Assembly: GCF_000271665.2 (NCBI RefSeq)
Contig: NZ_CP010978.1
Coordinates: 2,634,501-2,698,500, forward strand
Direction: 5' to 3'
Origin: Pelosinus fermentans JBW45
GTDB lineage: Bacteria; Bacillota; Negativicutes; DSM-13327
Length of the DNA stretch: 64,000 bases
Each line of letters begins with the position of its first letter. Positions within the stretch are counted from its first letter, which is position 1. The notes under the pieces are model-generated. The model ran no database searches. It was not told the origin of the DNA and saw only the letters and a program-made list of their open reading frames with translations. The translations under genes were made by a program, and so were the position numbers. Shown here one piece after another: positions 1 to 64,000 of the stretch.

Positions 1-503
1 GCTGTAGTGATACATTTGACGGTGCAGTTTCGATTAAACTCAGCCAATATAAAGGATTGCATATTTTGTATAGTTCCATGGGTGGAAAAGATTTCAGCAG
101 CTAAATCACCGACGGTTTCAATCGTTAATGTTTGACCATCAAAGTTCCACTTAGCATTTGTAAGTAAATGTTTAACAGAATGTATATTATTCGAGATTCG
201 AGCAACAAAATCTAACCAATTATGCGCTAAATAATCTTCTAATACTCTAATACGTTGAATAAAATTTACTTTTTTTAAGCCACAATCAGTACAGAATTTT
301 TCTTCCGCTACTATTAACATGTTTTTGGATAATTCTTTTGGTACCGTTATAAATATATCCCAAGTACTTAGCGTAGTATGAACTTCAACCTTGGTAATTT
401 TACAATATTTAATTAGTTCTTTATCTTCAGCCTTCATTGGTAATTGTGAAAGGAAAGACAAGAAATTTTCAGGATTATCAGGTATAATACAATAACTATA
501 CAT
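1..503 (-). CDS. polC: DNA polymerase III PolC, N-terminal part (partial)
   Basis: The gene starts at an ATG at 503 and runs off the left edge, so only about 167 N-terminal residues are visible. The visible part resembles the N-terminal (NI) domain of Gram-positive PolC, the replicative polymerase with built-in 3'-5' exonuclease: a diverged region, then a stretch ending near residue 155 with an AEFNR segment like the AEYRQ segment of Bacillus PolC. The exonuclease and polymerase domains lie outside the window. The ribosome site is AGAGG, 9 bases before the ATG. It is separated from the upstream cobalamin operon by a long hairpin. The NI domain is weakly conserved, so the call is likely rather than certain. 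Confidence 0.7.
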   Translation of the reverse strand, partial: MYSYCIIPDNPENFLSFLSQLPMKAEDKELIKYCKITKVEVHTTLSTWDIFITVPKELSKNMLIVAEEKFCTDCGLKKVNFIQRIRVLEDYLAHNWLDFVARISNNIHSVKHLLTNAKWNFDGQTLTIETVGDLAAEIFSTHGTIQNMQSFILAEFNRNCTVKCITT

Positions 504-650
504 TGTCACAAACCTCTTTCGTGATCAAACACTCTTTAGAAATATAAGCTTTAATAAGGAATAAGAGAATTTTGATATTTTGTCATTCTTTTATTTTAAC
601 ATAGTTTTTATAAAATAGAGAGTGTAATTGAAGACTTAGTATATATCAGC

Positions 651-698
651 AGAAAGTATACACAAAAAAAATCCTAATTCTTTTTGTGTATACTTTCT
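651..698 (-). terminator. Perfect 18-bp hairpin between cobC and polC
   Basis: The arms 651-668 and 681-698 are exact inverted complements around a 12-base loop. It lies 35 bases downstream of the cobC stop and about 150 bases upstream of polC, so it is the likely 3' end of the cobalamin operon. No T-tract follows the stem on either strand; the T-run is inside the descending arm. It may therefore be an RNA-processing or protein-binding site instead of an intrinsic terminator. Confidence 0.5.
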
Positions 699-732
699 CT
701 ACTAGCAAGGGGTATAGGTTTAAATAACATTG

Positions 733-1353
733 CTATTCTATTGAACCAACCTTTAAATGATACGTACCATTTACTAATGAAACCAATACTTGATTGTCAT
801 AATACTCAAGTATATTAATCGCGGTATTATCTTGTTTTATATTCCAGAGATAGTTCAAATGAATATTAAGCACTGCACATAAAATAGTACGTATGGTTCC
901 TCCATGAGAAACAACAACAATCGTTTGATCTGGATGCTTTTCTACCAATTTTGTTAAGGCAATGGTAGACCTTTCTTTTACTGCTCTAAAGGTTTCACCC
1001 TCTGGGATCTCAATTTCATCAGGATGAGTGAGAAGCTTAGTCATCAGATCTGACCACTGATTATTGATAGCAGCGTAGGTTAGTCCTTCCCATTTGCCAA
1101 AATTAATTTCCCTAAATTCAGGTATAGTTTTAACCTGTAGTTGATGCTTTTTAGCAATGCATTCGGCTGTCGTAAAAGCACGGCATAAATCACTAGCATA
1201 TACAGCAGAAATTGATTCTTCTGCTAGAATATTTGCTGCCAAATTAGCTTGTCGTATGCCTTCTTCAGTTAAAGCTACATCACAATGTCCTTGATATTTC
1301 ATTTCTAAATTCCACTGTGTTTGTCCATGACGGACTAAAATCACTTTTGTCAT
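733..1353 (-). CDS. cobC: Alpha-ribazole phosphatase / histidine phosphatase family protein
   Basis: 206 residues, the usual length. The histidine phosphatase signature RHGQTQWN is at residues 8-15 (phosphohistidine H9), and the second conserved His is in VVSHGG near residue 150. CobC removes the phosphate from alpha-ribazole-5'-phosphate (or adenosylcobalamin-5'-phosphate) in nucleotide-loop assembly. It is the last gene of the cobalamin operon and its start codon overlaps the end of cobD by one base. The ribosome site GGGGGA lies 5 bases before the ATG. Histidine phosphatases vary in substrate, and the assignment to CobC rests mainly on the operon context. Confidence 0.85.
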   Translation of the reverse strand: MTKVILVRHGQTQWNLEMKYQGHCDVALTEEGIRQANLAANILAEESISAVYASDLCRAFTTAECIAKKHQLQVKTIPEFREINFGKWEGLTYAAINNQWSDLMTKLLTHPDEIEIPEGETFRAVKERSTIALTKLVEKHPDQTIVVVSHGGTIRTILCAVLNIHLNYLWNIKQDNTAINILEYYDNQVLVSLVNGTYHLKVGSIE

Positions 1354-2450
1354 TAAATTCCCCCTAATAGTCTTTTCAATGTATCGATTAAAATACGATT
1401 TTGTTCCTTATGTTTTACAGCTACCCGGATGTATTCTGAAGATAATCCTGGGTAATTACTGCAATCACGAATTAAAATATTATGCTTTTCCATAACGTTC
1501 CGTAATTGCTTTGCTGTCATAGCTGTCTCTTTAATATTGATTAAAATGAAATTTACAGATGGTAAGTATGGTTTTAAATTTTTTATTGTTAATAATTTAT
1601 TATATAACTCTAGTTTTGCTTCAGCAACATAGTCTTGGCTTAGTTGCTGATAATCATTATCGGATAATGCAATAACACCAGCATTTTGTGCCAAAGTATT
1701 AACATTCCAAGGATCTTTTCCTGCGTGTAACATCATGGTAATTCTAGGGCTGGCTAGACTAAAACCAAGTCGTAGCCCTGGTATGGCGTAAAACTTGGTA
1801 AGTGAATGCAAAATGATAAGGTTTTCATATTGCGTTAATAAATGACGACAAGTGTAAGTATCTGCATTGGGTAAAAAGTCGATAAATGACTCATCAATGA
1901 CTACATAGGTATTCTGTATTTTAGCGACTTCTAATAGCTTTTCTAGCTGTTTATTTGTCAATAAGGTACCAGTTGGATTATTAGGATTGCAGATAAATAT
2001 TACATCAATATCAGTGAATCGTTTCATCAGTTTTTCTATATCAATCTCAAAACTATCTCGCTCATCAAGATAAAAATATTCGATATTTGCTCCACTAGCT
2101 CTTGCTGCACGTTCGTATTCACTAAACGTTGGTGCAGTTACTAATACTCGTTTGGGGGCTAGCATATGACATAAAATATACATCAGCTCTACCGCTCCAT
2201 TACCTATTGTTATTGATGCAGAGTCTACTCGATAATGTTGGTTGATTGCATTCTTTAAAGCATAACCTTGCGCATCAGGATAATGGATAATGGATTCTAG
2301 AGACTCATGTAATGTTTGTCGAATTTTATCTGAGATACCTAAGGGATTAATATTAGCACTAAAATCTAATATTTCAGAGAAACCGCCACCTGTCTCTCGC
2401 ATTTTAGCATACAAATTACCACCATGTTCAAAAGCATTGATTCCACTCAT
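1353..2450 (-). CDS. cobD: L-threonine-O-3-phosphate decarboxylase
   Basis: PLP-dependent fold-type I aminotransferase-like protein of about 365 residues. It makes (R)-1-aminopropan-2-ol-O-phosphate, the linker attached to cobyric acid by CbiB. Visible motifs are the CNPNNPTG stretch and the PLP lysine in HSLTKFYAIPG, with the RLGF phosphate-binding segment just after. An in-frame GTG at 2459 is also possible, but the ATG at 2450 has AAGGTG at proper spacing, so I use it. It overlaps the upstream threonine kinase gene by 23 bases. The two genes supply consecutive steps: threonine to threonine phosphate to aminopropanol phosphate. Confidence 0.9.
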   Translation of the reverse strand: MSGINAFEHGGNLYAKMRETGGGFSEILDFSANINPLGISDKIRQTLHESLESIIHYPDAQGYALKNAINQHYRVDSASITIGNGAVELMYILCHMLAPKRVLVTAPTFSEYERAARASGANIEYFYLDERDSFEIDIEKLMKRFTDIDVIFICNPNNPTGTLLTNKQLEKLLEVAKIQNTYVVIDESFIDFLPNADTYTCRHLLTQYENLIILHSLTKFYAIPGLRLGFSLASPRITMMLHAGKDPWNVNTLAQNAGVIALSDNDYQQLSQDYVAEAKLELYNKLLTIKNLKPYLPSVNFILINIKETAMTAKQLRNVMEKHNILIRDCSNYPGLSSEYIRVAVKHKEQNRILIDTLKRLLGGI

Positions 2451-3324
2451 TACTATCACCTTCTTGTTTCATTAATCCACCAGAAATAAATTTTACAATA
2501 CGCAAAAATTTAACACCATTACAGTGCCTGTTGATCTCTTCGATACAAGGCGAGCAGTGCTGCAGTTGATTTGGCGGAAATAGGACTCCAACCACAGTAC
2601 CGCTGTGAGCAATATTTACTCCCACTGCTCCCCAGGATAAACTAATGCTGATCATTTCTTCTAAATAGGGTTTAAACAATATTTTCTGATTCGCTAATGC
2701 ACTAAGGGTAGCTCCTTTACCGAGAAGAGAGAGATCATTTGTAGTAAGTCCTTTAACAATTAAATTCATGGCCTCTTGTACTTGTAATTCTTTAGCTTGG
2801 TTTAATTTTTCTAAGTCATTGCGTTGATTAAAGTAAAGGGTATCTATTTCTCCTCCAACATCAAAAATTGCAAGATACATTGGAATTGCATTTCCTAAGT
2901 ACTGACGAATATGTCCTTGTATATGGTCAAATAATACAATACCCGGATAAAATATACCATCGGTAGGTTCTATCGATAAAGCAATATCTGCTATTTCATC
3001 AGGCGATAAAATTTTTCCGGTACTTAAAGCAATACTTTGGCAAGTGGCACTAATATCTGCACTGCTGGAAGCCATTCCTTTACCAATTGGCAATTCTGAT
3101 CTTAGATTGACATAAAAGTTATCAGTAATTTGTAAATAATGGAGTGTTTTCTCGATAGCGGACATAACCTTATTACCAACACTCAATGATGCCGTACCCT
3201 CACATGGTTTTACTGTAACTTCAGAATATAGATCAATAGGACAAGTAATCAAAAAGTTTCTTCCAGCAATTGTACCTTGTGCTAATTCACCACAAGACCC
3301 AGGAGCTTTGACTGTTATCCTCAT
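2428..3324 (-). CDS. pduX: L-threonine kinase, PduX-like GHMP kinase
   Basis: 298 residues with the N-terminal signature APGSCGELAQG of PduX-type kinases and a GHMP ATP-binding loop, PIGKGMASSSAD, near residue 87. PduX phosphorylates L-threonine with ATP to give the substrate of CobD, which is encoded immediately downstream and overlapping. The longer ORF could begin at a TTG at 3339, but the ATG at 3324 has GGAG nine bases upstream. The family also contains homoserine and mevalonate kinases; the GSCGEL motif and the position between cobS and cobD favour the threonine kinase. Confidence 0.85.
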   Translation of the reverse strand: MRITVKAPGSCGELAQGTIAGRNFLITCPIDLYSEVTVKPCEGTASLSVGNKVMSAIEKTLHYLQITDNFYVNLRSELPIGKGMASSSADISATCQSIALSTGKILSPDEIADIALSIEPTDGIFYPGIVLFDHIQGHIRQYLGNAIPMYLAIFDVGGEIDTLYFNQRNDLEKLNQAKELQVQEAMNLIVKGLTTNDLSLLGKGATLSALANQKILFKPYLEEMISISLSWGAVGVNIAHSGTVVGVLFPPNQLQHCSPCIEEINRHCNGVKFLRIVKFISGGLMKQEGDSNEWNQCF

Positions 3325-3392
3325 ACAATTGTTCTCCAATGAAGTTATTATTTTAGTGCAGATTATATTTGAAAATTTACAATATCTACTAA

Positions 3393-4139
3393 TTAGTACA
3401 AAAATACGAGGAGCAAAACTATTTCGGTTATTTCAGTAATCGAACCATAGATATCACCAGTCAAACCACCGATTAGTTTTTTTACATAATTAGAAAATAA
3501 TAGAGTAACAACAATCACAGCAAATAGGCTCACAATAGCCTGTTTACCCAAAGGTATTACAAATAGTAAGGTGAGTACAGTGGCAATACATAAAGTGTAT
3601 TTACCTGCATATTGAGCAAAAGCTTTACCGATACCATCAGGGCGAGCATAGGGAAATACAGTAATTCCAACGACCATTGCAAATCGGCCTAATAATGGCA
3701 TCATAAATAAGGCTGTAGGAAGCCCTTGGGGAGGAATGTCCATAATGAGTGACCACTTTAGTATGGCAAGCAATACAAAAGCCATCACACCATTAGCTCC
3801 AATTCTGCTGTCTTTCATTATTTCTAACATTCTGTCTTTAGACCGACCAGAAAAAATGCCATCCATAGTATCCATGAAACCATCACAAGTTAGACCACCA
3901 GTAAGTAAAACATTAGAAATGATCAAAAAAATTGCTAATACATGGGGTGGTAGATACATCCCAATATAAGGGAGGAAATCAGCCAATACATGATGTACTA
4001 GCACGAGAATAATCCCAAGGATAGCACCTATTAAGGGGAAATATTTGACACTTCGACCAAAGCTTTCAGGTGACCATTCCGATTGTTTAGCAACTTGAAT
4101 TCGCGTTAAAAACTGTAATCCGGTTATAAAATTATTCAT
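3393..4139 (-). CDS. cobS: Adenosylcobinamide-GDP ribazoletransferase (cobalamin synthase)
   Basis: 248-residue polytopic membrane protein that joins adenosylcobinamide-GDP and alpha-ribazole in the last assembly step. It starts with the typical FITGLQFLTRI segment and has the DGFMDTMDGIFSGRSKDRMLEIMKDSRIG-type acidic and basic core near residues 85-113, which is the CobS signature region. At least five hydrophobic segments are visible. Its ribosome site is unusual: GGAGG is 27 bases from the ATG with a hairpin between them (see 4140-4171). Confidence 0.93.
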   Translation of the reverse strand: MNNFITGLQFLTRIQVAKQSEWSPESFGRSVKYFPLIGAILGIILVLVHHVLADFLPYIGMYLPPHVLAIFLIISNVLLTGGLTCDGFMDTMDGIFSGRSKDRMLEIMKDSRIGANGVMAFVLLAILKWSLIMDIPPQGLPTALFMMPLLGRFAMVVGITVFPYARPDGIGKAFAQYAGKYTLCIATVLTLLFVIPLGKQAIVSLFAVIVVTLLFSNYVKKLIGGLTGDIYGSITEITEIVLLLVFLY

Positions 4140-4171
4140 TTTTATTCTATAGCGTAAGTACGCTATCCTCC
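4140..4171 (-). promoter_or_regulatory. Ribosome-binding site of cobS with hairpin spacer
   Basis: On the minus strand GGAGG (4167-4171) is followed by an 18-base perfect inverted repeat (4149-4166), then nine bases, then the cobS ATG at 4139. The repeat can fold into a 7-bp stem with a 4-base loop. Folding would bring GGAGG to an effective spacing of about 9 bases; unfolded, the spacing is 27. No other good Shine-Dalgarno sequence precedes this ATG. Confidence 0.55.
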
Positions 4172-4204
4172 AACATTGTCATTTTTAGCACTGCTTTAAA
4201 AATA

Positions 4205-5155
4205 TTATACCATCAGCTTAGAATAGATGAATAAAATCACAATAAAAAAAGCCGTTGTTATGTACATGATATGAATTGTCTGTTTGATATGAATTGGAAT
4301 TAGGGAAACTTTTGCTTCTCCCATATAAGCACGTTGTGAAGCGATTCCCCCATAAAAATTTAAACCACCTAAGCGGATACCTAGCGCGCCAGCGACAGCT
4401 GCTTCTGATAGTCCACTATTAGGACTGGGATGTTTTTTTGCATCTTTCCAAATTGCCTTACTTGCTCCGATAAAATTAAAGCGCAGCACAATTGTAGCTA
4501 GCAAAATGAAGAGCGCTGTTAAACGCGCTGGAATATAATTAAAGAGATCATCAACACGAGCTGCGCACATGCCGAAATCCTTATATTTATCGTTCTTGTA
4601 TCCTACCATAGAGTCCAGAGTATTTACTGCTCGATATAAAAACGCTAATGGAACTCCACCAACTATAAAATAAAAGAGGGGTGAAATAACGCCATCAACA
4701 ATATTTTCTGCGATGGTTTCTACTGTTGCTCTTGTAATTTCTGGAACAGTAAGTTTATCTGTGTCTCGTCCAACAATCCAGCCTACTTTAAATCGAGCTT
4801 GTTTTAAATCACCAGATACTAAGTAATGGTAAATTTCATTTCCTGCCTTAGCTAAACTATTAGGTGTAATTGTAAGGCTCAACAAAAGAGCTCCTCCAAG
4901 GAATTCGGCCCAGGGATGAATTTGAGATAAGAGCTTTAATATCCACCAAGTAATACTATAAGTTATCCCTAAAACTAAGATTACAAGTAGCATACCAGTT
5001 ATTTTTTTTAATGTATGGGAATATCGAGGGTTTAATAACTTTCTTTCCCAAAAAGCAATACAATTACCAATCATTACTACAGGATGCAGAGAGGAACGAG
5101 GGTCACCGAGAAACGTATCAATTAATATAGCAACTAGGGGCAAATATTGCTCCAT
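4205..5155 (-). CDS. cbiB: Adenosylcobinamide-phosphate synthase
   Basis: 316-residue membrane protein that couples aminopropanol phosphate to adenosylcobyric acid. The N-terminal LIDTFLGDPRSSLHPVVMIG segment and the ENIVDGVISPLFY and YKNDKYKDFG segments are typical of CbiB/CobD. About five hydrophobic segments are visible. Its ATG overlaps the cbiP stop codon in a TAATG arrangement, so the two are translationally coupled. Confidence 0.95.
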   Translation of the reverse strand: MEQYLPLVAILIDTFLGDPRSSLHPVVMIGNCIAFWERKLLNPRYSHTLKKITGMLLVILVLGITYSITWWILKLLSQIHPWAEFLGGALLLSLTITPNSLAKAGNEIYHYLVSGDLKQARFKVGWIVGRDTDKLTVPEITRATVETIAENIVDGVISPLFYFIVGGVPLAFLYRAVNTLDSMVGYKNDKYKDFGMCAARVDDLFNYIPARLTALFILLATIVLRFNFIGASKAIWKDAKKHPSPNSGLSEAAVAGALGIRLGGLNFYGGIASQRAYMGEAKVSLIPIHIKQTIHIMYITTAFFIVILFIYSKLMV

Positions 5156-6675
5156 TATTTTGAACCCAGAAGTGTATAAATTAATTCCATATTAAGGCTA
5201 TTCCTCACTGTATCTGCTAAACGATTATAACTATTTTCTTTTCGGGTATGAGTGTCATTCACTGATTCAATAGGAGCTAAACCTTTACGTATTCTTAAGG
5301 CATTCAGTAGGTTACGGCGATATTCATCATTATCAAAAATACCATGAATATAAGTTCCCATGACTAAGCCATCCGAACGTACCACCCCATCAACAGATAT
5401 TAGTGGCTGGTCTGATCGACTAGTGATCGTAAAGGCGTTTTGGAGATTATCTAAAAACTCAGTACGTCCCATGTGAATTTCATATCCTGTCAAATGCTCG
5501 CAGCTAAATTTTACGCCTAAGAAACCATTATTATTACAGCTAGCAGTTACTTGGTGAGTCACTTTACTAGGTGTAAATGTTGTGGCAATATCTAACAGAC
5601 CAATACCTGCAATACTATCTAAATTCGACTCCGTATGTTCGGGGTCTGCTATTTTTTTCCCTAACATCTGATACCCACCGCAAATACCAATCAGAGGTGT
5701 ACCTGATTTTACTAATTCAAGGATTTGTTCTTCATATCCTTGTTGGCGTATATATAATAAATCTTCAATCGTATTTTTGCTTCCTGGTAATAGTATAAGA
5801 TCAGGTTTACCAATGGATTCACCTTGTTTAATATAACGAACATTGACATCTATTTCGCTGGTAAAGGCCGCAAAATCTGTAAAGTTAGATATTTTAGGTG
5901 TTCTAATGACTACGATCTCAAGTTCGCGGGTACTCATTATTTGTTTATCATCAAGAGATACTGAATCTTCATCGTCAATACCTAATTGATCAAGATGTGG
6001 TACTACACCTACTACAGGTTTCCCCGTTTTTTCTTCTAAAAATTCTAAAGCTGGTTTTAATAGATCGATATCGCCACGAAACTTATTAATAATAATCCCC
6101 TTAACTAAATCACGTTCGTCAGGATCTAATAATTCCAAGGTGCCAACAACAGATGCCAAAGCGCCTCCACGATCAATGTCGGCAATTAATAGTACGGGTG
6201 CTGTCAGCATTTTTGCAATGCGCATATTCACAATGTCATTTGCTTTTAGATTTACTTCTGCTGGGCTGCCAGCTCCTTCAATTACGATAACATCAAATTC
6301 AGTACCTAAATAGTCCAAGCACTCTTTAATAACACCTAATGCCTTGAGACTGTAACCAGTATGATACTCTTTAGCTGTCATATTGCCGATAGCCTTACCC
6401 ATTAAAACAACCTGTGAACAAGAATTACCCGTTGGTTTTAATAAAACTGGATTCATTTCTACTACAGGTTCCAAACCAGCAGCTTCTGCCTGAGCAACTT
6501 GAGCTCGGCCCATTTCGCCACCTGTTTTAGTTACATATGAATTTAAAGCCATGTTTTGTGCTTTAAAGGGTACTACCTTTTGTCCATCTTGCAAGAAGAT
6601 GCGGCATAAAGCGGTTGTTATTATGCTTTTTCCCACATGTGAGCTTGTTCCTTGTAGCATAATGGTTTTAGCCAT
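5155..6675 (-). CDS. cbiP: Adenosylcobyric acid synthase (glutamine-hydrolysing)
   Basis: 506 residues, the usual length for CbiP/CobQ, which amidates the b, d, e and g side chains of adenosylcobyrinic acid a,c-diamide. The N-terminal dethiobiotin-synthetase-like ATPase domain begins MLQGTSSHVGKS (P-loop, residues 7-18) with IVIEGAGSPAEVNL near residue 130. The class I glutamine amidotransferase domain has its nucleophile in GICGGYQMLG near residue 335 and the HGIFDN histidine near 445. AAGGAGG precedes the ATG. It overlaps the 3' end of cobU by 8 bases. Confidence 0.96.
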   Translation of the reverse strand: MAKTIMLQGTSSHVGKSIITTALCRIFLQDGQKVVPFKAQNMALNSYVTKTGGEMGRAQVAQAEAAGLEPVVEMNPVLLKPTGNSCSQVVLMGKAIGNMTAKEYHTGYSLKALGVIKECLDYLGTEFDVIVIEGAGSPAEVNLKANDIVNMRIAKMLTAPVLLIADIDRGGALASVVGTLELLDPDERDLVKGIIINKFRGDIDLLKPALEFLEEKTGKPVVGVVPHLDQLGIDDEDSVSLDDKQIMSTRELEIVVIRTPKISNFTDFAAFTSEIDVNVRYIKQGESIGKPDLILLPGSKNTIEDLLYIRQQGYEEQILELVKSGTPLIGICGGYQMLGKKIADPEHTESNLDSIAGIGLLDIATTFTPSKVTHQVTASCNNNGFLGVKFSCEHLTGYEIHMGRTEFLDNLQNAFTITSRSDQPLISVDGVVRSDGLVMGTYIHGIFDNDEYRRNLLNALRIRKGLAPIESVNDTHTRKENSYNRLADTVRNSLNMELIYTLLGSK

Positions 6676-7249
6676 GATGCACCTCCTTAGTAATCTGCAA
6701 AGCTATTTTTTTTAATTCGACAGGCAAACCACAAATGACCAAGTATACTTCATCTGATCCGGCAGCTATCTTTTGATTAACCATACCTGCGACATCTCGA
6801 TATTCACGCGCCAACGCATTTTCTGGCACAATACCCATACCTACTTCGTTTGTAACAAATACTACTGTAGCTTGACTTTCACGAGAAGAATACAATAATT
6901 TATCAATTTCTTCCATGATGTATTGATACCTTTCTTCTCGATTAGCGGGCGTACTATCTGATAATAACAAATTACTTGTATATAATGTCAAGCAGTCGAA
7001 TAAGATAACATCCGCCTTTTTAGCGGCCTCCAGGAATATTTGATCAGCATGATATGGTGCTTCAAATGTTTGCCACGTATCTGGCCGACGTTTACGGTGC
7101 AGATTTACGCGACTTTGCATTTCTTGATCATAAATATGAGCAGTAGCAATATACGCTACTTGATCGGATTGTGCAGCGGCATATTGCTCAGCAAAAACAC
7201 TTTTCCCACTTCTGGTACCACCTGTAATAAGTACAATTTTTCCTTGCAT
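6668..7249 (-). CDS. cobU: Adenosylcobinamide kinase / adenosylcobinamide-phosphate guanylyltransferase
   Basis: 193 residues. CobU phosphorylates adenosylcobinamide and then transfers GMP from GTP. The P-loop GGTRSGKS is at residues 10-17, followed by the ATAHIYDQEM segment and the HRKRRPDTWQTFEAP segment that carries the guanylylated histidine. The TNEVGMGIVPENALAREYRDVAG stretch is the usual C-terminal signature. It lies between cbiA and cbiP and overlaps cbiP by 8 bases. Confidence 0.95.
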   Translation of the reverse strand: MQGKIVLITGGTRSGKSVFAEQYAAAQSDQVAYIATAHIYDQEMQSRVNLHRKRRPDTWQTFEAPYHADQIFLEAAKKADVILFDCLTLYTSNLLLSDSTPANREERYQYIMEEIDKLLYSSRESQATVVFVTNEVGMGIVPENALAREYRDVAGMVNQKIAAGSDEVYLVICGLPVELKKIALQITKEVHHG

Positions 7250-7272
7250 TTATATCAATCTCCCAAGGATCG

Positions 7273-8664
7273 TTATTTTCTTCCTTGCTTAAACTCCATA
7301 CATTTAGTAAGAAAACGAAGGGCATTCTGCTCATTGCCAGCAAAATGCATATGTAGATAAGATGCAACTATGTTTTTCTCAGCATAGCCACCAGAATAAA
7401 CTGCTCCTGTACGCGTTTTCTTAAACTCAAAAGCCCAGGGAAATGGTTCATGAATATCGTCATGAGTCATCTGTGAAAAATGAAACTCATGACCTCGCAA
7501 GACATCTCCTGCAGCACATAAGACACTATCAGTCAACGCAGTTGCTTCTACGTAACCCACCGTTTGCAATTTAGATTGCATATTGCATTTGGCTGGTATT
7601 ACTCCCACCATATCATATTCTTGCCCTTTAAAATCAATAATCGTTTTAGTCAAATACATAAAACCACCACATTCAGCATAAAGAGGCATACCTTCTCTGC
7701 AGGCTTGCCGAATGGATTCATGCATGCTTGTATTCTTAGTTAATTCATTGACAAACATTTCGGGAAATCCACCGCCAAATATCAAACCATCAACTGGAGG
7801 AAGTGTACTATCTTTGATCGGACTAAAGGGGATGATTTCTGCCCCCAAAGCTTTAAGAACATCAAGACTTTCTGGATAGTAAAAGGAAAAAGCTTCATCT
7901 TGTGCGACACCGATACGTATATGTAGTGGCGAGTGATGAAAATCATTTGTCTTTTCTGATTTTGTATTTAAGGTTGAAGATTGATATGCGATTTTTAAAA
8001 GTTCTTCAAGATCAACTTGAGCAGAAATTTGTTCTTGCAATTGACTCATCATACCATGAGCGTCATGTTCCGTAACTGGAGTTAAACCTAAATGTCGTTC
8101 TGGCATATGTAAAGCTTCATTACGATAAATACAACCTAATACAGGAATCTTTATTTTTTCTAAGGCTTCACAGATCATATTCTGATGATTTTTTGATCCC
8201 AGCCGATTAATGATGACTCCTGCCAAATTGACCTCTTGGTCATACATTTTAAACCCTAGTGCAATGGCTGCAGCGCTTTCACCGATAGACTTTGCATCAA
8301 TCACTAAAATGACGGGAGCATCGAGCAGCTTCGCTATAGCAGCTGTGCTGCTTATACCTGTACGACCTCCATCATATAACCCCATTACTCCTTCAATAAT
8401 AACGATATCATTATCAAAAGCTGTTTTAGCAAAAATAGGTACTAACTTATCGGCCGGGATTAACCAAGTATCTAAATTATGTGCGGCTTTTCCACTTGCT
8501 AATTGATGATATCCTGGATCAATATAGTCAGGTCCTACTTTATAAGATTGAACGGTAAGACCTTTTTGCTTTAAAGCCGCTAAAATTCCTGTAACAATCG
8601 TGGTTTTCCCCACGCCGCTATTTGTACCGGCAATAATGATACGTGGGATCTTAAAGTGGGACAT
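7273..8664 (-). CDS. cbiA: Cobyrinate a,c-diamide synthase
   Basis: 463 residues. CbiA amidates the a and c acetate side chains of cobyrinic acid using glutamine and ATP. The N-terminal P-loop is GTNSGVGKTT (residues 13-22), followed by KVGPDYIDPGYH and EGVMGLYDG, all typical of the family. The C-terminal glutamine amidotransferase domain has GGGFPEMF and the nucleophile in YAECGGFMYL near residue 332, with a terminal SYLHMHF histidine. GAGGGG precedes the ATG. Confidence 0.96.
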   Translation of the reverse strand: MSHFKIPRIIIAGTNSGVGKTTIVTGILAALKQKGLTVQSYKVGPDYIDPGYHQLASGKAAHNLDTWLIPADKLVPIFAKTAFDNDIVIIEGVMGLYDGGRTGISSTAAIAKLLDAPVILVIDAKSIGESAAAIALGFKMYDQEVNLAGVIINRLGSKNHQNMICEALEKIKIPVLGCIYRNEALHMPERHLGLTPVTEHDAHGMMSQLQEQISAQVDLEELLKIAYQSSTLNTKSEKTNDFHHSPLHIRIGVAQDEAFSFYYPESLDVLKALGAEIIPFSPIKDSTLPPVDGLIFGGGFPEMFVNELTKNTSMHESIRQACREGMPLYAECGGFMYLTKTIIDFKGQEYDMVGVIPAKCNMQSKLQTVGYVEATALTDSVLCAAGDVLRGHEFHFSQMTHDDIHEPFPWAFEFKKTRTGAVYSGGYAEKNIVASYLHMHFAGNEQNALRFLTKCMEFKQGRK

Positions 8665-8700
8665 AGTTCCCCTCCCTTCTTAGTACGTTGTCGGGTGTTT

Positions 8701-9327
8701 TTATCTTTTATGCATATACAATAGAGCATTTGTGATTGCAGCAGCGATTGGACTACCACCTTTGTTACCCCTGACTGTAATATATGGAACAGGTGAGGTT
8801 TCGGCTAAAAAGTCCTTGGATTCACTGGCACCAACAAAGCCTACAGGAACGCCAATAATAAGGGCAGGCCTGATTGTTGTTTCCTTCATCAAATTAAGTA
8901 CTTCAAATAAAGCAGTTGGTGCATTTCCGATAGCTACAATCGAGCCGTGCAAACGTTCACCGAATGTACGCATAGCTACCATTGAGCGGGTTATACCAAG
9001 CTCTTTTGCTGTAGATGCGACCTTTTCATCACTAATCAAACAATGGACAGTTCCGCCATTGTCTGCCAAACGACGCTTATTTATGCCAGTACGCACCATT
9101 TCCACATCACAGAAAATATTACATCCGGCCTCTAATGCAGCACATCCTGCCCGAATAGCATCTTTATGAATTTCAATAACTTTCGAATATTCCGGGTCAC
9201 CCGCTGCGTGAATGATACGTGAAAAAACCTTTACTTCTTCGTGTGTCAAATTTAGTTCAGCCAAATAAGGAGCAATGATTTCCATACTGCGCTCTTCTAT
9301 AGCCATAGGTTCTGTTATATAGTGCAC
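8701..9327 (-). CDS. cbiC: Cobalt-precorrin-8 methylmutase
   Basis: 208 residues, normal for CbiC/CobH, which moves the methyl group from C-11 to C-12 to form cobyrinic acid. The catalytic-type histidine is in FSRIIHAAGDPEY near residue 41, and the GVPVGFVGASESKD and RGNKGGSPIAAAI segments are family signatures. Translation starts at GTG (9327) with a run of G seven bases upstream. It overlaps cbiJ by 13 bases. Confidence 0.95.
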   Translation of the reverse strand: MHYITEPMAIEERSMEIIAPYLAELNLTHEEVKVFSRIIHAAGDPEYSKVIEIHKDAIRAGCAALEAGCNIFCDVEMVRTGINKRRLADNGGTVHCLISDEKVASTAKELGITRSMVAMRTFGERLHGSIVAIGNAPTALFEVLNLMKETTIRPALIIGVPVGFVGASESKDFLAETSPVPYITVRGNKGGSPIAAAITNALLYMHKR

Positions 9328-10088
9328 TTGTGTACCCCCCCAATAAACTTTATTACATCTTCTATATCATATACTACATTATGATATGGAATAACTGGTC
9401 TATCAATCATTACTAAAGGCAGATTTAGTGACATGGCAGCAGTAATTTTAGTATCGCTACCGCCAATTTGTCCACTATTTTTTGTTATAATTACCTCGGT
9501 GTTATATTCTTGAAATAATGCGATATTCAGATTATGAGAAAAAGGACCTTGCATTGCTACGATATCTTTAGGTTTAAAGCCTAAAGATAGGCACTCTGTT
9601 AATACACTTGGTTCGGGTAATACACGGGCAATTAACCTGTGATTTTGTAGGCAGCTTGTGTTTTTAAAGAGTTTGAGGTGGCGACTGCCAGTGGTGAGAA
9701 AGACAACCTTGCCTAAGACGGATGCCATTTTTGCAGCTTCATCATAATCATGGACAACATGTAAACCATGATATGCTGGCAAAGGGGCCTTAGGACGTTC
9801 ATACCTAACATAGGATGTGCCAGTAGATTGACAGGCTTTCATTGCATTTTGGGAAACATTAATGGCATACGGGTGGCTAGCATCTACAATTAAATGAATA
9901 TGATTCATGCCGATAAAAGAAATAAACCCATCTGTATCTAGAGGACCAGTATGCACTAATTCTTTATCAAGTTGTATCAAATCACGACCATAATCACTAA
10001 AAACTGATACTACGACTGGGTATCCCTTTTCGGTTATTAAGGCTGCCAGCTCCCGTCCATCTTTTGTTCCCCCAAGAACTAAAATCAT
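9315..10088 (-). CDS. cbiJ: Cobalt-precorrin-6A reductase
   Basis: 257 residues, CbiJ/CobK family, which reduces the C18-C19 bond of cobalt-precorrin-6A with a nicotinamide cofactor. It begins MILVLGGTKDGRELA, the usual glycine-rich start; the DASHPYA segment near residue 85, the TTGSRHL segment and the AMQGPFS and TKNSGQIGG segments are all characteristic. Its ATG overlaps the cbiH stop in ATGA. Confidence 0.95.
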   Translation of the reverse strand: MILVLGGTKDGRELAALITEKGYPVVVSVFSDYGRDLIQLDKELVHTGPLDTDGFISFIGMNHIHLIVDASHPYAINVSQNAMKACQSTGTSYVRYERPKAPLPAYHGLHVVHDYDEAAKMASVLGKVVFLTTGSRHLKLFKNTSCLQNHRLIARVLPEPSVLTECLSLGFKPKDIVAMQGPFSHNLNIALFQEYNTEVIITKNSGQIGGSDTKITAAMSLNLPLVMIDRPVIPYHNVVYDIEDVIKFIGGVHKCTI

Positions 10089-10909
10089 AACTTGTATCCA
10101 CGAGGTGTAATCATACGATTTTCTTGTACATAGGTTTGACTATTTCCGATAATTACCAAAGAAAACATATCGATGAATTCTTTGGTAAAGTCATTAAGAT
10201 TCGATATGACCATATTTTCGCCTTCCCTAGTGGCATGATGGACAATTCCTACAGGAGTGCCTGCTGTTCGATGTTTTAATACAATTTCTCGCACTTCTCT
10301 AATTTGGCTGGTACGACGTTTACTTTTCGGATTATATAGGGCAATGACAAAATCTCCTGCTGCTGCCATTTCTACCCGCTTTCTAATAACATCCCAAGGA
10401 GTTAATAGATCGCTTAAGCTAATTACAGCAAAATCATGCATGAGAGGTGCTCCTAATACGGCAGCAGAAGCTCCCACAGCACTTATTCCTGGTATGATAA
10501 TTACTTCTGGGCGAATATCTGCTTCGTATTTCATGGCTAATTCTAAAACCAGACCGGCCATACCATATACACCTGGGTCGCCGCTAGAAATAACCGCAAC
10601 CTTTTTTCCTGCTAAGGCTTGATCCACAGCACTTTGACAGCGTTCAATTTCTTGCATCATACCAGTGCCAATAATTTTTTTATTAGTTAATAATTCAGAA
10701 ACTAATTGAACATAGGTATTATAACCCACGATTACATCCGCATTTTCAATACTTTCTCTGGCTCTAGGACTCATGTCAAGCAAACTGCCTGGTCCTATTC
10801 CAATTACTGCTATTTGACCGGGGCAATGGCCACCGTTACATTCTTGTACTTGGTCTTTGGAAGAAGAAGTTTGTTCGACTGTCCCGCTAAGATTGCTGCT
10901 GCTGCACAT
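10085..10909 (-). CDS. cbiH: Cobalt-factor III C17-methyltransferase with N-terminal Cys-bearing extension
   Basis: 274 residues. The SAM-dependent C17-methyltransferase core starts around residue 32 (IAVIGIGPGS) and contains GVYGMAGLV and the STSS-like HATREGENM region. Before it is an unusual Ser- and Cys-containing extension of about 31 residues (C2, C24, C29) encoded within the last 100 bases of cbiG in another frame. The only in-frame ATG is at 10909, with AGGAG about 11 bases upstream. No ATG, GTG or TTG occurs in frame nearer the core, so the long overlap appears real. Confidence 0.9.
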   Translation of the reverse strand: MCSSSNLSGTVEQTSSSKDQVQECNGGHCPGQIAVIGIGPGSLLDMSPRARESIENADVIVGYNTYVQLVSELLTNKKIIGTGMMQEIERCQSAVDQALAGKKVAVISSGDPGVYGMAGLVLELAMKYEADIRPEVIIIPGISAVGASAAVLGAPLMHDFAVISLSDLLTPWDVIRKRVEMAAAGDFVIALYNPKSKRRTSQIREVREIVLKHRTAGTPVGIVHHATREGENMVISNLNDFTKEFIDMFSLVIIGNSQTYVQENRMITPRGYKL

Positions 10910-11871
10910 ACATTTCCCACTCCTATCTCTTTTTTGACAAAATTTGATTCTTCTAATTGATATGTTTCAATACACTCCTGCAATTGCTCGTTAACGAAGA
11001 AAATACTGGGTACATTCAACTGTTGAATGACTGATAATAATCCTTCTTCATCCTGTTTTACAATCGTACTGCCAATAATCGAAATGCTGTTTATACTACG
11101 TCCAATTTGAGTACAAGCATCTTTCATTGCTGCTAAGATTTCTTCCCTGCTAGTATTGCGTCTGCAACCTATACCAACTGCAAGAGTCAAGGGACGTAAA
11201 TATAATTGATTCTTGTTGATGGGCAATAATTGATCAGTAATAATAACAGCGGCATCATATTCTTCATTAGGTAATTGAGATAAATCTTTAAAAATAACAC
11301 CTTGTTTTGCTGCTTCTTGATCATATAGATTTTGATTGATTAATGTTTTATCTAAGAAAAACTTGACAGTATCATTATTGACAATAGCAGAATTAATTGT
11401 TTTTAATTGTGTAAATGGTTCTAGCTTTAAATTCAGTTTTACGGCCAACATATCTGCTGCTGGTTTTTGTGCAAGATCGGTAGCTGTGGTAATGACAGGC
11501 TCAGCATCTGAAATCTCTGCAATTAAGTGAGCAAGTTCATTGGCTCCACCAATATGTCCTGCCAATAAACTAATTACGTGCTTTCCATTATCCCCCATAA
11601 CCACAATAGCTGGATCAACACGTTTATCAGAAATATAGGGAGCTATCACTCTTACCACAATACCTGTTGCCATTATAAACACAAATCCATCATATTTAGA
11701 AAATATATCACCGATTAGCTTGCTTAATAAATCATAGGATATTGATTTCAGTGGATTGCGTCCTGTTTTAGCAAAAACATCCGCTTTCTTTCCAAGTTTA
11801 GCTAGTTTTTCTGCTAATGCATTACCCAGTAATGCGCCCTGGTTTGTTACGGAAATGATTGCTAACTTCAT
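10810..11871 (-). CDS. cbiG: Cobalt-precorrin-5A hydrolase
   Basis: 353 residues. CbiG opens the delta-lactone ring of cobalt-precorrin-5A and releases acetaldehyde in the anaerobic pathway. The N-terminal and core domain have ATGIVVRVIAPYI near residue 70 and LAGHIGGANELA near residue 105; the C-terminal domain has VGIGCRRNTSREEI and the closing GVGNVCAAAAIL. The start overlaps the cbiF stop by 4 bases. The last 100 bases also encode the N-terminus of cbiH in another frame. Confidence 0.95.
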   Translation of the reverse strand: MKLAIISVTNQGALLGNALAEKLAKLGKKADVFAKTGRNPLKSISYDLLSKLIGDIFSKYDGFVFIMATGIVVRVIAPYISDKRVDPAIVVMGDNGKHVISLLAGHIGGANELAHLIAEISDAEPVITTATDLAQKPAADMLAVKLNLKLEPFTQLKTINSAIVNNDTVKFFLDKTLINQNLYDQEAAKQGVIFKDLSQLPNEEYDAAVIITDQLLPINKNQLYLRPLTLAVGIGCRRNTSREEILAAMKDACTQIGRSINSISIIGSTIVKQDEEGLLSVIQQLNVPSIFFVNEQLQECIETYQLEESNFVKKEIGVGNVCAAAAILAGQSNKLLLPKTKYKNVTVAIAPVK

Positions 11872-12623
11872 TTTGCATCTCGGTACATATGTCCAAATTC
11901 GGGGGCATATAATCTAGAAAGTGCATATTGACTGTCTAAACAGCGCCCTACAACAATCATCGCTGTGCGATCAATCTTCGCATCAGTGATAATTTTTCCA
12001 ATTGTAGAAACTGTACCTCTAAAGATTTTTTGATCAGGCCACGATGCTTTTTGCACGATTGCTACTGGAGTATCTTGATGATAACCACCATCTATTAATT
12101 CTTTCATAACGCTGTCTATCATATGTACACTCAAAAAGATACACATAGTAGCATTATGACTGGCCAATAAAGCTAGTTTTTCTTTTTCGGGTACTGGTGT
12201 ACGGCCCTCAAGACGTGTAATGATAACCGTTTGCGAGACATCAGGTAACGTATATTCACGTTGTAAAGCTGCGGCAGTTGCCAAGAAAGAACTGACGCCA
12301 GGTATCACTTCATAAGAAATATTCTTCTTATCTAGAGCATCCATTTGCTCTTGAATAGCCCCATAAATACTTGGATCTCCAGTATGTAATCGAACCGTTT
12401 TTTGGCCACGTTCTGTGGCCTTCTCCATAACTTCTATAACTTGATCCAAAGTCATAGAGGCACTATTATAAATAGAGGCTCCCTGCTTTGCTAGCGACAG
12501 CAAGGCTGGGTTTACTAACGAACCTGCATAAATAATAACATCTGCCTCACCTAATAAGCGTTGTCCTTTTACAGTAATAAGCTCAGGGTCCCCCGGACCT
12601 GCTCCTACAAATGATACATGCAT
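11868..12623 (-). CDS. cbiF: Cobalt-precorrin-4 C11-methyltransferase
   Basis: 251 residues, CbiF/CobM family. The tetrapyrrole methylase start VSFVGAGPGDPELITVKG (residues 3-20), the AGSLVNP segment, HTGDPSIYGAIQEQ near residue 80 and PGVSSFLATAA near residue 105 are all present. It methylates C-11 with SAM. AGGAGG precedes the ATG by 9 bases. About 40 bases separate it from cbiT. Confidence 0.96.
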   Translation of the reverse strand: MHVSFVGAGPGDPELITVKGQRLLGEADVIIYAGSLVNPALLSLAKQGASIYNSASMTLDQVIEVMEKATERGQKTVRLHTGDPSIYGAIQEQMDALDKKNISYEVIPGVSSFLATAAALQREYTLPDVSQTVIITRLEGRTPVPEKEKLALLASHNATMCIFLSVHMIDSVMKELIDGGYHQDTPVAIVQKASWPDQKIFRGTVSTIGKIITDAKIDRTAMIVVGRCLDSQYALSRLYAPEFGHMYRDAK

Positions 12624-12665
12624 GAATGAACCTCCTGATTAATTAAAATTCTCTAACGAATAGAG

Positions 12666-13247
12666 TTAGATATTCTTAGTGGATGTAATAAGATAGATTG
12701 GATTTAAAGCTTGCAGCATATTACTTGTTTTAATATGTTTTATACGTGTTACTTGCATACCGAAAGCTTCTATGGTAAATTCAGGTTTAGCTTGCATAGT
12801 ATGTAAGGCTTCATATAAAGTTTCAACGGTAATTGCCGTAATTACTAATCGTCCATTTGATTTTAATAAATAATTACTTTGCTTTAAGATTTCCTGTAAA
12901 TGACCACCGCTGCCTCCAATAAAAATTACATCAGCCTTTGGAATGTTCTGTAATGCTGTTGGAGCAGTTCCAGAAATGACTTCAACATTAGCCGCACCAA
13001 ATTTTACAGCATTAGCACGAATTAAATCAACTCCTTCTGGATGACGCTCTATAGCATATACAGTACCTTGGGGAGCCTGAAGTGCAGCTTCAATTGAAAG
13101 AGATCCAGTACCTGCACCAATATCTATAATAATATCGGTGGGGCGTATCTTAGCTTTATTCAGAACTAAGATACGAACTTCCTGCTTCGTCATTGGTATG
13201 TCGCCCCGCAGAAATTCATCATCACTAATACCTGGGAAATAGGTCAT
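12666..13247 (-). CDS. cbiT: Cobalt-precorrin-6B C15-methyltransferase (decarboxylating)
   Basis: 193 residues with the class I methyltransferase motif DIGAGTGSLSIEAA near residue 42 and the IPMTKQEVR segment typical of CbiT. It methylates C-15 and decarboxylates the C-12 acetate. The ORF could extend to a TTG at 13268, but the ATG at 13247 overlaps the cbiE stop in ATGA and is preceded by GGTGG. In many bacteria CbiE and CbiT are fused as CobL; here they are separate and coupled. Confidence 0.93.
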   Translation of the reverse strand: MTYFPGISDDEFLRGDIPMTKQEVRILVLNKAKIRPTDIIIDIGAGTGSLSIEAALQAPQGTVYAIERHPEGVDLIRANAVKFGAANVEVISGTAPTALQNIPKADVIFIGGSGGHLQEILKQSNYLLKSNGRLVITAITVETLYEALHTMQAKPEFTIEAFGMQVTRIKHIKTSNMLQALNPIYLITSTKNI

Positions 13248-13870
13248 ATTGTCACCACCATTACACAATGAGTAAATCCATCGACTTCTTTGATTTCACC
13301 TAATGTTAAGTGTTTAATTTTTTCATTTTCATAAGATAAATTAGCACATAACCATACCTTTGAATGTAATGGCCAACCATGCTCAAGGAGTACGTTTGCA
13401 ATATATAAAGGATTTTGTTCAAAATCAGTTAATATGCCAAGCTTTTTTTCAGGATCATAATTGAGATCAATATCTTTGGCTTGTCGTCCATGCATACTAA
13501 TCAAAACTGCATCCTGCCATATTTCAGTGATCCTGGCAAAAGCTAACTGCATCGAACTAATACCAGGAATAACCGTAATCTGTGCCGAGGAAAATTTGGT
13601 TTTAAGGGTAGCTAAAAAACTATAAAAGCCAGGATCACCGGAAACCATTACAACTACATCGTTATCAATTAGGGATGTAGCGATAAATGTTAATACCCCC
13701 TTTAGGTCATTGTCAATTACTTTAGTAATTCCATGATCAGGAGCAAAGGTTGCAAGAGCACGCTTACTGCCTACTAATACCTTTGCATGAGCAATGATGC
13801 GGCTAGCCACTGGCAAGATGTAATCAGGTGAACCTGGTCCTATTCCTACTACTATTATTTTATGTTCCAT
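13244..13870 (-). CDS. cbiE: Cobalt-precorrin-7 C5-methyltransferase
   Basis: 208 residues, tetrapyrrole methylase fold. The start is IIVVGIGPGSPDYILP (residues 5-20), followed by VGSKRAL near residue 36, SGDPGFYSFLATL near residue 80 and PGISSMQLAFAR near residue 103. CbiE methylates C-5 late in corrin ring formation. Coupled to cbiT through ATGA, and it overlaps the end of cbiD by 16 bases. Confidence 0.94.
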   Translation of the reverse strand: MEHKIIVVGIGPGSPDYILPVASRIIAHAKVLVGSKRALATFAPDHGITKVIDNDLKGVLTFIATSLIDNDVVVMVSGDPGFYSFLATLKTKFSSAQITVIPGISSMQLAFARITEIWQDAVLISMHGRQAKDIDLNYDPEKKLGILTDFEQNPLYIANVLLEHGWPLHSKVWLCANLSYENEKIKHLTLGEIKEVDGFTHCVMVVTI

Positions 13871-14955
13871 CCTAATTTGCCTCCAATTTCTCGTGCCGTA
13901 TCATCAACCGCCAATAAATCACCTTGCAGAGTGATCATTGCGGTACCTACTTTTAAATCACCAAATACATATCGTTCAGCCCGAATGCTGACTCTTTCAG
14001 CAATTACACGATATACATCATTTAATTTAAATTGTGTAATAATGGGCATAGCGGCTTCAGTAGTATTGCACGTTAATATTTCTTGTATAGCCTGCTGTGG
14101 AGCACCAAGGGCAGCCATGTAGGCGGCTAAAGTTTCAAAGCGAGCATCAGCTACACGGTTATGAGTATGAAAAATGCCCGCAGCTACTTTTACGAGCTTT
14201 CCTAAATGTCCAAAAATTAAAACTTGTTTCATACCATACTGCACAGCACTTTCTAACATATGTCCTATAAAATTACTAGTTTGGATTACTGTTTCTGTTG
14301 GCAGATGATATCGGTTAATAGCAATATCCTGGCCAATTTTCCCGGGAGCAAAGACTACTTCGTCATACCCTAAGGCTCTCACCATTGATATTTGCGGTGA
14401 CAACGAATTTTTAAAGGCTTCCTCTGACATTGGCTCAACAATGCCTGTAGTACCTATAATAGATAAACCATTGATAATGCCTAAAGTAGAATTTAAAGTA
14501 CGTTTTGCTAATTTTTCACCTTCAGGTATCGAAATGGTAACCGTTACGCCATGCCCAGCAGGTAATACATCTTGTATGGCCTGCATAATCATCTTGCGGG
14601 GACCAGGATTAATTGCAGGTTGTCCAACTGCTACAGATAGACCTGGCTTTGTTACAATACCAACTCCTATACCAGCTTGTAGGATTATTTCATTTGCAGT
14701 ATTAATTTCTATTTCAGCAGATATAGTTGTACCATGTGTTACGTCGGGATCATCGCCAGCATCTTTTATTACACTGGCTTTTCCACCAAAACTTAGACGC
14801 TGACTCGTTGCAATTTTCACTTGAATCATATGTCCCTGCGGTGACGCAACATCAACCATTTTGGGTAATTCACCTTTCCATGCTAATAAGGCTGCTTTAG
14901 TGGCAGCAGCTGCACAAGTACCTGTAGTAATTCCAGATTTCATCTTTTTTGACAA
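13855..14955 (-). CDS. cbiD: Cobalt-precorrin-5B C1-methyltransferase
   Basis: 366 residues from a TTG start at 14955. The family hallmark SGITTGTCAAAATKA is near residue 6. CbiD methylates C-1 in the anaerobic pathway. I choose the TTG because GGGGGA lies 6 bases upstream; the ATG at 14943 has only an A-rich run before it, and a TTG at 14985 would precede the Shine-Dalgarno sequence. That sequence is itself in a GC hairpin (14963-14980) behind the cobalamin riboswitch. First gene of the operon. Confidence 0.93.
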   Translation of the reverse strand: MSKKMKSGITTGTCAAAATKAALLAWKGELPKMVDVASPQGHMIQVKIATSQRLSFGGKASVIKDAGDDPDVTHGTTISAEIEINTANEIILQAGIGVGIVTKPGLSVAVGQPAINPGPRKMIMQAIQDVLPAGHGVTVTISIPEGEKLAKRTLNSTLGIINGLSIIGTTGIVEPMSEEAFKNSLSPQISMVRALGYDEVVFAPGKIGQDIAINRYHLPTETVIQTSNFIGHMLESAVQYGMKQVLIFGHLGKLVKVAAGIFHTHNRVADARFETLAAYMAALGAPQQAIQEILTCNTTEAAMPIITQFKLNDVYRVIAERVSIRAERYVFGDLKVGTAMITLQGDLLAVDDTAREIGGKLGWNIK

Positions 14956-14962
14956 AATAAAT

Positions 14963-14980
14963 CCCCCTGCAGACAGGGGG
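14963..14980 (-). promoter_or_regulatory. Shine-Dalgarno-sequestering hairpin of the cobalamin riboswitch
   Basis: A perfect 7-bp GC-rich stem with a 4-base loop pairs the GGGGG of the cbiD Shine-Dalgarno sequence (14963-14967) with CCCCC (14976-14980). An ATTTATTTT tract follows, so it could also act as an intrinsic terminator. It lies about 70 bases downstream of the riboswitch aptamer. This is the likely expression platform. Confidence 0.65.
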
Positions 14981-15046
14981 TACAATAAACCAATTGAATA
15001 ATTTATTCTACCACCTGCCTATCCTTCGTAGGTCATAATGGTGTGT

Positions 15047-15200
15047 TAGAATAGGTAGGTCTCCTGACTCTGGCTCATTACACACCTAAACCTTCCCGGG
15101 GATTCCCCAGTGGTGTATCTTAGTTGCATTCCCCAATACAGTGGCGGGACCGCGCTGGCTTCTAACCAGTCTTCCCTTTTAAGCGTAAGCACCTATTCCC
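15047..15200 (-). ncRNA. Cobalamin (adenosylcobalamin) riboswitch aptamer
   Basis: On the minus strand the conserved aptamer elements occur in order: a 5' GGTGC segment, the core GGGAA element, GCCACTG near 15138, the AATCCCCGGGAAGG element, and the B12 box region with AGCCAGAGTCAGGAGACCT near 15060-15080. The 5' and 3' edges (15191-15200 and 15049-15060) are complementary and close the helix. It lies upstream of cbiD, first gene of the cobalamin operon, so the operon is expected to be repressed by cobalamin. Confidence 0.95.
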
Positions 15201-15348
15201 ATAGAGCTATTAAATTATTGTTATATTCTAAACTTCTATGCTGTATGTATTCCACTAGCAAATAAAAATTTCCTGCTATTCTTTGATTAAATATAAAAGT
15301 TAACTTTATTTTGATAGTAGAGAACATTTTTCGACCACATTTTTAGTA

Positions 15349-16890
15349 TCACTCTTTTAGCAACAACATTTTGTCACTAATGCAGGATAAAATGATAATA
15401 GATTGTCGGTTTGTAACTGTTAAACGATCATATTCAGATTGTCTGATTAGAAAATAGGAACGCTGGCTTTCTTGAATCAACTTATTAAAATCGGTGCCTA
15501 GTACGATCTCTTTGCCATAAACGTTGGTGTAGAAAGCAAAACCAGGACGTAAGAATTTTACCACATACACTGGAGATTTGCCATCGTACTGACGGTTAAA
15601 TTCTTGAGCAATATTTTTAGTTGTGAGCATAGGCGCTGCAATGGGAAAAAGTATAGCAGTTAGAACCATGGAAAATAAAGCCATCGATATGATTTTAGTC
15701 CAAAAAGCCCGAAGGATATCGTTTTTCCATGCAAAATATGCTACCAAGGAAGACATTAAAGCAAAGATTATGGCGGATATATATATGCCATTTGCCAATA
15801 TCGGCATAGCTTTAAGCCCGATGAACATAATCCCTATAAATAATATTGTTACTATACTTAAACCTATAGACCAGCTTGTAAAATGAATTTTACCATGTGA
15901 TGTCCAAAGACGATCGATATACCAACCAACAATCATGGCTAATGGTGGGTACATAGGTAAAATATAGGATACCAGCTTTGTTTGGGAAATAGTAAAAAAG
16001 GCAAAAATAAACAATGACCATATATTTAGAAATAATAGCGTTGAAGAATCGTATGTACTTTTCGTTAGAGAATCCCATATGGATTGAATCATGATCCCTG
16101 TCCAGGGAAAGAAACCCAGAATAAGAACTGGAACATAATAATACCAGAGTACACCCTCAGGATGCTCTGGAGACGTGAACCTTGTAATATTATGAAAACC
16201 AAGGAACGTATCGACAAAGATACTTCCGTGAATATTATACATCAAGATATACCAAGGTGTAGCTATTGCAGCATAGATCAACAATCCTGAGAATATTTTC
16301 ATACTTTTTAATAGTGCCCAGTTACGTGTAGCAAGTAAATAAAAAAAGATAATTCCTCCAGGAAATAATAATCCAATAGGTCCTTTCGTTAATGTAGCTA
16401 ACCCAGCGAATAGATAGGTAATATAATATTTTTTCTCTATAAAAGCCAATAAAGAAGCAGAAAGAAAAAAAAGTAAAGTAATATCAGTTACGGCAGCCTT
16501 TCCCAAATAAAAGAATTCAATACTGGTAGCTAATACTAACGCTCCCGCAACACCGGCTCGTTCATTAAATAAGCGCCGACCCGATTGATAGACTAGTAAT
16601 GTACAAGCAACAGCTAATATCGCAGATGGAAAGCGAGCGGCAAATTCATTCATACCAAAAAGTTTATAAGATGCAGCTACTAACCAATAATACATGGGAG
16701 GCTTATCATACCAATACTCCCCATAAATACGAGGAGAAAGAAATTCATTAAAGCTAAACATTTCTTTAGGTGTTTCTGCATATACAGGTTCATCAGGATC
16801 TAACAAAGGGACTCCGCCCAAATTAAAAAATACTATTAATATTGTAATTATAGCCACCAGCCAAAAACCAGTTCCTAACTTTTTAAACAT
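15349..16890 (-). CDS. ArnT-like (GT83/PMT family) membrane glycosyltransferase
   Basis: 513-residue polytopic membrane protein. The first periplasmic loop holds LLDPDEPVYAETPKEM (residues 29-44), the acidic motif of ArnT/PMT-type enzymes, followed by YWYDKPPMYYWL and about ten hydrophobic segments. The family moves a sugar from undecaprenyl phosphate to a lipid or protein acceptor on the outer face of the cytoplasmic membrane. It is the last of four minus-strand genes with an epimerase, a flippase-like protein and a YdjC deacetylase. That context favours an amino-sugar acting on lipid A or another envelope acceptor. GGAGG precedes the ATG. Confidence 0.82.
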   Translation of the reverse strand: MFKKLGTGFWLVAIITILIVFFNLGGVPLLDPDEPVYAETPKEMFSFNEFLSPRIYGEYWYDKPPMYYWLVAASYKLFGMNEFAARFPSAILAVACTLLVYQSGRRLFNERAGVAGALVLATSIEFFYLGKAAVTDITLLFFLSASLLAFIEKKYYITYLFAGLATLTKGPIGLLFPGGIIFFYLLATRNWALLKSMKIFSGLLIYAAIATPWYILMYNIHGSIFVDTFLGFHNITRFTSPEHPEGVLWYYYVPVLILGFFPWTGIMIQSIWDSLTKSTYDSSTLLFLNIWSLFIFAFFTISQTKLVSYILPMYPPLAMIVGWYIDRLWTSHGKIHFTSWSIGLSIVTILFIGIMFIGLKAMPILANGIYISAIIFALMSSLVAYFAWKNDILRAFWTKIISMALFSMVLTAILFPIAAPMLTTKNIAQEFNRQYDGKSPVYVVKFLRPGFAFYTNVYGKEIVLGTDFNKLIQESQRSYFLIRQSEYDRLTVTNRQSIIILSCISDKMLLLKE

Positions 16891-16949
16891 TTGGTCTGCA
16901 ACCTCCGAAAGTTGAATTAATTAAGACGAGTAAGGTTTATAAGAGTAAT

Positions 16950-17008
16950 GGATATATTATTATATAACAACGCTGGTCATTTATTTGCGTGTTAATAATA
17001 ATATATCC
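16950..17008. repeat. Long AT-rich inverted repeat between epimerase and ArnT-like genes
   Basis: Arms 16950-16963 and 16995-17008 are exact 14-bp complements. The interior continues with two more 4-bp helices separated by single-base bulges, giving about 22 pairs around a 13-base loop. No T-tract follows on the minus strand. It may attenuate or process the transcript between the two genes. Confidence 0.5.
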
Positions 17009-17026
17009 TAAAGAAAAATTTAAAAT

Positions 17027-17938
17027 CTAGATAAGAGAGCGATATGTTTTAGCTAATCCCTCTAAAAGTATCATATGTGGTTGCCAGTCTAAATTTTTTC
17101 GTGCTATAGCATTTGATAAAGAAGATTTATAAATATCACCTTCACGTTTTTCATTATAGTTTCTCGTTACCACCTTGCCAGCGACATTTCCCATATAATC
17201 GATTAACATATTAATACTTGTTTCTGTTTGCGTACTAATATTACATATTTTGTTAGCATGATCGACTAATAATGATTGATAATTAGCATTGGCGACATCT
17301 CTGACGTAAATAAAATCTCTTGTCTGGCTGCCGTCACCAAAAATCAATACTGGTTGATCTTGACGAATCTTGCGAGCGAAAATACTAATAACACCACCCT
17401 CGCCCCCATCACCTTGACGCTCTCCGTATACATTGGCATACCGTAATATCATATAATCAAGACCGTAGACTTCTTTGTATAATGACAAATAATTTTCACA
17501 AGTGAACTTGCTCAACCCATAAAAAGAAGTAGGTGCTTTTTGACTTGTTTCCACTACAGGTAGTGTTGTTACATTACCGTATACTGCGGCTGTAGAAGAA
17601 AAAACAATACGCTTTACATTCATTTTTCGGCACGCTTCTAAAATATTCACAGTACCTAATATATTTATATCACAATCATAGTCTGGCATTTCTAAAGATT
17701 TATGTACCATAGTCTGAGCAGCAAGATGAATTACAAAATCAAATTTTTCAGTCATAAATATAGTAAAAATTTCATCACTACGAATATCTAACTGAATAAA
17801 AGAAGCGGCCGGATTGATGTTTTCCCTTAATCCAGTACTCAAATTATCAATAATCACTACCTGACATTTTTCTTGTATTAATTTATCAACAACATGTGAG
17901 CCGATAAAACCAGCTCCGCCAGTTACTAATACTTTCAC
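17027..17938 (-). CDS. NAD-dependent sugar-nucleotide epimerase, GalE-like
   Basis: 303 residues, extended short-chain dehydrogenase fold. The NAD-binding GGAGFIGSH motif is at residues 7-15, the catalytic Ser/Thr segment FSSTAAVYG near 120, and the YGLSK motif (Tyr-x-x-x-Lys) near 146-150. It most likely epimerises a UDP-hexose or UDP-N-acetylhexosamine at C-4. Translation starts at GTG with GGAGG upstream. It is 12 bases after the flippase-like gene, in one operon with the deacetylase and ArnT-like genes, which suggests it makes the sugar they process. Substrate cannot be read from the sequence. Confidence 0.85.
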   Translation of the reverse strand: MKVLVTGGAGFIGSHVVDKLIQEKCQVVIIDNLSTGLRENINPAASFIQLDIRSDEIFTIFMTEKFDFVIHLAAQTMVHKSLEMPDYDCDINILGTVNILEACRKMNVKRIVFSSTAAVYGNVTTLPVVETSQKAPTSFYGLSKFTCENYLSLYKEVYGLDYMILRYANVYGERQGDGGEGGVISIFARKIRQDQPVLIFGDGSQTRDFIYVRDVANANYQSLLVDHANKICNISTQTETSINMLIDYMGNVAGKVVTRNYNEKREGDIYKSSLSNAIARKNLDWQPHMILLEGLAKTYRSLI

Positions 17939-17950
17939 TCTACATTCCTC

Positions 17951-18934
17951 CTATTTAATATGATTGGCTAAAAATTTATGTCCAAACACTCTAATCGTAA
18001 AATATAAACCAATAACAAAAGGTAGATACTCGACAATAATTCGCCAGGCTACAGCTACTATTCCTACAGTTCCTGATGGCAGAAAGCTACTAAATAAAAG
18101 GACAAAACCGCCTTCAGCAATACCAGATCCTCCTGGTGTAGGAGCAAAGTATAGTAAAATGTTTAACAAAATCATCCTCCCCATAATTTGGGGAATATTA
18201 ACTGTTATGCCCATTCCCATAAACAATATTGGTACAACACTATATAAAGCTAGTAAACTGATAGCTGATTCAATAAATACTTTCCCCATGCTTAAGGGGG
18301 AAGATGATAGCATGAATACAGCACCTCTAACGTCACGATAGAGAAGAAAAATCCGACGACGATTACGATGACTAAATTTCTTTGTAAGTGTCACTAACCA
18401 ATAGTAAGGCAAACTAGTACGAAATAACCAGATCAAACCAAGAATAATGGCAATAAGTGAGGCAAAACCAATCGTAAGGATATCATCTGAAAGACCTGGC
18501 ATAATCCCTGGATCATAATAAAAAATAACTGGCAGGCAAAGCACTAAAAAAATAATAGATAACAATGTTCTAACAACTATTAATACAGTCGCTTTACCAG
18601 TAGGTACTCCTGCTTTTCGCAAAAACATGACCTGCGCCACTGCACCACCTGCAGCTCCAGGCGTTAGGAGAGCCAAAAAATAATTCCCAAAGACAACATG
18701 AACAGCTTCAATCAGGCGAATCTTTTCCCCTGAAATGGATACAAGATGCATAAGACGAATTCCATCAAAGTATAAACCAATTATTAAGAAAACAAAAGCT
18801 AAAACTAAAGACCAAGGCTGAAAACTATCAAGGTGGCGTAAGGTATGAATATCAACAGTAAAATAGATTACAATACTGGAAATACTACCTACGAACAGTA
18901 ATAAGAGAATCAGCCGTTGATAAAACTTAATCAT
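17951..18934 (-). CDS. Flippase-like (LPG synthase TM / UPF0104) membrane protein
   Basis: 327 residues with about eight hydrophobic segments and the family segments LTPGAAGGAVAQVMFLRKAG near residue 95 and PTPGGSGIAEGGFVLLF near residue 266. The family includes the membrane part of lysylphosphatidylglycerol synthase and proteins linked to hopanoid and polyisoprenyl glycolipid loci. It has no aminoacyl-transferase domain. Here it overlaps the YdjC-like gene by 8 bases. A role in moving a lipid-linked sugar across the membrane is plausible but inferred only from context. Confidence 0.78.
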   Translation of the reverse strand: MIKFYQRLILLLLFVGSISSIVIYFTVDIHTLRHLDSFQPWSLVLAFVFLIIGLYFDGIRLMHLVSISGEKIRLIEAVHVVFGNYFLALLTPGAAGGAVAQVMFLRKAGVPTGKATVLIVVRTLLSIIFLVLCLPVIFYYDPGIMPGLSDDILTIGFASLIAIILGLIWLFRTSLPYYWLVTLTKKFSHRNRRRIFLLYRDVRGAVFMLSSSPLSMGKVFIESAISLLALYSVVPILFMGMGITVNIPQIMGRMILLNILLYFAPTPGGSGIAEGGFVLLFSSFLPSGTVGIVAVAWRIIVEYLPFVIGLYFTIRVFGHKFLANHIK

Positions 18935-19781
18935 GTTCTAACTCCCTAAATGAAATTAATTGTATATGGTGGTCTATGATATGTTGAGAGATTTTTGAAC
19001 TGGTTACTGAATTTAATTCAGCTTGCCAGTGATAATTCCAGTTATACATTTTTTGTAAAATAGAATCGTTCGTTCCTGGGTGAATCATAATTTCCGAGGT
19101 GCCTTCTGGTAAAGAGGTTAATATGCGTAATAAATATTCCTCATGCATATTTCCTCCAGCTAACATTCCAAAAAAATGTTCAGGGGCAACAAATCCTTGC
19201 TTTTGTATCTTCCGCCGTGCTATTTCAGCTAAAAAAGTTAGACCTCCACGTGCTATAATTCGTGCTGTTTGGAATGGATAACCACCTAAAAATGAAAAAG
19301 GCTCAGCGGGAATACGTATTTTTTTTATGTCAAAACTTTTAGCAATGTCAATTGTAACATCAATGATCCCAGGTACAATATGCATATGTTGATGACTATC
19401 CAGATGAGTAACCGCTATTCCAGAGTCCATTACTTTTTGTACCTGAGCAGTAAGTTCTTTATGAATATCATTGAGTTTTATTTTTCCTAAACAATAGCGT
19501 CGGAAGAACTCAGGGTAATGAAGTGATAAACATCCTTCATTATTTACTAAAGAGGGTATCGTCTGAGGATCACAAAGTGGTGTTTCACCTACTAATGTTA
19601 AGTGTATACCAATTCCTAATTCTTTATTAACTGAAGCTAGCGTTATAGCATGATCAAAAGCACTACCTGAGGGCATAATGGTTGTACTGGTAATGATACC
19701 ATTTACGTATCCTTGAATAATGCCTAGGTTTACCATTTCGTTAATGCCAAAATCATCAGCATTTATGATTAATTGTCGCAT
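18927..19781 (-). CDS. YdjC/ChbG-family carbohydrate deacetylase (NaxD/HpnK-like)
   Basis: 284 residues from the ATG at 19781 (AAGGAG 10 bases upstream; the longer ORF to 19811 lacks a site). The metal-binding NADDFG motif is at residues 6-11 and the THLDSHQHMH motif near 120-129, the two signatures of the YdjC family. Members deacetylate N-acetylated sugars: ChbG acts on chitobiose, NaxD on undecaprenyl-phosphate N-acetylgalactosamine, HpnK in hopanoid loci. The neighbouring ArnT-like transferase favours a NaxD-like role. It is the first gene of the four-gene envelope cluster. Confidence 0.82.
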   Translation of the reverse strand: MRQLIINADDFGINEMVNLGIIQGYVNGIITSTTIMPSGSAFDHAITLASVNKELGIGIHLTLVGETPLCDPQTIPSLVNNEGCLSLHYPEFFRRYCLGKIKLNDIHKELTAQVQKVMDSGIAVTHLDSHQHMHIVPGIIDVTIDIAKSFDIKKIRIPAEPFSFLGGYPFQTARIIARGGLTFLAEIARRKIQKQGFVAPEHFFGMLAGGNMHEEYLLRILTSLPEGTSEIMIHPGTNDSILQKMYNWNYHWQAELNSVTSSKISQHIIDHHIQLISFRELEHD

Positions 19782-19846
19782 AGAGAAACAACTCCTTATT
19801 ATACACCTCAACTATATATGGTAGCACGTATAAGGAGATATGGCAA

Positions 19847-19912
19847 TTTGTGCTTGAATAAATTTATATAAAAGTTCAAGCACAAAGAGGAAGGAGCCTA
19901 GATTAGGCTCCT
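19847..19912 (-). terminator. Two tandem hairpins after folE2
   Basis: Downstream of folE2 on the minus strand are a 7-bp GC-rich stem (19892-19898 with 19906-19912) and then a 12-bp perfect stem (19847-19858 with 19875-19886). Neither has a strong T-tract, but together they separate the folE2 transcript from the YdjC-led operon. Confidence 0.5.
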
Positions 19913-19921
19913 GTATTTGTA

Positions 19922-20710
19922 TTAAGCTTTCAGATGTTCAACATGTTTGGCATAAGCACTGTGATTATGAATAGACTCGTAATTTTCACATTGTACTTCA
20001 AACCATCGAATTGATTTTTGCTGGCGTAAAGATAAAACCAAATCCCTTAAGACATCTTCAACGAATTTTGCATTTTCATAAGCATGCTCTGTTACGTACT
20101 TCTCATCCTCACGCTTTAATAAAGGATAAATTGGGCAGCTTCCTTCTGCCTCCATTAAAGCCACCAAATCCTCAATCCAAATAAACTGTCCATTTGTATT
20201 TTTTATTTTTACTTTCATCAATCCCCGCTGGTTATGTGCACCATATGCTGAAATCTCTTTACTGCAAGGACATAAGGAGGTAAAAGGAACATCAACACCT
20301 AAGATAAAATCTAATGGTTTGCCTTTGGTTAGCTGAGCTGAAAATAGGCAATCAACATCAAGCATACTTTTAAGGCCGCTAATAGGAGCAGTTTTTTCAA
20401 TGAAGTATTTAAAATAAATATCCATTTGTGCATGCTCAGCATCAAGTTTATTGACAGTATCCATTAAGATCAATTCCATTTCTCGGTAAGAGACAGGCTT
20501 TTGACTCCACTCACTCAAAATTTCGATGAAGCGGCTCATATGAGTACCTTTATATTCTTTTGGTAAATTAACAGTAAGGCTTATCGTTGCTAAAACAGAC
20601 TGAAGAGAATCTGCCTTCGTCTTTATAAGAAACGGCAAGCGTACATCGCTAACACCTACATTTTGAATTGCGATGCCACGATCGTCGGAAATATTTTGAA
20701 CGTCTTTCAA
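19922..20710 (-). CDS. folE2: GTP cyclohydrolase IB (FolE2)
   Basis: 262 residues, FolE2/COG1469 family, which turns GTP into 7,8-dihydroneopterin triphosphate without strict zinc dependence. The active-site Cys is in FTSLCPCSKEISAYGAHNQR near residue 145. Translation starts at TTG (20710) with GGAG 10 bases upstream. It lies 3 bases after queC, so its product probably feeds queuosine biosynthesis, and perhaps folate too. No queD or queE is in the window. Confidence 0.95.
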   Translation of the reverse strand: MKDVQNISDDRGIAIQNVGVSDVRLPFLIKTKADSLQSVLATISLTVNLPKEYKGTHMSRFIEILSEWSQKPVSYREMELILMDTVNKLDAEHAQMDIYFKYFIEKTAPISGLKSMLDVDCLFSAQLTKGKPLDFILGVDVPFTSLCPCSKEISAYGAHNQRGLMKVKIKNTNGQFIWIEDLVALMEAEGSCPIYPLLKREDEKYVTEHAYENAKFVEDVLRDLVLSLRQQKSIRWFEVQCENYESIHNHSAYAKHVEHLKA

Positions 20711-20713
20711 ATC

Positions 20714-21394
20714 TTATTCACTCCTAGTTCTATAAATAATAGGATCTATTGTACCTGCTTCAGCAAAACCTTTTAAACGCAAAAGGCAACTATCACATTC
20801 TCCACAGGCAACTGACTCTCCATTATAGCAACTGGTAGTAAATTGAAGAGGAGCATCTAAGTTCTTTCCCAACAAAACAATATCTTTCTTAGTTAATTGC
20901 AATAAGGGAGTTTCTATTACTATTTTTCGATGATCCTGTACCCCAGCTTTTGTACTATAATCGGCAACTTGCTGAAAGAGATTGATAAATTCAGGGCGAC
21001 AATCAGGATAACCTGAATAATCAAGAGCATTCACACCAATAAAAATCTTGTCCGCTCCCATTACCTCTGCATAACCCAAAGCATAGCTTAAAAAAATCAA
21101 ATTCCTAGCAGGCACATAAGTTACAGGAATTTGATGGCTATCGATATTACCAGTAGGTACAGTCAATTGCTCATCGGTTAAAGCACTGCCGCCGATTACA
21201 TTCATGTTGGTTTCAATAATAATATGTTTAGTAACATTATAATATTGAGCTACGCTTTCAGCGCTTTCTAATTCACGAGCATGACGCTGATTATAATTAA
21301 AGCTGATAGGAAAAAGCTCATAACCTTTACTATGGGCTACGGCCATGCATACTGTAGAATCTAATCCACCTGACAATAATACAACTGCTTTCAC
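20714..21394 (-). CDS. queC: 7-cyano-7-deazaguanine synthase
   Basis: 226 residues from the GTG at 21394, which has AGGAG 11 bases upstream; the ORF's first GTG at 21406 lies inside that site. The start reads KAVVLLSGGLDSTV, the PP-loop ATP pyrophosphatase motif SGGLDS. The C-terminus has the zinc cysteines C-x8-C-x2-C-x2-C near residues 205-220. QueC converts 7-carboxy-7-deazaguanine to preQ0. Operon with folE2. I looked for a preQ1 riboswitch upstream and found none. Confidence 0.95.
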   Translation of the reverse strand: MKAVVLLSGGLDSTVCMAVAHSKGYELFPISFNYNQRHARELESAESVAQYYNVTKHIIIETNMNVIGGSALTDEQLTVPTGNIDSHQIPVTYVPARNLIFLSYALGYAEVMGADKIFIGVNALDYSGYPDCRPEFINLFQQVADYSTKAGVQDHRKIVIETPLLQLTKKDIVLLGKNLDAPLQFTTSCYNGESVACGECDSCLLRLKGFAEAGTIDPIIYRTRSE

Positions 21395-21546
21395 GCTATG
21401 AAACACTCCTAATTTGTATATTTTTATTCAAATACTTATACACTATAGTTATTTTATCCGATGGTCAAGATAGTCGATACTTATCCCAATACAAGGAAGT
21501 AGCAAGAAGGACTTCTTCCCAAAGCGCTCCTCACATAAAGAGAGAG

Positions 21547-22761
21547 TTAAGTTTCTGGAATCGCGTCTCCTTTGATAATAATAGATGCTATTTCTAAAGC
21601 AGTTTGCTGTACTTTTTTCAGAGGAATTTTATATTCGTCTGCTATGATTTTACAATCTTCATATTCAGGAGTTATGCTGCATATTTTTCCTTCATATGCA
21701 CTTACTTTCACTTTGACCTTACCCCAAGGTAGTTTCACATCGATCATTTCCCGCATCGCGATTTTTCTTTCGGTTGCATAATATCGTAATCCAATAGTAG
21801 ATGTTTGCTCAAAGATAAGCGCAATAACTTGATCCAATATTGAATCATTTACTAACACAGACAACATCGTGGCAGATCGATTTTTTTTCATAATAATTGG
21901 GGTGAGCCAAACATCAAAAACACCCATTTTAAGCAATTTATCCATAACATATGGATAAATCTGAGGATTTAAATCATCAATATTGACCTCCACAACAAAA
22001 GTTTTTGCTATCACACTTTCTTCTTTTATTTCGCCTACATGCATTCTTAGCACATTAGGAATTTCTAAATCCCATGTTCCTGCTCCATAACCAATTGTTT
22101 TACTAAGAAAGTTAGCTGGCATATTTCCATGTCCTGTACTTAGTGCTGCAATTACAGCCGCTCCTGTAGGTGTTACTAATTCCTTACTCGTTTCTCCGCT
22201 ATAGTATGGGATGTTCTTTAATAACTCTGTAGTAGCTGGTGCTGGAATTGGCATTAGCCCATGAGCGCATTTTACAAATCCCTTGCCAACTTGTAATGCA
22301 GAAGTATAAATAGCCTGAATTCCTAAATAATCTAAACCAATCGCTGTACCTACAATATCAACAATTGCATCAACAGCTCCTACTTCGTGAAAGTGAATTT
22401 CTTCTACACCTACACCATGTACCTTAGCCTCTGCTTGAGCTAATAATAAGAAAATTTTCTTACTATCAGCTTTAATTTTAGGGGATAATTGAGAATCATC
22501 AATGATCTGAAAGACATCTGATAGATGACGCTGATGGTCATGACCGTCATGATGATCATGACCATCATTGAGTTTTACGTCTACATAAATGGCACTAATA
22601 CCACACTTGTTTACTTCTGTAACGATTAAATCATAACCATGAACAGGTAAGAGTGATAAATTTTTTCTTAATACTTCCTCTGGTAATCCTACATGTAATA
22701 ATGCTCCTAATAACATGTTACCACTAATGCCGGAGAAACAATCTAAATAAAGGGTTTTCAT
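21547..22761 (-). CDS. larC: LarC nickel chelatase (nickel-pincer cofactor)
   Basis: 404 residues in one continuous ORF; in Lactiplantibacillus the gene is expressed through a frameshift as LarC1/LarC2, but no shift is needed here. LarC inserts nickel into the pincer nucleotide of lactate racemase using CTP. It begins TLYLDCFSGISGNMLLGAL and has a His/Asp-rich segment near residues 69-79 that could hold nickel, then EEIHFHEVGAVDAIVDI near residue 120. GAGGTG overlaps the larB stop, 4 bases upstream. No larE or larA lies in the window. Confidence 0.92.
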   Translation of the reverse strand: MKTLYLDCFSGISGNMLLGALLHVGLPEEVLRKNLSLLPVHGYDLIVTEVNKCGISAIYVDVKLNDGHDHHDGHDHQRHLSDVFQIIDDSQLSPKIKADSKKIFLLLAQAEAKVHGVGVEEIHFHEVGAVDAIVDIVGTAIGLDYLGIQAIYTSALQVGKGFVKCAHGLMPIPAPATTELLKNIPYYSGETSKELVTPTGAAVIAALSTGHGNMPANFLSKTIGYGAGTWDLEIPNVLRMHVGEIKEESVIAKTFVVEVNIDDLNPQIYPYVMDKLLKMGVFDVWLTPIIMKKNRSATMLSVLVNDSILDQVIALIFEQTSTIGLRYYATERKIAMREMIDVKLPWGKVKVKVSAYEGKICSITPEYEDCKIIADEYKIPLKKVQQTALEIASIIIKGDAIPET

Positions 22762-22765
22762 GATA

Positions 22766-23518
22766 TCACCTCATTTTATTAATAATACTCGCTAATCGTC
22801 CTGCTCCAAACCCATTGTCAATATTTACCACGGATATTCCAGCTGCACAGCTATTTAACATACTTAATAAAGCTGCTAAGCCATTAAAACTAGCACCGTA
22901 ACCGATACTGGTAGGCAACGCAATTACTGGTTTAGCAACCATACCTCCAACGACACTAGCCAAGGCGCCTTCCATACCTGCAGCTACAATAATTACATTA
23001 GCATTTTGAATAATATCTTGATGCGCAAATAATCGATGAATACCAGCAACGCCAACATCATAAACGCGCTCTACTTTATTTCCCATGATTTCTGCTGTAA
23101 CAGCGGCCTCTTCAGCAACAGGTATGTCACTTGTACCCGCAGACATAACGAGAACAAATCGTTGACTATCAGGTTCTATCGTATCACGTTTAACATAAAT
23201 TATTTTAGGTATTTCGTAGAACTGTGCTTCTGGCAGTACAGCCTTTACCACTGCATACATAGCCTCAGTTGCCCGAGTAGCTAATATACTATGATTATGT
23301 ACAGCTAAACTTTTCATAATTGTCGCTACTTGTTCTGCGGTTTTCCCTTGACAAAAAATCACTTCAGGGAACCCTTGCCTGATCATTCGATGGTGATCAA
23401 TTTTTACAAATTCTAAGTCTTCATATGGTAAAATTTTAAGCTTATCTATTGCTTCATCTAAAGATAAACGACTTGCTTGAAAGTCTTGCAATACATTGCG
23501 TAAATTATTAATATCCAT
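22766..23518 (-). CDS. larB: LarB, nicotinic acid adenine dinucleotide carboxylase/hydrolase
   Basis: 250 residues with a C-terminal PurE-like (AIR carboxylase) domain: MSAGTSDIPVAEEAA near residue 126, VAGIHR near 157 and the VVAAGMEGALASVVGG segment near 178. LarB carboxylates the pyridinium ring of NaAD and cleaves AMP, the first step to the nickel-pincer cofactor. It is followed directly by larC. Confidence 0.92.
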   Translation of the reverse strand: MDINNLRNVLQDFQASRLSLDEAIDKLKILPYEDLEFVKIDHHRMIRQGFPEVIFCQGKTAEQVATIMKSLAVHNHSILATRATEAMYAVVKAVLPEAQFYEIPKIIYVKRDTIEPDSQRFVLVMSAGTSDIPVAEEAAVTAEIMGNKVERVYDVGVAGIHRLFAHQDIIQNANVIIVAAGMEGALASVVGGMVAKPVIALPTSIGYGASFNGLAALLSMLNSCAAGISVVNIDNGFGAGRLASIINKMR

Positions 23519-23575
23519 GCTTGTCTCCTTAATTAATAGTTTTAGTTCAATCGAATATTGATAAGATTGCTTTCT

Positions 23576-23584
23576 ATTATATCA
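23576..23584 (-). promoter_or_regulatory. Extended -10 promoter candidate for larBC
   Basis: On the minus strand TGATATAAT forms a perfect extended -10 box about 60 bases upstream of the larB ATG. No clear -35 hexamer is seen at 16-18 bases, which fits an extended -10 promoter. Confidence 0.4.
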
Positions 23585-23640
23585 CTTTTTCTAAATATAT
23601 ACTTTTTATAGATTAGTTTTCTATTTTATAAATATATAAT

Positions 23641-23672
23641 ACTAAAAACTTGGCCTTAGCCAAGTTTTTAGT
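23641..23672 (-). terminator. Intrinsic terminator overlapping the HD-GYP stop codon
   Basis: Perfect 14-bp arms 23641-23654 and 23659-23672 around a 4-base loop, with the T-rich half followed by an AT-rich tail on the minus strand. The stop codon of the HD-GYP gene lies inside the ascending arm. Confidence 0.85.
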
Positions 23673-24696
23673 AACTTGTAGCAATAATAGCAATATCTGG
23701 TTCGTGTAATAGATTTACTATGCCAGCTGGCGTAGTAATTAATGGTCGTGCTAAATTACTACTGTTAAGTCTAAGAACTTTTCCTTCTATACCATTCGTA
23801 AGTTTGACATTACTATCAATTTGATAAGGAATAGCAATACGATTAAATGCTTTTATTACATTTGAATCAAAATGAATCTCATTGCCTTTATTGATAATTT
23901 CCATTGCCTCAAAAGAGCTCAGGCGTGAGCGGTATACTCGATTTGTAGTTAACGCATCATAAACATCTGCAACAGCTACAATTCGTGCTAATGGATGTAT
24001 CTGAAGCCCTGAAATTCCCCAGGGATATCCACTGCCATTGCAGCGTTCATGGTGCTGCAATGCCATAAATGTAACACGGTAATCTAGGTAAGTATCTATT
24101 TTAAGAATATTATAGCCAAGAGTAGCGTGTTCTTTAATTTCGTTAAACTCTTCTGGTGTTAATTGACCTTGCTTATCCAAAATATATTTTGTAATTCTAG
24201 TTTTTCCAAAATCATGCAACAATCCACCCATACCTAAAAGGCATAATTCATCATAAGGTAAATCCATCGCAATACCGATAATAATAGAAAACAGACCCAC
24301 GTTAACGCTATGCATAATTAAATAATCACTTGTAGAATTAACGTTATCTAAATACATGAGAACATTTTTATTCTTCGCTAATGTAGATACAATATCATTT
24401 ACATAATTCTGCAATTGTGTTAAATGTCGAACTAAACCATCAGTGCTGTTAAAAGCATCTTCAACATTTGAAATTAACTTTAACCTAGTATCCATATTGA
24501 TTAAATCATGTGCTTCACTAATTTCATAATTACTAGTTTTATCATCACGCACAGAAATAGAAAAGATTTCATGCTTTTTAAGTAAATTGATTAATTCCTG
24601 CTTTAATGGCATACCTGCTGTTACGAGTGTCCTACCATATCTATCGACTATATCTTGTGCTAAAATCATATTTTCCTTGACATCATTTAACAACAT
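23668..24696 (-). CDS. HD-GYP domain protein (probable cyclic-di-GMP phosphodiesterase)
   Basis: 342 residues. The HD-GYP domain spans about 120-300, with HSVNVG near 129, the metal-binding LLHDFGKTRI near 160, HHERCNGSGYP near 215-225 and DVYDALTTNRVYR near 243. The GYP motif points to cyclic-di-GMP hydrolysis. The N-terminal 100 residues have no recognisable sensor. The only good Shine-Dalgarno (AGGAGG) is 17 bases from the ATG but 8 from an in-frame ATT three codons earlier. No cyclic-di-GMP riboswitch is seen upstream. Confidence 0.88.
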   Translation of the reverse strand: MLLNDVKENMILAQDIVDRYGRTLVTAGMPLKQELINLLKKHEIFSISVRDDKTSNYEISEAHDLINMDTRLKLISNVEDAFNSTDGLVRHLTQLQNYVNDIVSTLAKNKNVLMYLDNVNSTSDYLIMHSVNVGLFSIIIGIAMDLPYDELCLLGMGGLLHDFGKTRITKYILDKQGQLTPEEFNEIKEHATLGYNILKIDTYLDYRVTFMALQHHERCNGSGYPWGISGLQIHPLARIVAVADVYDALTTNRVYRSRLSSFEAMEIINKGNEIHFDSNVIKAFNRIAIPYQIDSNVKLTNGIEGKVLRLNSSNLARPLITTPAGIVNLLHEPDIAIIATSY

Positions 24697-25102
24697 TTGC
24701 TGAATTTTTGTTACCTCCTATCCAGGGCATGTTCTCCTTATGTAGTAAACCCAGCTTGCTTTATGATAATTCTACACAAATTTAACATTTCCCTTCTAGA
24801 TCTAAAGAAAATATTGGATATAATATTATATGGTTCTAAAATAAATGTTGTGACATCCTCGCAAAAAGGAAGGCATAGGATCCACATAATAAGTATACAT
24901 TTTATTGGAATTACATTTTTCCTCAGGAAATATTAAACGTGAAATTAACTTTAGAACGCTAAGCGATCAATTCCAGGGCTTCATAATACAAATTGCCTAT
25001 TTTCAAAAATTTCTCTGACTTTTAATTTTCTAACTATCTTATTAGTTACCCCTAATAGTTACTCTAAAAAATCTAATAAAAGAAAATTATCTTATAAGAT
25101 AT
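24697..25102. other. 406-base intergenic region
   Basis: Very AT-rich, with stop codons in all frames and no recognisable RNA gene or riboswitch. It contains the HD-GYP ribosome site at its left end. I see no other supported feature. Confidence 0.5.
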
Positions 25103-25300
25103 TTAATCTTGTCTGCAAAAGTCTAGAAAATTATTATTTTTACCAAGTTCTTCAATTTTTCGTTTAGCATCTCTTATGGTTTTTCCAAGATTAGCAACTT
25201 TTCTTATTTTTGCATCTGTTAAAATGAATTCACCATTTGACATTATAATATGTTCTTTCAAATCATTACCACACCAAAATTGAGTAATTTCGGCTTCCAT
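25103..25300 (-). CDS. Small uncharacterised protein, 65 residues
   Basis: Starts at the ATG at 25300, with GGGAG 8 bases upstream; the ORF continues upstream to 25348 without a better site. The product is mixed in charge, starts MEAEITQFWCGND and has a Lys/Arg-rich helical second half ending in a Cys-containing tail. No signal peptide or membrane segment. No family recognised. It is an isolated minus-strand gene between the HD-GYP gene and the IS element, preceded by a GCAGGAAAT-type motif. Confidence 0.5.
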   Translation of the reverse strand: MEAEITQFWCGNDLKEHIIMSNGEFILTDAKIRKVANLGKTIRDAKRKIEELGKNNNFLDFCRQD

Positions 25301-25544
25301 GTATGTAGCTCCCTTTTTTACTAAATTCTTAATTTTATATTTCTGCAAAAGGATATGATTTCCTGCAAAGGTTAATCACTTCTAGGACAACTTAACTTTC
25401 ATAGAAACAACCTAGAAGAATAACTAAATATGACCAGACAATGCGGAAGGCATAGCATCTGTCATATCTTACCAATAGACTTTATTAGTTTCACAAAGCT
25501 ATACTAAAAATATCCACAAAAATAATTTAAAATGAGGCGATATT

Positions 25545-25688
25545 TTGAGACGTTTTAATCGCACTATTGATTGGGCTGTCAAGTGGAGTAAAAATTTCTA
25601 TCCGGATCGCACGAATGAATGGGATAAGCAACAACAAGCCTTGAAGAATCTGAAGACAATCGATATATTACTACATAAGAAATTATAA
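25545..25688 (+). CDS. Small plus-strand ORF truncated by the IS element
   Basis: A TTG at 25545 with GAGGCG a few bases upstream opens a 47-residue basic, Trp-rich ORF starting MRRFNRTIDWAVKWSKNF. Its TAA stop is formed by the last T of the flank and the first two bases of the IS. Joining the flanks across one copy of TTAT restores the frame for eight further codons to a TAG at 27580 region, so the native protein was probably 55 residues. Function unknown. Confidence 0.45.
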   Translation: MRRFNRTIDWAVKWSKNFYPDRTNEWDKQQQALKNLKTIDILLHKKL

Positions 25689-25689
25689 G

Positions 25690-25740
25690 GGCGTGTCGCA
25701 AAACGTTTTTTGAAAAAACGCAATGCGACACGCCTTTTTT
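25690..25740 (+). terminator. Terminator at the left end of the IS
   Basis: Stem with outer arms GGCGTGTCGC and GCGACACGCC and an inner arm CGTTTTTT/AAAAAACG, followed by six T on the plus strand. It would stop plus-strand transcription entering the element from the flanking ORF. Confidence 0.75.
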
Positions 25741-25857
25741 GAGCAAAAAGGAAGGAAAAACAGTAGGAAGAATGAAAAAAAGGAGACAAGAGCCAGTTTA
25801 TGGACACAACAAAATAGAGGAAGCCTCTTCCCCTAAGAAAAACTCGATATGAATTGG

Positions 25858-27468
25858 TCAGGATGCTTTTGGAATATGCAAGTAGGTCCCACACCGGTCG
25901 CTTTGGATTTTGTTATGGAGCTTGTTTACGTTATACCCCATGCATAGTAATAGAAACTCGGTTTGCACCTTTACGCGGCCCCTCATCAGAAATCGCCGAA
26001 ATCCCATGTCCTGTTTGAGCACCCCGAAAGCTCCCTCCACCTGAATGGAGCGGTTCATCCGAAGCATAACACCCTCCTCACCCTTGATACGTGCCTGCAT
26101 TTCTTCACGTTGACGCAAAAAGGTTTTGGATACATACAGGTTCTTGCTTCGTTCTTCGAGGGGAGTCTTGCTCGCTCCCTTGATGCATTGGGCCTTATGC
26201 GGACAGCCGGCACAATCTGGACAGGTGTATACGGTTGTCACGATGGGATATCCGGCCTTAGATCGGGTCTTTTTTTCATAAGCTGCCTGGATCGGGCGCC
26301 CCATGTGACATAGGTAGCTATCGGTCTTTGCATTGTAGTGCATGTTCTCTCGCTTGCCGATGTCTGCCCTATATTTCTTCGTCTTGGCCTTCTCATAATT
26401 CGCGGGCTTTATAAATGCGATTTGGTTGTTTTGCTCGCACCATGTGTAATTTTCCTCACTCTCAAAGCCCGCATCCGCTACGGGTTTTGTATACCCCAGT
26501 CCCTTGAGCGTCTCCAACATCGGGATCAACATTTGGCTGTCGCTTCGGTCCTGACCGATCATTGTGGATACTATATATTCCGCGTCCACCGCCAGTATCG
26601 CGTTGTAGCCCGGTTTAAGCTGACCATTTTTCATATGATCTTCTTTCATCCGCATGAAGGTGGCGTCTCTGTCCGTCTTGGAAAAGCTGTTGCGTTCTCC
26701 AAAGCTATGATTATAGTCATTATACTTTTTCTGCCGAGCAAGGTATTGGTCTACCGTTTGAAGCGCCCGCTGCAGCGAAGTCTTACGCTGTCCTTTGCCG
26801 TGAACAAAAACAATACGGCGTTCAGCTTGCAGTGCTTTTAGCCGTTTGCGCAGCTTTTTTAGGTCTTTGGGCTTTATCACCTGGCCGACATAAAAGCGAA
26901 TCCCAAACTCCGCTGCTAGCGCCGGCAACTCTTCTTTCATCTTCTTCTGCATCTTCTCTTCATTTTTTTGCGTCGATTTCTTCCAGACAAAGCTGTATCG
27001 GTTCGCATTGGCCTCCAATTTGGTTCCGTCTATGAAAACGCTTGACAGCGACAGTTCTCCCGCATCGGTCAACAGTTGCACAAGCTGGGCAAACAGATCG
27101 TCCACGACCTCTGCCAGCCGTTCGCTGCGAAACCGTGCGATCGTCGCGTGATCTGGTGCTTTTCTCCGGCCTAGCAGATACATGAAGTTGACGTCCCGCC
27201 GGCATGCCTGCTCGAGCTTGCGGCTCGAATAGATGCCGTTCATGTATCCATATACAAGTATCTTGAACAGACATTTCGGTGACATCTCGATTCTCCCCAT
27301 TCGGGAGTACGCAGCGTACAATTTGCTGTAATTCATCCTTTCTAGCACCGCGTTGAGCAACCGCACCGAATCATCTGCCGGAATCATTTCGCCAATGTCC
27401 ATCGGTATTACTAGTTGATATACATTTGAGTCTACTGTATAATCTAGTTGTAATTTCTTAGATTTCAC
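25858..27468 (-). CDS. IS1182-family transposase
   Basis: 536 residues, full length and uninterrupted. An N-terminal helix-turn-helix-like region (SPKCLFKILVYGYMNG) leads to a DDE domain with likely acidic residues in FIDGTKLEANAN near 141, VADAGFESEENY near 330 and VEGAFGVLKQDMGF near 486, and a CPDCAGCPHKAQC zinc-like cluster near 420. Starts at GTG (27468) with no clear ribosome site, as in many transposases with weak expression. Appears intact and possibly active. Confidence 0.93.
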   Translation of the reverse strand: MKSKKLQLDYTVDSNVYQLVIPMDIGEMIPADDSVRLLNAVLERMNYSKLYAAYSRMGRIEMSPKCLFKILVYGYMNGIYSSRKLEQACRRDVNFMYLLGRRKAPDHATIARFRSERLAEVVDDLFAQLVQLLTDAGELSLSSVFIDGTKLEANANRYSFVWKKSTQKNEEKMQKKMKEELPALAAEFGIRFYVGQVIKPKDLKKLRKRLKALQAERRIVFVHGKGQRKTSLQRALQTVDQYLARQKKYNDYNHSFGERNSFSKTDRDATFMRMKEDHMKNGQLKPGYNAILAVDAEYIVSTMIGQDRSDSQMLIPMLETLKGLGYTKPVADAGFESEENYTWCEQNNQIAFIKPANYEKAKTKKYRADIGKRENMHYNAKTDSYLCHMGRPIQAAYEKKTRSKAGYPIVTTVYTCPDCAGCPHKAQCIKGASKTPLEERSKNLYVSKTFLRQREEMQARIKGEEGVMLRMNRSIQVEGAFGVLKQDMGFRRFLMRGRVKVQTEFLLLCMGYNVNKLHNKIQSDRCGTYLHIPKAS

Positions 27469-27483
27469 AAACTTGATTTTACA

Positions 27484-27533
27484 ACAAAAGACGGCTTCCA
27501 GCTACTGCTGGTTGCCGTCTTTTGTTTTTTAGG
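27484..27533. terminator. Hairpin upstream of the transposase gene
   Basis: Outer 11-bp and inner 5-bp helices, separated by a TT/TT mismatch, with a loop of 4 bases; a T-run follows on the plus strand. It sits between the right inverted repeat and the transposase start, where it can block read-through transcription into the transposase gene from outside. Confidence 0.65.
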
Positions 27534-27657
27534 GTTGTCTTAGCGCGACAGCCCCTTATGTGTAAGGAATGTATTTATCTAGCCACTAGCCCGTCGTCAT
27601 AATAATTAGCTAATATCAAGCATACTTATATCATCCGCTTAGTTGGAGATGGTATAT

Positions 27658-28241
27658 ATGAGTAATCAAACTTTAATCTGGGCGAGTTTAATAGTATCTT
27701 GGTTATCTACCCTATTACTAAGGAAAAAAGATTTAAGGCGATATGCCTGTTTCTTTATTCTGCATGCTTACTCTCGCTTTTATTTTTGAGGCTGGTATTA
27801 CCCTATATTGGTGGGCAGTAAAAGAACCCTTTTTCCCTCTTGTAAATTTGCCAATATTTCTTTATGTTGCTTATCTTATCGGCACAATTTGGATTTTCAA
27901 ATATACTTATGGACGTTTCTGGCTGTTCATTACCACAAATATCATTTTAGATTTTATCTTGATCTTTTTCCTGATTTATTTGTTCAACGTGGTGTTTGGG
28001 AAGTTTATATATCTTACTCACAAATATTATTCATTACTACTGCACTCGCTACCCTTATCTACGGATACCAGATATGGCAAGAAGGACAGCATGGATTAGT
28101 ATCTATGCCTAATGTGCAGCCTGCATCCGTAAACCGCTAAACAAGGAAAATCAGGATGAACCTAATAACCCAGTAAATTCACCTCACCAATCACATCATC
28201 ATAATGATCCTTCACGATTAAGTCTATCCCTTCAGATATAA
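27658..28241 (+). pseudogene. Decayed small integral membrane protein, three frameshifts
   Basis: Starts at the ATG at 27658 (GGAG 9 bases upstream). Reading needs three frame changes: near 27740, near 27990 and near 28130, ending at a TAA at 28241. The joined product would be about 193 residues with four or five hydrophobic segments, a WWAVKEPFFPL loop, a GYQIWQEGQHG segment and a hydrophilic His/Asn-rich tail. I recall a similar uncharacterised membrane protein in Bacillus-type spore-formers but cannot confirm it. It is on the opposite strand to its neighbours, between the IS and tRNA-Pro. Sequencing errors could mimic the shifts. Confidence 0.7.
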
Positions 28242-28295
28242 ACATTCTTTAATTTGTTTACGTAAAAATCCCTCAGAAACACTTTTACATAAACA

Positions 28296-28323
28296 AAGGG
28301 TTCGCAAAAAAATGCGAACCCTT
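28296..28323 (-). terminator. Terminator after tRNA-Pro
   Basis: Perfect 11-bp arms 28296-28306 and 28313-28323; on the minus strand the loop is all T and the stem is followed by TTTGTTT. It lies 20 bases downstream of the tRNA. Confidence 0.7.
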
Positions 28324-28341
28324 AAATTTACTATGTTGTGC

Positions 28342-28418
28342 TGGTCGGAGCGGCGAGATTCGAACTCACGGCCTCTACCACCCCAAGGTAGCGCTCTACC
28401 AAACTGAGCCACGCCCCG
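28342..28418 (-). tRNA. tRNA-Pro (anticodon UGG)
   Basis: 77 bases on the minus strand. The acceptor stem CGGGGCG pairs with CGCTCCG (one G-U), the D arm has GGCTCAGTTTGGTAGAGC, the anticodon loop is CTTGGGG (anticodon TGG), the T arm has GTTCGAATC, and the 3' ACCA is encoded. No attachment-site duplication was seen beside it. Confidence 0.97.
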
Positions 28419-28465
28419 ACTGACAGAATCTATTGTACCCTTTTTTAGGTAGTATGTCAATAAAT

Positions 28466-29374
28466 TCATTCAATAACTTTTGCGCCCTCAGTGTCAATGC
28501 TAAGCGTAATATATTCGGCTTTTACGTCACACTTAGCGAAAGCTTGAACCATAGCCATACCTATTCTATCGCAATTAGACTCTGTAAAGGCAATTAAACA
28601 AGGGCCAGCGCCGCTTAAAGCTGCACCATACGCACCTTTAGCTACAGCTGCATCAAATACCTGCTGCATACCAGGAATAAGCTGCATCCTATAAGGTTGA
28701 TGAACTTTATCTTCAAGTGCATATTGCAAATGATGAAATTCTCCTTTACACAATGCTCCAATTAATAACGCCACCCTGCTAATATTAAAGACGGCATCTT
28801 TCATTGTTATTGTATCTGGTAATACTTGACGTGCTGTATGCGTAGATAAATTAAACTCAGGGATTGCTACTACCATATTGAGCTTTTTTCCAGGCATAAA
28901 ACGTAAATAGACAGGTTGATTACCTTGCATTACACTTATGGTAATTCCTCCAAAAATTGCAGGTGCTACATTATCTGGATGGCCTTCTATTATAGTAGCC
29001 ATGGAGAATATCTCCTCTTGAGTTAATGTATTTCCCGTTGCTTGATTTGCTGCTATAAGTCCACCTACAATAGCAGCAGCGCTACTGCCTAAACCACGGG
29101 CTAGAGGAATTTTATTATATAACTTAAGGTATATTCCTTGATAGGGCTTTCCTACTTTATCTAACACTGCCTGCACAGCTTGGTAAATAATATTATTCCT
29201 ATCAGTTGGAATACGCCCTTTACCTTCACCCTCTATCTCAATCCTTAAAGTTCCTTCATCACTTAAAGATAATTCGAGCTCACTATAAATAGTACAAGCT
29301 ATGCCCACCGTGTCAAAACCAGGTCCACAATTAGCAGTAGTTCCTGGCACACGAACTTTAACTGTAATCGACAT
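28466..29374 (-). CDS. thrB: Homoserine kinase
   Basis: 302 residues, GHMP kinase family. The N-terminal VRVPGTTANCGPGFDTVG is at residues 7-24 and the ATP loop PLARGLGSSAAAIVGG near residue 90. The C-terminal GAALSGAGPCLIAF motif is near 250. It phosphorylates homoserine on the way to threonine. It follows hom by 31 bases, in the pheB-hom-thrB order. No thrC lies in the window. Confidence 0.95.
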   Translation of the reverse strand: MSITVKVRVPGTTANCGPGFDTVGIACTIYSELELSLSDEGTLRIEIEGEGKGRIPTDRNNIIYQAVQAVLDKVGKPYQGIYLKLYNKIPLARGLGSSAAAIVGGLIAANQATGNTLTQEEIFSMATIIEGHPDNVAPAIFGGITISVMQGNQPVYLRFMPGKKLNMVVAIPEFNLSTHTARQVLPDTITMKDAVFNISRVALLIGALCKGEFHHLQYALEDKVHQPYRMQLIPGMQQVFDAAVAKGAYGAALSGAGPCLIAFTESNCDRIGMAMVQAFAKCDVKAEYITLSIDTEGAKVIE

Positions 29375-29405
29375 ATAGTATCTCCCATCTCATTATCGTC
29401 GAGTA

Positions 29406-30701
29406 TTATGCAAAGTCTTCTGCTTCTACTCGAATTACATTACTTACTTTATTTACTACTGACATGCCGGAAATTGTATTAATAGCCAATCGTAGATTAG
29501 CATCAGATACTTGGTAAGTAATCAATACCAGTTCAGAAGAGTTATTTACTTTTCGTTTTTGAATTACAGAGTGTAAACTTACTTGCTGTGCGCCAAAAGC
29601 ACCAGCGATTGCAGCTAATACACCAGGCTTATCTGCCACTAGTAATCGAATATAATAAGGTGATTCTGTATTTTGTACAGGGCAAAAACTTTTTTGCGAA
29701 TAACAAGTACAAAGAATACGGCTGTTGGCATTATGGGTAATATTACGAGCTACATCAATAATATCAGATACTACAGCACTAGCTGTAGGCATGCCGCCAG
29801 CACCGCGTCCATAAAACATAGTTTCTCCTACCGCATCACCTTTAATATAAATAGCGTTAAAAACATCGTGAACTGAAGCTAACGGGTGCTTTGCAGGGAT
29901 AAAGGCTGGGTGTACACGTACATCAATACCACGCTCATCATCTTTAGCAATTGCCAGTAATTTAATTACATATCCAAGTTCTTTTGCATAAGTAATGTCT
30001 TCTGTGGAAATAGTAGTAATACCCTCAACGTAAACATCATCGATAGACACTCTGCTACCGAAGGCAATCGAAGCTAGTATTGCAATTTTGCGAGCAGCAT
30101 CAAACCCTCCTACATCAGCAGTAGGGTCAGCTTCAGCGTATCCCTTAGCCTGAGCTTCGGCTAAGACACTATTAAAATCCAAACCTTCATTTGCCATTTT
30201 ACTGAGCATATAATTTGTTGTACCATTAATGATTCCCATAACTTCGCTAATTTTGTTTGCTGCCAAACATTGCTTTAAAGGGCGAATAATAGGAATTCCT
30301 CCAGCAACGCTGGCTTCAAATAAGAAGTCTACCTTACTCTTATCAGCAGCTTCAAATATGTCCTGACCGTGTTTTGCTACAACATCCTTATTGGCAGTTA
30401 CTACATGTTTACCAGCGACTAATGCTTGAACAATATAGTCCTTAGTAGGATTCATGCCACCCATGACTTCCACTATAATATCAATATCTGGGTCATTAAT
30501 AATATCATCAATTGTAGTGGTAAATTCAGCATCGACATCTATATTTCTAGTTTTATCAAGTTGACGGACCATTATTTTTTTTATATTTACAGGTATGCCA
30601 ACCTTTTGTGAAATATCATTAGCATTTTCGGTAAGTATTTTAACAACGCTAGTTCCGACAGTTCCCATGCCAAGTAAACCGATAGTAATTGTCTTTCTCA
30701 T
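29406..30701 (-). CDS. hom: Homoserine dehydrogenase
   Basis: 431 residues. NAD(P)-binding GLLGMGTVGTSVVKIL (residues 8-23), the VEVMGG segment near 78, the catalytic region with GFDAARKIAIL near residue 208, and a C-terminal ACT domain from about residue 350 (YYIRLLVADKPGVLAAIAG), which usually gives feedback inhibition by threonine. It reduces aspartate semialdehyde to homoserine. AGGAG precedes the ATG. Confidence 0.96.
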   Translation of the reverse strand: MRKTITIGLLGMGTVGTSVVKILTENANDISQKVGIPVNIKKIMVRQLDKTRNIDVDAEFTTTIDDIINDPDIDIIVEVMGGMNPTKDYIVQALVAGKHVVTANKDVVAKHGQDIFEAADKSKVDFLFEASVAGGIPIIRPLKQCLAANKISEVMGIINGTTNYMLSKMANEGLDFNSVLAEAQAKGYAEADPTADVGGFDAARKIAILASIAFGSRVSIDDVYVEGITTISTEDITYAKELGYVIKLLAIAKDDERGIDVRVHPAFIPAKHPLASVHDVFNAIYIKGDAVGETMFYGRGAGGMPTASAVVSDIIDVARNITHNANSRILCTCYSQKSFCPVQNTESPYYIRLLVADKPGVLAAIAGAFGAQQVSLHSVIQKRKVNNSSELVLITYQVSDANLRLAINTISGMSVVNKVSNVIRVEAEDFA

Positions 30702-30718
30702 TATTGTTTCGCTCCTTT

Positions 30719-31165
30719 TTAAGCTTGACCTAACACTTCTAAGCGTTTAACGCCTTCAACCATTCTTACTTTATCTAGTAAAGCTTCTAAATCAATTACT
30801 AATTCAGCTGTTTCAATAGAAATAGTAGCATTGGCTACACCTTGAAGAGGTATACCTTGGTTAATCGTTAGCACACTGCCACGTTCATTGGCAATTGTAT
30901 TTAACACCCTTGATAGAACACCTTGTTTATGTTCAAGCAAAAGTGCTAATGTTACTATTTTTTCTTTACTTGCTTCGTAAAAAGGAAAGACATAATCTTT
31001 ATATTTATAGTAAGCACTGCGACTCAATTCCATTTTTTCTACAGCCTCATTAATTGTACGTGCTTCACCACGTTTTAACATATCTTTTACTTTAATTGTC
31101 TTTTTTATCGCTTCAGGTAATATTTCTTCACGAACTAGAAAAAATACAGATTTTTGTCCTATCAC
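30719..31165 (-). CDS. pheB: ACT domain protein, UPF0735 (PheB-like)
   Basis: 148 residues. The N-terminal half has a conserved helix-turn-helix-like stretch (TINEAVEKMELSRSAYYKYKD) and the C-terminal half is an ACT domain (VTLALLLEHKQGVLSRVLN...). Bacillus PheB has the same layout but its function is not well defined; a ligand-responsive role in amino acid metabolism is expected. Starts at GTG with AAGGGGG upstream. First gene before hom-thrB, 17 bases from hom. Confidence 0.85.
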   Translation of the reverse strand: MIGQKSVFFLVREEILPEAIKKTIKVKDMLKRGEARTINEAVEKMELSRSAYYKYKDYVFPFYEASKEKIVTLALLLEHKQGVLSRVLNTIANERGSVLTINQGIPLQGVANATISIETAELVIDLEALLDKVRMVEGVKRLEVLGQA

Positions 31166-31218
31166 TACTATACCCCCTTAGTATTACTCATGCGGATAAT
31201 AATCTATTCTCAGTAGAC

Positions 31219-31248
31219 AGTATAGCACTACTACACTACAAAAAACAA
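31219..31248 (-). promoter_or_regulatory. Sigma-A type promoter candidate for pheB-hom-thrB
   Basis: TTGTTT (31243-31248) and TATACT (31219-31224) on the minus strand are separated by 18 bases, about 55 bases upstream of the pheB start. No T-box or other leader RNA is seen between it and the gene. Confidence 0.45.
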
Positions 31249-31261
31249 GTATTATTAATAA

Positions 31262-31297
31262 AAAAAATGGTCAATCTGTACAGATTGACCATTTTTT
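31262..31297 (-). terminator. Intrinsic terminator after spoIVA
   Basis: A stem of up to 17 bp with a 2-base centre. The core 13-bp arms are 31266-31278 and 31281-31293, flanked by A-run and T-run. It is 44 bases downstream of the spoIVA stop. Confidence 0.85.
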
Positions 31298-31340
31298 ATC
31301 AATTTCTTAGCTAGCGCTTTTGTTTTTTATAAGGTTTTAT

Positions 31341-32819
31341 TTAAAAAATGATACATATTAATCCGCCACTCCCATCATTTACAACTTTTTGTAGAGTATC
31401 ACGTAATTTTACCTGTGTATTTTCTGGCATACCAGCAAGTTTATTTTGAATGCCTTCCCGTACTAAAGCATTTAGTGATTTACCAAATAAATTTGTCCGC
31501 CATATTTTTTCTGGTTCTCCTTCAAATTCTCTCATGAGATATTGAACGAGTTCTTCGCTTTGTTTTTCACTACCAATAATAGGTGATATTTCAGCCTGAA
31601 CATCTGTTCTAATTATATGTAATGACGGTGCAGATGCTTTTAATCTCACACCAAAACGATTCCCCGTTTTTATAATTTCTGGTTCCTCTAGGACCATTTC
31701 ATCTAGCTGTGGTGATACAATGCCATATCCAGTTAAATTAACTTGCTCTAACGCACTTGCTATTTTATCATACTCACGCTTTGCAACAGATAAGTCTTGC
31801 ATTAGACGCAATAAATGGTGTTCACCTGAAATAGTAAAGCCTGTCAATTCTTCTAATACTTGATAGAATAAATCAGTTCTGGCTGTAATCTCAATTACTG
31901 CAATCCCATTTCCAAGGTCCATATCGTGCAAAATTACATCTGCAATAAAATCATAACCTGATAAATCATCAATGGCTCGATCAATATCTCTAAGTCTTCT
32001 TACATATTGGACTACTTCGCGTACTGCACCATCAAATTTTTCTCTAAGCCAATGATCAGTTTCCAATTCTTCAATCCATTTCGGCAAAGAAATATTTACT
32101 TCTTTTACTGGAAATTCATATAAAACTTCTTGTAGAATAGCATAAATATCATCTTGGTTAAGTTGAATACAATCAACAGGTACAACAGGAACATCATATT
32201 CATTTTCTAACTTTGCTACTAATTCACGGGTTTCTTTTGAAGTTGGCCGGCATGTATTTAATATGACTAAGAATGGTTTTTCTAATGCTTTTAATTCGTT
32301 AATAACTCTCTCTTCAGCAGGTACATATTTTTCGCGGGGTAAGTCTGTTACACTGCCATCAGTAGTAATTACTAAACCAATTGTAGAATGTTCATCAATT
32401 ACTTTCTTTGTACCAACTTCTGCGGCCTCTTGAAATGGAATTTCATGATCAAACCAAGGTGTAAGTACCATACGGGGACCATCTTGCTCTTCATATCCTA
32501 ATGCACCATCGACAGTATAGCCCACGCAATCAACCATTCTGACTCTAACATTTATATTATCTTTAACACTAATTTCAACAGCTTCATTTGGAATAAATTT
32601 AGGCTCCGTTGTCATAATTGTTTTGCCAGCGGCACTTTGTGGCAGTTCATCCTTAGCTCTTTCTTTCTCATATGGATCAATCATGTTAGGTAAAACCATC
32701 GTTTCCATGAATCGTTTAATAAACGTTGATTTTCCTGTTCTGACTGGACCTACAACACCAATGTAAATATCACCACCAGTGCGTTCGGCAATATCCCGAA
32801 ATAAATCGAATTTTTCCAT
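31341..32819 (-). CDS. spoIVA: Stage IV sporulation protein A
   Basis: 492 residues, the usual length. SpoIVA is the ATPase that polymerises on the forespore surface and anchors the spore coat. The Walker A motif GVVGPVRTGKST is at residues 21-32 and the Walker-B-like VRMVDCVGYTVDGALGYEE near residue 93, with the sensor-type STIGLVITTDGS near 145. The extreme C-terminus (GGLICIIF) matches the membrane-contacting end of the family. GGGAGGG precedes the ATG. A sigma-E type promoter candidate is upstream. Confidence 0.97.
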   Translation of the reverse strand: MEKFDLFRDIAERTGGDIYIGVVGPVRTGKSTFIKRFMETMVLPNMIDPYEKERAKDELPQSAAGKTIMTTEPKFIPNEAVEISVKDNINVRVRMVDCVGYTVDGALGYEEQDGPRMVLTPWFDHEIPFQEAAEVGTKKVIDEHSTIGLVITTDGSVTDLPREKYVPAEERVINELKALEKPFLVILNTCRPTSKETRELVAKLENEYDVPVVPVDCIQLNQDDIYAILQEVLYEFPVKEVNISLPKWIEELETDHWLREKFDGAVREVVQYVRRLRDIDRAIDDLSGYDFIADVILHDMDLGNGIAVIEITARTDLFYQVLEELTGFTISGEHHLLRLMQDLSVAKREYDKIASALEQVNLTGYGIVSPQLDEMVLEEPEIIKTGNRFGVRLKASAPSLHIIRTDVQAEISPIIGSEKQSEELVQYLMREFEGEPEKIWRTNLFGKSLNALVREGIQNKLAGMPENTQVKLRDTLQKVVNDGSGGLICIIF

Positions 32820-32844
32820 TTACCGTTTCCCTCCCTACAGCTAT

Positions 32845-32872
32845 GCTTTATGGAAAATACTAGCGTATATTC
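32845..32872 (-). promoter_or_regulatory. Sigma-E type promoter candidate for spoIVA
   Basis: GAATATA (32866-32872) and CATAAAGC (32845-32852) on the minus strand with a 13-base spacer resemble the mother-cell sigma-E boxes; spoIVA is a sigma-E gene in Bacillus. The -10 match is partial. Confidence 0.4.
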
Positions 32873-33001
32873 TACACTCGCAAACCATCCCTCCCTTAAT
32901 GAAAAAATAAGAATCGAATGAAATGAAATAGTATTTTAAAATTAACTAAATAGTAGTCAATTAATCATTATAAATATATGACATGCCAGCAATATTATTA
33001 C

Positions 33002-33049
33002 AAAGTAAGAAAAAAGACTGAGCCTAAGCCCAGTCTTTTTTCTTACTTT
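33002..33049 (-). terminator. Intrinsic terminator after plsY
   Basis: Perfect 19-bp arms 33002-33020 and 33031-33049, A-rich then T-rich, overlapping the last two bases of the plsY stop codon. Confidence 0.85.
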
Positions 33050-33662
33050 ATTTTTCTTTAGAATTAACACTCATATTACCTACTTTAATTTTTAATTCTG
33101 TACCTTTCAATAGCCTTTCAATATTTGGCTTATGCCTGCCGACGACAAACAAGGCGGCAAGAATACCAAAATATAAGAATTCAATTTTTTCACCCCAAAG
33201 CCACATGAAGATTGGTACTAATACAGCAGATACAATGGATGCCAATGATACATAACGAGTAATATATACTATAATTGCCCATATTAAAAATATGATTGCA
33301 GTAATTTGAGGAACTAATACAGCTATGACACCTAAACCCGTGGCAACGCCGCGTCCACCTGTAAATCTCAAAAACACTGACCAATTATGACCAATAATAG
33401 CAGCGATGCCGCCCGTTAATAATGCGATTGGCGTGCCTATAAAAAAATCACTTGCATATACTGCAATAACTCCTTTGGCTGCATCAGTAAAAAATACCCA
33501 AAAAGCCGGCCATAGACCTAACGTTCGAAATGCATTTGTGGCTCCAATATTTTTACTGCCAAATTGTCGTAAATCCACATTATATATGTTTTTTCCAATA
33601 AGCAATCCGTTTGGAATAGAACCAATCAAATAACCAAGTACAGCGATAAGTAAATAATTCAT
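33048..33662 (-). CDS. plsY: Glycerol-3-phosphate acyltransferase PlsY
   Basis: 204-residue membrane protein. It uses acyl-phosphate to acylate glycerol-3-phosphate, the first step of phospholipid synthesis. The signature GSIPNGLLIGK near residues 14-24, GSKNIGATNAFRTLG near 35-49 and the FTGGRGVATGLGV segment near 102-114 are present, with about five hydrophobic segments. It follows der by 26 bases. Confidence 0.95.
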   Translation of the reverse strand: MNYLLIAVLGYLIGSIPNGLLIGKNIYNVDLRQFGSKNIGATNAFRTLGLWPAFWVFFTDAAKGVIAVYASDFFIGTPIALLTGGIAAIIGHNWSVFLRFTGGRGVATGLGVIAVLVPQITAIIFLIWAIIVYITRYVSLASIVSAVLVPIFMWLWGEKIEFLYFGILAALFVVGRHKPNIERLLKGTELKIKVGNMSVNSKEK

Positions 33663-33688
33663 TATATCACTATCTTCTCCCCATCATA

Positions 33689-35011
33689 TTATTCTTCCTC
33701 TTTACGTCCACGCACCACAAGTTTTAGTGGTGTTCCTTCAAAACCAAAGCTTTCTCGAAGCCGATTCTCTAAGAAGCGCAAATAGGAAAAATGCATTATT
33801 TCGGGTTCATTAACAAAAAGAACAAATGTTGGAGGTTTTACATTAGGCTGAGTAGTAAAATAGATTTTTAAGCGTCTGCCAAACTGTGACGGCGGAGGAT
33901 TAATTGAAACTGCATCTTCAATGACTTGATTTAAAACACTGGTAGCGATACGCATGGTATGCTGTTCTGCTACAAATTTTATCAATTCAGTAACACGAGA
34001 AACTCTTTGATTCGTAAGAGCTGAAATGAATAGTACGGGTGAATATTGCATAAAGGCTAATTCCGTACGAATATTCTCCGTATATCTTAGAGACGTTTTG
34101 CCGTCTTTCTCAAGCAGATCCCATTTATTCACGATAATAACAGAAGCCTTACCTGCATCATGGGCATAGCCTGCGATTTTTTTATCCTGCTCTGTAACAC
34201 CATCTACAGCATCAATCACAATTAAAACCACATCAGAACGATCTACCGCTCGCAATGCTCTCATGACACTATATCTTTCAACAGGAAGCTCGACTTTAGC
34301 TTTACGTCGCATTCCAGCCGTATCAATTAAAACGAAAGATGTATCATCTTTTGTAAAGTGAGTGTCAATCGCATCGCGAGTGGTACCTGCTACATCGCTT
34401 ACAATTACTCGTTCTTCACCAACTAATCGATTTACCAATGAAGATTTTCCTACATTAGGACGACCAATAACCGCAACTTTAATTGTTTCATTATCCTCTT
34501 CCACAACTTCATCATTAGGCAAACGTTTAACAACCTCATCCAGCAAATCACCAATATTTAGAGCATTTGCAGCAGAAATGGCAATTGGATCACCAAGTCC
34601 CAAATTATAAAACTCATATATTTCATTTGCTTTTTGCATGTTATCAACTTTATTTACGGCTACGATCACTGGCTTACGAGTATTACGCAGAATAATAGCA
34701 ACTTCTTCATCGGCTGAAGTTAAACCAACCTTTCCATCTACGATAAATAAAATCGCATCTGCCTCGTCAATTGCTAATTTCGCTTGATATCGCATTGCAG
34801 TTAACATTTTGTCGCTAGATTCTATTTCGATGCCACCGGTATCAATCATCGTAAATTCACGGTCAAGCCACTCTGCATCAAGATAAATCCGATCTCGGGT
34901 AACGCCTGGGATGTTTTCAACGATGGATACTCTTTTCTGTCCAATATAATTAAATAACGTAGATTTACCCACATTAGGGCGTCCAACAATAGCTAAAATT
35001 GGTTTACTCAT
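33689..35011 (-). CDS. der: Ribosome assembly GTPase Der (EngA)
   Basis: 440 residues with two tandem GTPase domains: first GRPNVGKSTLFN (residues 8-19), DTGGIE and NKVD; second GRPNVGKSSLVN (near 182-193), DTAGMRRKAK and NKWD. A C-terminal KH-like domain follows. It acts in 50S ribosome maturation. GGAGA precedes the ATG. Confidence 0.97.
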   Translation of the reverse strand: MSKPILAIVGRPNVGKSTLFNYIGQKRVSIVENIPGVTRDRIYLDAEWLDREFTMIDTGGIEIESSDKMLTAMRYQAKLAIDEADAILFIVDGKVGLTSADEEVAIILRNTRKPVIVAVNKVDNMQKANEIYEFYNLGLGDPIAISAANALNIGDLLDEVVKRLPNDEVVEEDNETIKVAVIGRPNVGKSSLVNRLVGEERVIVSDVAGTTRDAIDTHFTKDDTSFVLIDTAGMRRKAKVELPVERYSVMRALRAVDRSDVVLIVIDAVDGVTEQDKKIAGYAHDAGKASVIIVNKWDLLEKDGKTSLRYTENIRTELAFMQYSPVLFISALTNQRVSRVTELIKFVAEQHTMRIATSVLNQVIEDAVSINPPPSQFGRRLKIYFTTQPNVKPPTFVLFVNEPEIMHFSYLRFLENRLRESFGFEGTPLKLVVRGRKEEE

Positions 35012-35048
35012 ATTTATCTCCTATACATATTCATATATTTTTTATATA

Positions 35049-35585
35049 TTAAAATTCAATACCTTGGCGTGATTCCATTCCAGTTGAATAATTATGACGA
35101 ATTTCCTTCATTTCTGTTACTAAATGAGCAATGTTAATAATTTCAGGCGGCGCATATCTGCCTGTTAAAATAATTTCCGGAATTTTTGGTAATACCATAC
35201 GATCTTCAGTTAAAAAACTGACTATAGAATGTACATCTAGTATTTTACATGCTATTGCTACATTGATTTCATCGAGAATAACGATGTCATATTTACCAGA
35301 AGCTATAGCATTCTTTGCTTTATTCCATCCATCTTGGGCTAATTTCTTATCAATCTCTTCGGGGTTTTCCAAATTTACAAAATCATTGCGACCAACCTGA
35401 AGCAACGTAAAACCAGGTAAATTGATACTAGACTTAAATTCACCATATTCTGTATTATCTTTCATGAATTGAATCATACAAACTTGAAAACCGTGTCCAC
35501 AGGCTCTGAATGCTAAACCTAAACTAGCAGTAGTTTTCCCTTTTCCATCACCAGTATATACTTGCACTAATCCTAAATTAGCCAC
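35049..35585 (-). CDS. cobO: Cob(I)yrinic acid a,c-diamide adenosyltransferase
   Basis: 178 residues, CobO/BtuR/CobA type. The P-loop YTGDGKGKTTASLGLAFRA is at residues 10-28, with MIQFMKD near 38 and the VILDEINVA segment near 103. It attaches the 5'-deoxyadenosyl group to cobalt(I) corrinoids with ATP. It is separate from the main cobalamin operon by 20 kb and lies between der and a DUF512 gene. No second cobalamin riboswitch is visible here. Starts at GTG with GGAGG upstream. Confidence 0.93.
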   Translation of the reverse strand: MANLGLVQVYTGDGKGKTTASLGLAFRACGHGFQVCMIQFMKDNTEYGEFKSSINLPGFTLLQVGRNDFVNLENPEEIDKKLAQDGWNKAKNAIASGKYDIVILDEINVAIACKILDVHSIVSFLTEDRMVLPKIPEIILTGRYAPPEIINIAHLVTEMKEIRHNYSTGMESRQGIEF

Positions 35586-35589
35586 GAAA

Positions 35590-36897
35590 TTACCTCCAGG
35601 CTTGTAATAATTCTCTTAAATCCTTAGCACCATAGGCTGCACGTACAGGAACTGCTATGTGATCTTCTAATTGCTCACAAGTCATATTATCTAAAAAGAC
35701 AGTCTCACCTTTTTTTAATGCTGCTCCAGGTATGATGACGCCTGTTCGTTTTCCCTCATTTGCTGTCAAAGTTCTAATTATATCTTGCCCCGTCAGTAAA
35801 CCACTTACAGTTATGTCAGTACCAAAGAATATGTTTTCAACGGACAAAACACGAATTGTTAAATTGGGAATGGTAATATCTTTTAATAATGGTCCTAGGA
35901 TTTTTTGGGCTGATACGCCACATACCACATCCAGATAATGAGGCTCAGAATATCCTTGCGCTACTATTGGTTCTTCCTGCCATTCAAATAGGAAGTTTCG
36001 CACAAGACCAATTCCATTTTCAAGCTGAGGAAAACCATCGTACATCTCATAATCCGGGATAGACTGATTCGCTGCAAGATAAAATTCATCTGATAAATAG
36101 ACAAAAGATGTTCCATTCTCTTTCCGGCATTTTTCTTGCCAGCTATTTATCTTCTCAACAACAGTAAGGGCTTTCTCTGCTGTAAAAGTTTCTAACTCAT
36201 AACAATTATCTCGAAAACGACTCAATCCAACAGGGACGATTGCCATTGATAGTATATTTGGATGTAATGCATATAGCTCACCGATTGTTCTTTCCAGCTC
36301 GTCACCATCATTAATATTCGGGCACAATACGATTTGCGTATGCATTTCAACACCATTGTCAATTAACGTATGTAATTGCTCCATAATGTTACCTGCAACT
36401 TTATTATTTAACATTCTTTCACGTAGCATACCATTTGTAGTATGGACTGATATATATAAAGGTGATAAGTGAAGCTGGCTAATTCTCTTAATATCGCGAG
36501 GCCCAAGATTCGTTAGAGTAACAAAATTACCATATAAAAAAGATAGACGATAATCATCATCTTTTACGTATAAACTTTCTCTCATACCAGGTGCCATTTG
36601 ATCGACGAAACAAAATATACATTTATTGGCGCATCGACGAACACCATCAAAAACTGCGCTTTCAAACTCAATGCCTAAATCTTCGTCGTATTCTTTTTCT
36701 ATTTCAAAAACTTCTTGTTCTCCATTTTTCTTTTCAATCAAAAGTTCTATACACTCATCCGCTAAAGCAAAGCTCAAACCAATAAGATCTCGAATATTTT
36801 CTCCATCAACAGCAAGCAGACGATCACCCTGTTCCAAGCCTATTTCATCTGCAATACTTTCTGGCATAACCTTTGAAATAATACCACTATATGCCAT
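35590..36897 (-). CDS. DUF512 protein with PDZ and radical-SAM-type iron-sulfur domains
   Basis: 435 residues. The N-terminus (about 1-60) is PDZ-like (SIADEIGLEQGDRLLAVDGE). A Cys cluster C-x3-C-x2-C in RRCANKCIFCFVDQM near residue 92 follows, then a radical-SAM-like fold, and a C-terminal DUF512 region with GVIIPGAALKKGE. The family is widespread in Gram-positive bacteria beside der; its reaction is unknown. I start it at the ATG at 36897 because GAGGTG is 6 bases upstream. It is 4 bases before cobO, probably in one transcript with cobO, der and plsY. Confidence 0.85.
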   Translation of the reverse strand: MAYSGIISKVMPESIADEIGLEQGDRLLAVDGENIRDLIGLSFALADECIELLIEKKNGEQEVFEIEKEYDEDLGIEFESAVFDGVRRCANKCIFCFVDQMAPGMRESLYVKDDDYRLSFLYGNFVTLTNLGPRDIKRISQLHLSPLYISVHTTNGMLRERMLNNKVAGNIMEQLHTLIDNGVEMHTQIVLCPNINDGDELERTIGELYALHPNILSMAIVPVGLSRFRDNCYELETFTAEKALTVVEKINSWQEKCRKENGTSFVYLSDEFYLAANQSIPDYEMYDGFPQLENGIGLVRNFLFEWQEEPIVAQGYSEPHYLDVVCGVSAQKILGPLLKDITIPNLTIRVLSVENIFFGTDITVSGLLTGQDIIRTLTANEGKRTGVIIPGAALKKGETVFLDNMTCEQLEDHIAVPVRAAYGAKDLRELLQAWR

Positions 36898-36955
36898 CAA
36901 CGTCACCTCTCATGCTATATTCCTTTTTTTTTCTATATTTCCTGCAATAAAAGAA

Positions 36956-36979
36956 AGAGTGATGGAAGAGCATCACTCT
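36956..36979 (-). terminator. Intrinsic terminator downstream of spoIIP
   Basis: 9-bp arms 36956-36964 and 36971-36979 with a TTTCTTTTATT tail on the minus strand. Confidence 0.75.
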
Positions 36980-37108
36980 AAATAAACATTATTTAGATCC
37001 TTTTCAAAGAATGATTTTCATATTATAAAATCCCTATTGCATTCTATATCATACTATAAATTGCAAAGAAATACTATTTATATTATGAAAAAAGTATTTC
37101 TTTCCTAT

Positions 37109-38269
37109 TTATTCTTTTTCTTTTTCATGATTCGGCTTAATATTATCTTTTTTATCTTTTGATTTAGGTCCTAAGAAATTAGCAAACTCTGTTGTAGTAA
37201 ACTGTTTCAGTTTTCCTTTTGCTTCTTTCATACTGCCAGTACTCAAAAACAAAAAGGCAACAACACCAACAACTAAAAAACCTACAATCCAACCAATTGC
37301 TTTACTTGCACCTGAAGGTCCTGTTTGCTCTGTACCTACTCCAGCTGCCCCTTCTGCATTACTAGGAGAAGCGGAGGTTCTACCTAGGATTGTTGGTATG
37401 ACATCCGCAAACAAGGCAACACCTCTTTCGGCAGATTCACGATCATTGGTCTCCGAGCCGACTTCCAATAACATAGAACGGGGGTGTAAATCTTGGTTAT
37501 AATCGCCGCCTTTAGCAAAGAAAATACCTTTAATTAAACCTGGGTGTTGTGTGTCTGAATTTGCTTTAATTTGTAAAGCATAATCTTCAATTTGTTTTCC
37601 CGTAGGTCCATATTTTCCAACAACTAATTGCAACTTAGTAATGTCTTTACCATCGATATTACCCTTATAGACTTCTGGTGGAGCTGCATCACGGTGGATG
37701 TCGAAAATAGCATCTGGTTGTTTTTTCAAGAGTTCTGTAACTGTACGACGAGAACGCTCATAAGCCATATTATCATGAGGATCATGTTTAGCTTCGGAAT
37801 GAAAAACTTCTAATCCCTTACCTTGTAAGGCACTCGTAAAAGCATTTCCTACTTTATAAATACCGCCAGCTCCTAAGATACTATCTTTGCCGTCAGTAGG
37901 TACATAGGATTCATCAGAGTGAGTATGATAAACAGCAACTTTACCACTAGCTTCAGCCCATGCTATAGACGGGTGCAGTATACTAAAAAAAATATTTTTT
38001 TCTGGATTAGCGTATTTACTTAGGTTGACATTACCTAAAAATTTACTATGGGCAATATCTCCTGAGATGCTAATTACTTCATAACGTTTATTGTTCTCAG
38101 TAAGAAACTGATCACCTACGTCGACGCCCCAGCCTGTTATATAAACGGTATTACCATTTTCATCGACTAAAGTATAATATCCCCCATCTGTTCGCTCATG
38201 TGTATACCCTTGCATGGTTATGCAGAATACCAATAATAGTGCTATAACTGCCCCCCACAGTTTATTCAT
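37109..38269 (-). CDS. spoIIP: Stage II sporulation protein P (peptidoglycan hydrolase)
   Basis: 386 residues from the ATG at 38269 (GAGGTG 6 bases upstream). SpoIIP is the amidase/endopeptidase that drives forespore engulfment with SpoIID and SpoIIM. A hydrophobic N-terminal segment (about 5-21) is a signal anchor. The catalytic domain has YHTHSDESY near 115, FDIHRDA near 190 and LLEVGSETN near 270. Unlike Bacillus SpoIIP, a second membrane segment (AIGWIVGFLVVGVVAFLFL) and a Lys-rich tail follow near 325. It overlaps the DUF1614 gene by 8 bases. Confidence 0.9.
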   Translation of the reverse strand: MNKLWGAVIALLLVFCITMQGYTHERTDGGYYTLVDENGNTVYITGWGVDVGDQFLTENNKRYEVISISGDIAHSKFLGNVNLSKYANPEKNIFFSILHPSIAWAEASGKVAVYHTHSDESYVPTDGKDSILGAGGIYKVGNAFTSALQGKGLEVFHSEAKHDPHDNMAYERSRRTVTELLKKQPDAIFDIHRDAAPPEVYKGNIDGKDITKLQLVVGKYGPTGKQIEDYALQIKANSDTQHPGLIKGIFFAKGGDYNQDLHPRSMLLEVGSETNDRESAERGVALFADVIPTILGRTSASPSNAEGAAGVGTEQTGPSGASKAIGWIVGFLVVGVVAFLFLSTGSMKEAKGKLKQFTTTEFANFLGPKSKDKKDNIKPNHEKEKE

Positions 38270-39017
38270 GATCTTCACCTCTATCCTTTTCTTCCTTACT
38301 TTCAAGCTTTTCATTTTGTTTATGAATTTTACCTTTTCGATTATTATGGGAAAGCTCTTTGCTAAATTCGTATAATCCTTCTGGTCGATACCTGCCAAGC
38401 ATTGGACCACCTTGCATCTTCTCTCTAGTTTCTCCAACTAATTCTGCAACCATCACTGCTATAATTCCTGCAATCATAACTACGTCAAAAGCACCTGCAC
38501 CGCCAATATCCGTTGTGCCAGGTATACCTAGTCCTATAATCGTAACCATATGCACAATATCGCTTAAGACAATGCCCAATACTCCACCTACAAAAGCACT
38601 TCGCCTAGAACGACCAGCTAAATAGGCAATTAGACCTGCAGATATGCCATATATAATTTTAGGATCTAAAAACATATTTTCTGGCTCATAGGGTAAATAG
38701 CGAGACCCTAGGGATACAGCTACAGCTACTAAAATAGCTGCCAGTATAGCTCGTACTCTTTCTGCCGTTTCATCGGCTTTAAAAATTAGCCAAATGGCTA
38801 ATAAAGCTGGCAATAAGGCTCCCCCAACATTAATACTTACTTCAACGGGAGTGCTCATAATAGGAATATCAATAAAACTACCTACAATTACTGCACCGAT
38901 AAAAAGTAAAGCCTGTTTATCGGTTAAGCGCATTCTATCTAGAATTCTATGGGCTACACCAAAATAAACCAAAACACCAACAACCAATAGCATAATCATT
39001 CCTATTGGCATATTCAT
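38262..39017 (-). CDS. DUF1614 integral membrane protein
   Basis: 251 residues with six or seven hydrophobic segments and a charged Lys/Glu-rich tail. Segments such as DIPIMSTPVEVSINVGGALLP near 50 and GAGAFDVVMIAGIIAVMVAEL near 172 belong to DUF1614, a family of unknown function found in spore-formers and archaea. It overlaps spoIIP and is upstream of it, so a role in sporulation is suggested by context only. GAGGTG precedes the ATG. Confidence 0.75.
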   Translation of the reverse strand: MNMPIGMIMLLVVGVLVYFGVAHRILDRMRLTDKQALLFIGAVIVGSFIDIPIMSTPVEVSINVGGALLPALLAIWLIFKADETAERVRAILAAILVAVAVSLGSRYLPYEPENMFLDPKIIYGISAGLIAYLAGRSRRSAFVGGVLGIVLSDIVHMVTIIGLGIPGTTDIGGAGAFDVVMIAGIIAVMVAELVGETREKMQGGPMLGRYRPEGLYEFSKELSHNNRKGKIHKQNEKLESKEEKDRGEDHE

Positions 39018-39081
39018 ATTTATTCACCTCTACTATATTTTATGGTTTATCTTGCCCCTTTAAGAAACAAAACATACAAAA

Positions 39082-39105
39082 AAAGCATGGCATCAGCCAT
39101 GCTTT
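39082..39105 (-). terminator. Intrinsic terminator holding the fni stop codon
   Basis: 10-bp arms 39082-39091 and 39096-39105 with a long T-run on the minus strand; the fni TGA lies in the 4-base loop. Confidence 0.9.
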
Positions 39106-40157
39106 CTATTAACAGCATATTTTCTTATGTCGATTTCCCTAATTATCAGCCAATCTTTACTATAGCCAGAAATAATTAGAGGAACACATTCTAGCTCTCT
39201 TACATTGGCAGTTCCCAACAGCAGCATATAACAATGAATCTCATGCAAAAACTCTTGAAACCAATTAACAGCAGAATCTACATTTTTCTCACATAACATT
39301 CTTACTATTGGTGTTGCCATACCTGTAGCAACACCGCCTAATGCAAGAGATTTCACCACATCTAGAGAAGAACGTATGCCACCAGAAACCATCATGTCCA
39401 TTTGTTTAGGCAATACTGACATCGTTTCAACAGCACTTATAACCGTAGGAATTCCCCAAGATAAAGTTTCTTGATTAACATCTAACTGACGACGAGCAGC
39501 TTCAATTGCTAGAAAGTTTGTCCCACCAGTACCACCAACATCAATTGCCTTAATGCCAGTTTCGGATAATAATTTTGCCTGTTCCTTGGCAATTCCGCAG
39601 CCAACTTCTTTAACGATTACAGGAACCTTCACTTTATTAACAATGTTAGTGATATTTGTCAGATATCCTGTAAAATCTCGATCTCCTTCAGTCATCATCA
39701 TTTCTTGAGCAACATTTAAATGAATCTGAATGCCTTGAGCATCAATCATATCTATTGCCATCTGAGCTTGTTGTGGAGTAACATATGCACCTAAATTTGC
39801 GAAAATTACCCCATGAGGATTTTTTTTACGAACAATCTTGTAAGAGTGCTGCACTTCAGGATGCTCCAAAGCCGCATATTGAGAACCAATTGCCATTGCT
39901 GTATTGGTTAAACTGGCAAAATCAGCAATACGCTCATTAATTTCTGTAACATCATTCGCTCCACCAGTGATTGCATTGATAATAACAGGATGGGCAAGGG
40001 ATATACCAGCCAGCGAAGATGAAACATCAATATCATTGCAGGATAAATTTGGAAGGCAATTATGTATTAAAGAAATGTCGGCAAATCCGCTAGCATTAGG
40101 TCCATCATGTAATGCTAATGAATATTTTAAATGATCTAATTTACGTGATTGGCGCAC
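39093..40157 (-). CDS. fni: Type 2 isopentenyl-diphosphate delta-isomerase
   Basis: 354 residues, FMN-dependent TIM barrel. The first residues RQSRKLDHL, the ITGGA segment near 65, AIGSQYAALEHPE near 92 and GGTGGTNFLAIEAARR near 208 are typical of Fni/IDI-2, which interconverts IPP and DMAPP. Starts at GTG (40157) with GGGAG 8 bases upstream. It follows ispH-rpsA by 12 bases; IspH makes both IPP and DMAPP, and Fni balances them. Confidence 0.95.
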   Translation of the reverse strand: MRQSRKLDHLKYSLALHDGPNASGFADISLIHNCLPNLSCNDIDVSSSLAGISLAHPVIINAITGGANDVTEINERIADFASLTNTAMAIGSQYAALEHPEVQHSYKIVRKKNPHGVIFANLGAYVTPQQAQMAIDMIDAQGIQIHLNVAQEMMMTEGDRDFTGYLTNITNIVNKVKVPVIVKEVGCGIAKEQAKLLSETGIKAIDVGGTGGTNFLAIEAARRQLDVNQETLSWGIPTVISAVETMSVLPKQMDMMVSGGIRSSLDVVKSLALGGVATGMATPIVRMLCEKNVDSAVNWFQEFLHEIHCYMLLLGTANVRELECVPLIISGYSKDWLIIREIDIRKYAVNRKHG

Positions 40158-40169
40158 CCTGTCATCTCC

Positions 40170-42137
40170 CTACTCAAATTTCTTAAATAGGTGTCCGAGT
40201 TTATCACCAATTGTTGATCCGGTTCCTTCTTGCTTATCCAAATACGATTGATATTCTACCCGCTCAGCATCCTGTTGCGCTTTGCTAATACTAAGAGAAA
40301 TACGCTTATTTTCTTTACTAATCTCCAGTATTTTTACAGTTACTTCCTGTCCAACTGCTACGACATCCTCGACCTTATTGACTCTCTCATCGGATAGTTC
40401 TGACATATGAACCAGACCTTCTATTCCTGGAACTAATTCTATAAATGCTCCAAATTTAGTAATCTTAGTAACTTTCCCTTTTACAATTGCACCTACTGAA
40501 TATTGTTCGATTAAGTCCAGCCATGGATCACGCCCAACTTCTTTTAAGCTAAGGGAGATTTTCTTTGCCTCATTATCAATTTTTAAAATGAGTACCTTTA
40601 CCTGATCTCCTAGAGCTACAATTTCCTGAGGGCTTTTTACACGGTGCCATGATAAATCTGAGATATGCACTAACCCATCAATACCACCGATATCAATAAA
40701 AGCACCAAAATCAACAATACGTCGTACCGTTCCTGATACAATTTGTCCCACGGCTAACTTTGAAAAGGTTTCTTCTTCAAGGATGCGGCGCTGTTCTTGC
40801 AATATAACCTTACGAGACAAAATTACTCGTTTTTTTATACGATCAACTTCAATCGGTTGAAAAGTTAATGTTTGACCTTTAAAAGGTGATAAATCTTCTA
40901 CAAAGCGTAATTCTACTTGAGACGCAGGAACAAAACCATGAATTCCCAAAACAGAAACCTTTAAACCACCATTTACAACTTCCAAAACCTTAGCTTCAAC
41001 TTGTTTTTTATTCTCTAAGGCTTCTTCTAATACGTCCCATGCTACTATTGCATCAGCTTTTACCTTAGACAGTTTTATACCATCATTGCTCTCTAAATCT
41101 AATACAAGCACGTCAATGATTTGCCCCTCGCTTACTACTTCTGCGGCATTCTCTGGTGCTGGATATGCTAATTCAGCTAAGGATATGCTTCCTTCTCCTT
41201 TATAGCCAATGTCAACAAAAACCTCATCTTTACGAATACCTACGATTTTACCTTTGACAATACTGCCTTGTTCAAGTTTGATTACTTCATTGTCTAACAA
41301 TTGATTGAATTCTTGCATTTTTTGATAAACCTCCTCTATTAACCAATCTGGAGTGGATGCACCTGCTGTAATTCCAACAGTTTCTACCCCAGAAAAATCT
41401 TCAACTCTCAACTCCGCAGCTGTTTCTATGTGATATACCCGGCTACCAGCATCATGACATAATTGAGCTAGCCTTGAAGTATTTGCACTATTTTTACCAC
41501 CAATTACCAACATTACATCTACTTTTGCTGCGATATCTAATGCTGATTGTTGTCTAAGATCAGTTGCAGTGCAGATTGTGCGACGAATTTGCATTTCGTT
41601 GCATTTCGTTTGCAATACATTAACTATAGTTTGAAAAACTTCTCCAGAAAAAGTAGTTTGTACCACTACACCTAATTTCGGTATAAGAGGTAACCGCATT
41701 GCTTCTTCGACTGTTTCGACTACGATTCCCTGGTTGTTTGACCATTCTAAAATACTCTTTACTTCTGGATGGTGTTTCTCACCAACGATTACTACAGCAA
41801 AACCATCCTGTAATAACTCATAAGCTGCTTGTTGTGCTTTTTTCACATGGGGACAAGTAGCATCAACAACCGTTAACTTTTTAGTCTGGGCTTTCGCATA
41901 TATGTCAGGACCTACTCCATGAGAACGTATAATCACTGTACTTTCATCATCAACAGAAGATAAGTCGTTTACTACTTCAATACCTTTATCTGAAAAGCGC
42001 TTAACTACTTGTGGATTATGAATAATGGGTCCCAAAGTATGTATATTGCCTTCCATACCTATACATTCTTGAGCCATTGCCACTGCGCGTTTAACACCAT
42101 AACAAAAACCTTGGTGTTCAGCCGCAATTATCTTCAT
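40170..42137 (-). CDS. ispH: IspH fused to four S1 RNA-binding repeats
   Basis: 655 residues. Residues 1 to about 280 are 4-hydroxy-3-methylbut-2-enyl diphosphate reductase, last step of the MEP pathway: iron-sulfur cysteines at C12 (QGFCYGVKRA), in VDATCPHV near 96 and in ICTATDLR near 190. Four S1 repeats follow, near 298-370, 383-455, 467-540 and 552-625, the last two ending in GLVHISDL and GLVHMSEL. This IspH-S1 fusion is known in several Firmicutes, where it may stand in for ribosomal protein S1. AGGAGG precedes the ATG. Confidence 0.95.
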   Translation of the reverse strand: MKIIAAEHQGFCYGVKRAVAMAQECIGMEGNIHTLGPIIHNPQVVKRFSDKGIEVVNDLSSVDDESTVIIRSHGVGPDIYAKAQTKKLTVVDATCPHVKKAQQAAYELLQDGFAVVIVGEKHHPEVKSILEWSNNQGIVVETVEEAMRLPLIPKLGVVVQTTFSGEVFQTIVNVLQTKCNEMQIRRTICTATDLRQQSALDIAAKVDVMLVIGGKNSANTSRLAQLCHDAGSRVYHIETAAELRVEDFSGVETVGITAGASTPDWLIEEVYQKMQEFNQLLDNEVIKLEQGSIVKGKIVGIRKDEVFVDIGYKGEGSISLAELAYPAPENAAEVVSEGQIIDVLVLDLESNDGIKLSKVKADAIVAWDVLEEALENKKQVEAKVLEVVNGGLKVSVLGIHGFVPASQVELRFVEDLSPFKGQTLTFQPIEVDRIKKRVILSRKVILQEQRRILEEETFSKLAVGQIVSGTVRRIVDFGAFIDIGGIDGLVHISDLSWHRVKSPQEIVALGDQVKVLILKIDNEAKKISLSLKEVGRDPWLDLIEQYSVGAIVKGKVTKITKFGAFIELVPGIEGLVHMSELSDERVNKVEDVVAVGQEVTVKILEISKENKRISLSISKAQQDAERVEYQSYLDKQEGTGSTIGDKLGHLFKKFE

Positions 42138-42197
42138 ACGTTACCTCCTATAGATTGTAAATTACTTATAGTGATATTCCCTATAAATAATTATTAT

Positions 42198-42230
42198 TCC
42201 TTTTTATTTTGATGTGAAAAATAAAAAGGA
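42198..42230. repeat. AT-rich hairpin upstream of ispH
   Basis: Perfect 13-bp arms 42198-42210 and 42218-42230 in the gap between plsC and ispH. It lacks a T-tract on the minus strand and lies about 60 bases upstream of the ispH start, so it may be a leader structure. Confidence 0.45.
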
Positions 42231-42266
42231 TATATTTAAAGTCAAGCTGATCGATTGTCGGATAAA

Positions 42267-42300
42267 GAGAAGGTAAACTATCTTAAAAGTTTACCTTCTC
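42267..42300 (-). terminator. Intrinsic terminator overlapping the plsC stop
   Basis: Perfect 13-bp arms 42267-42279 and 42288-42300 followed by TTTATC on the minus strand; the plsC TAA lies in the loop. Confidence 0.8.
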
Positions 42301-42882
42301 CTCTAGCAACAAAGAAATTTCTTGCATGATTTTAGTACTGAGGTTTTCCATCGCCTCTTTATCAGCTTTTCCCTGATTTACAATAATGGGATTGCCGAAT
42401 TTAACAATGAAGCGGGGAAATAACTGCCCCTCTTTCCATACTTTATTTGTACCAATAACCGCGGTGGGTATAATTGGCACACCAGCTTTCAAGGCGATCA
42501 TTGCAAGACCCGTTTCAGGTTTACCCAATTTACCAGTTCGACTACGTGTTCCTTCTGGGAAAAGACCAAGCAGCTCCCCATTTTCTAATAAATTGATAGC
42601 ATGCCTAATAGCAGTGCGATCAGCTGTAGCACGTCGTACGGGAAATGCGTTTAAATTCTTTACAATCCACCCAATAAGCGGCACTGCAAATAACTCTTCT
42701 TTAGCCATAAAATGAATTGATCTTGTAAAAGCAGTTCCTACAACGGGTGGATCAAAGAGACTCACATGATTAGAGGCTATAATAGCCCCTCCTGCCACTG
42801 GAATATTTTCAATTCCAATGATTTTGCATCGAAAAAAGATTTTAAAAAAATAATGCAAAAAAACTCTAATCACACTATACAA
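42283..42882 (-). CDS. plsC: 1-acyl-sn-glycerol-3-phosphate acyltransferase
   Basis: 199 residues from a TTG at 42882. AGGAG lies 10 bases upstream, and homologous proteins start near here; the longer ORF to 42954 would overlap cmk by 80 bases. The acyltransferase boxes are ASNHVSLFDPP near 35-45 (H-x4-D) and FPEGTRSRTGK near 105-115. A hydrophobic N-terminus anchors it in the membrane. It makes phosphatidic acid. The start overlaps the cmk stop by 8 bases. Confidence 0.93.
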   Translation of the reverse strand: MYSVIRVFLHYFFKIFFRCKIIGIENIPVAGGAIIASNHVSLFDPPVVGTAFTRSIHFMAKEELFAVPLIGWIVKNLNAFPVRRATADRTAIRHAINLLENGELLGLFPEGTRSRTGKLGKPETGLAMIALKAGVPIIPTAVIGTNKVWKEGQLFPRFIVKFGNPIIVNQGKADKEAMENLSTKIMQEISLLLEEKVNF

Positions 42883-43549
42883 GGCCTTTTCTCTCCTCAC
42901 AAAGTTTTGTGATTGCCGCCACTGCTTCTTGTATGGAAAGAGTGGTAGTATCAATTAACACAGCATCTGACGCTTGTATTAAAGGAGCGAATTCACGTTC
43001 AGAATCATTTTTATCGCGAGCCATAATTTCTTGTTCAAGTTCTTCTAGATTTACCTTAAAGCCCTTTTCCGTTAACTCTCGCCAACGACGTTCTGCCCGC
43101 TCTTTAATTGATGCCGTTAGAAATATCTTTACATCTGCATTAGGTAATACATGAGTACCAATATCACGACCATCCATAACAACTCCGCCGCAGCCTGCCA
43201 TCTCGCGTTGTAATTTGAGCATAGCATCGCGCACTGATTTAATTTGAGCAATTTCTGACACAACACGAGAAACTTCAGGTGTACGAATTTCAGCAGTGAC
43301 ATCACAACCGTCAACGAATACTGTGGTTTTACCATCAACATAATGTAATCGAATATTAATATCCTGAGCGATGTTTCCGATGGCTAATGCATCATTTAAA
43401 ACGTCACTTTTTATTGTTTTCCAGGCAATTCCACGATACATAGCTCCAGTATCAATATAATTATAATGAAGATGGCGAGCTAGAATTTGGGCTACAGTAC
43501 TCTTTCCTGCTCCTGCAGGACCATCTATAGCAATAATTAACTTTTTCAT
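42875..43549 (-). CDS. cmk: Cytidylate kinase
   Basis: 224 residues from the ATG at 43549, with GGGGG 5 bases upstream. The P-loop AIDGPAGAGKST is at residues 6-17, IDTGAMYRG near 33 and the VMDGRDIGTHVLP segment near 122. Phosphorylates CMP and dCMP. Lies between aroA and plsC, an order common in Firmicutes. Confidence 0.95.
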   Translation of the reverse strand: MKKLIIAIDGPAGAGKSTVAQILARHLHYNYIDTGAMYRGIAWKTIKSDVLNDALAIGNIAQDINIRLHYVDGKTTVFVDGCDVTAEIRTPEVSRVVSEIAQIKSVRDAMLKLQREMAGCGGVVMDGRDIGTHVLPNADVKIFLTASIKERAERRWRELTEKGFKVNLEELEQEIMARDKNDSEREFAPLIQASDAVLIDTTTLSIQEAVAAITKLCEERKGLV

Positions 43550-43576
43550 AACTGCCCCCATATACGAAATCAAATA

Positions 43577-44878
43577 TTACTTTCTAATACTATCTAACGT
43601 TGCAAAAAAATTAGGATAAGAAATATTAGCACAATCATGCTTATGAATGTTCACGCCCAAGGATGCAGCGCCAGCTATAGCGAGTGCCATTGCTATTCGG
43701 TGATCATGATAAGAATCACAATTAGCAAATTGGAGCTTTTGAGGACCATCAATAATTAGACCATCATCTGTTTCCGTCATAATGGCTCCCATTTTCCCTA
43801 ATTCGCTGGCAACTGCCTTTAGTCGATCTGTTTCTTTTACCCTTAATTCTTCTGCATCACGAATAATCGTTTTTCCGTCTGCAAATAATGCTGCAACAGA
43901 CAAGATTGGTATTTCATCAATCAATCTTGGAATAATCGCGCCTTCAATTGTGGTACCTTTTAGTTTCGCAGATTTTACAACAAGATCAGCTACAAGTTCT
44001 GCACCACTAAAGCGTTGATTTTCAATCGAAATATTTGCGCCCATTTCTTTAAGAACATCCAGGATTCCTGTACGTGTCGGGTTTATTCCGACATTTGTAA
44101 GAGTTAAATAACTATCAGGAATGATAGTTGCCCCTACTAGCCAAAAGGCTGCTGAACTTATATCTCCAGGTACATTTATTTCACCTGGTGCATGTAATTG
44201 GGCTACAGGGTTAATACTTACACTCGTTCCCTGTCTCGCTACTTTTACTCCAAAAGTCTCCAACATCAGTTCGGTGTGATCACGAGATACATAGGGTTCG
44301 GTAATTGTGCTAGAGCTGCTTGCAAATAATGTTGCCAACAATATTGCGGATTTTACCTGTGCACTAGCCATTGGCATAGTATATTCTATACCATGAATTT
44401 TTTCTTTTTCACTTTTTACAATTGAAATAGGTATGTATCTTGTACCTTGACGTCCGGCGAATTTCCCCCCCATCATTGTCAGAGGAGTTACAACCCTACC
44501 CATAGGTCTATTGCGTAAAGAAGCATCACCAGTCATCACACTAAAGAAAGATTGTCCAATTAAAATACCTGACAATAAGCGTAATGTGGTTCCAGAATTT
44601 CCAGCATCAAGAATATCTTCGGGCTCTTTCAAACCGTATAATCCTTGACCTAGTACGTGCAAGTTATTCTCTTCATCTTTTTCGATTTTAGCACCTAATT
44701 TTTGCATACAGCTAACCGTTGATAGACAATCTTCTGCATATAAAAAGTTTTTTATAACTACAGGTGTAGATGCAAGTGCTGCAAACATAACACTTCGATG
44801 AGAAATGGATTTATCTCCTGGAATGTTTATACTACCAGATAAACCACCTTTGGGACTTATCGTTATATTTTCCAACAT
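43577..44878 (-). CDS. aroA: 5-enolpyruvylshikimate-3-phosphate synthase
   Basis: 433 residues from the ATG at 44878, with GGAGGAG upstream; the ORF extends to 44908 without a site. It couples shikimate-3-phosphate and PEP. The signatures GDKSISHRSVMFAALA near 22-37, LDAGNSGTTLRLL near 90 and RVKETDRLKAVASEL near 340 are clear. NSGT with RNRPM is the common EPSP synthase layout. Alone among aromatic pathway genes here. Confidence 0.96.
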   Translation of the reverse strand: MLENITISPKGGLSGSINIPGDKSISHRSVMFAALASTPVVIKNFLYAEDCLSTVSCMQKLGAKIEKDEENNLHVLGQGLYGLKEPEDILDAGNSGTTLRLLSGILIGQSFFSVMTGDASLRNRPMGRVVTPLTMMGGKFAGRQGTRYIPISIVKSEKEKIHGIEYTMPMASAQVKSAILLATLFASSSSTITEPYVSRDHTELMLETFGVKVARQGTSVSINPVAQLHAPGEINVPGDISSAAFWLVGATIIPDSYLTLTNVGINPTRTGILDVLKEMGANISIENQRFSGAELVADLVVKSAKLKGTTIEGAIIPRLIDEIPILSVAALFADGKTIIRDAEELRVKETDRLKAVASELGKMGAIMTETDDGLIIDGPQKLQFANCDSYHDHRIAMALAIAGAASLGVNIHKHDCANISYPNFFATLDSIRK

Positions 44879-44987
44879 ATAAATTCTCCTCCATATTTTA
44901 GGTGACAAAATAATTAAATAGAGTTTTCGATTAGTTTAGAAAACGTATTTATTTATAATTCACCGAAAAAAGCCATTATCCTTTTTA

Positions 44988-45545
44988 CTATTCATTCTTA
45001 AATTTTATTTTGCCAATAGTCAAAATGCCCTTACTTCCTTCTACGATTAAACCATCTACGGGAGAAAGTAAATCTTTTTCCGGAATTTTTATAATAAATT
45101 GGATTGGCTGTTCTAATTCAGTAGCATCAATCTCAAGATAATCACCATCATACACGGTAATTTTACTATTTCCTTTAATAAAATCACTGGCTCTTTTTCC
45201 ATTTACCACCACATAAACCTTTGCGTTTTCAGATGGTTTTACCATGTGGAGAAGAATAACTTTACTTTTTCGCAACATACTTTGATAATTTTTAACGGCG
45301 GTAGTTTCCTCTTTAATTTGTAAGGGAGTATCTGCATATAAAGGCATAGCAGTATTAAGTTGTTCACCTTCCATTTTGTCAACTTTTGATAAGTAAGAAC
45401 GTGTTTCTTCTTTAAACAACAATAGTTGAGATAAAACTAATATCATCATACAAATGACTATGATACGTAATAAAATAGCTTCGCTACGCTTCATCCAATT
45501 GTCTTTTACTTTATCCACGAAAGATGCCACCTGCTTTTTTGTCAT
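44988..45545 (-). CDS. Uncharacterised membrane-anchored protein, 185 residues
   Basis: No family recognised. A basic N-terminus is followed by one hydrophobic segment (about residues 25-44, LLRIIVICMMILVLSQLLLF), then a soluble C-terminal part that should face the cell exterior and ends in a beta-rich region with VEGSKGILTIGKIKF. No cysteine pair, lipobox or catalytic motif is visible. Ribosome site is weak. It lies between the YhiN-like gene and aroA on the same strand. Confidence 0.7.
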   Translation of the reverse strand: MTKKQVASFVDKVKDNWMKRSEAILLRIIVICMMILVLSQLLLFKEETRSYLSKVDKMEGEQLNTAMPLYADTPLQIKEETTAVKNYQSMLRKSKVILLHMVKPSENAKVYVVVNGKRASDFIKGNSKITVYDGDYLEIDATELEQPIQFIIKIPEKDLLSPVDGLIVEGSKGILTIGKIKFKNE

Positions 45546-45648
45546 TTAGCCTATATTATGCGCTATTTTATACCGTACATACCTTGTTCACATATTCTGG
45601 ACATAGTTTTTGCAGAATTCTCCCTATATAATATAGCATCTTATATAA

Positions 45649-46893
45649 TTATATTTCGGCTGCGTTGTGACCTGCCACATACCCAGTAGAAAAGGCAGCT
45701 TGTAAATTAAAACCACCAGTATAACCATCAATATCAATTACTTCACCAGCAAAAAATAATCCTTCTACAATTTTTGATTCCATTGTTTTAGGATTTATCT
45801 CCTTTACATAGACCCCGCCTGCTGTAACAATTGCCTCACTAACTGGTCGTGTCGCTGTTATCGTAAAAGTTAATTTAGTAATCTGCTCTTGCAAACGTAC
45901 ACGCTCACTTTTAGTAATTTGATGTACAAATTTATCAGGATCAAGATGAGCTAAATCGATAACAACATTAATTAATTTGGCTGGCAATAACTCACCAAGA
46001 GAATTTTTTAATTGTTTGCGAGCAAATTTTTCAAAATCTCGTTGGATGCGCTTGTCAAGTATTTCTGCTGATAAGGCCGGCTTTAAGTTGATTTCCATCA
46101 GTATTTCTTCATTAGGATGATGATTCAATAGTTCAGCTACCTTTTTGCTTAATGACAAAATAATGGGACCAGATAAACCATAATGAGTAAATAACATTTC
46201 GCCAAAATCATCCGCTACTTTTTTTCCTGCGAAGATGACACTAGCTGAGACATTTTTTAAGGAAAGACCTTGTAATTCACGAATCCAATCTTCTCCTACT
46301 TCCAATGGCACTAATGATGGCTTTAGTGGAATAATAGTATGTCCAACGACCTCACTCATACGATACCCATCACCAGAAGAACCGGTTCCCGGATAAGAAG
46401 AACCACCTGTGGCCACAATTACAGCTTCGGCATCATACTTCACATTATTACTAGCAAGCACTCCTGTTACCTTGCCATTATGTGTAAGGATTCTTTTTAC
46501 CTGCTGCCCCGTTACTACTTCAATATTTAGATCTTTAAAGGCCCTTAAAAAGGCACCTACTACATCTTTGGCCTGATCACTAACCGGAAAAACCCGCCCA
46601 CCTCTTTCTATTTTAGTCATAACACCATAATGATGTAAAAAGTCTATAATATCTTGGTTACCAAACTTATGTAAAGAGCTATAAATAAAAGCTCCATTTC
46701 CTGGAATGTTTTTAATAATGATCTCTTTCTCAGCAATATTAGTAATATTACATCTACCTTTACCAGTAATCGATAATTTTCTGCCTAAAGAAGCCATTTT
46801 TTCCAAAACAATGACTTTACCACCATTTTGACTAGCACTAACTGCAGCCATCATACCGGCAGCACCACCGCCAACTACAATAATGTTCCTCAT
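45649..46893 (-). CDS. HI0933/YhiN family flavoprotein
   Basis: 414 residues. FAD-binding VVGGGAAGMMAAVSA is at residues 5-19, followed by LEKMASLGRKLSITGKGRCNITN near 30-52, the family's hallmark, and a C-terminal GGVYVKEINPKTMESKIVEGLFFAGEVIDIDGYTGGFN-type FAD segment near 355-392. Members are predicted NAD(P)/FAD oxidoreductases of unclear substrate. AAAGGTG precedes the ATG. Confidence 0.9.
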   Translation of the reverse strand: MRNIIVVGGGAAGMMAAVSASQNGGKVIVLEKMASLGRKLSITGKGRCNITNIAEKEIIIKNIPGNGAFIYSSLHKFGNQDIIDFLHHYGVMTKIERGGRVFPVSDQAKDVVGAFLRAFKDLNIEVVTGQQVKRILTHNGKVTGVLASNNVKYDAEAVIVATGGSSYPGTGSSGDGYRMSEVVGHTIIPLKPSLVPLEVGEDWIRELQGLSLKNVSASVIFAGKKVADDFGEMLFTHYGLSGPIILSLSKKVAELLNHHPNEEILMEINLKPALSAEILDKRIQRDFEKFARKQLKNSLGELLPAKLINVVIDLAHLDPDKFVHQITKSERVRLQEQITKLTFTITATRPVSEAIVTAGGVYVKEINPKTMESKIVEGLFFAGEVIDIDGYTGGFNLQAAFSTGYVAGHNAAEI

Positions 46894-46921
46894 CTTATCA
46901 CCTTTTTCATTTTTTAGTAAA

Positions 46922-46954
46922 ACAAAAAACCCTTATTATATTACACAATAAGGG
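46922..46954 (-). terminator. Intrinsic terminator after rluB
   Basis: 8-bp arms 46930-46937 and 46947-46954 followed by TTTTTTG on the minus strand, 10 bases from the rluB stop. Confidence 0.85.
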
Positions 46955-46963
46955 CTCGCACAC

Positions 46964-47686
46964 TCATTTATTAATATTCTGTAATGCTTCCACTTCTTGA
47001 GGCAATAAATGCCTATACCCTCCTCGGCGTAACCCTTCTAGTGTTAAAAAGGCAAATTTAACCCGTTTGAGTTGTTTTACATCAGAGCCAATAGCTTCAA
47101 ACATACGGCGAATTTGACGATTCTTTCCCTCATGAATGGTAATTCTCAAACTGGTTAGATTTCTTTCTCGATCAAATTCCATTTCATCAATTATCGCAGG
47201 AGCCGTCACACCATCTTCTAATCGAATACCAATTCGCAGTAAATCGATTTTTTCTTGAGAAGGTCTACCAGCAACTTTGGCAATATATGTTTTATCAATT
47301 TTTTTGCTAGGATGAATTAGAGAATTGGTTAGTGCACCATCATTAGTTAGTAGCAGTAAGCCTTCCGTGTTATAATCAAGTCTACCTACAGGATAAATAC
47401 GCTGTGTGATGTCAGTGACCAATGATGCCACCGTTTTACGATCTTGGGGATCTTTTAATGTGGTTAAGATTCCTTTTGGTTTATATAGTAAAATATATAC
47501 CAGTTTTTCTCCTGCAATAAGTTTACCATCCACGGCAACCCGATCTTTACCGGGAATGACTTTAGTACCTAACTCGGTAACTACTTTACCATTTACCGAT
47601 ACCCGACCTTGCTGTATAATTTTCTCCGATTCTCTTCTGGAAGCAATTCCAGCTTGGCTGATAATTTTCTGCAAACGTTCTAACAT
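46964..47686 (-). CDS. rluB: Ribosomal large subunit pseudouridine synthase B-type
   Basis: About 240 residues. An N-terminal S4 RNA-binding domain (LQKIISQAGIASRRESEKII) is followed by the RsuA/RluB catalytic core with the aspartate in PVGRLDYNTEGLLLLTNDG near 100. Modifies 23S rRNA. Two adjacent ATGs (47689 and 47686) occur; AAGGAG is better spaced from the second. Follows the redox pair by 17 bases; in Bacillus rluB directly follows spmB. Confidence 0.92.
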   Translation of the reverse strand: MLERLQKIISQAGIASRRESEKIIQQGRVSVNGKVVTELGTKVIPGKDRVAVDGKLIAGEKLVYILLYKPKGILTTLKDPQDRKTVASLVTDITQRIYPVGRLDYNTEGLLLLTNDGALTNSLIHPSKKIDKTYIAKVAGRPSQEKIDLLRIGIRLEDGVTAPAIIDEMEFDRERNLTSLRITIHEGKNRQIRRMFEAIGSDVKQLKRVKFAFLTLEGLRRGGYRHLLPQEVEALQNINK

Positions 47687-47705
47687 CATAAACTCCTTTT
47701 AATAA

Positions 47706-48674
47706 TTAATCCTCAACAATTTTCAAAAAATCAATTTGTTGCTTACAAAGTCTAATTTCTGTATTGCCCTGCACCTTTTTTATGCAGCTACCACAAATAC
47801 CTTCGCCACAGCACATAGTCGCATTATTCGTAGCCACCATAGGTATATTAACACCTGCCGCTTGCATGGTTCTAATAATTGCGTAATGCTGATTATCAGG
47901 ACCAGCGCTTACCACTAAATCAGGTTTTTGATATAACCCCTCTTTCAACATAGAGATGCCATTTTTACGTAAGGAAGGCACGATATGTACTGCCACACCT
48001 AATTCAGTTAGTTGTTCTTTTATAAAAATCTTTCCTACTTTCCCAGGAGCTAAAACCGCTGTAATTTGATTATTATTTTTTTTCAAATTAACGGCGAGGG
48101 GCAACGCAGGAGCTTGCCCAATACCACCAGCTACTAATATTATCTTACCATAAGTAAGATTGTCAATCCAGGGTTGACCTAAAACTCCATTCCAATAAGG
48201 TCCACGCACTACTAATTTATCATTATTTTCTGCTATGATCCTAATTGATTTCGGTCCAATCGCCTCAATGACAACGTCTAACATATTTCCTTGCACACTC
48301 ATAATATTAACAGGAAAGTAAAAAAAGGCGGGATCATTAGGTCTTTTTAAGAATACAAAAGAACCAATTTTCATTAAAGGTTCTGCAAATGTATTACTCA
48401 CTTGCATTTCCAGTCTATATGTATTATCGCTAATCTGTTCTTTTACGGTAAAGGAAACCTCTTCCTCCATCCTTGTTGCTATACTTTCTTCAGATTGCTG
48501 TATTTTTTTATACTGCCAATGTTTCTCATATAATATACATACACCCGCCCAATTACAATTACAAGTTGCCTCTCCTTTTAAATGACTGCAAAAAGTACAT
48601 TGATTTGTTTCAGCTAACAAACAAGGGCAATATTTTGAATTAATATCAATACATTGGGAGATATTTCTATCCAT
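47706..48674 (-). CDS. PyrK-like FAD/NAD and iron-sulfur electron transfer protein with Cys-rich N-terminus
   Basis: 322 residues. Eight cysteines (8, 16, 18, 26, 29, 38, 40, 46) fill the first 46 residues, enough for two clusters. A ferredoxin-reductase-type FAD domain follows (about 70-170), then an NAD-binding domain with LVAGGIGQAPALPLA near 182. The C-terminus has the PyrK-type [2Fe-2S] motif C-x4-C-x2-C plus a Cys about 12 residues later. It resembles dihydroorotate dehydrogenase electron-transfer subunits, but no pyrD is nearby and the Cys-rich head is extra. It pairs with the FAD protein 12 bases upstream. Confidence 0.8.
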   Translation of the reverse strand: MDRNISQCIDINSKYCPCLLAETNQCTFCSHLKGEATCNCNWAGVCILYEKHWQYKKIQQSEESIATRMEEEVSFTVKEQISDNTYRLEMQVSNTFAEPLMKIGSFVFLKRPNDPAFFYFPVNIMSVQGNMLDVVIEAIGPKSIRIIAENNDKLVVRGPYWNGVLGQPWIDNLTYGKIILVAGGIGQAPALPLAVNLKKNNNQITAVLAPGKVGKIFIKEQLTELGVAVHIVPSLRKNGISMLKEGLYQKPDLVVSAGPDNQHYAIIRTMQAAGVNIPMVATNNATMCCGEGICGSCIKKVQGNTEIRLCKQQIDFLKIVED

Positions 48675-48686
48675 ATTTATACCTCC

Positions 48687-49967
48687 TTATACTAGGCAAA
48701 CGCTATAAATATCTTTAAATCCAGCCTGAGCTACTCTATTGTGTATCTCAGTTCGATTCATGGAATATAAAGATAACGTCTTCATTCGCTCAAAATATAC
48801 AGATCCAGAGAAGGTATACCGTATACTTAGGCCTGCTTCTAATTTCATCTGTTCATGTACAAAAGCAATAAAATCACCAGAAGCTATTGAGGTTGGCAAT
48901 TCTAAATATTTCATATCTAAGCAGTGGCGAACCGCATTATTTCCTGCAAGCAAGCCTGTTACTACTGCTTCTGTATGCCCTACAAGAATTGCTGATTTTT
49001 CACCGCAGCAAAATAGATTGTCCAACCCTTCAACCTTCAATGAATTTGTACATGGAGCAATTCCTAAATATCGTATAGAATTCCCCATGCTACCAGCATA
49101 AGGATCTTCATAGCGCGCTTTTTCTAAGCCTGGAATGCTTCTTAAATCTTCCAAGGGAAAATATGGCGTCATTAATTTGGCATGCCCAGTATCTAGCAAT
49201 ACTAAATTAACGGCATATTCATTTAAAGCATATTGAGTACAAGCCTTTTTACCTAATGAACTACTTTTCTGTAATCTTTCTGGTAACGGTAATACTACAA
49301 CACCATCCCGATCTAAAGAATCTTTGATTTCGATACTAAGAGATTCTTTACATAATTTACAAGACCCACTCATTGCACCAAAGGATCCATCTGATTTTCT
49401 TCCCATTAGTTCTTTTATCTCTGCCTTAGCCGTAACACTAACGCGAGGACCAAATGATGGACAACGCATTACGCACATAGCACACCCATTACCATAGGTA
49501 AGGCAATTTCCCATAGATCCCGCAGTACCAGTTGCATCTACAAATACATCACCTTTTATTTCAATCCCACCATCTATAATCAATGTATGTATTCTTTTTC
49601 CATGTTTTAGCACATCGACTACCCTTGTATTTGTTTTAATCTCAATTCCATAATTTTGTAGAATCTTTTTTACTAAAGGTTCCATTGTTGTTACATCATA
49701 AGTGGAAGCATGATTATGGCCAGGAAATGAAATACCTTTATGTCTTGCATTTGCATCCATTGCAACAAAAATGTCGCCGCCCCCCATTGCAATAGCTTCT
49801 TCTGCTGCAGTATGCCTTCCATTATTACGAAATATACCTCCTACTAAGCCAGTGCCCAGTAGTGAATCAGTACGCTCTAATAACAGTACTTGTGCACCAG
49901 CTTTAGATGCTGATAGTGCTGCGGCACAACCTGCCCATCCCCCTCCAACCACGACCACTTTTAGCAT
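48687..49967 (-). CDS. FAD-dependent oxidoreductase with central Cys clusters
   Basis: 426 residues from the ATG at 49967, which has GGAGG 7 bases upstream. The FAD motif VVVGGGWAGCAAALSA is at residues 4-19, a GTGLVGGIFRNNGRHT segment near 40, and a DATGTAG segment near 148. A Cys group C-x6-C-x2-C-x3-C near 157-171 and CKLC near 205 may bind clusters. The C-terminus has GLDNLFCCGEKSAILVGHTEA near 315. I cannot name the substrate. It is the partner of the PyrK-like gene and lies in the sporulation block after spmB. Confidence 0.78.
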   Translation of the reverse strand: MLKVVVVGGGWAGCAAALSASKAGAQVLLLERTDSLLGTGLVGGIFRNNGRHTAAEEAIAMGGGDIFVAMDANARHKGISFPGHNHASTYDVTTMEPLVKKILQNYGIEIKTNTRVVDVLKHGKRIHTLIIDGGIEIKGDVFVDATGTAGSMGNCLTYGNGCAMCVMRCPSFGPRVSVTAKAEIKELMGRKSDGSFGAMSGSCKLCKESLSIEIKDSLDRDGVVVLPLPERLQKSSSLGKKACTQYALNEYAVNLVLLDTGHAKLMTPYFPLEDLRSIPGLEKARYEDPYAGSMGNSIRYLGIAPCTNSLKVEGLDNLFCCGEKSAILVGHTEAVVTGLLAGNNAVRHCLDMKYLELPTSIASGDFIAFVHEQMKLEAGLSIRYTFSGSVYFERMKTLSLYSMNRTEIHNRVAQAGFKDIYSVCLV

Positions 49968-50118
49968 AAACATCCCTCCATATCATTCTGCTATCACACT
50001 ACAGTCTATTCTCGCCCTTACTAAGTGCCACTCGATAGGTAAATAAAAAATAGGCGATTATAAAATCACCTATCTAATGTCATTATATTGTTAGTGAGAG
50101 TATGTTTTTCTAAAATAA

Positions 50119-50655
50119 TTAATTAAATAATTTTGTACAGATGTAGATAGAACCTACAAAACCAATTAAATCGCCTAATAAACCTACAAATACAGAATAG
50201 CGCGGTTTCGTTATACCAATAGCCCCAAAATATACTGTTAAAATATAAAAAGTTGTATCCGTACTTCCTAAAACAGTAGAAGCAATACGTCCAAGCATAG
50301 AATCAGGTCCATGAGTGTTTAATATTTCCGTGGTTATCCCTAAAGCTCCTGTACCTGATAAAGGACGCATAATCGCTAAAGGCACCAATTCTGCTGGTAC
50401 GCCGTAAAACTCTAATATTGGCTTTAGACCATCAACCCATACATCCATCGCCCCTGATAACCGAAAGATGTTTATAGCTACCATCATTGCCACCAAAAAT
50501 GGCATAATACGAATGGCAGTATGAAATCCTTCTGATGCCCCTTCGACAAAAGCTTCATATACTTTAACACGGCGAAAATAGCCAACGATAGGAACCAGAA
50601 GTAATATAATAGGTATTACCCAAAGAGATAACTGCTCGGTAAGCAGGCTAAACAT
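50119..50655 (-). CDS. spmB: Spore maturation protein B
   Basis: 178 residues from the ATG at 50655; GAGGAGG lies upstream. The ORF extends to 50859, but the extra part is out-of-frame spmA sequence. About five hydrophobic segments, with PLVAIMRPLSGTG-like (PLAIMRPLSGTGALG) near 110 and STDTTFYILTVYFG near 142. SpmA and SpmB act together in spore core dehydration. It is 5 bases after spmA. Confidence 0.93.
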   Translation of the reverse strand: MFSLLTEQLSLWVIPIILLLVPIVGYFRRVKVYEAFVEGASEGFHTAIRIMPFLVAMMVAINIFRLSGAMDVWVDGLKPILEFYGVPAELVPLAIMRPLSGTGALGITTEILNTHGPDSMLGRIASTVLGSTDTTFYILTVYFGAIGITKPRYSVFVGLLGDLIGFVGSIYICTKLFN

Positions 50656-50660
50656 ATTGT

Positions 50661-51254
50661 TTACCTCCTCACACGAATCTGATAATAAATTCGGCAAAGA
50701 CGATCTGCGATGATCACACTCATTGTGGCTCCCAAACTTACAATTAGGGTGGCACCAACAATTTCTGTAGGATTGATTGATCCAGCAGCGGATCGAATTG
50801 CAATAATAGTCGCAGGTACCAACGTAAATCCAGCTGTACATAATGCTAATAGCGTACACATTGCATCAGAAGCTTTTTCTTTTTCTTTATTAATGCTCTG
50901 CAATTCTTGCATCGCTTTTATACCAAGAGGAGTTACTGCATTTCCCAAACCTAGCATATTTGCACTAAGAACCATAATGATTGCTCCCATAGCAGGATGA
51001 TTTTTAGGTACACTAGGAAATAAGAAACAAATTAGTGGACTTAATATTTTTGAAAAAAATCGTATGATACCTGCTAATTCAGCAATTTTCATAACCCCCA
51101 ACCACAGACACATAACTCCAATTAACTTAAATGATAGGCCTACAGCTCCTTCGGCAGCGCTAATTGCTCCTTGGGTTACCACTTCTATTCTTCCCTGCCA
51201 ACCGGCATAGAGTATACCCGTTACCATTAAAAATAACCAAATTAAATTAATCAT
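50661..51254 (-). CDS. spmA: Spore maturation protein A
   Basis: 197 residues from the ATG at 51254, which has GGGGG 7 bases upstream; a GTG at 51260 is possible. It has several hydrophobic segments, the ANMLGLGNAVTPLGIKAM signature near 97-114 (nucleoside-recognition Gate fold) and TLLALCTAGFTLVPATIIAIR near 132. Pairs with SpmB; both are needed for normal core dehydration and heat resistance in Bacillus. Confidence 0.93.
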   Translation of the reverse strand: MINLIWLFLMVTGILYAGWQGRIEVVTQGAISAAEGAVGLSFKLIGVMCLWLGVMKIAELAGIIRFFSKILSPLICFLFPSVPKNHPAMGAIIMVLSANMLGLGNAVTPLGIKAMQELQSINKEKEKASDAMCTLLALCTAGFTLVPATIIAIRSAAGSINPTEIVGATLIVSLGATMSVIIADRLCRIYYQIRVRR

Positions 51255-51328
51255 ATACACACCCCCTATGAGGGTATGTTGTATGTCTTATCACTAGAAC
51301 AAATACATGCCGAGTTTTAAAAAAGAAA

Positions 51329-51354
51329 AAAAGTGAGAACTTAGTCTCACTTTT
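51329..51354 (-). terminator. Intrinsic terminator at the end of dacF
   Basis: 10-bp arms 51329-51338 and 51345-51354, with seven T after the stem on the minus strand. The dacF stop overlaps the ascending arm. Some read-through to spmA is likely, or spmA has its own promoter. Confidence 0.8.
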
Positions 51355-52504
51355 AAGCAAAATTTTTAAGAAAAAACGTTACAATATTCCAAGCTGAAGC
51401 AACTAATGTACCAAAAAAAGATTTTCGTTCAACACTCTCGTCTGCTATTAAATCAACCGCAGCCACTTCAGTATTATTATAGAAAACTCTTGCCACACCC
51501 AGTTTCTGTCCTTTTGTTATCGGTGCTTCTAAGATCATTGGAGCATCAATGACTGTACTAAATTCATCTTTATCTTTTTCTGAAACTGGAAGGATAATGC
51601 TTGTATTTGCAACCAATTTCAAAAGTTCAGATTTACCATTTGCTACCCTCGTGGTTTTTAATATATCACCTTGATTAAATACTGTTTCTGGCTTTAACTG
51701 ACTAAATGCAAAATCTAATAGAGTTTTGGAATCATCCCACATGGTTTCACTATCTAAAACCACCGCAATAAGTTGTATATTATCGCGTTTTGCGCCTGAA
51801 ACCAAGCAACGACCAGCAGCATCTGTATAACCTGTTTTTACACCATTTCCCCCTTCATAAAACCAAAGCATTTTATTTTCATTATACAAATCACGAATAT
51901 CTCCCTTGACAGTAGGAGGAAGGATTTTATGTTCTGTGCTCACAATTTGTGTAAACAATGGATTTTTATAACCATATGCCGCAATTCTAGCTAGATCATG
52001 AGCAGTGGTGTAATGGTTAGGATCAGGTAAACCGCTAGAGTTAGTAAAATTAGTATCCCTGGCACCAATAGCATGTGCTTTCTCTGTCATTAATTCAGCA
52101 AATTTCTGTACACTTCCTGATACATGTTCAGCAACAGCTACAGTAGCATCATTACCTGAGATAAGCATAATGCCATATAATAGATCAGTCATCGTCATCT
52201 GCTCTCCCTGCGTTAACCACAAAGATGAGCCTTCTGTACTCGCTGCATTAGGACTTGCAGTAATTACATCATCAAGGTTACCATGCTCAAGAGCTACAAT
52301 TAAACTCATCATTTTAGTTGTACTCGCAGGGTAACGTCGTTCTTTAGCTGCTTTACTATAGATAACTTTTCCTGTAGCTGCATCCATTACAATAGCTGAT
52401 TTTGCTGTGACATTTGGATAATTGGCCGCTGCAAAAACTGTACTTGTTGTTATAAAAAGCATTAAAACAACTGTCGATATGCCAATCTTCTTTTTTTTAA
52501 TCAT
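51353..52504 (-). CDS. dacF: Sporulation D-alanyl-D-alanine carboxypeptidase (S11 family, DacF/DacB type)
   Basis: 383 residues. A Sec signal peptide (about 1-26, ending AAA) precedes the S11 penicillin-binding domain: PASTTK with the active-site Ser near 60, SGN near 117, and VKTGYT near 220. The C-terminal domain and a terminal amphipathic helix (FFGTLVASAWNIVTFFLKNF) attach it to the membrane. It trims D-Ala from cortex peptides. Position before spmAB matches Bacillus dacB-spmAB. Confidence 0.92.
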   Translation of the reverse strand: MIKKKKIGISTVVLMLFITTSTVFAAANYPNVTAKSAIVMDAATGKVIYSKAAKERRYPASTTKMMSLIVALEHGNLDDVITASPNAASTEGSSLWLTQGEQMTMTDLLYGIMLISGNDATVAVAEHVSGSVQKFAELMTEKAHAIGARDTNFTNSSGLPDPNHYTTAHDLARIAAYGYKNPLFTQIVSTEHKILPPTVKGDIRDLYNENKMLWFYEGGNGVKTGYTDAAGRCLVSGAKRDNIQLIAVVLDSETMWDDSKTLLDFAFSQLKPETVFNQGDILKTTRVANGKSELLKLVANTSIILPVSEKDKDEFSTVIDAPMILEAPITKGQKLGVARVFYNNTEVAAVDLIADESVERKSFFGTLVASAWNIVTFFLKNFA

Positions 52505-52711
52505 GACTAATTATCCCTTTCTTAGGTGTGCTGGTTTTAGAACAATACTTTTATATTATAACGATCTTCTGACAACTCGTCAAAATAAAGATACATTATT
52601 ACAAGTAGTACCGGAAATAATACTACCTAAGGAGCATAGAAAACGTAGCAATAAGCTATGATTTTTACTAATCTGCTTCCTATCCTATTAAATCTTAGGA
52701 GGTGAAGTTAT

Positions 52712-52900
52712 ATGGAATCATTAGATATAGCAACAACGCTGCGTAATACTTTAACGCACAAACAAGAGCTGGTACGGGATTATCAAAGTTTCGCTAAGCA
52801 AATCAACAACGCTAACGTTTCTAAAATGTATAGTCATTTTGCTGAGGCAGAAGCATTGCAAGCTACTCAAATAAAAGAGCAGCTAGACCAATTACATTAA
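52712..52900 (+). CDS. Small helical protein, 62 residues
   Basis: Plus-strand gene with a perfect AGGAGGTGA ribosome site before the ATG. The product is acidic, free of Cys and Trp, and predicted all-helical, like half of a ferritin-like or spore-coat-like bundle (TLRNTLTHKQELVRDYQSF...). No family can be named. It stands alone, divergent from dacF, with a strong terminator after it. Confidence 0.7.
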   Translation: MESLDIATTLRNTLTHKQELVRDYQSFAKQINNANVSKMYSHFAEAEALQATQIKEQLDQLH

Positions 52901-52921
52901 CCCAGTATTACATTATATGTA

Positions 52922-52949
52922 AAAAGCCGCACAATTATGTGCGGCTTTT
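52922..52949. terminator. Bidirectional terminator
   Basis: Perfect 12-bp arms 52922-52933 and 52938-52949 with A-run and T-run ends, between the 62-residue plus-strand gene and the end of ytfJ. Confidence 0.85.
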
Positions 52950-53013
52950 ACATACCATAAGTATAGCACTTTCTTCTTTTATTAGCATCTCTAATTCAAC
53001 AATTTTTTAATAC

Positions 53014-53460
53014 CTAACTATTCTGGGTTTCAGCTGTTTTTGCCAGCTCATCCATATCATCAGTTGTATCCTTTTTACTGCCGTCTAACATATCTTGAAG
53101 CTTACTTAACACTTTAGGTACTAAATCTATTATTCTATCGTAAATTAGATTTCCCTCTACTGGCATAAAACGAACACCATGCACAGGCGAACACACTAAA
53201 AAACCTACTGGTTTGACACTCACACCTGCACCACTGCCGCCACCAAAAGCATAATTTTTTTGAGATTGACCCTGACCTATTTCATCAGGTTCACAATTGC
53301 CCCCGCCTGCCGCAAAGCCGAAGGAAACTCGAGAAATGGGCAGGATCACAGTACCATCAGGAGTTTCAACTGCATCTCCAACAATTGTATTCACATCTAC
53401 CATATCTTTAATACTTTCCATAGCAGTTTTCATTAAACCTTGAATTGGATGGTCAGACAC
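53014..53460 (-). CDS. ytfJ: GerW family sporulation protein (YtfJ)
   Basis: 148 residues. The family core runs from IVGDAVETPDGTVILPISRVSFGF near 26-50 through AAGGG, the Gly/Ser-rich GGGSGAGVSVKPVGFLV near 74-90 and VRFMPVEG. GerW (YtfJ) is a forespore protein required for germination in Bacillus. Starts at GTG (53460) with AGGGG upstream. Follows ytfI, as in Bacillus. Confidence 0.92.
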   Translation of the reverse strand: MSDHPIQGLMKTAMESIKDMVDVNTIVGDAVETPDGTVILPISRVSFGFAAGGGNCEPDEIGQGQSQKNYAFGGGSGAGVSVKPVGFLVCSPVHGVRFMPVEGNLIYDRIIDLVPKVLSKLQDMLDGSKKDTTDDMDELAKTAETQNS

Positions 53461-53477
53461 TTTCTATTTCCCCTTTA

Positions 53478-54128
53478 CTATTTAATATTATATATACTTC
53501 TGAATGCTTTTATAACATTGCCAAGTCTTATACTGAATATACATTGAAAGTCTATCTCAAATTGATTAGATCCAAAAATTGGCTTAACCTCAATATCTAA
53601 CGTCCCAATTGAAAAAATTCTTCTTTTTAATTGATTCATTAACAATGTCTTAAAAGCCCATAATAATCCGACTAGAGCACCTGTCAAAGCTGCATCTTCT
53701 GATCCAAACTTTGTTTTCCAATACAGTTTTTCACAAACTACCAATTTTAATAATTTTTCAATTATTTTACAATATTTTTTTGTATAATGATGAAACTTTT
53801 GAATGGTATGTTTTATTTTTCGAGGGTGTTTCTTAACTAGCTGATCAGTTTTTTTTATCATTTTTTCATCTCGAAGGGGATCGGTCTTTTCCTGACTGAC
53901 TGCAGTCCTTACGGTGGATTCCAACTTAAACTCACCTGATTTTTCTACAATTCTAACCATAGGAACTTGCATCGTATAGGAGATTAGCTTTTTTAATGCA
54001 TAAACATTTACTGCTACATAATCGTTCTCGTCATTTCGTTTATATGTTACTTCTATATAAATCTTGCTTAAAGAAATTAGAAGAACGATTATTAACGTTG
54101 CCACGATAAACGTTAATCCAAATTCCAT
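53478..54128 (-). CDS. ytfI: DUF2953 protein (YtfI)
   Basis: 216 residues from the ATG at 54128 (AGAGG upstream). An N-terminal membrane segment is followed by a Lys-rich middle and a DUF2953 C-terminus with GSEDAALTGALVGLLWAFKTLL near 142-163. In Bacillus ytfI sits directly before ytfJ, as here. Function unknown, likely sporulation. Confidence 0.85.
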   Translation of the reverse strand: MEFGLTFIVATLIIVLLISLSKIYIEVTYKRNDENDYVAVNVYALKKLISYTMQVPMVRIVEKSGEFKLESTVRTAVSQEKTDPLRDEKMIKKTDQLVKKHPRKIKHTIQKFHHYTKKYCKIIEKLLKLVVCEKLYWKTKFGSEDAALTGALVGLLWAFKTLLMNQLKRRIFSIGTLDIEVKPIFGSNQFEIDFQCIFSIRLGNVIKAFRSIYNIK

Positions 54129-54200
54129 AGTACTGCCTCTTTTTATCATTTATTTCTCTTACTATATTTTATTGTTAGCCTAATGATCTCAATCTATGCA

Positions 54201-54223
54201 AAAAAAAGCAGCCCTAAGGCTGC
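54201..54223 (-). terminator. Intrinsic terminator after scpB
   Basis: 6-bp GC-rich stem (54208-54213 with 54218-54223), loop of 4, followed by a run of T on the minus strand. Confidence 0.85.
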
Positions 54224-54226
54224 ATA

Positions 54227-54742
54227 TTATGGTAGAAGTTCAGCTAAAGGAGGTAAGTCCTGCAGACCATTCAGACCAAAACATTTCAAGAAATTTTCAG
54301 TTGTTCCATACAAAATCGGTCGTCCAATCGTCTCTTTTCGTCCAATTTCCTTAATCATTTGTCGCTCATTTAGTGTAGCAAGAACCCGATCAATTTTCAC
54401 ACCACGAATATTTTCAATTTCAATCTTTGTAATTGGCTGCTTAAAAGCAATAATCGATAATGTTTCCATGGCGGCAGCAGACAATTTATTATCCTGAACT
54501 TGTCCTAATTTTTCTAAAGTTGTTGATAATTCAGGTTTAGTACATAACTGATAACCAGCAGCAACTTTTATAATCGTCAGTCCCCGATGCTCTTCAGCCA
54601 TATCCTGGATCAGTTCCTCTATTAATGATAGAATATGCTCTTCAGGTATCTCAAGGATTTGAGCTATTTTATGTATCGTAATAGGGTCACCGCTAACAAA
54701 AAGTAAAGCTTCTATATGTTTCTTATACTTTAAATAAAACAT
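54227..54742 (-). CDS. scpB: Segregation and condensation protein B
   Basis: About 171 residues. Winged-helix protein that binds ScpA in the SMC condensin complex. IEALLFVSGDPI near 8, the LSAAAMETLSIIAFKQPITKIEIENIRG stretch near 86 and GRPILYGTTENFL near 140 are signatures. A GTG at 54754 overlapping the scpA stop is an alternative start; I prefer the ATG at 54742. Confidence 0.94.
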   Translation of the reverse strand: MFYLKYKKHIEALLFVSGDPITIHKIAQILEIPEEHILSLIEELIQDMAEEHRGLTIIKVAAGYQLCTKPELSTTLEKLGQVQDNKLSAAAMETLSIIAFKQPITKIEIENIRGVKIDRVLATLNERQMIKEIGRKETIGRPILYGTTENFLKCFGLNGLQDLPPLAELLP

Positions 54743-54750
54743 TTTGCTAT

Positions 54751-55458
54751 TCACTCTTTCAATGTAATGTAAATCGTCGAAAACCGTCCTTGCTGGGAAA
54801 TGAGCACTCTTTGCAATTTTACCAATTCTAATAACGCTAAGAAAGCTGCTATTACTTCAGATTTGGTACCCTTGCGAATTAACGTCTGATGAAACTCAAT
54901 TGTACCTTTATATTTATATAATAGATGAATAATATCATACATCTTATCTTGGATACTAAATTCTTCACGAGACACTAATTCGTAATCATCAATACTACTT
55001 TCCCATACGGCTGCAAAAGCTACCACTAAATCATTAATATTTAATCCCGATGGCAACGGAATCTTTACAGGAAATTCTTCTGGCAAACGAGTAAAAAAAT
55101 GTTCTCTTTGCTTTAGCATCTCTTCCATTACTACCGACATATCCTTAAATTTTCGATACTCTAACAGTCTGTCAACCAATTCCTGGCGAGGATCTTCTTC
55201 CTCCGTTAATTCTACAATTTGCGAAGGACGCGGCAACAACATACGGGACTTTATCTGCAATAAAGTTGCTGCCATGAGTAAGAAGCCACTGGCAATATCA
55301 ATGTTAAACTCCTCTAATGCTTTAAGATAGGTTATGTATTGTTCTGTTACCACTGCAATCGGTATATCATAAATATCAATTTGATTTTTTTCAATTAGGT
55401 GCATTAATAAATCCATAGGACCTTCAAAAATTTCTAGTTTAATTTTATAATCTGGCAT
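54751..55458 (-). CDS. scpA: Segregation and condensation protein A
   Basis: 235 residues, kleisin subunit of the SMC complex. KLEIFEGPMDLLMHLIEKNQIDIYDIPIA near 6-34, the LLMAATLLQIKSRMLLP segment near 60-76 and a C-terminal winged helix with VIAAFLALLELVKL. It starts close after trpS and overlaps the upstream region of scpB. Confidence 0.95.
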   Translation of the reverse strand: MPDYKIKLEIFEGPMDLLMHLIEKNQIDIYDIPIAVVTEQYITYLKALEEFNIDIASGFLLMAATLLQIKSRMLLPRPSQIVELTEEEDPRQELVDRLLEYRKFKDMSVVMEEMLKQREHFFTRLPEEFPVKIPLPSGLNINDLVVAFAAVWESSIDDYELVSREEFSIQDKMYDIIHLLYKYKGTIEFHQTLIRKGTKSEVIAAFLALLELVKLQRVLISQQGRFSTIYITLKE

Positions 55459-55460
55459 AG

Positions 55461-56450
55461 CTAAGCAAGATTCATAGCTTGGCGAACTTCGTCCATTGTC
55501 TTGGCAGCAACGGTTCTTGCTCTTTCACCACCAAACACTAAAATTTCTTTAACCCGCCCTGGATTTTTTTCCAGTTCCTGACGACGCACATGTATATCAG
55601 CTAAGCTATTAACCATTTTTTCTGCTAAACATTTCTTGCAATCGACGCAGCCAATCGTTGCCTGACGACAGGACTGAGCAATTTCATTAGATTGTTCTGC
55701 ATTAAAAGTTTTATGAAATGTATACACTGTGCATACATCAGGATTACCTAAATCTGTGCGCTTTACCCGATTTGGGTCTGTTATCATTAGACGAATTCTG
55801 GCTCGAAGTTCATCTGGACTCGCAGCAAAGGGAATTTCATTCCCATAGGATTTGCTCATCTTTCTGCCATCAATACCAGGTAATATAGCAGATTTACTTA
55901 AACTTGGTTTTGGTTCAGGAAATATAGGTTGATATAAGTTATTAAACCTTCTTACAATTTCCCGTGATAATTCTAAATGTGGAAGTTGATCTTCTCCTAC
56001 AGGAATGGTGTCAGCTTTATATAAAATAATATCAGCTGTCATTAACTCTGGATATCCTAAAAAACCATAGGTGTTAATATCCTTGCCTTGAATTCCTAAT
56101 TGTTGCAATTTATCTTTATAAGTTGGTACACGTTCTAACCAAGATAATGGAGTCATCATTGATAATAATAAATGTAACTCTGCATGTTCTTTTACATGAG
56201 ATTGTACAAAAATAACATTCCTTTCGGGATCTAAACCAGCACTTAACCAATCTAAGGCCATTTCATGAATGCGTTCGGGTATTTTGCTAGTATCTTCATA
56301 AGAAGATGTAAGTGCATGCCAATCTACTATACTAAAAAAGCATTCATATTCATGCTGTAATTTTACCCAATTTTCCAAAGCTCCCATATAATTTCCTAAA
56401 TGAAATTTACCTGATGGCTGCATGCCGCTAAAAATTCGTCCTTTGGTCAT
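55461..56450 (-). CDS. trpS: Tryptophanyl-tRNA synthetase
   Basis: 329 residues, class I synthetase. SGMQPSGKFHLGNYMGAL (residues 8-25) holds the HIGH-like HLGN and DGRKMSKSYGNEI near 195 the KMSKS motif. AGGAGG precedes the ATG. It is third from the left in an operon S2P-trpS-scpA-scpB. No T-box leader is visible upstream. Confidence 0.96.
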   Translation of the reverse strand: MTKGRIFSGMQPSGKFHLGNYMGALENWVKLQHEYECFFSIVDWHALTSSYEDTSKIPERIHEMALDWLSAGLDPERNVIFVQSHVKEHAELHLLLSMMTPLSWLERVPTYKDKLQQLGIQGKDINTYGFLGYPELMTADIILYKADTIPVGEDQLPHLELSREIVRRFNNLYQPIFPEPKPSLSKSAILPGIDGRKMSKSYGNEIPFAASPDELRARIRLMITDPNRVKRTDLGNPDVCTVYTFHKTFNAEQSNEIAQSCRQATIGCVDCKKCLAEKMVNSLADIHVRRQELEKNPGRVKEILVFGGERARTVAAKTMDEVRQAMNLA

Positions 56451-56468
56451 TTTTAAATTTCCTCCTGA

Positions 56469-57089
56469 TTAAAGAATTATCTTCACGATTTGATTAATAA
56501 AAAAACTAATAGCATTATAAAAAGGTGTTATAAAAACATGAATTACATTAAAATAAACTAATGCCAATAAAATAAATGGTGCATACGGTTCAATTTTTTC
56601 TAACATATATGCTTGACGTGCTGGCAATATATTCATCAAAACCTTTGAACCATCCAAAGGAGGCAATGGAATCATATTAAATACTGCAAAGATTATATTG
56701 TAGCTATATGTGAAGTTTAACACCATAGCTAATCCAGTGGATAACAGCTGCATCTTAGCTAAAATAGCATAAAGAATCGCAGCCATCAAAGCCATAATTA
56801 CATTTGAAACTGGTCCTGCTATAGCAACTAAGAGGGTTCCCTTTCGCCAATTATCAAAATTGTTAGGATTAATTGGTACAGGCTTCGCCCAACCAAACTT
56901 AAACAACCATAACATAATTAGCCCAAAAGGATCAAGATGAGAAATTGGATTTAATGTTAATCGTCCCATCATTTTAGGAGTATTATCTCCCATCCAAACC
57001 GCCACTCTGGCATGAGCATATTCATGTATGGTTAATGCAATAAGCAATGCCGGAATTCTAAATATCATATTTTCATCAAAACCAAACAC
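56469..57089 (-). CDS. Site-2 protease family membrane metalloprotease (M50)
   Basis: 206 residues, four to six hydrophobic segments. The zinc motif HEYAH is at residues 22-26 and NPISHLDPFG near 47 gives the third ligand region; the second half has FNMIPLPPLDGSKVL near 136. This YwhC/YdbC-type branch has unknown substrates. Starts at GTG (57089) with AAGGAGG upstream. Confidence 0.88.
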   Translation of the reverse strand: MFGFDENMIFRIPALLIALTIHEYAHARVAVWMGDNTPKMMGRLTLNPISHLDPFGLIMLWLFKFGWAKPVPINPNNFDNWRKGTLLVAIAGPVSNVIMALMAAILYAILAKMQLLSTGLAMVLNFTYSYNIIFAVFNMIPLPPLDGSKVLMNILPARQAYMLEKIEPYAPFILLALVYFNVIHVFITPFYNAISFFINQIVKIIL

Positions 57090-57144
57090 TAGTGTTCCTC
57101 CTTAAGCTAATATCATTGACCGTAAAACAGCAAATTGTAACCTC

Positions 57145-57173
57145 ATTATACTAGAAAATTTTAGCTAAAGCAA
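57145..57173 (-). promoter_or_regulatory. Sigma-A promoter for the S2P-trpS-scpAB operon
   Basis: TTGCTT (57168-57173) and a perfect TATAAT (57145-57150) on the minus strand with a 17-base spacer, about 55 bases upstream of the GTG start. Confidence 0.6.
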
Positions 57174-57317
57174 AATATTAACCAAATGAAGAAGTTTTAA
57201 CTAGATTATACTTAAGTTTCTCACGATATTGCATTAGATATGAAGTGTTGTTTTATTATATTTCTAGAATAAATAAGATGCTACTAGCAGATGCTATTAT
57301 CAAAAGGAGGAGCTACA

Positions 57318-58061
57318 TTGACATATTCCAATTATTCAACTTTAAAGTTAGTTACTGTTATTAGCCTTACCTTATTAGTAAGTGGTTGCAACATGTTTAC
57401 TCCACTAAAGAAACCTGAAATAGGACCTGCTGGCAGCCCTGTGGAAACAAAACCAAATCCACCTATCAGTCAACGATTCGAATCGCCTCCTAAAGAGCTC
57501 TATGATTTAGAAGCTACTGCTGGTGTCATTTTTCAAGGAATAAATAAAAAAGACTGGGTACAAGCAGAGCGTGGTATTGCTACATTGCAAACCCTATGGC
57601 CGCAAATTAAAGATTTAGCTGGCAATAAAAAAGGAATTAAAGATGCCGATGAGGCGCTCACAACATTAGAAACAGATATCAATAAACAAAGCAGTAGTGC
57701 TTCTTATGAAAGTCTTATTAAATTTATGGCAAGTGTTAGCGATGTAGGAAAATCATATAAATTATCTCCGTTATCGGATATTGTCGCAATTGGCAACACC
57801 GTTCGAAATGTTAGCTTCTATGTTCAAGAAAAAGATTGGGATAAAGCAAAAGCAAAAATGAAAGAGTTAGAAGGAGCTTGGGGGCAGGCTAAACCGAGCA
57901 TGGAAAAAGTCGGTATACTTGCTGAAATAACAAAAACCCATTCGGCTGTCAAACAATTGAAGGATGCTGTTGAAGCAGAAAATAAAGGAGCAGTCGAAGA
58001 GCAAATAGCCAATATTAATGAGAGTATGGGAATCATAAGAGAGTACTACCATGGTAAATAA
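57318..58061 (+). CDS. Lipoprotein of unknown function
   Basis: 247 residues from a TTG at 57318 (AAGGAGG 7 bases upstream). A signal peptide ends in the lipobox LLVSGC near residue 23, so it is lipid-anchored outside the cytoplasmic membrane. A Pro-rich linker follows, then two similar helical repeats, each with a K-DW segment (NKKDWVQAERGIATLQTLWPQ near 77 and EKDWDKAKAKMKELEGAWGQ near 175). I do not recognise the family. It is a plus-strand gene divergent from the S2P operon and convergent with spoVAF. Confidence 0.75.
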   Translation: MTYSNYSTLKLVTVISLTLLVSGCNMFTPLKKPEIGPAGSPVETKPNPPISQRFESPPKELYDLEATAGVIFQGINKKDWVQAERGIATLQTLWPQIKDLAGNKKGIKDADEALTTLETDINKQSSSASYESLIKFMASVSDVGKSYKLSPLSDIVAIGNTVRNVSFYVQEKDWDKAKAKMKELEGAWGQAKPSMEKVGILAEITKTHSAVKQLKDAVEAENKGAVEEQIANINESMGIIREYYHGK

Positions 58062-58098
58062 TAAATCCTCGCATCTGCGAGGATTTATTATTTACCAT
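58051..58098. terminator. Bidirectional terminator encoding both convergent gene ends
   Basis: Perfect 23-bp arms 58051-58073 and 58076-58098 around a 2-base centre. Both flanking ORFs end inside it with the same last codons (GGT AAA TAA), one per arm. Confidence 0.9.
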
Positions 58099-59581
58099 TC
58101 TTATTTTCTTCACCTTCATTGTCTAAACGATCTTTATCTTGCGGTTTTAATGCAGCAGGACGTAATATTTTGCTCGGTAACGGCAAACGTAATAATACGT
58201 CTTTCATACCTCCAAGATTAAAGGGTAATAGAGGCCACAAATAAGGAATACCAAAAGATTTTGTAGTAGCGATAACAATGAAAATACCAAGTAAGCCAAC
58301 TAATAAGCCTGGCAATTTAAAAAAGATAACTAATATTAATAATATCGCTCGGAAGAATCGTATTGCCATAGCAAATTCTATACTTGGTGTAGCAAAAGCG
58401 CCAACAGCTGCTACTGCAGTGTAAAAGATGATTTCATTACCGAATAGCCCTACTTTAGTAGCAAACTCACCTATCATAAAAGCACCTATAAAACCAAGAG
58501 CCGTAGACTGGGCCGATGGTACATGTACAGTAGCCATACGCACCAATTCTACCCCTAGCTCTGCTAGAATGAACTGAAATCCAAGAGGAATAATTCCTGG
58601 ATCTCGGGGACCAAGAAAGGCCAAAGATTCAGGCAGCAAATGACGTTGTAATACCAATGCCAACCATAATGGCGGCAACAATAAGGATAAAAAAACTCCT
58701 AATAATCGTACCATACGAAGGTAGGAACCAACAACAACATGTTGATGAAATTCTTCGACGTGTTGTACATGATGCCAGAATGTGGTAGGTAAAATCATAA
58801 TATTAGGTGAAGTGTCAATCACTAAGCAGACATGACCTTCTAATAAATGAACAGCTGCTACATCTGGACGCTCTGTATAACGCACCTTAGGTAAAGGATT
58901 CCATTTACTTCCACCTACGATAAATTCTTCGATTGCTTTTTCTGCCATGGGTATGCCATCAATATTAATGTTATTTAGCCGTTCTTTCACGATATCAACT
59001 AATTTAGGATCCGTTACGTCTTTAATATATGCGACTGCAATATCACCTTGTGAGCGAGTTCCTATTTTAACAATTTCAAACCGCAACTGTGGATCACGAA
59101 GACGTCTTCTAATTAAAGCCGTGTTAAAAACTAATGTTTCAACGAAAGAATCTCTCGAACCCCTCGTCACTTTTTCAATTGTAGATTCACTAGGCATTCT
59201 AGCTGGATATGATCGAGCATCAATAATGATTAGTTCTTCTTCGCCATCTACTAAGAACAATAATTCACCTGATAACAAGCTCGTAACTGCGTCATTCATA
59301 TTGCCCATTAACTTTACCTGTGAATGAGTAACTCTAGTATAAAATAGCTTCTGCAGCGTATTAATTGTTAACTCATCAGGATGTAGGGTAAGCATATCCT
59401 GAATAACATTAGTAAGGAGTATATCATTCGTCATTGCATTAATGGAAAAAGATGCTGCTCGTTTGCGACCTATTTTATATTCACGAAAAATAATATCAAA
59501 ACTTTCTCCTACTCCTAAAAAATCTTTTAGATAATTAATATTATGATCGATATCTTTCTCAATTTTCTTTTGTTCTTCCAT
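58088..59581 (-). CDS. spoVAF: GerA-type spore germination protein, SpoVAF-like
   Basis: 497 residues from the ATG at 59581 (GGAG 11 bases upstream). An N-terminal cytoplasmic GerA domain (about 1-270; VDGEEELIIIDARSYPAR near 110, SQGDIAVAYIKDVTDPKLV near 180) is followed by five or so membrane segments (270-465). The family includes GerAA and SpoVAF; being last in the spoVA operon makes SpoVAF the best name. It overlaps spoVAEA by 23 bases. Confidence 0.9.
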   Translation of the reverse strand: MEEQKKIEKDIDHNINYLKDFLGVGESFDIIFREYKIGRKRAASFSINAMTNDILLTNVIQDMLTLHPDELTINTLQKLFYTRVTHSQVKLMGNMNDAVTSLLSGELLFLVDGEEELIIIDARSYPARMPSESTIEKVTRGSRDSFVETLVFNTALIRRRLRDPQLRFEIVKIGTRSQGDIAVAYIKDVTDPKLVDIVKERLNNINIDGIPMAEKAIEEFIVGGSKWNPLPKVRYTERPDVAAVHLLEGHVCLVIDTSPNIMILPTTFWHHVQHVEEFHQHVVVGSYLRMVRLLGVFLSLLLPPLWLALVLQRHLLPESLAFLGPRDPGIIPLGFQFILAELGVELVRMATVHVPSAQSTALGFIGAFMIGEFATKVGLFGNEIIFYTAVAAVGAFATPSIEFAMAIRFFRAILLILVIFFKLPGLLVGLLGIFIVIATTKSFGIPYLWPLLPFNLGGMKDVLLRLPLPSKILRPAALKPQDKDRLDNEGEENKNGK

Positions 59582-60155
59582 ATTCAATACCACTCCGTTT
59601 TAATATCTCTTCAATTGCTTTACGTGTAATAGGCGCACCCCGCCCAATATCATCCGCTCTGTCCATCTTGCCAATATCTCCCACGCCGACAATAAAAGGT
59701 ATGTCTACATAATTTAGTACATCTACGGTATCGCCAGTAATAATAGATTTTTTTTCATGTGTCTTCTTGCAAACACCGTTTTTATCGACCGAATGATTTA
59801 CGATATCACCACTACTGGTTATGCACTCATCAGCTGCAATTCCAACTATACCCGTAGTATTCGATGCAACAGCGACTGCACCTAATACTTCAATATCAGG
59901 GTGGGAAGCAACATATTCCATTGCAACTTCTCCGTTACCTTTATGACGACTTCCCCGGTCATCGAACATAACAAGTACGGGATCATGATGAACTGTTTTT
60001 AGCAATTTTACGATTTCTTTTCCACTAATTGGAGTGGGATTACCGCCTGATGCTGATATACAACGAAGACCTAAGGATATAGCAATATCCTCCACTACAT
60101 GTTGTGCAACTCTATCGCCATCTGTAACTAAGATTACTCGTATTTTTTCGGACAA
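59559..60155 (-). CDS. spoVAEA: Stage V sporulation protein AE, SpoVAEA-type cytosolic subunit
   Basis: 198 residues from a TTG at 60155, 8 bases after GAGG; a GTG at 60164 lies within that site. VILVTDGDRVAQHVVEDIA near 7, ISASGGNPTP near 37, MFDDRGSRHKGNGE near 63 and GDIGKMDRADDIGRGAP near 165 are typical. The soluble SpoVAEA family travels with spoVAF; the pair is linked to dipicolinic acid release in Bacillus. Confidence 0.9.
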   Translation of the reverse strand: MSEKIRVILVTDGDRVAQHVVEDIAISLGLRCISASGGNPTPISGKEIVKLLKTVHHDPVLVMFDDRGSRHKGNGEVAMEYVASHPDIEVLGAVAVASNTTGIVGIAADECITSSGDIVNHSVDKNGVCKKTHEKKSIITGDTVDVLNYVDIPFIVGVGDIGKMDRADDIGRGAPITRKAIEEILKRSGIEYGRTKEN

Positions 60156-60165
60156 TATTTTCACC

Positions 60166-60822
60166 TCATGATTTTTTTTTAGTTTCTTTACTTAATAAAT
60201 GGCTAATATTCGTCGCCACTTTTTCACTTTTACTAATGACTTCTTTAAGTTTTTGCAAACTAGTTTCTAGTTCGTTAGCCAATTCGTATTGTGTTTGGGC
60301 TAAGACCTGACTAACAGTCTGAACAGCCATAGAATCCTGTTGCTGCTGTTTCATATCGGATTTTTTAGTGTCATCAGTTTGTGGATTTGAAGAATTGTCC
60401 TCACTATTGCTCTTGCCTTGCAGCATTGCACTTACCAAGGTTTTTAACTCTTGTAATAACTCCTTATCCCCTTGTTCGGTGCTGCCACTTTGTAACAGTT
60501 GTTCAGATAGTTTTGCTTGAAGAAGTTTTTTACTTAAAGAGCCATCAGTATTCTTTCCAGCATCAGAAGAAGTATTTTTTTTACTATCATCATTTGAACT
60601 TTTCATTTCCTCTAAATTACTATTAAGCTTTTCTAATAGGGAAATAATTTCTTTATCATTACCACTATCCGCTTTAGTTTGAGCTTGGATAAATCCTTGA
60701 GCCATATCTGCAATTAAGTTATTTGTATCACCATTATTCTTATAGTCGTTATCATCTTTTATTGGTCGTTCCTCAATTGTTCTTCCATAATGCATAGAAC
60801 GTCGTGCAGTTCTTCTCTCCAT
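60166..60822 (-). CDS. Unrecognised hydrophilic, helical protein in the spoVA operon
   Basis: 218 residues from the ATG at 60822 (GAGGTG 6 bases upstream). Rich in Gln, Ser, Asp and Lys, no membrane segment, predicted coiled or disordered, with a basic N-terminus (MERRTARRSMHYG) and helical segments such as SKKLLQAKLSEQLLQSGS. Low complexity in the middle (QQQQ). No family recognised. It is 10 bases from spoVAEA and 11 from the next membrane protein gene, so it is co-expressed with spoVA. Confidence 0.75.
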   Translation of the reverse strand: MERRTARRSMHYGRTIEERPIKDDNDYKNNGDTNNLIADMAQGFIQAQTKADSGNDKEIISLLEKLNSNLEEMKSSNDDSKKNTSSDAGKNTDGSLSKKLLQAKLSEQLLQSGSTEQGDKELLQELKTLVSAMLQGKSNSEDNSSNPQTDDTKKSDMKQQQQDSMAVQTVSQVLAQTQYELANELETSLQKLKEVISKSEKVATNISHLLSKETKKKS

Positions 60823-60832
60823 CTTTTTCACC

Positions 60833-61225
60833 TCACACAAAAATCTTCCATAGACTAATTAAACATGCTAAAACAAATAAACGAAAATTAACTACTGCAA
60901 AAGGATACTTAAGAGCACTCAGCGGATTCAACAAGCGAGATGTAGGTTCAAAAGCAATACCTCCTGCAAGGTAACTTGCAATGTAATTAGCTAAAGATCC
61001 GCTAAATAGTAATAAAGTTCCTATCAGACTTGTATTATAATTACTAACTGCAATTGTCCCAAAAGCACCAGCTGCTACAATGGTATCAATTTGTCCATTA
61101 AAAAGAACTGCCATTACAATCTCCCCTAGTTCATGCAAGCTAATCGCAAGTAAAACATAATGGGGGTAACGTATGCCAATTAGACAAATTGTGGCGATTA
61201 TACCAATAAAATCGATAATTAACAT
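60833..61225 (-). CDS. Unrecognised small membrane protein in the spoVA operon
   Basis: 130 residues, four hydrophobic segments. A polar ISLHELGEIVMAVLFNGQ stretch near 27-44 resembles the metal-binding helix of M50 proteases but the second His is a Glu. It does not resemble SpoVAA or SpoVAB as I know them. Its ATG overlaps the spoVAE stop as TGATG, so it is translationally coupled to SpoVAE. Confidence 0.75.
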   Translation of the reverse strand: MLIIDFIGIIATICLIGIRYPHYVLLAISLHELGEIVMAVLFNGQIDTIVAAGAFGTIAVSNYNTSLIGTLLLFSGSLANYIASYLAGGIAFEPTSRLLNPLSALKYPFAVVNFRLFVLACLISLWKIFV

Positions 61226-61581
61226 CAGCCACCCTTGCCTTTAGGATTAAATAATACTGACATGAAGAAGCCAAAGACTACGGCAGCCATGATTCCAGTT
61301 GCTGTTGCTTTTAAAGCACCACTAAAAATTCCTAGAAAGCCAAAGCTATTAATATCTTCAATTGTTCCTGCTACCAAAGCATGACCAAAGCCTAATAAAG
61401 GAACTGTTGCACCAGCACCTGCAATATCTACTAAAGGCTGATATAAACCTACACCGCTTAGTATTCCCCCTAATACCACAAATAAAACTAAAACATGAGC
61501 AGGTGTTAAGGGAGTTAAATCCATTAGTAATTGTCCAATCACACATAAACCTCCTCCCACAACAAATACCATTATATACAA
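61225..61581 (-). CDS. spoVAE: Stage V sporulation protein AE
   Basis: 118 residues from a TTG at 61581, behind AAGGAGGGG; the ORF to 61650 is too long for the family. SpoVAE is a membrane channel subunit for Ca-dipicolinate. VGGGLCVIGQLLMDLTPLTPAHVL near 7-30 and YQPLVDIAGAGATVPLLGFGHAL near 48-70 are signatures. Between spoVAD and an unknown membrane protein. Confidence 0.93.
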   Translation of the reverse strand: MYIMVFVVGGGLCVIGQLLMDLTPLTPAHVLVLFVVLGGILSGVGLYQPLVDIAGAGATVPLLGFGHALVAGTIEDINSFGFLGIFSGALKATATGIMAAVVFGFFMSVLFNPKGKGG

Positions 61582-61613
61582 AGACGTGATAAACCCCTCC
61601 TTTTTATAAATGT

Positions 61614-62621
61614 TTATGGCATTTCTATTGATACAGCATGGGCAATACAAGGAATCGATTCCTTTTGTTGATAAGATGTTGTACTATGTAAACTACCTGT
61701 TCCCAAGAAAAGTATTTTTTTCAATTTATCCTGTAGTAATCTTTTATAAATGTACCCACATAACACGATTGCGGAGCTGGCGCATCCACTAGCACCTGCA
61801 TGAGCATCTTGATTCTCCCTATAAACCATACAGCCACAATCTTGATAGTTATTGGAAATATCTACCCCTTTTTCTTGCAGCAGCTGTATGACTAAATCTC
61901 TTCCTACACTTCCTAAATCTCCGGTAAAGATCATGTCATAATAAGCTGGCGTTCTTCCAATATCCTGAAGATGTTGCCATATGGTATCAACTGCAGCTGG
62001 TGCCATAGCTGGTCCCATTGCATTCGGATCTTTTATACCATAATCAACAATCTTACCAATTGTTCCTGTAGTAATACGCGGACCACTACCCGAGGTGGAA
62101 ACAACTACAGCTCCCGATCCTGTTACTGTCCATTGAGCTCCAGGCGGCCGTTGTACACCCATTTCATTAGGAAAACGATATTGTCGCTCTGCAGCATCAT
62201 GATGGCTAGAAGCAGCCGCTACAATTTTATTAAAAAATCCCCCATCTAGTAATATAGCACTTAACAGCATGCCTTCTACCATAGTAGAGCATGCTCCATA
62301 TAAGCCTAAGAATGGTCTTTTTAAATTTTTCATTGCAAAATGAGTACTCATTAACTGATTCAGCAAATCACCAGCAAAGACACAGTCAACCTCTTCCATC
62401 GTGCTACTTTCTTTTTCTATCGCTTTTTTTATCGCATATTCCATCAAATACGATTCACATTGCTCCCAACTAGCCAAACCATTTAGGTTATCCGGCATAA
62501 TATAATCAAAGTATCCTTGTAATAACCCTTTTCCTTCCATAGGGCCAACAATGTTTGCTGTGCTCGTTATGATTGGAGGATTTGTAAAAACAACACTTTG
62601 CATACCTTGTTTCTTATTCAT
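61614..62621 (-). CDS. spoVAD: Stage V sporulation protein AD
   Basis: 335 residues, thiolase-like fold. SpoVAD binds dipicolinic acid on the forespore side. The segments VFAGDLLNQLMSTHFAMK near 81-98, LGLYGACSTMVEGM near 105, SSHHDAAERQYRFPNE near 138 and GDLGSVGRDL near 228 match the family. AGGAGG precedes the ATG. Confidence 0.96.
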   Translation of the reverse strand: MNKKQGMQSVVFTNPPIITSTANIVGPMEGKGLLQGYFDYIMPDNLNGLASWEQCESYLMEYAIKKAIEKESSTMEEVDCVFAGDLLNQLMSTHFAMKNLKRPFLGLYGACSTMVEGMLLSAILLDGGFFNKIVAAASSHHDAAERQYRFPNEMGVQRPPGAQWTVTGSGAVVVSTSGSGPRITTGTIGKIVDYGIKDPNAMGPAMAPAAVDTIWQHLQDIGRTPAYYDMIFTGDLGSVGRDLVIQLLQEKGVDISNNYQDCGCMVYRENQDAHAGASGCASSAIVLCGYIYKRLLQDKLKKILFLGTGSLHSTTSYQQKESIPCIAHAVSIEMP

Positions 62622-62633
62622 TTAATCTACCTC

Positions 62634-63110
62634 CTATTGTCTGATCCAATAGATTAAGCCAATTATAAATGCAGTTACCATTCCATATACTAATACCGGT
62701 CCGGCAATAACAAACATTTTAGCTCCAACACCAAATACATAGCCTTCACGTTTAAACTCCATAGCTGGCGCTACAATGGAGTTTGCAAATCCTGTTATAG
62801 GGACAATTGAACCTGCCCCAGCTCGCTTGCCTAAGTCATCATAAACACCAATCCCTGTAAAAAACGCTCCTAAAAAGACTAATACAGCTGTCGCACAAGC
62901 AGAAGCCTCTTTTTTTGGTAAATCTAGCCCCAAGAAATAATCTGTAAATAATTGCCCTAAAGTACAGATAAGTCCACCAACGACAAAGGCCCAGCAAATA
63001 TTCTTAAGTAATGGGGGGGTGGGCGTAACATTATCTACCTTACTTTGATATTTTTGTTGCTGCATTTTTTCTTTAATCTCTTGTTGTTTCTTATTCATTT
63101 CATTAGGCAT
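62634..63110 (-). CDS. spoVAC: Stage V sporulation protein AC
   Basis: 158 residues. A charged N-terminus precedes four hydrophobic segments. GGLICTLGQLF near 47, GVYDDLGKRAGAGSIVPITGFANS near 88-111 and GVGAKMFVIAGPVL are typical. SpoVAC acts as a mechanosensitive Ca-DPA channel subunit in Bacillus. First gene of the operon. Confidence 0.95.
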   Translation of the reverse strand: MPNEMNKKQQEIKEKMQQQKYQSKVDNVTPTPPLLKNICWAFVVGGLICTLGQLFTDYFLGLDLPKKEASACATAVLVFLGAFFTGIGVYDDLGKRAGAGSIVPITGFANSIVAPAMEFKREGYVFGVGAKMFVIAGPVLVYGMVTAFIIGLIYWIRQ

Positions 63111-63171
63111 ATTGTCACCCTTTGTAAAATTATAATTCTTACTTAAAACAATGCATACCTTAGCCTTTTCT

Positions 63172-63200
63172 TATTTTGACCACTCAAATCTGAAATATGC
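63172..63200 (-). promoter_or_regulatory. Sigma-G type promoter candidate for spoVA
   Basis: GCATA (63196-63200) and CAAAATA (63172-63178) with a 17-base spacer on the minus strand, about 60 bases upstream of spoVAC. spoVA is a sigma-G operon in Bacillus. One mismatch in the -10. Confidence 0.35.
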
Positions 63201-63221
63201 ATCTTTCAAAAAGAAAACTTT

Positions 63222-63256
63222 ATTTATAAAAAAGAGCACCACAAAGGGTACTCTTT
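63222..63256 (-). terminator. Intrinsic terminator after dodecin
   Basis: 10-bp stem on the minus strand (one G-U pair), 63231-63240 with 63247-63256, then TTTTATAAA; 17 bases from the dodecin stop. Confidence 0.7.
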
Positions 63257-63272
63257 CTTTTGTGATCATACT

Positions 63273-63473
63273 TTAATGATTCACTTTAAATGCAACTTTT
63301 ACATCAGCTTTGTATTCTGCAATATGTCCATTGTCAATATTAGCAGTAAAGTTAGTTACTTCGACGCCAAGTATATCATCAATTGATCTAGAAGCTTCCA
63401 TTACCGCGTTGTCTACTGCATCTGTCCAGTTATGGCTAGATGTGCCAACTAACTCAATTACTTTTACAACCAT
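63273..63473 (-). CDS. Dodecin family flavin-binding protein
   Basis: 66 residues from the ATG at 63473 (AAGGAGGT 6 bases upstream). VVKVIELVGTSSHNWTDAVDNAV is the family hallmark (S-x-x-x-W near residues 12-16), and the C-terminus ends AEYKADVKVAFKVNH. Dodecins form dodecameric shells that store or scavenge flavins. It is upstream of spoVA and downstream of a small membrane protein and sigma factor. Confidence 0.93.
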   Translation of the reverse strand: MVVKVIELVGTSSHNWTDAVDNAVMEASRSIDDILGVEVTNFTANIDNGHIAEYKADVKVAFKVNH

Positions 63474-63582
63474 GCCATTACCTCCTTGATTAATTATACG
63501 ATTCTCCAATAGTGTGCGCATAACGATTGGTATTATACTCATTGCGTAGCGACTACTTGATCTTTTTAGTATAGAATATTTA

Positions 63583-63747
63583 TCAACATGTTAAGTGATT
63601 TGATTCTACCTTATTCAAATAGAGAACTTGCTTTGCTCCCATTGGCGAGCGCTGGGGAAAATTACTATAAAGAAATAGCCAAGTAAATATGCTGCTACTT
63701 AGAGCGACAATCACAGCCCAAATAATATATTTTCTTTTGCCAGACAT
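63583..63747 (-). CDS. Small single-pass membrane protein, 54 residues
   Basis: ATG at 63747 with GAGGTGG upstream; stop TGA at 63583. A short basic N-terminus (MSGKRKY) is followed by one hydrophobic segment (about residues 8-28) and a soluble tail ending in Cys. No family recognised. It lies just after the sigma-F/G gene and before dodecin, so it may be forespore-expressed. Confidence 0.6.
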   Translation of the reverse strand: MSGKRKYIIWAVIVALSSSIFTWLFLYSNFPQRSPMGAKQVLYLNKVESNHLTC

Positions 63748-63783
63748 AATTACCACCTCTTTATCTTAGTATGCCTATTTTAT

Positions 63784-63813
63784 AAAAAAATAAGACCTCT
63801 GTTTATGAGGTCT
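63784..63813 (-). terminator. Terminator at the end of the sigma gene
   Basis: 7-bp arms 63793-63799 and 63807-63813; the sigma gene's TAA is in the loop and TATTTTTTTA follows on the minus strand. Confidence 0.85.
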
Positions 63814-64000
63814 GCATAAATTCTTTCATGAGTTTTAAAGCTTGTTTTTCAATTCTAGAAATTTGTACTTGAGATAATCCTATTATTTGGGCTACTTCTG
63901 CTTGGGTTTTATCAGCAAAGAAACGTAAATGAATTACAAGACGCTCTTTTTCTGGTAGACGTAATACAATTTCTTTTAATGCTAATTTTTCAAAGTAAGC
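63803..64000 (-). CDS. sigF: Sporulation sigma factor F/G, C-terminal region (partial)
   Basis: Only the last 65 residues are visible; the gene continues off the right edge. They form sigma region 4: RLPEKERLVIHLRFFADKTQAEVAQIIGLSQVQISRIEKQAL, with the helix-turn-helix near the end. This matches sigma-F or sigma-G. In Bacillus sigF (spoIIAC) directly precedes spoVA, so sigF is favoured, but sigG cannot be excluded from this part alone. Confidence 0.85.
   Translation of the reverse strand, partial: AYFEKLALKEIVLRLPEKERLVIHLRFFADKTQAEVAQIIGLSQVQISRIEKQALKLMKEFMQTS

Follow-up and report, generated by a model that had tools for sequence, protein, structure and literature searches.

Four neighbouring genes of Pelosinus fermentans for most of a pathway that probably decorates the cell envelope with a positively charged sugar

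The closest described precedent for the locus analysed here is the FlmF2–NaxD–FlmK pathway of Francisella, whose deacetylase NaxD is also found in Acinetobacter baumannii (PMC11279074, PMC4688374), and which combines a YdjC-family deacetylase with a polyprenyl-phosphate glycosyltransferase of family 2 (GT2) and an ArnT-family transferase. In Bordetella, LgmB belongs to a glucosamine modification of lipid A, in which a transferase adds the hexosamine to lipid A phosphates, a change tied to cationic-peptide resistance (PMC8168481); our locus is likened to that system by description, for its predicted hexosamine transfer. The logic is that of the Arn pathway (ArnC–ArnD–ArnT), in which a lipid-linked sugar is made, deprotected by a deacylase, flipped and then transferred by ArnT.

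The window, a 64,000-nucleotide stretch of the Pelosinus fermentans JBW45 chromosome, carries on its minus strand (15349–19781) four intact, neighbouring genes whose families, named in a preliminary description from the sequence, agree with the gene calls and Pfam matches. The features are as follows.

18927..19781, minus strand: YdjC-superfamily N-acetylhexosamine deacetylase, candidate for a NaxD-like step (284 aa from the ATG)
17951..18934, minus strand: YbhN/AglD2-type integral membrane protein, candidate lipid-linked sugar flippase (PF03706, TIGR00374)
17027..17938, minus strand: GalE-like UDP-sugar 4-epimerase (PF01370; homology to T. maritima GalE)
15349..16890, minus strand: ArnT-like GT-C glycosyltransferase (PMT_2 PF13231; homology to Cupriavidus ArnT)
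16891..17026, minus strand: gap between the epimerase and ArnT-like genes with an AT-rich inverted repeat (GGATATATTATTAT...ATAATAATATATCC), seen directly
19892..19912, minus strand: terminator-like hairpin between folE2 and the cassette (terminator call)

The YdjC and flippase-like genes overlap by 8 bases, 12 bases separate the latter from the epimerase gene, and a further 136 bases precede the ArnT-like gene. The hairpin (19912–19892) parts the cassette from the upstream folE2, and the downstream cbi unit begins with a cobalamin riboswitch (15211–15037). Because of this spacing and these boundaries, the single operon proposed earlier is likely for the set as a whole; for the ArnT-like gene, beyond the 136-base gap, it is less sure. 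A terminator search of that gap (16891–17026) called none, and its inverted repeat is kept in the nearest relatives and degraded in other members of the genus. The program-listed start of the YdjC gene, a TTG at 19811, is probably too early, since the ATG at 19781, already preferred in the preliminary description, sits behind AAGGAG. The host is diderm, as had been supposed: it is a Pelosinus with LpxC.

The YdjC protein matches PF04794 at 231.5 bits and conserves the metal and catalytic residues D9, D10, H60, H126 and H130. Structure comparison with NaxD had been suggested; a good AlphaFold model (pLDDT 91) has the YdjC/ChbG fold and matches ChbG, CmCBDA and two uncharacterised family members strongly, and so does not tell NaxD and ChbG apart. 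The superfamily and the ChbG fold would also suit a chitooligosaccharide deacetylase of sugar catabolism that neighbours envelope genes by chance. We give this almost no credence, and rejected ChbG-type catabolism because the protein scores 168.9 bits against the curated ChbG model (cut-off 227), carries a segment of ∼35 residues (near 160–200) that is absent from ChbG, and has the wrong gene context, with no PTS or glycosidase genes near the cassette and linkage to GT2 and ArnT genes across the class.

Hopanoid glucosamine synthesis by HpnI–HpnK likewise places a YdjC-family deacetylase next to a YbhN-type membrane protein, encoded by an adjacent LPG-synthase-domain gene, and HpnK is both the best NCBIfam match of the Pelosinus protein (199 bits) and its nearest named clade in a tree that held no NaxD sequence. 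Nevertheless, the protein falls short of the HpnK cut-off of 232.6, a model on which a Methylobacterium HpnK reaches 346 bits, and lies outside the HpnK clade, so that HpnK identity was rejected; hopanoid genes were not seen beside the cassette, and a role in hopanoid head-group synthesis is very improbable. The protein lies outside the ChbG clade as well, and by both curated cut-offs and tree the grouping with ChbG that had been named as evidence against a NaxD-like role did not occur. Judged on its sequence, this is neither a ChbG nor an HpnK. A genome scan for YdjC loci returned no locus from Francisella, Bordetella or Acinetobacter.

The flippase-like gene, the sole copy found in the Pelosinus genome, encodes a protein that matches LPG_synthase_TM (PF03706) at 127 bits and TIGR00374 at 69 bits, above the cut-off of 43.2; a sequence search found no homologue in the PDB. 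ArnE/F are small proteins, from which flippases of the YbhN/HpnL type differ. Glycolipid and hopanoid pathways also pair the latter type with a deacetylase (PMC12713373, PMC10128005).

HexSDF of C. difficile and GpgSDF of P. aeruginosa each couple, in one operon, a deacetylase with a YbhN/MprF-type flippase and yield an amino-sugar product, GpgF being in the same AglD2/YbhN family and HexF MprF-flippase-like. By analogy, the YdjC and flippase-like proteins might produce an amino-sugar glycolipid, built on PG or diacylglycerol, and flip it, with the ArnT-like protein acting elsewhere or with a separate donor. Loci of the Veillonella/Megasphaera type, in which YdjC is found with the flippase or epimerase and ArnT is not adjacent, and some Selenomonadaceae loci with YdjC–flippase and no adjacent ArnT, are consistent with this, as is the LPG-synthase-domain gene that also comes next after HpnK. 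HexRK two-component control of HexSDF resembles the regulator genes that adjoin the operon in three relatives (below). We nevertheless consider a glycolipid product unlikely. HexS is of the MGDG-synthase type and GpgS of the family-4 type, and neither system has an ArnT, whereas the glycosyltransferase partner in relatives is a GtrB/ArnC-like polyprenyl-phosphate GT2 and ArnT is the commonest partner (30 of 40 relative regions). In addition, the flippase-like protein scores 49.4 bits against the GlcN-PG flippase model, far below the cut-off of 320.

The epimerase matches PF01370 at 217 bits and, among solved structures, comes closest to T. maritima GalE (4zrm, E 5e-70), which acts as a UDP-glucose 4-epimerase; Tyr140 and Lys144 are conserved. 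At the site of E. coli GalE Tyr299 it has Ser272, shared by all 26 family members compared, and this small gate residue would permit use of GlcNAc/GalNAc, with which it is compatible without being proof. A 63% paralogue lies at genome position 845320. The ArnT-like protein matches PMT_2 (PF13231) at 92 bits and Cupriavidus ArnT (5ezm) with an E value of 4.6e-39 over 447 residues; its only NCBIfam match is PRK13279, the L-Ara4N transferase equivalog (143.8 bits, below the cut-off of 567). Its Tyr37, Lys63 and Arg237, equivalent to ArnT Tyr43, Lys69 and Arg254, are invariant in 35 of 35 homologues, and these residues together with the homology over most of its length assign it to the ArnT superfamily of GT-C enzymes, predicted to use a polyprenyl-phosphate donor.

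An undecaprenyl-phosphate sugar synthase is indeed absent from the window, as had been noted, and the genome search for an FlmF2-like GT2 that had been suggested located two GtrB/ArnC-like candidates for this first enzyme elsewhere in the Pelosinus genome, at 2220303 and 3786477, one of them adjoining a second ArnT homologue. The GT2 at 2220303–2221238 matches GtrB (5ekp, 9e-82) over residues 4–303, membrane part included, and ArnC (9hwj, 2e-47), a full-length homology, and both genes are candidate undecaprenyl-phosphate sugar synthases. The GT2 at 2220303 falls below the ArnC equivalog cut-off, and the best NCBIfam score is to PgfS (270.5 and 266.2 bits, below the cut-off of 500). This score recalls Pgf of Streptococcus mutans, whose order pgfS-M1-E-M2 (a GT2, two PMT-type membrane proteins and an epimerase) is like the GT2–EPI–ArnT–ArnT run of some relatives, and an analogous GT-C system might O-glycosylate surface or S-layer proteins, with deacetylation added. 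However, the described Pgf system, which serves a protein acceptor in a monoderm host, has no deacetylase; the sole NCBIfam match of the Pelosinus transferase is to ArnT, whose tyrosine, lysine and arginine it conserves; and among 119 Bacillota genomes strong YdjC matches occurred only in the LPS-bearing Negativicutes. Protein glycosylation of this kind is therefore quite improbable.

YdjC, flippase (FLIP), epimerase (EPI) and ArnT genes occur together in 18 of the 40 relative regions, across many families of Negativicutes, and part of the set is retained in most of the others, so that the grouping is far beyond chance. The order is YdjC–FLIP–EPI–ArnT–GT2 followed by response regulator and histidine kinase genes in two genomes, ArnT–YdjC–FLIP–EPI–GT2 in one, YdjC–GT2–EPI–ArnT–ArnT in three, one of which also has the regulator–kinase pair beside the operon, and YdjC–GT2–ArnT in another. 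Tandem ArnT homologues are found in many relatives. In 10 of 60 relative genomes, representing six families, YdjC has a GT2 no more than 1 kb away, against an estimated chance expectation of ∼0.05, and three of the genomes with YdjC and without the long GT2 have a short GT2 inside the operon. Among 48 near-complete Negativicutes, YdjC is missing from five, none of which has the GT2 (p 1.2e-5, with no correction for descent). We conclude that the gene set, GT2 included, is kept across most of these outer-membrane-bearing Firmicutes. LpxC is present in 48 of the 48, and since five LpxC-bearing genomes do without the pathway, LPS synthesis as such does not include it. At least one GT2–YdjC locus has a DUF6056 membrane protein in the ArnT slot, and acceptors may therefore differ.

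In the reading that we favour as probable, a polyprenyl-phosphate amino-sugar pathway takes its later steps from the cassette. Its first enzyme would be a GtrB/ArnC-like GT2, from the gene at 2220303 or that at 3786477, which would attach an N-acetylhexosamine to undecaprenyl phosphate, with the epimerase able to provide a galacto form of the sugar. Deacetylation of the lipid-linked sugar on the cytoplasmic side would fall to the YdjC enzyme, and flipping to the YbhN-type protein. Finally, the ArnT-like enzyme would hand the now cationic hexosamine on to an acceptor in the envelope, for which lipid A or core LPS is the likeliest candidate. From computed families, active-site residues, neighbourhoods, GT2 candidates, co-occurrence and LPS genes we infer these reactions and their order, which sugar is used, which way it is flipped and what accepts it. 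Of the NaxD/ArnT-type pathway first proposed, the logic is well supported, because a GT2 is present in the genome and in the same gene runs as YdjC and ArnT in relatives, YdjC and GT2 are absent together, and neither ChbG nor HpnK fits the deacetylase; GalNAc as the substrate, lipid A as the acceptor and a grouping with NaxD itself are more tentative. A literature search for a lipid A structure of Pelosinus or its kin found none.

The likeness to FlmF2–NaxD–FlmK is one of pathway composition and of the outcome to be expected, an envelope that bears a cationic hexosamine. Unlike that system, Pelosinus belongs to another phylum with another envelope, has a YbhN-type flippase and an epimerase in the gene run, and keeps its GT2 at a separate locus. 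Compared with the Arn pathway, it has YdjC in place of ArnD and a YbhN-type protein in place of ArnE/F, and the cassette lacks UDP-Ara4N genes. Because the YbhN-type gene occupies the ArnE/F slot, the cassette bears on the identity of the lipid-linked amino-sugar flippase, and the YbhN family would, if the proposal holds, gain a role in flipping polyprenyl-phosphate amino-sugars.

More tentatively, and with rather less confidence, we suggest that most Negativicutes add an unacetylated hexosamine to their LPS, or to some other polymer of the envelope, by a dedicated GT2–YdjC–YbhN flippase–epimerase–ArnT pathway that in some members has a two-component system of its own. Diderm Firmicutes, among them common inhabitants of gut and mouth, would then share a built-in means of making the outer surface more positive, a conserved trait so far undescribed; in Proteobacteria, a more positive surface leads to cationic peptide resistance and altered lipid A sensing. 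With the full gene set now named, the missing GT2 included, the idea is directly testable.

ArnT–GT2–YdjC or GT2–YdjC adjacency also occurs in other phyla. The locus of an uncultured Succinivibrio MAG falls inside the Negativicutes clade and may therefore reflect transfer or mis-binning, and it was left out of the proteobacterial evidence. In a sample of 274 genomes from the class of a gammaproteobacterial MAG, some have a GT2-adjacent YdjC. In the plasmid collection, annotated YdjC matches were of the ChbG, HpnK or general carbohydrate deacetylase type.

The four adjacent genes described in the preliminary account, for a deacetylase, a flippase-like protein, an epimerase and an ArnT-like transferase, are all present and intact on the minus strand:

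19781-18927, minus strand: ydjC, its ATG preceded by AAGGAG
18934-17951, minus strand: membrane protein, match to family PF03706
17938-17027, minus strand: GalE-like epimerase, by family match
16890-15349, minus strand: ArnT-like GT-C transferase, by family match
15037-15211, minus strand: cobalamin riboswitch (RF00174, 107 bits), lying 5' of cbiD and of the cobalamin genes after the cassette

Upstream of the cassette lies a terminator-like hairpin 3' of folE2, and downstream the riboswitch is followed by cbi genes. Pelosinus is a spore-forming genus; the host genome, a single contig of 5.38 Mb, encodes LpxC. Its assignment to Pelosinus rests on a same-genus genome, G003, which shows complete identity, across the 3 kb compared, with a named Pelosinus contig.

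The gene set is class-wide in the Negativicutes. YdjC was matched in 52 of 60 relatives; all four genes occur together in 18 of the 40 regions around YdjC matches, with a subset in most others, and an ArnT homologue lies within 5 kb in 30, often as a tandem pair. Because the set and its subsets recur in this way, the grouping is not due to chance. Among 119 sampled Bacillota genomes, strong YdjC matches (E 1e-40) were confined to the host and two more Negativicutes. YdjC is absent from five of 48 near-complete relatives, from four families, and all five fall among the seven lacking a long GT2, a GtrB/ArnC-like family 2 glycosyltransferase (p = 1.2e-5 by a hypergeometric count that ignores shared descent). 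LpxC is present in all 48, YdjC-less genomes included, and we therefore regard the pathway as accessory to LPS, not part of its making. Neither ArnT nor YdjC appears in the main text of a phylogenomic study of Negativicutes LPS genes (PMC5007114), a weak hint, from the limited literature covered, that the class-wide cassette may be previously undescribed.

The window YdjC has conserved catalytic residues and a predicted YdjC/ChbG fold. It scores 199 bits against the HpnK model (cut-off 232.6) and 169 bits against the ChbG model (cut-off 227); most GT2-linked relatives score similarly, and like it they therefore belong to neither curated model. A tree of 96 rows puts it in a clade of Negativicutes (99/93) whose 52 rows include the GT2-linked YdjCs and a single row from a Succinivibrio MAG. 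HpnK forms the adjacent named clade, and E. coli ChbG, the grouping that would have counted against a NaxD-like role, lies elsewhere on a long branch; we disfavour both an HpnK and a ChbG role. A segment of ~35 residues near 160-200, shared with GT2-linked relatives and absent from E. coli ChbG, might, at a guess, contact the membrane.

No Und-P-GalNAc synthase had been seen in the window, and two candidate undecaprenyl-phosphate sugar synthases are encoded elsewhere in the host genome. The gene adjoining YdjC in relatives encodes a GT2 of 331-339 aa, within 1 kb in ten relatives of six families, and its two close host homologues occupy 2220303-2221238 and 3786477-3787400. Along its length, the first matches by sequence both GtrB (5ekp, 9e-82) and ArnC (9hwj, 2e-47). 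The second directly adjoins another ArnT homologue; this pair (L248, 3784775-3787412) may be the remnant of a fuller cluster, since its paralogous counterpart in G002 (L084) also includes YdjC and a flippase. The most complete gene orders are YdjC-flippase-epimerase-ArnT-GT2-response regulator-histidine kinase in G011 (L087) and G031 (L243), ArnT-YdjC-flippase-epimerase-GT2 in G016 (L249), and YdjC-GT2-epimerase-ArnT-ArnT in G050 (L081), G039 (L244) and G013 (L246). G011, G031 and G016 lack the long GT2 and carry a short one inside the operon instead. Genes for an OmpR-type response regulator and a histidine kinase come immediately after the cassette in L087, L243 and L244, and after YdjC in L251, which suggests regulated expression in several lineages.

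The transferase matches the Cupriavidus ArnT structure across 447 residues, and its invariant Tyr37, Lys63 and Arg237 align with the tyrosine, lysine and arginine required by Burkholderia ArnT (PMC5377068). It scores far under the ArnT equivalog cut-off; we therefore call it ArnT-like and do not claim Ara4N use. The epimerase, which has a 63% paralogue elsewhere in the host genome, carries Ser272, invariant in 26 members, at the position of E. coli GalE Tyr299. A small residue there allows N-acetylated substrates without proving them.

We infer, as the most probable mechanism, a pathway in which GT2 would produce Und-P-HexNAc (HexNAc, N-acetylhexosamine), YdjC would remove the acetyl group, the YbhN-type protein would flip the deacetylated lipid-linked sugar, and the ArnT-like enzyme would move the hexosamine onto an acceptor outside. 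The same logic applies to NaxD with FlmF2/FlmK (PMC11279074, PMC4688374) and to glucosamine addition by Bordetella LgmB (PMC8168481). The acceptor is most probably lipid A or core: these are where ArnT homologues act, the host has LPS genes, and, purely by analogy, the two-component genes by some operons recall PmrAB or HexRK control. The strongest rival is a HexSDF/GpgSDF-type glycolipid (PMC10128005, PMC12713373), with which the flippase type agrees, as does YdjC with flippase but no adjacent ArnT in some relatives. Pgf-like protein glycosylation (PMC5856776) is possible, given the recurring GT2, epimerase and two GT-C proteins. With GT2 candidates located and the gene set class-wide, the NaxD/ArnT-type pathway first proposed is partly supported and extended.

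Beyond the class, a genome scan gave named loci at which GT2 adjoins YdjC in Aminicenantes, Acidobacteria, Desulfobacterales, Omnitrophota and others, and the two genes also adjoin in some Gammaproteobacteria; a Magnetococcales MAG has ArnT-ArnT-epimerase-YdjC-GT2 and an Omnitrophota MAG ArnT-GT2-YdjC. The Succinivibrio-labelled MAG contig (L162, ArnT-GT2-YdjC), placed within the Negativicutes clade, may reflect transfer or mis-binning. At L245 (6823-9443), GT2 and then a DUF6056 protein (~550 aa, identified by scanning this gene) in the ArnT slot lie beside YdjC, and L153 and L175 have similar layouts; this protein may be another kind of GT-C that acts on another acceptor.

The gap between epimerase and ArnT (16891-17026) holds an AT-rich inverted repeat that the nearest Pelosinus relatives share; in others it is degraded. 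In several relatives the folE2/ydjC interval holds a gene for an Eco57I/TaqI-like N6-adenine DNA methyltransferase of ~650 aa, identified from two scanned genes (L062:5579-7531, L067:4394-6382); genes of similar size occur in L065, L066, L070 and L071.
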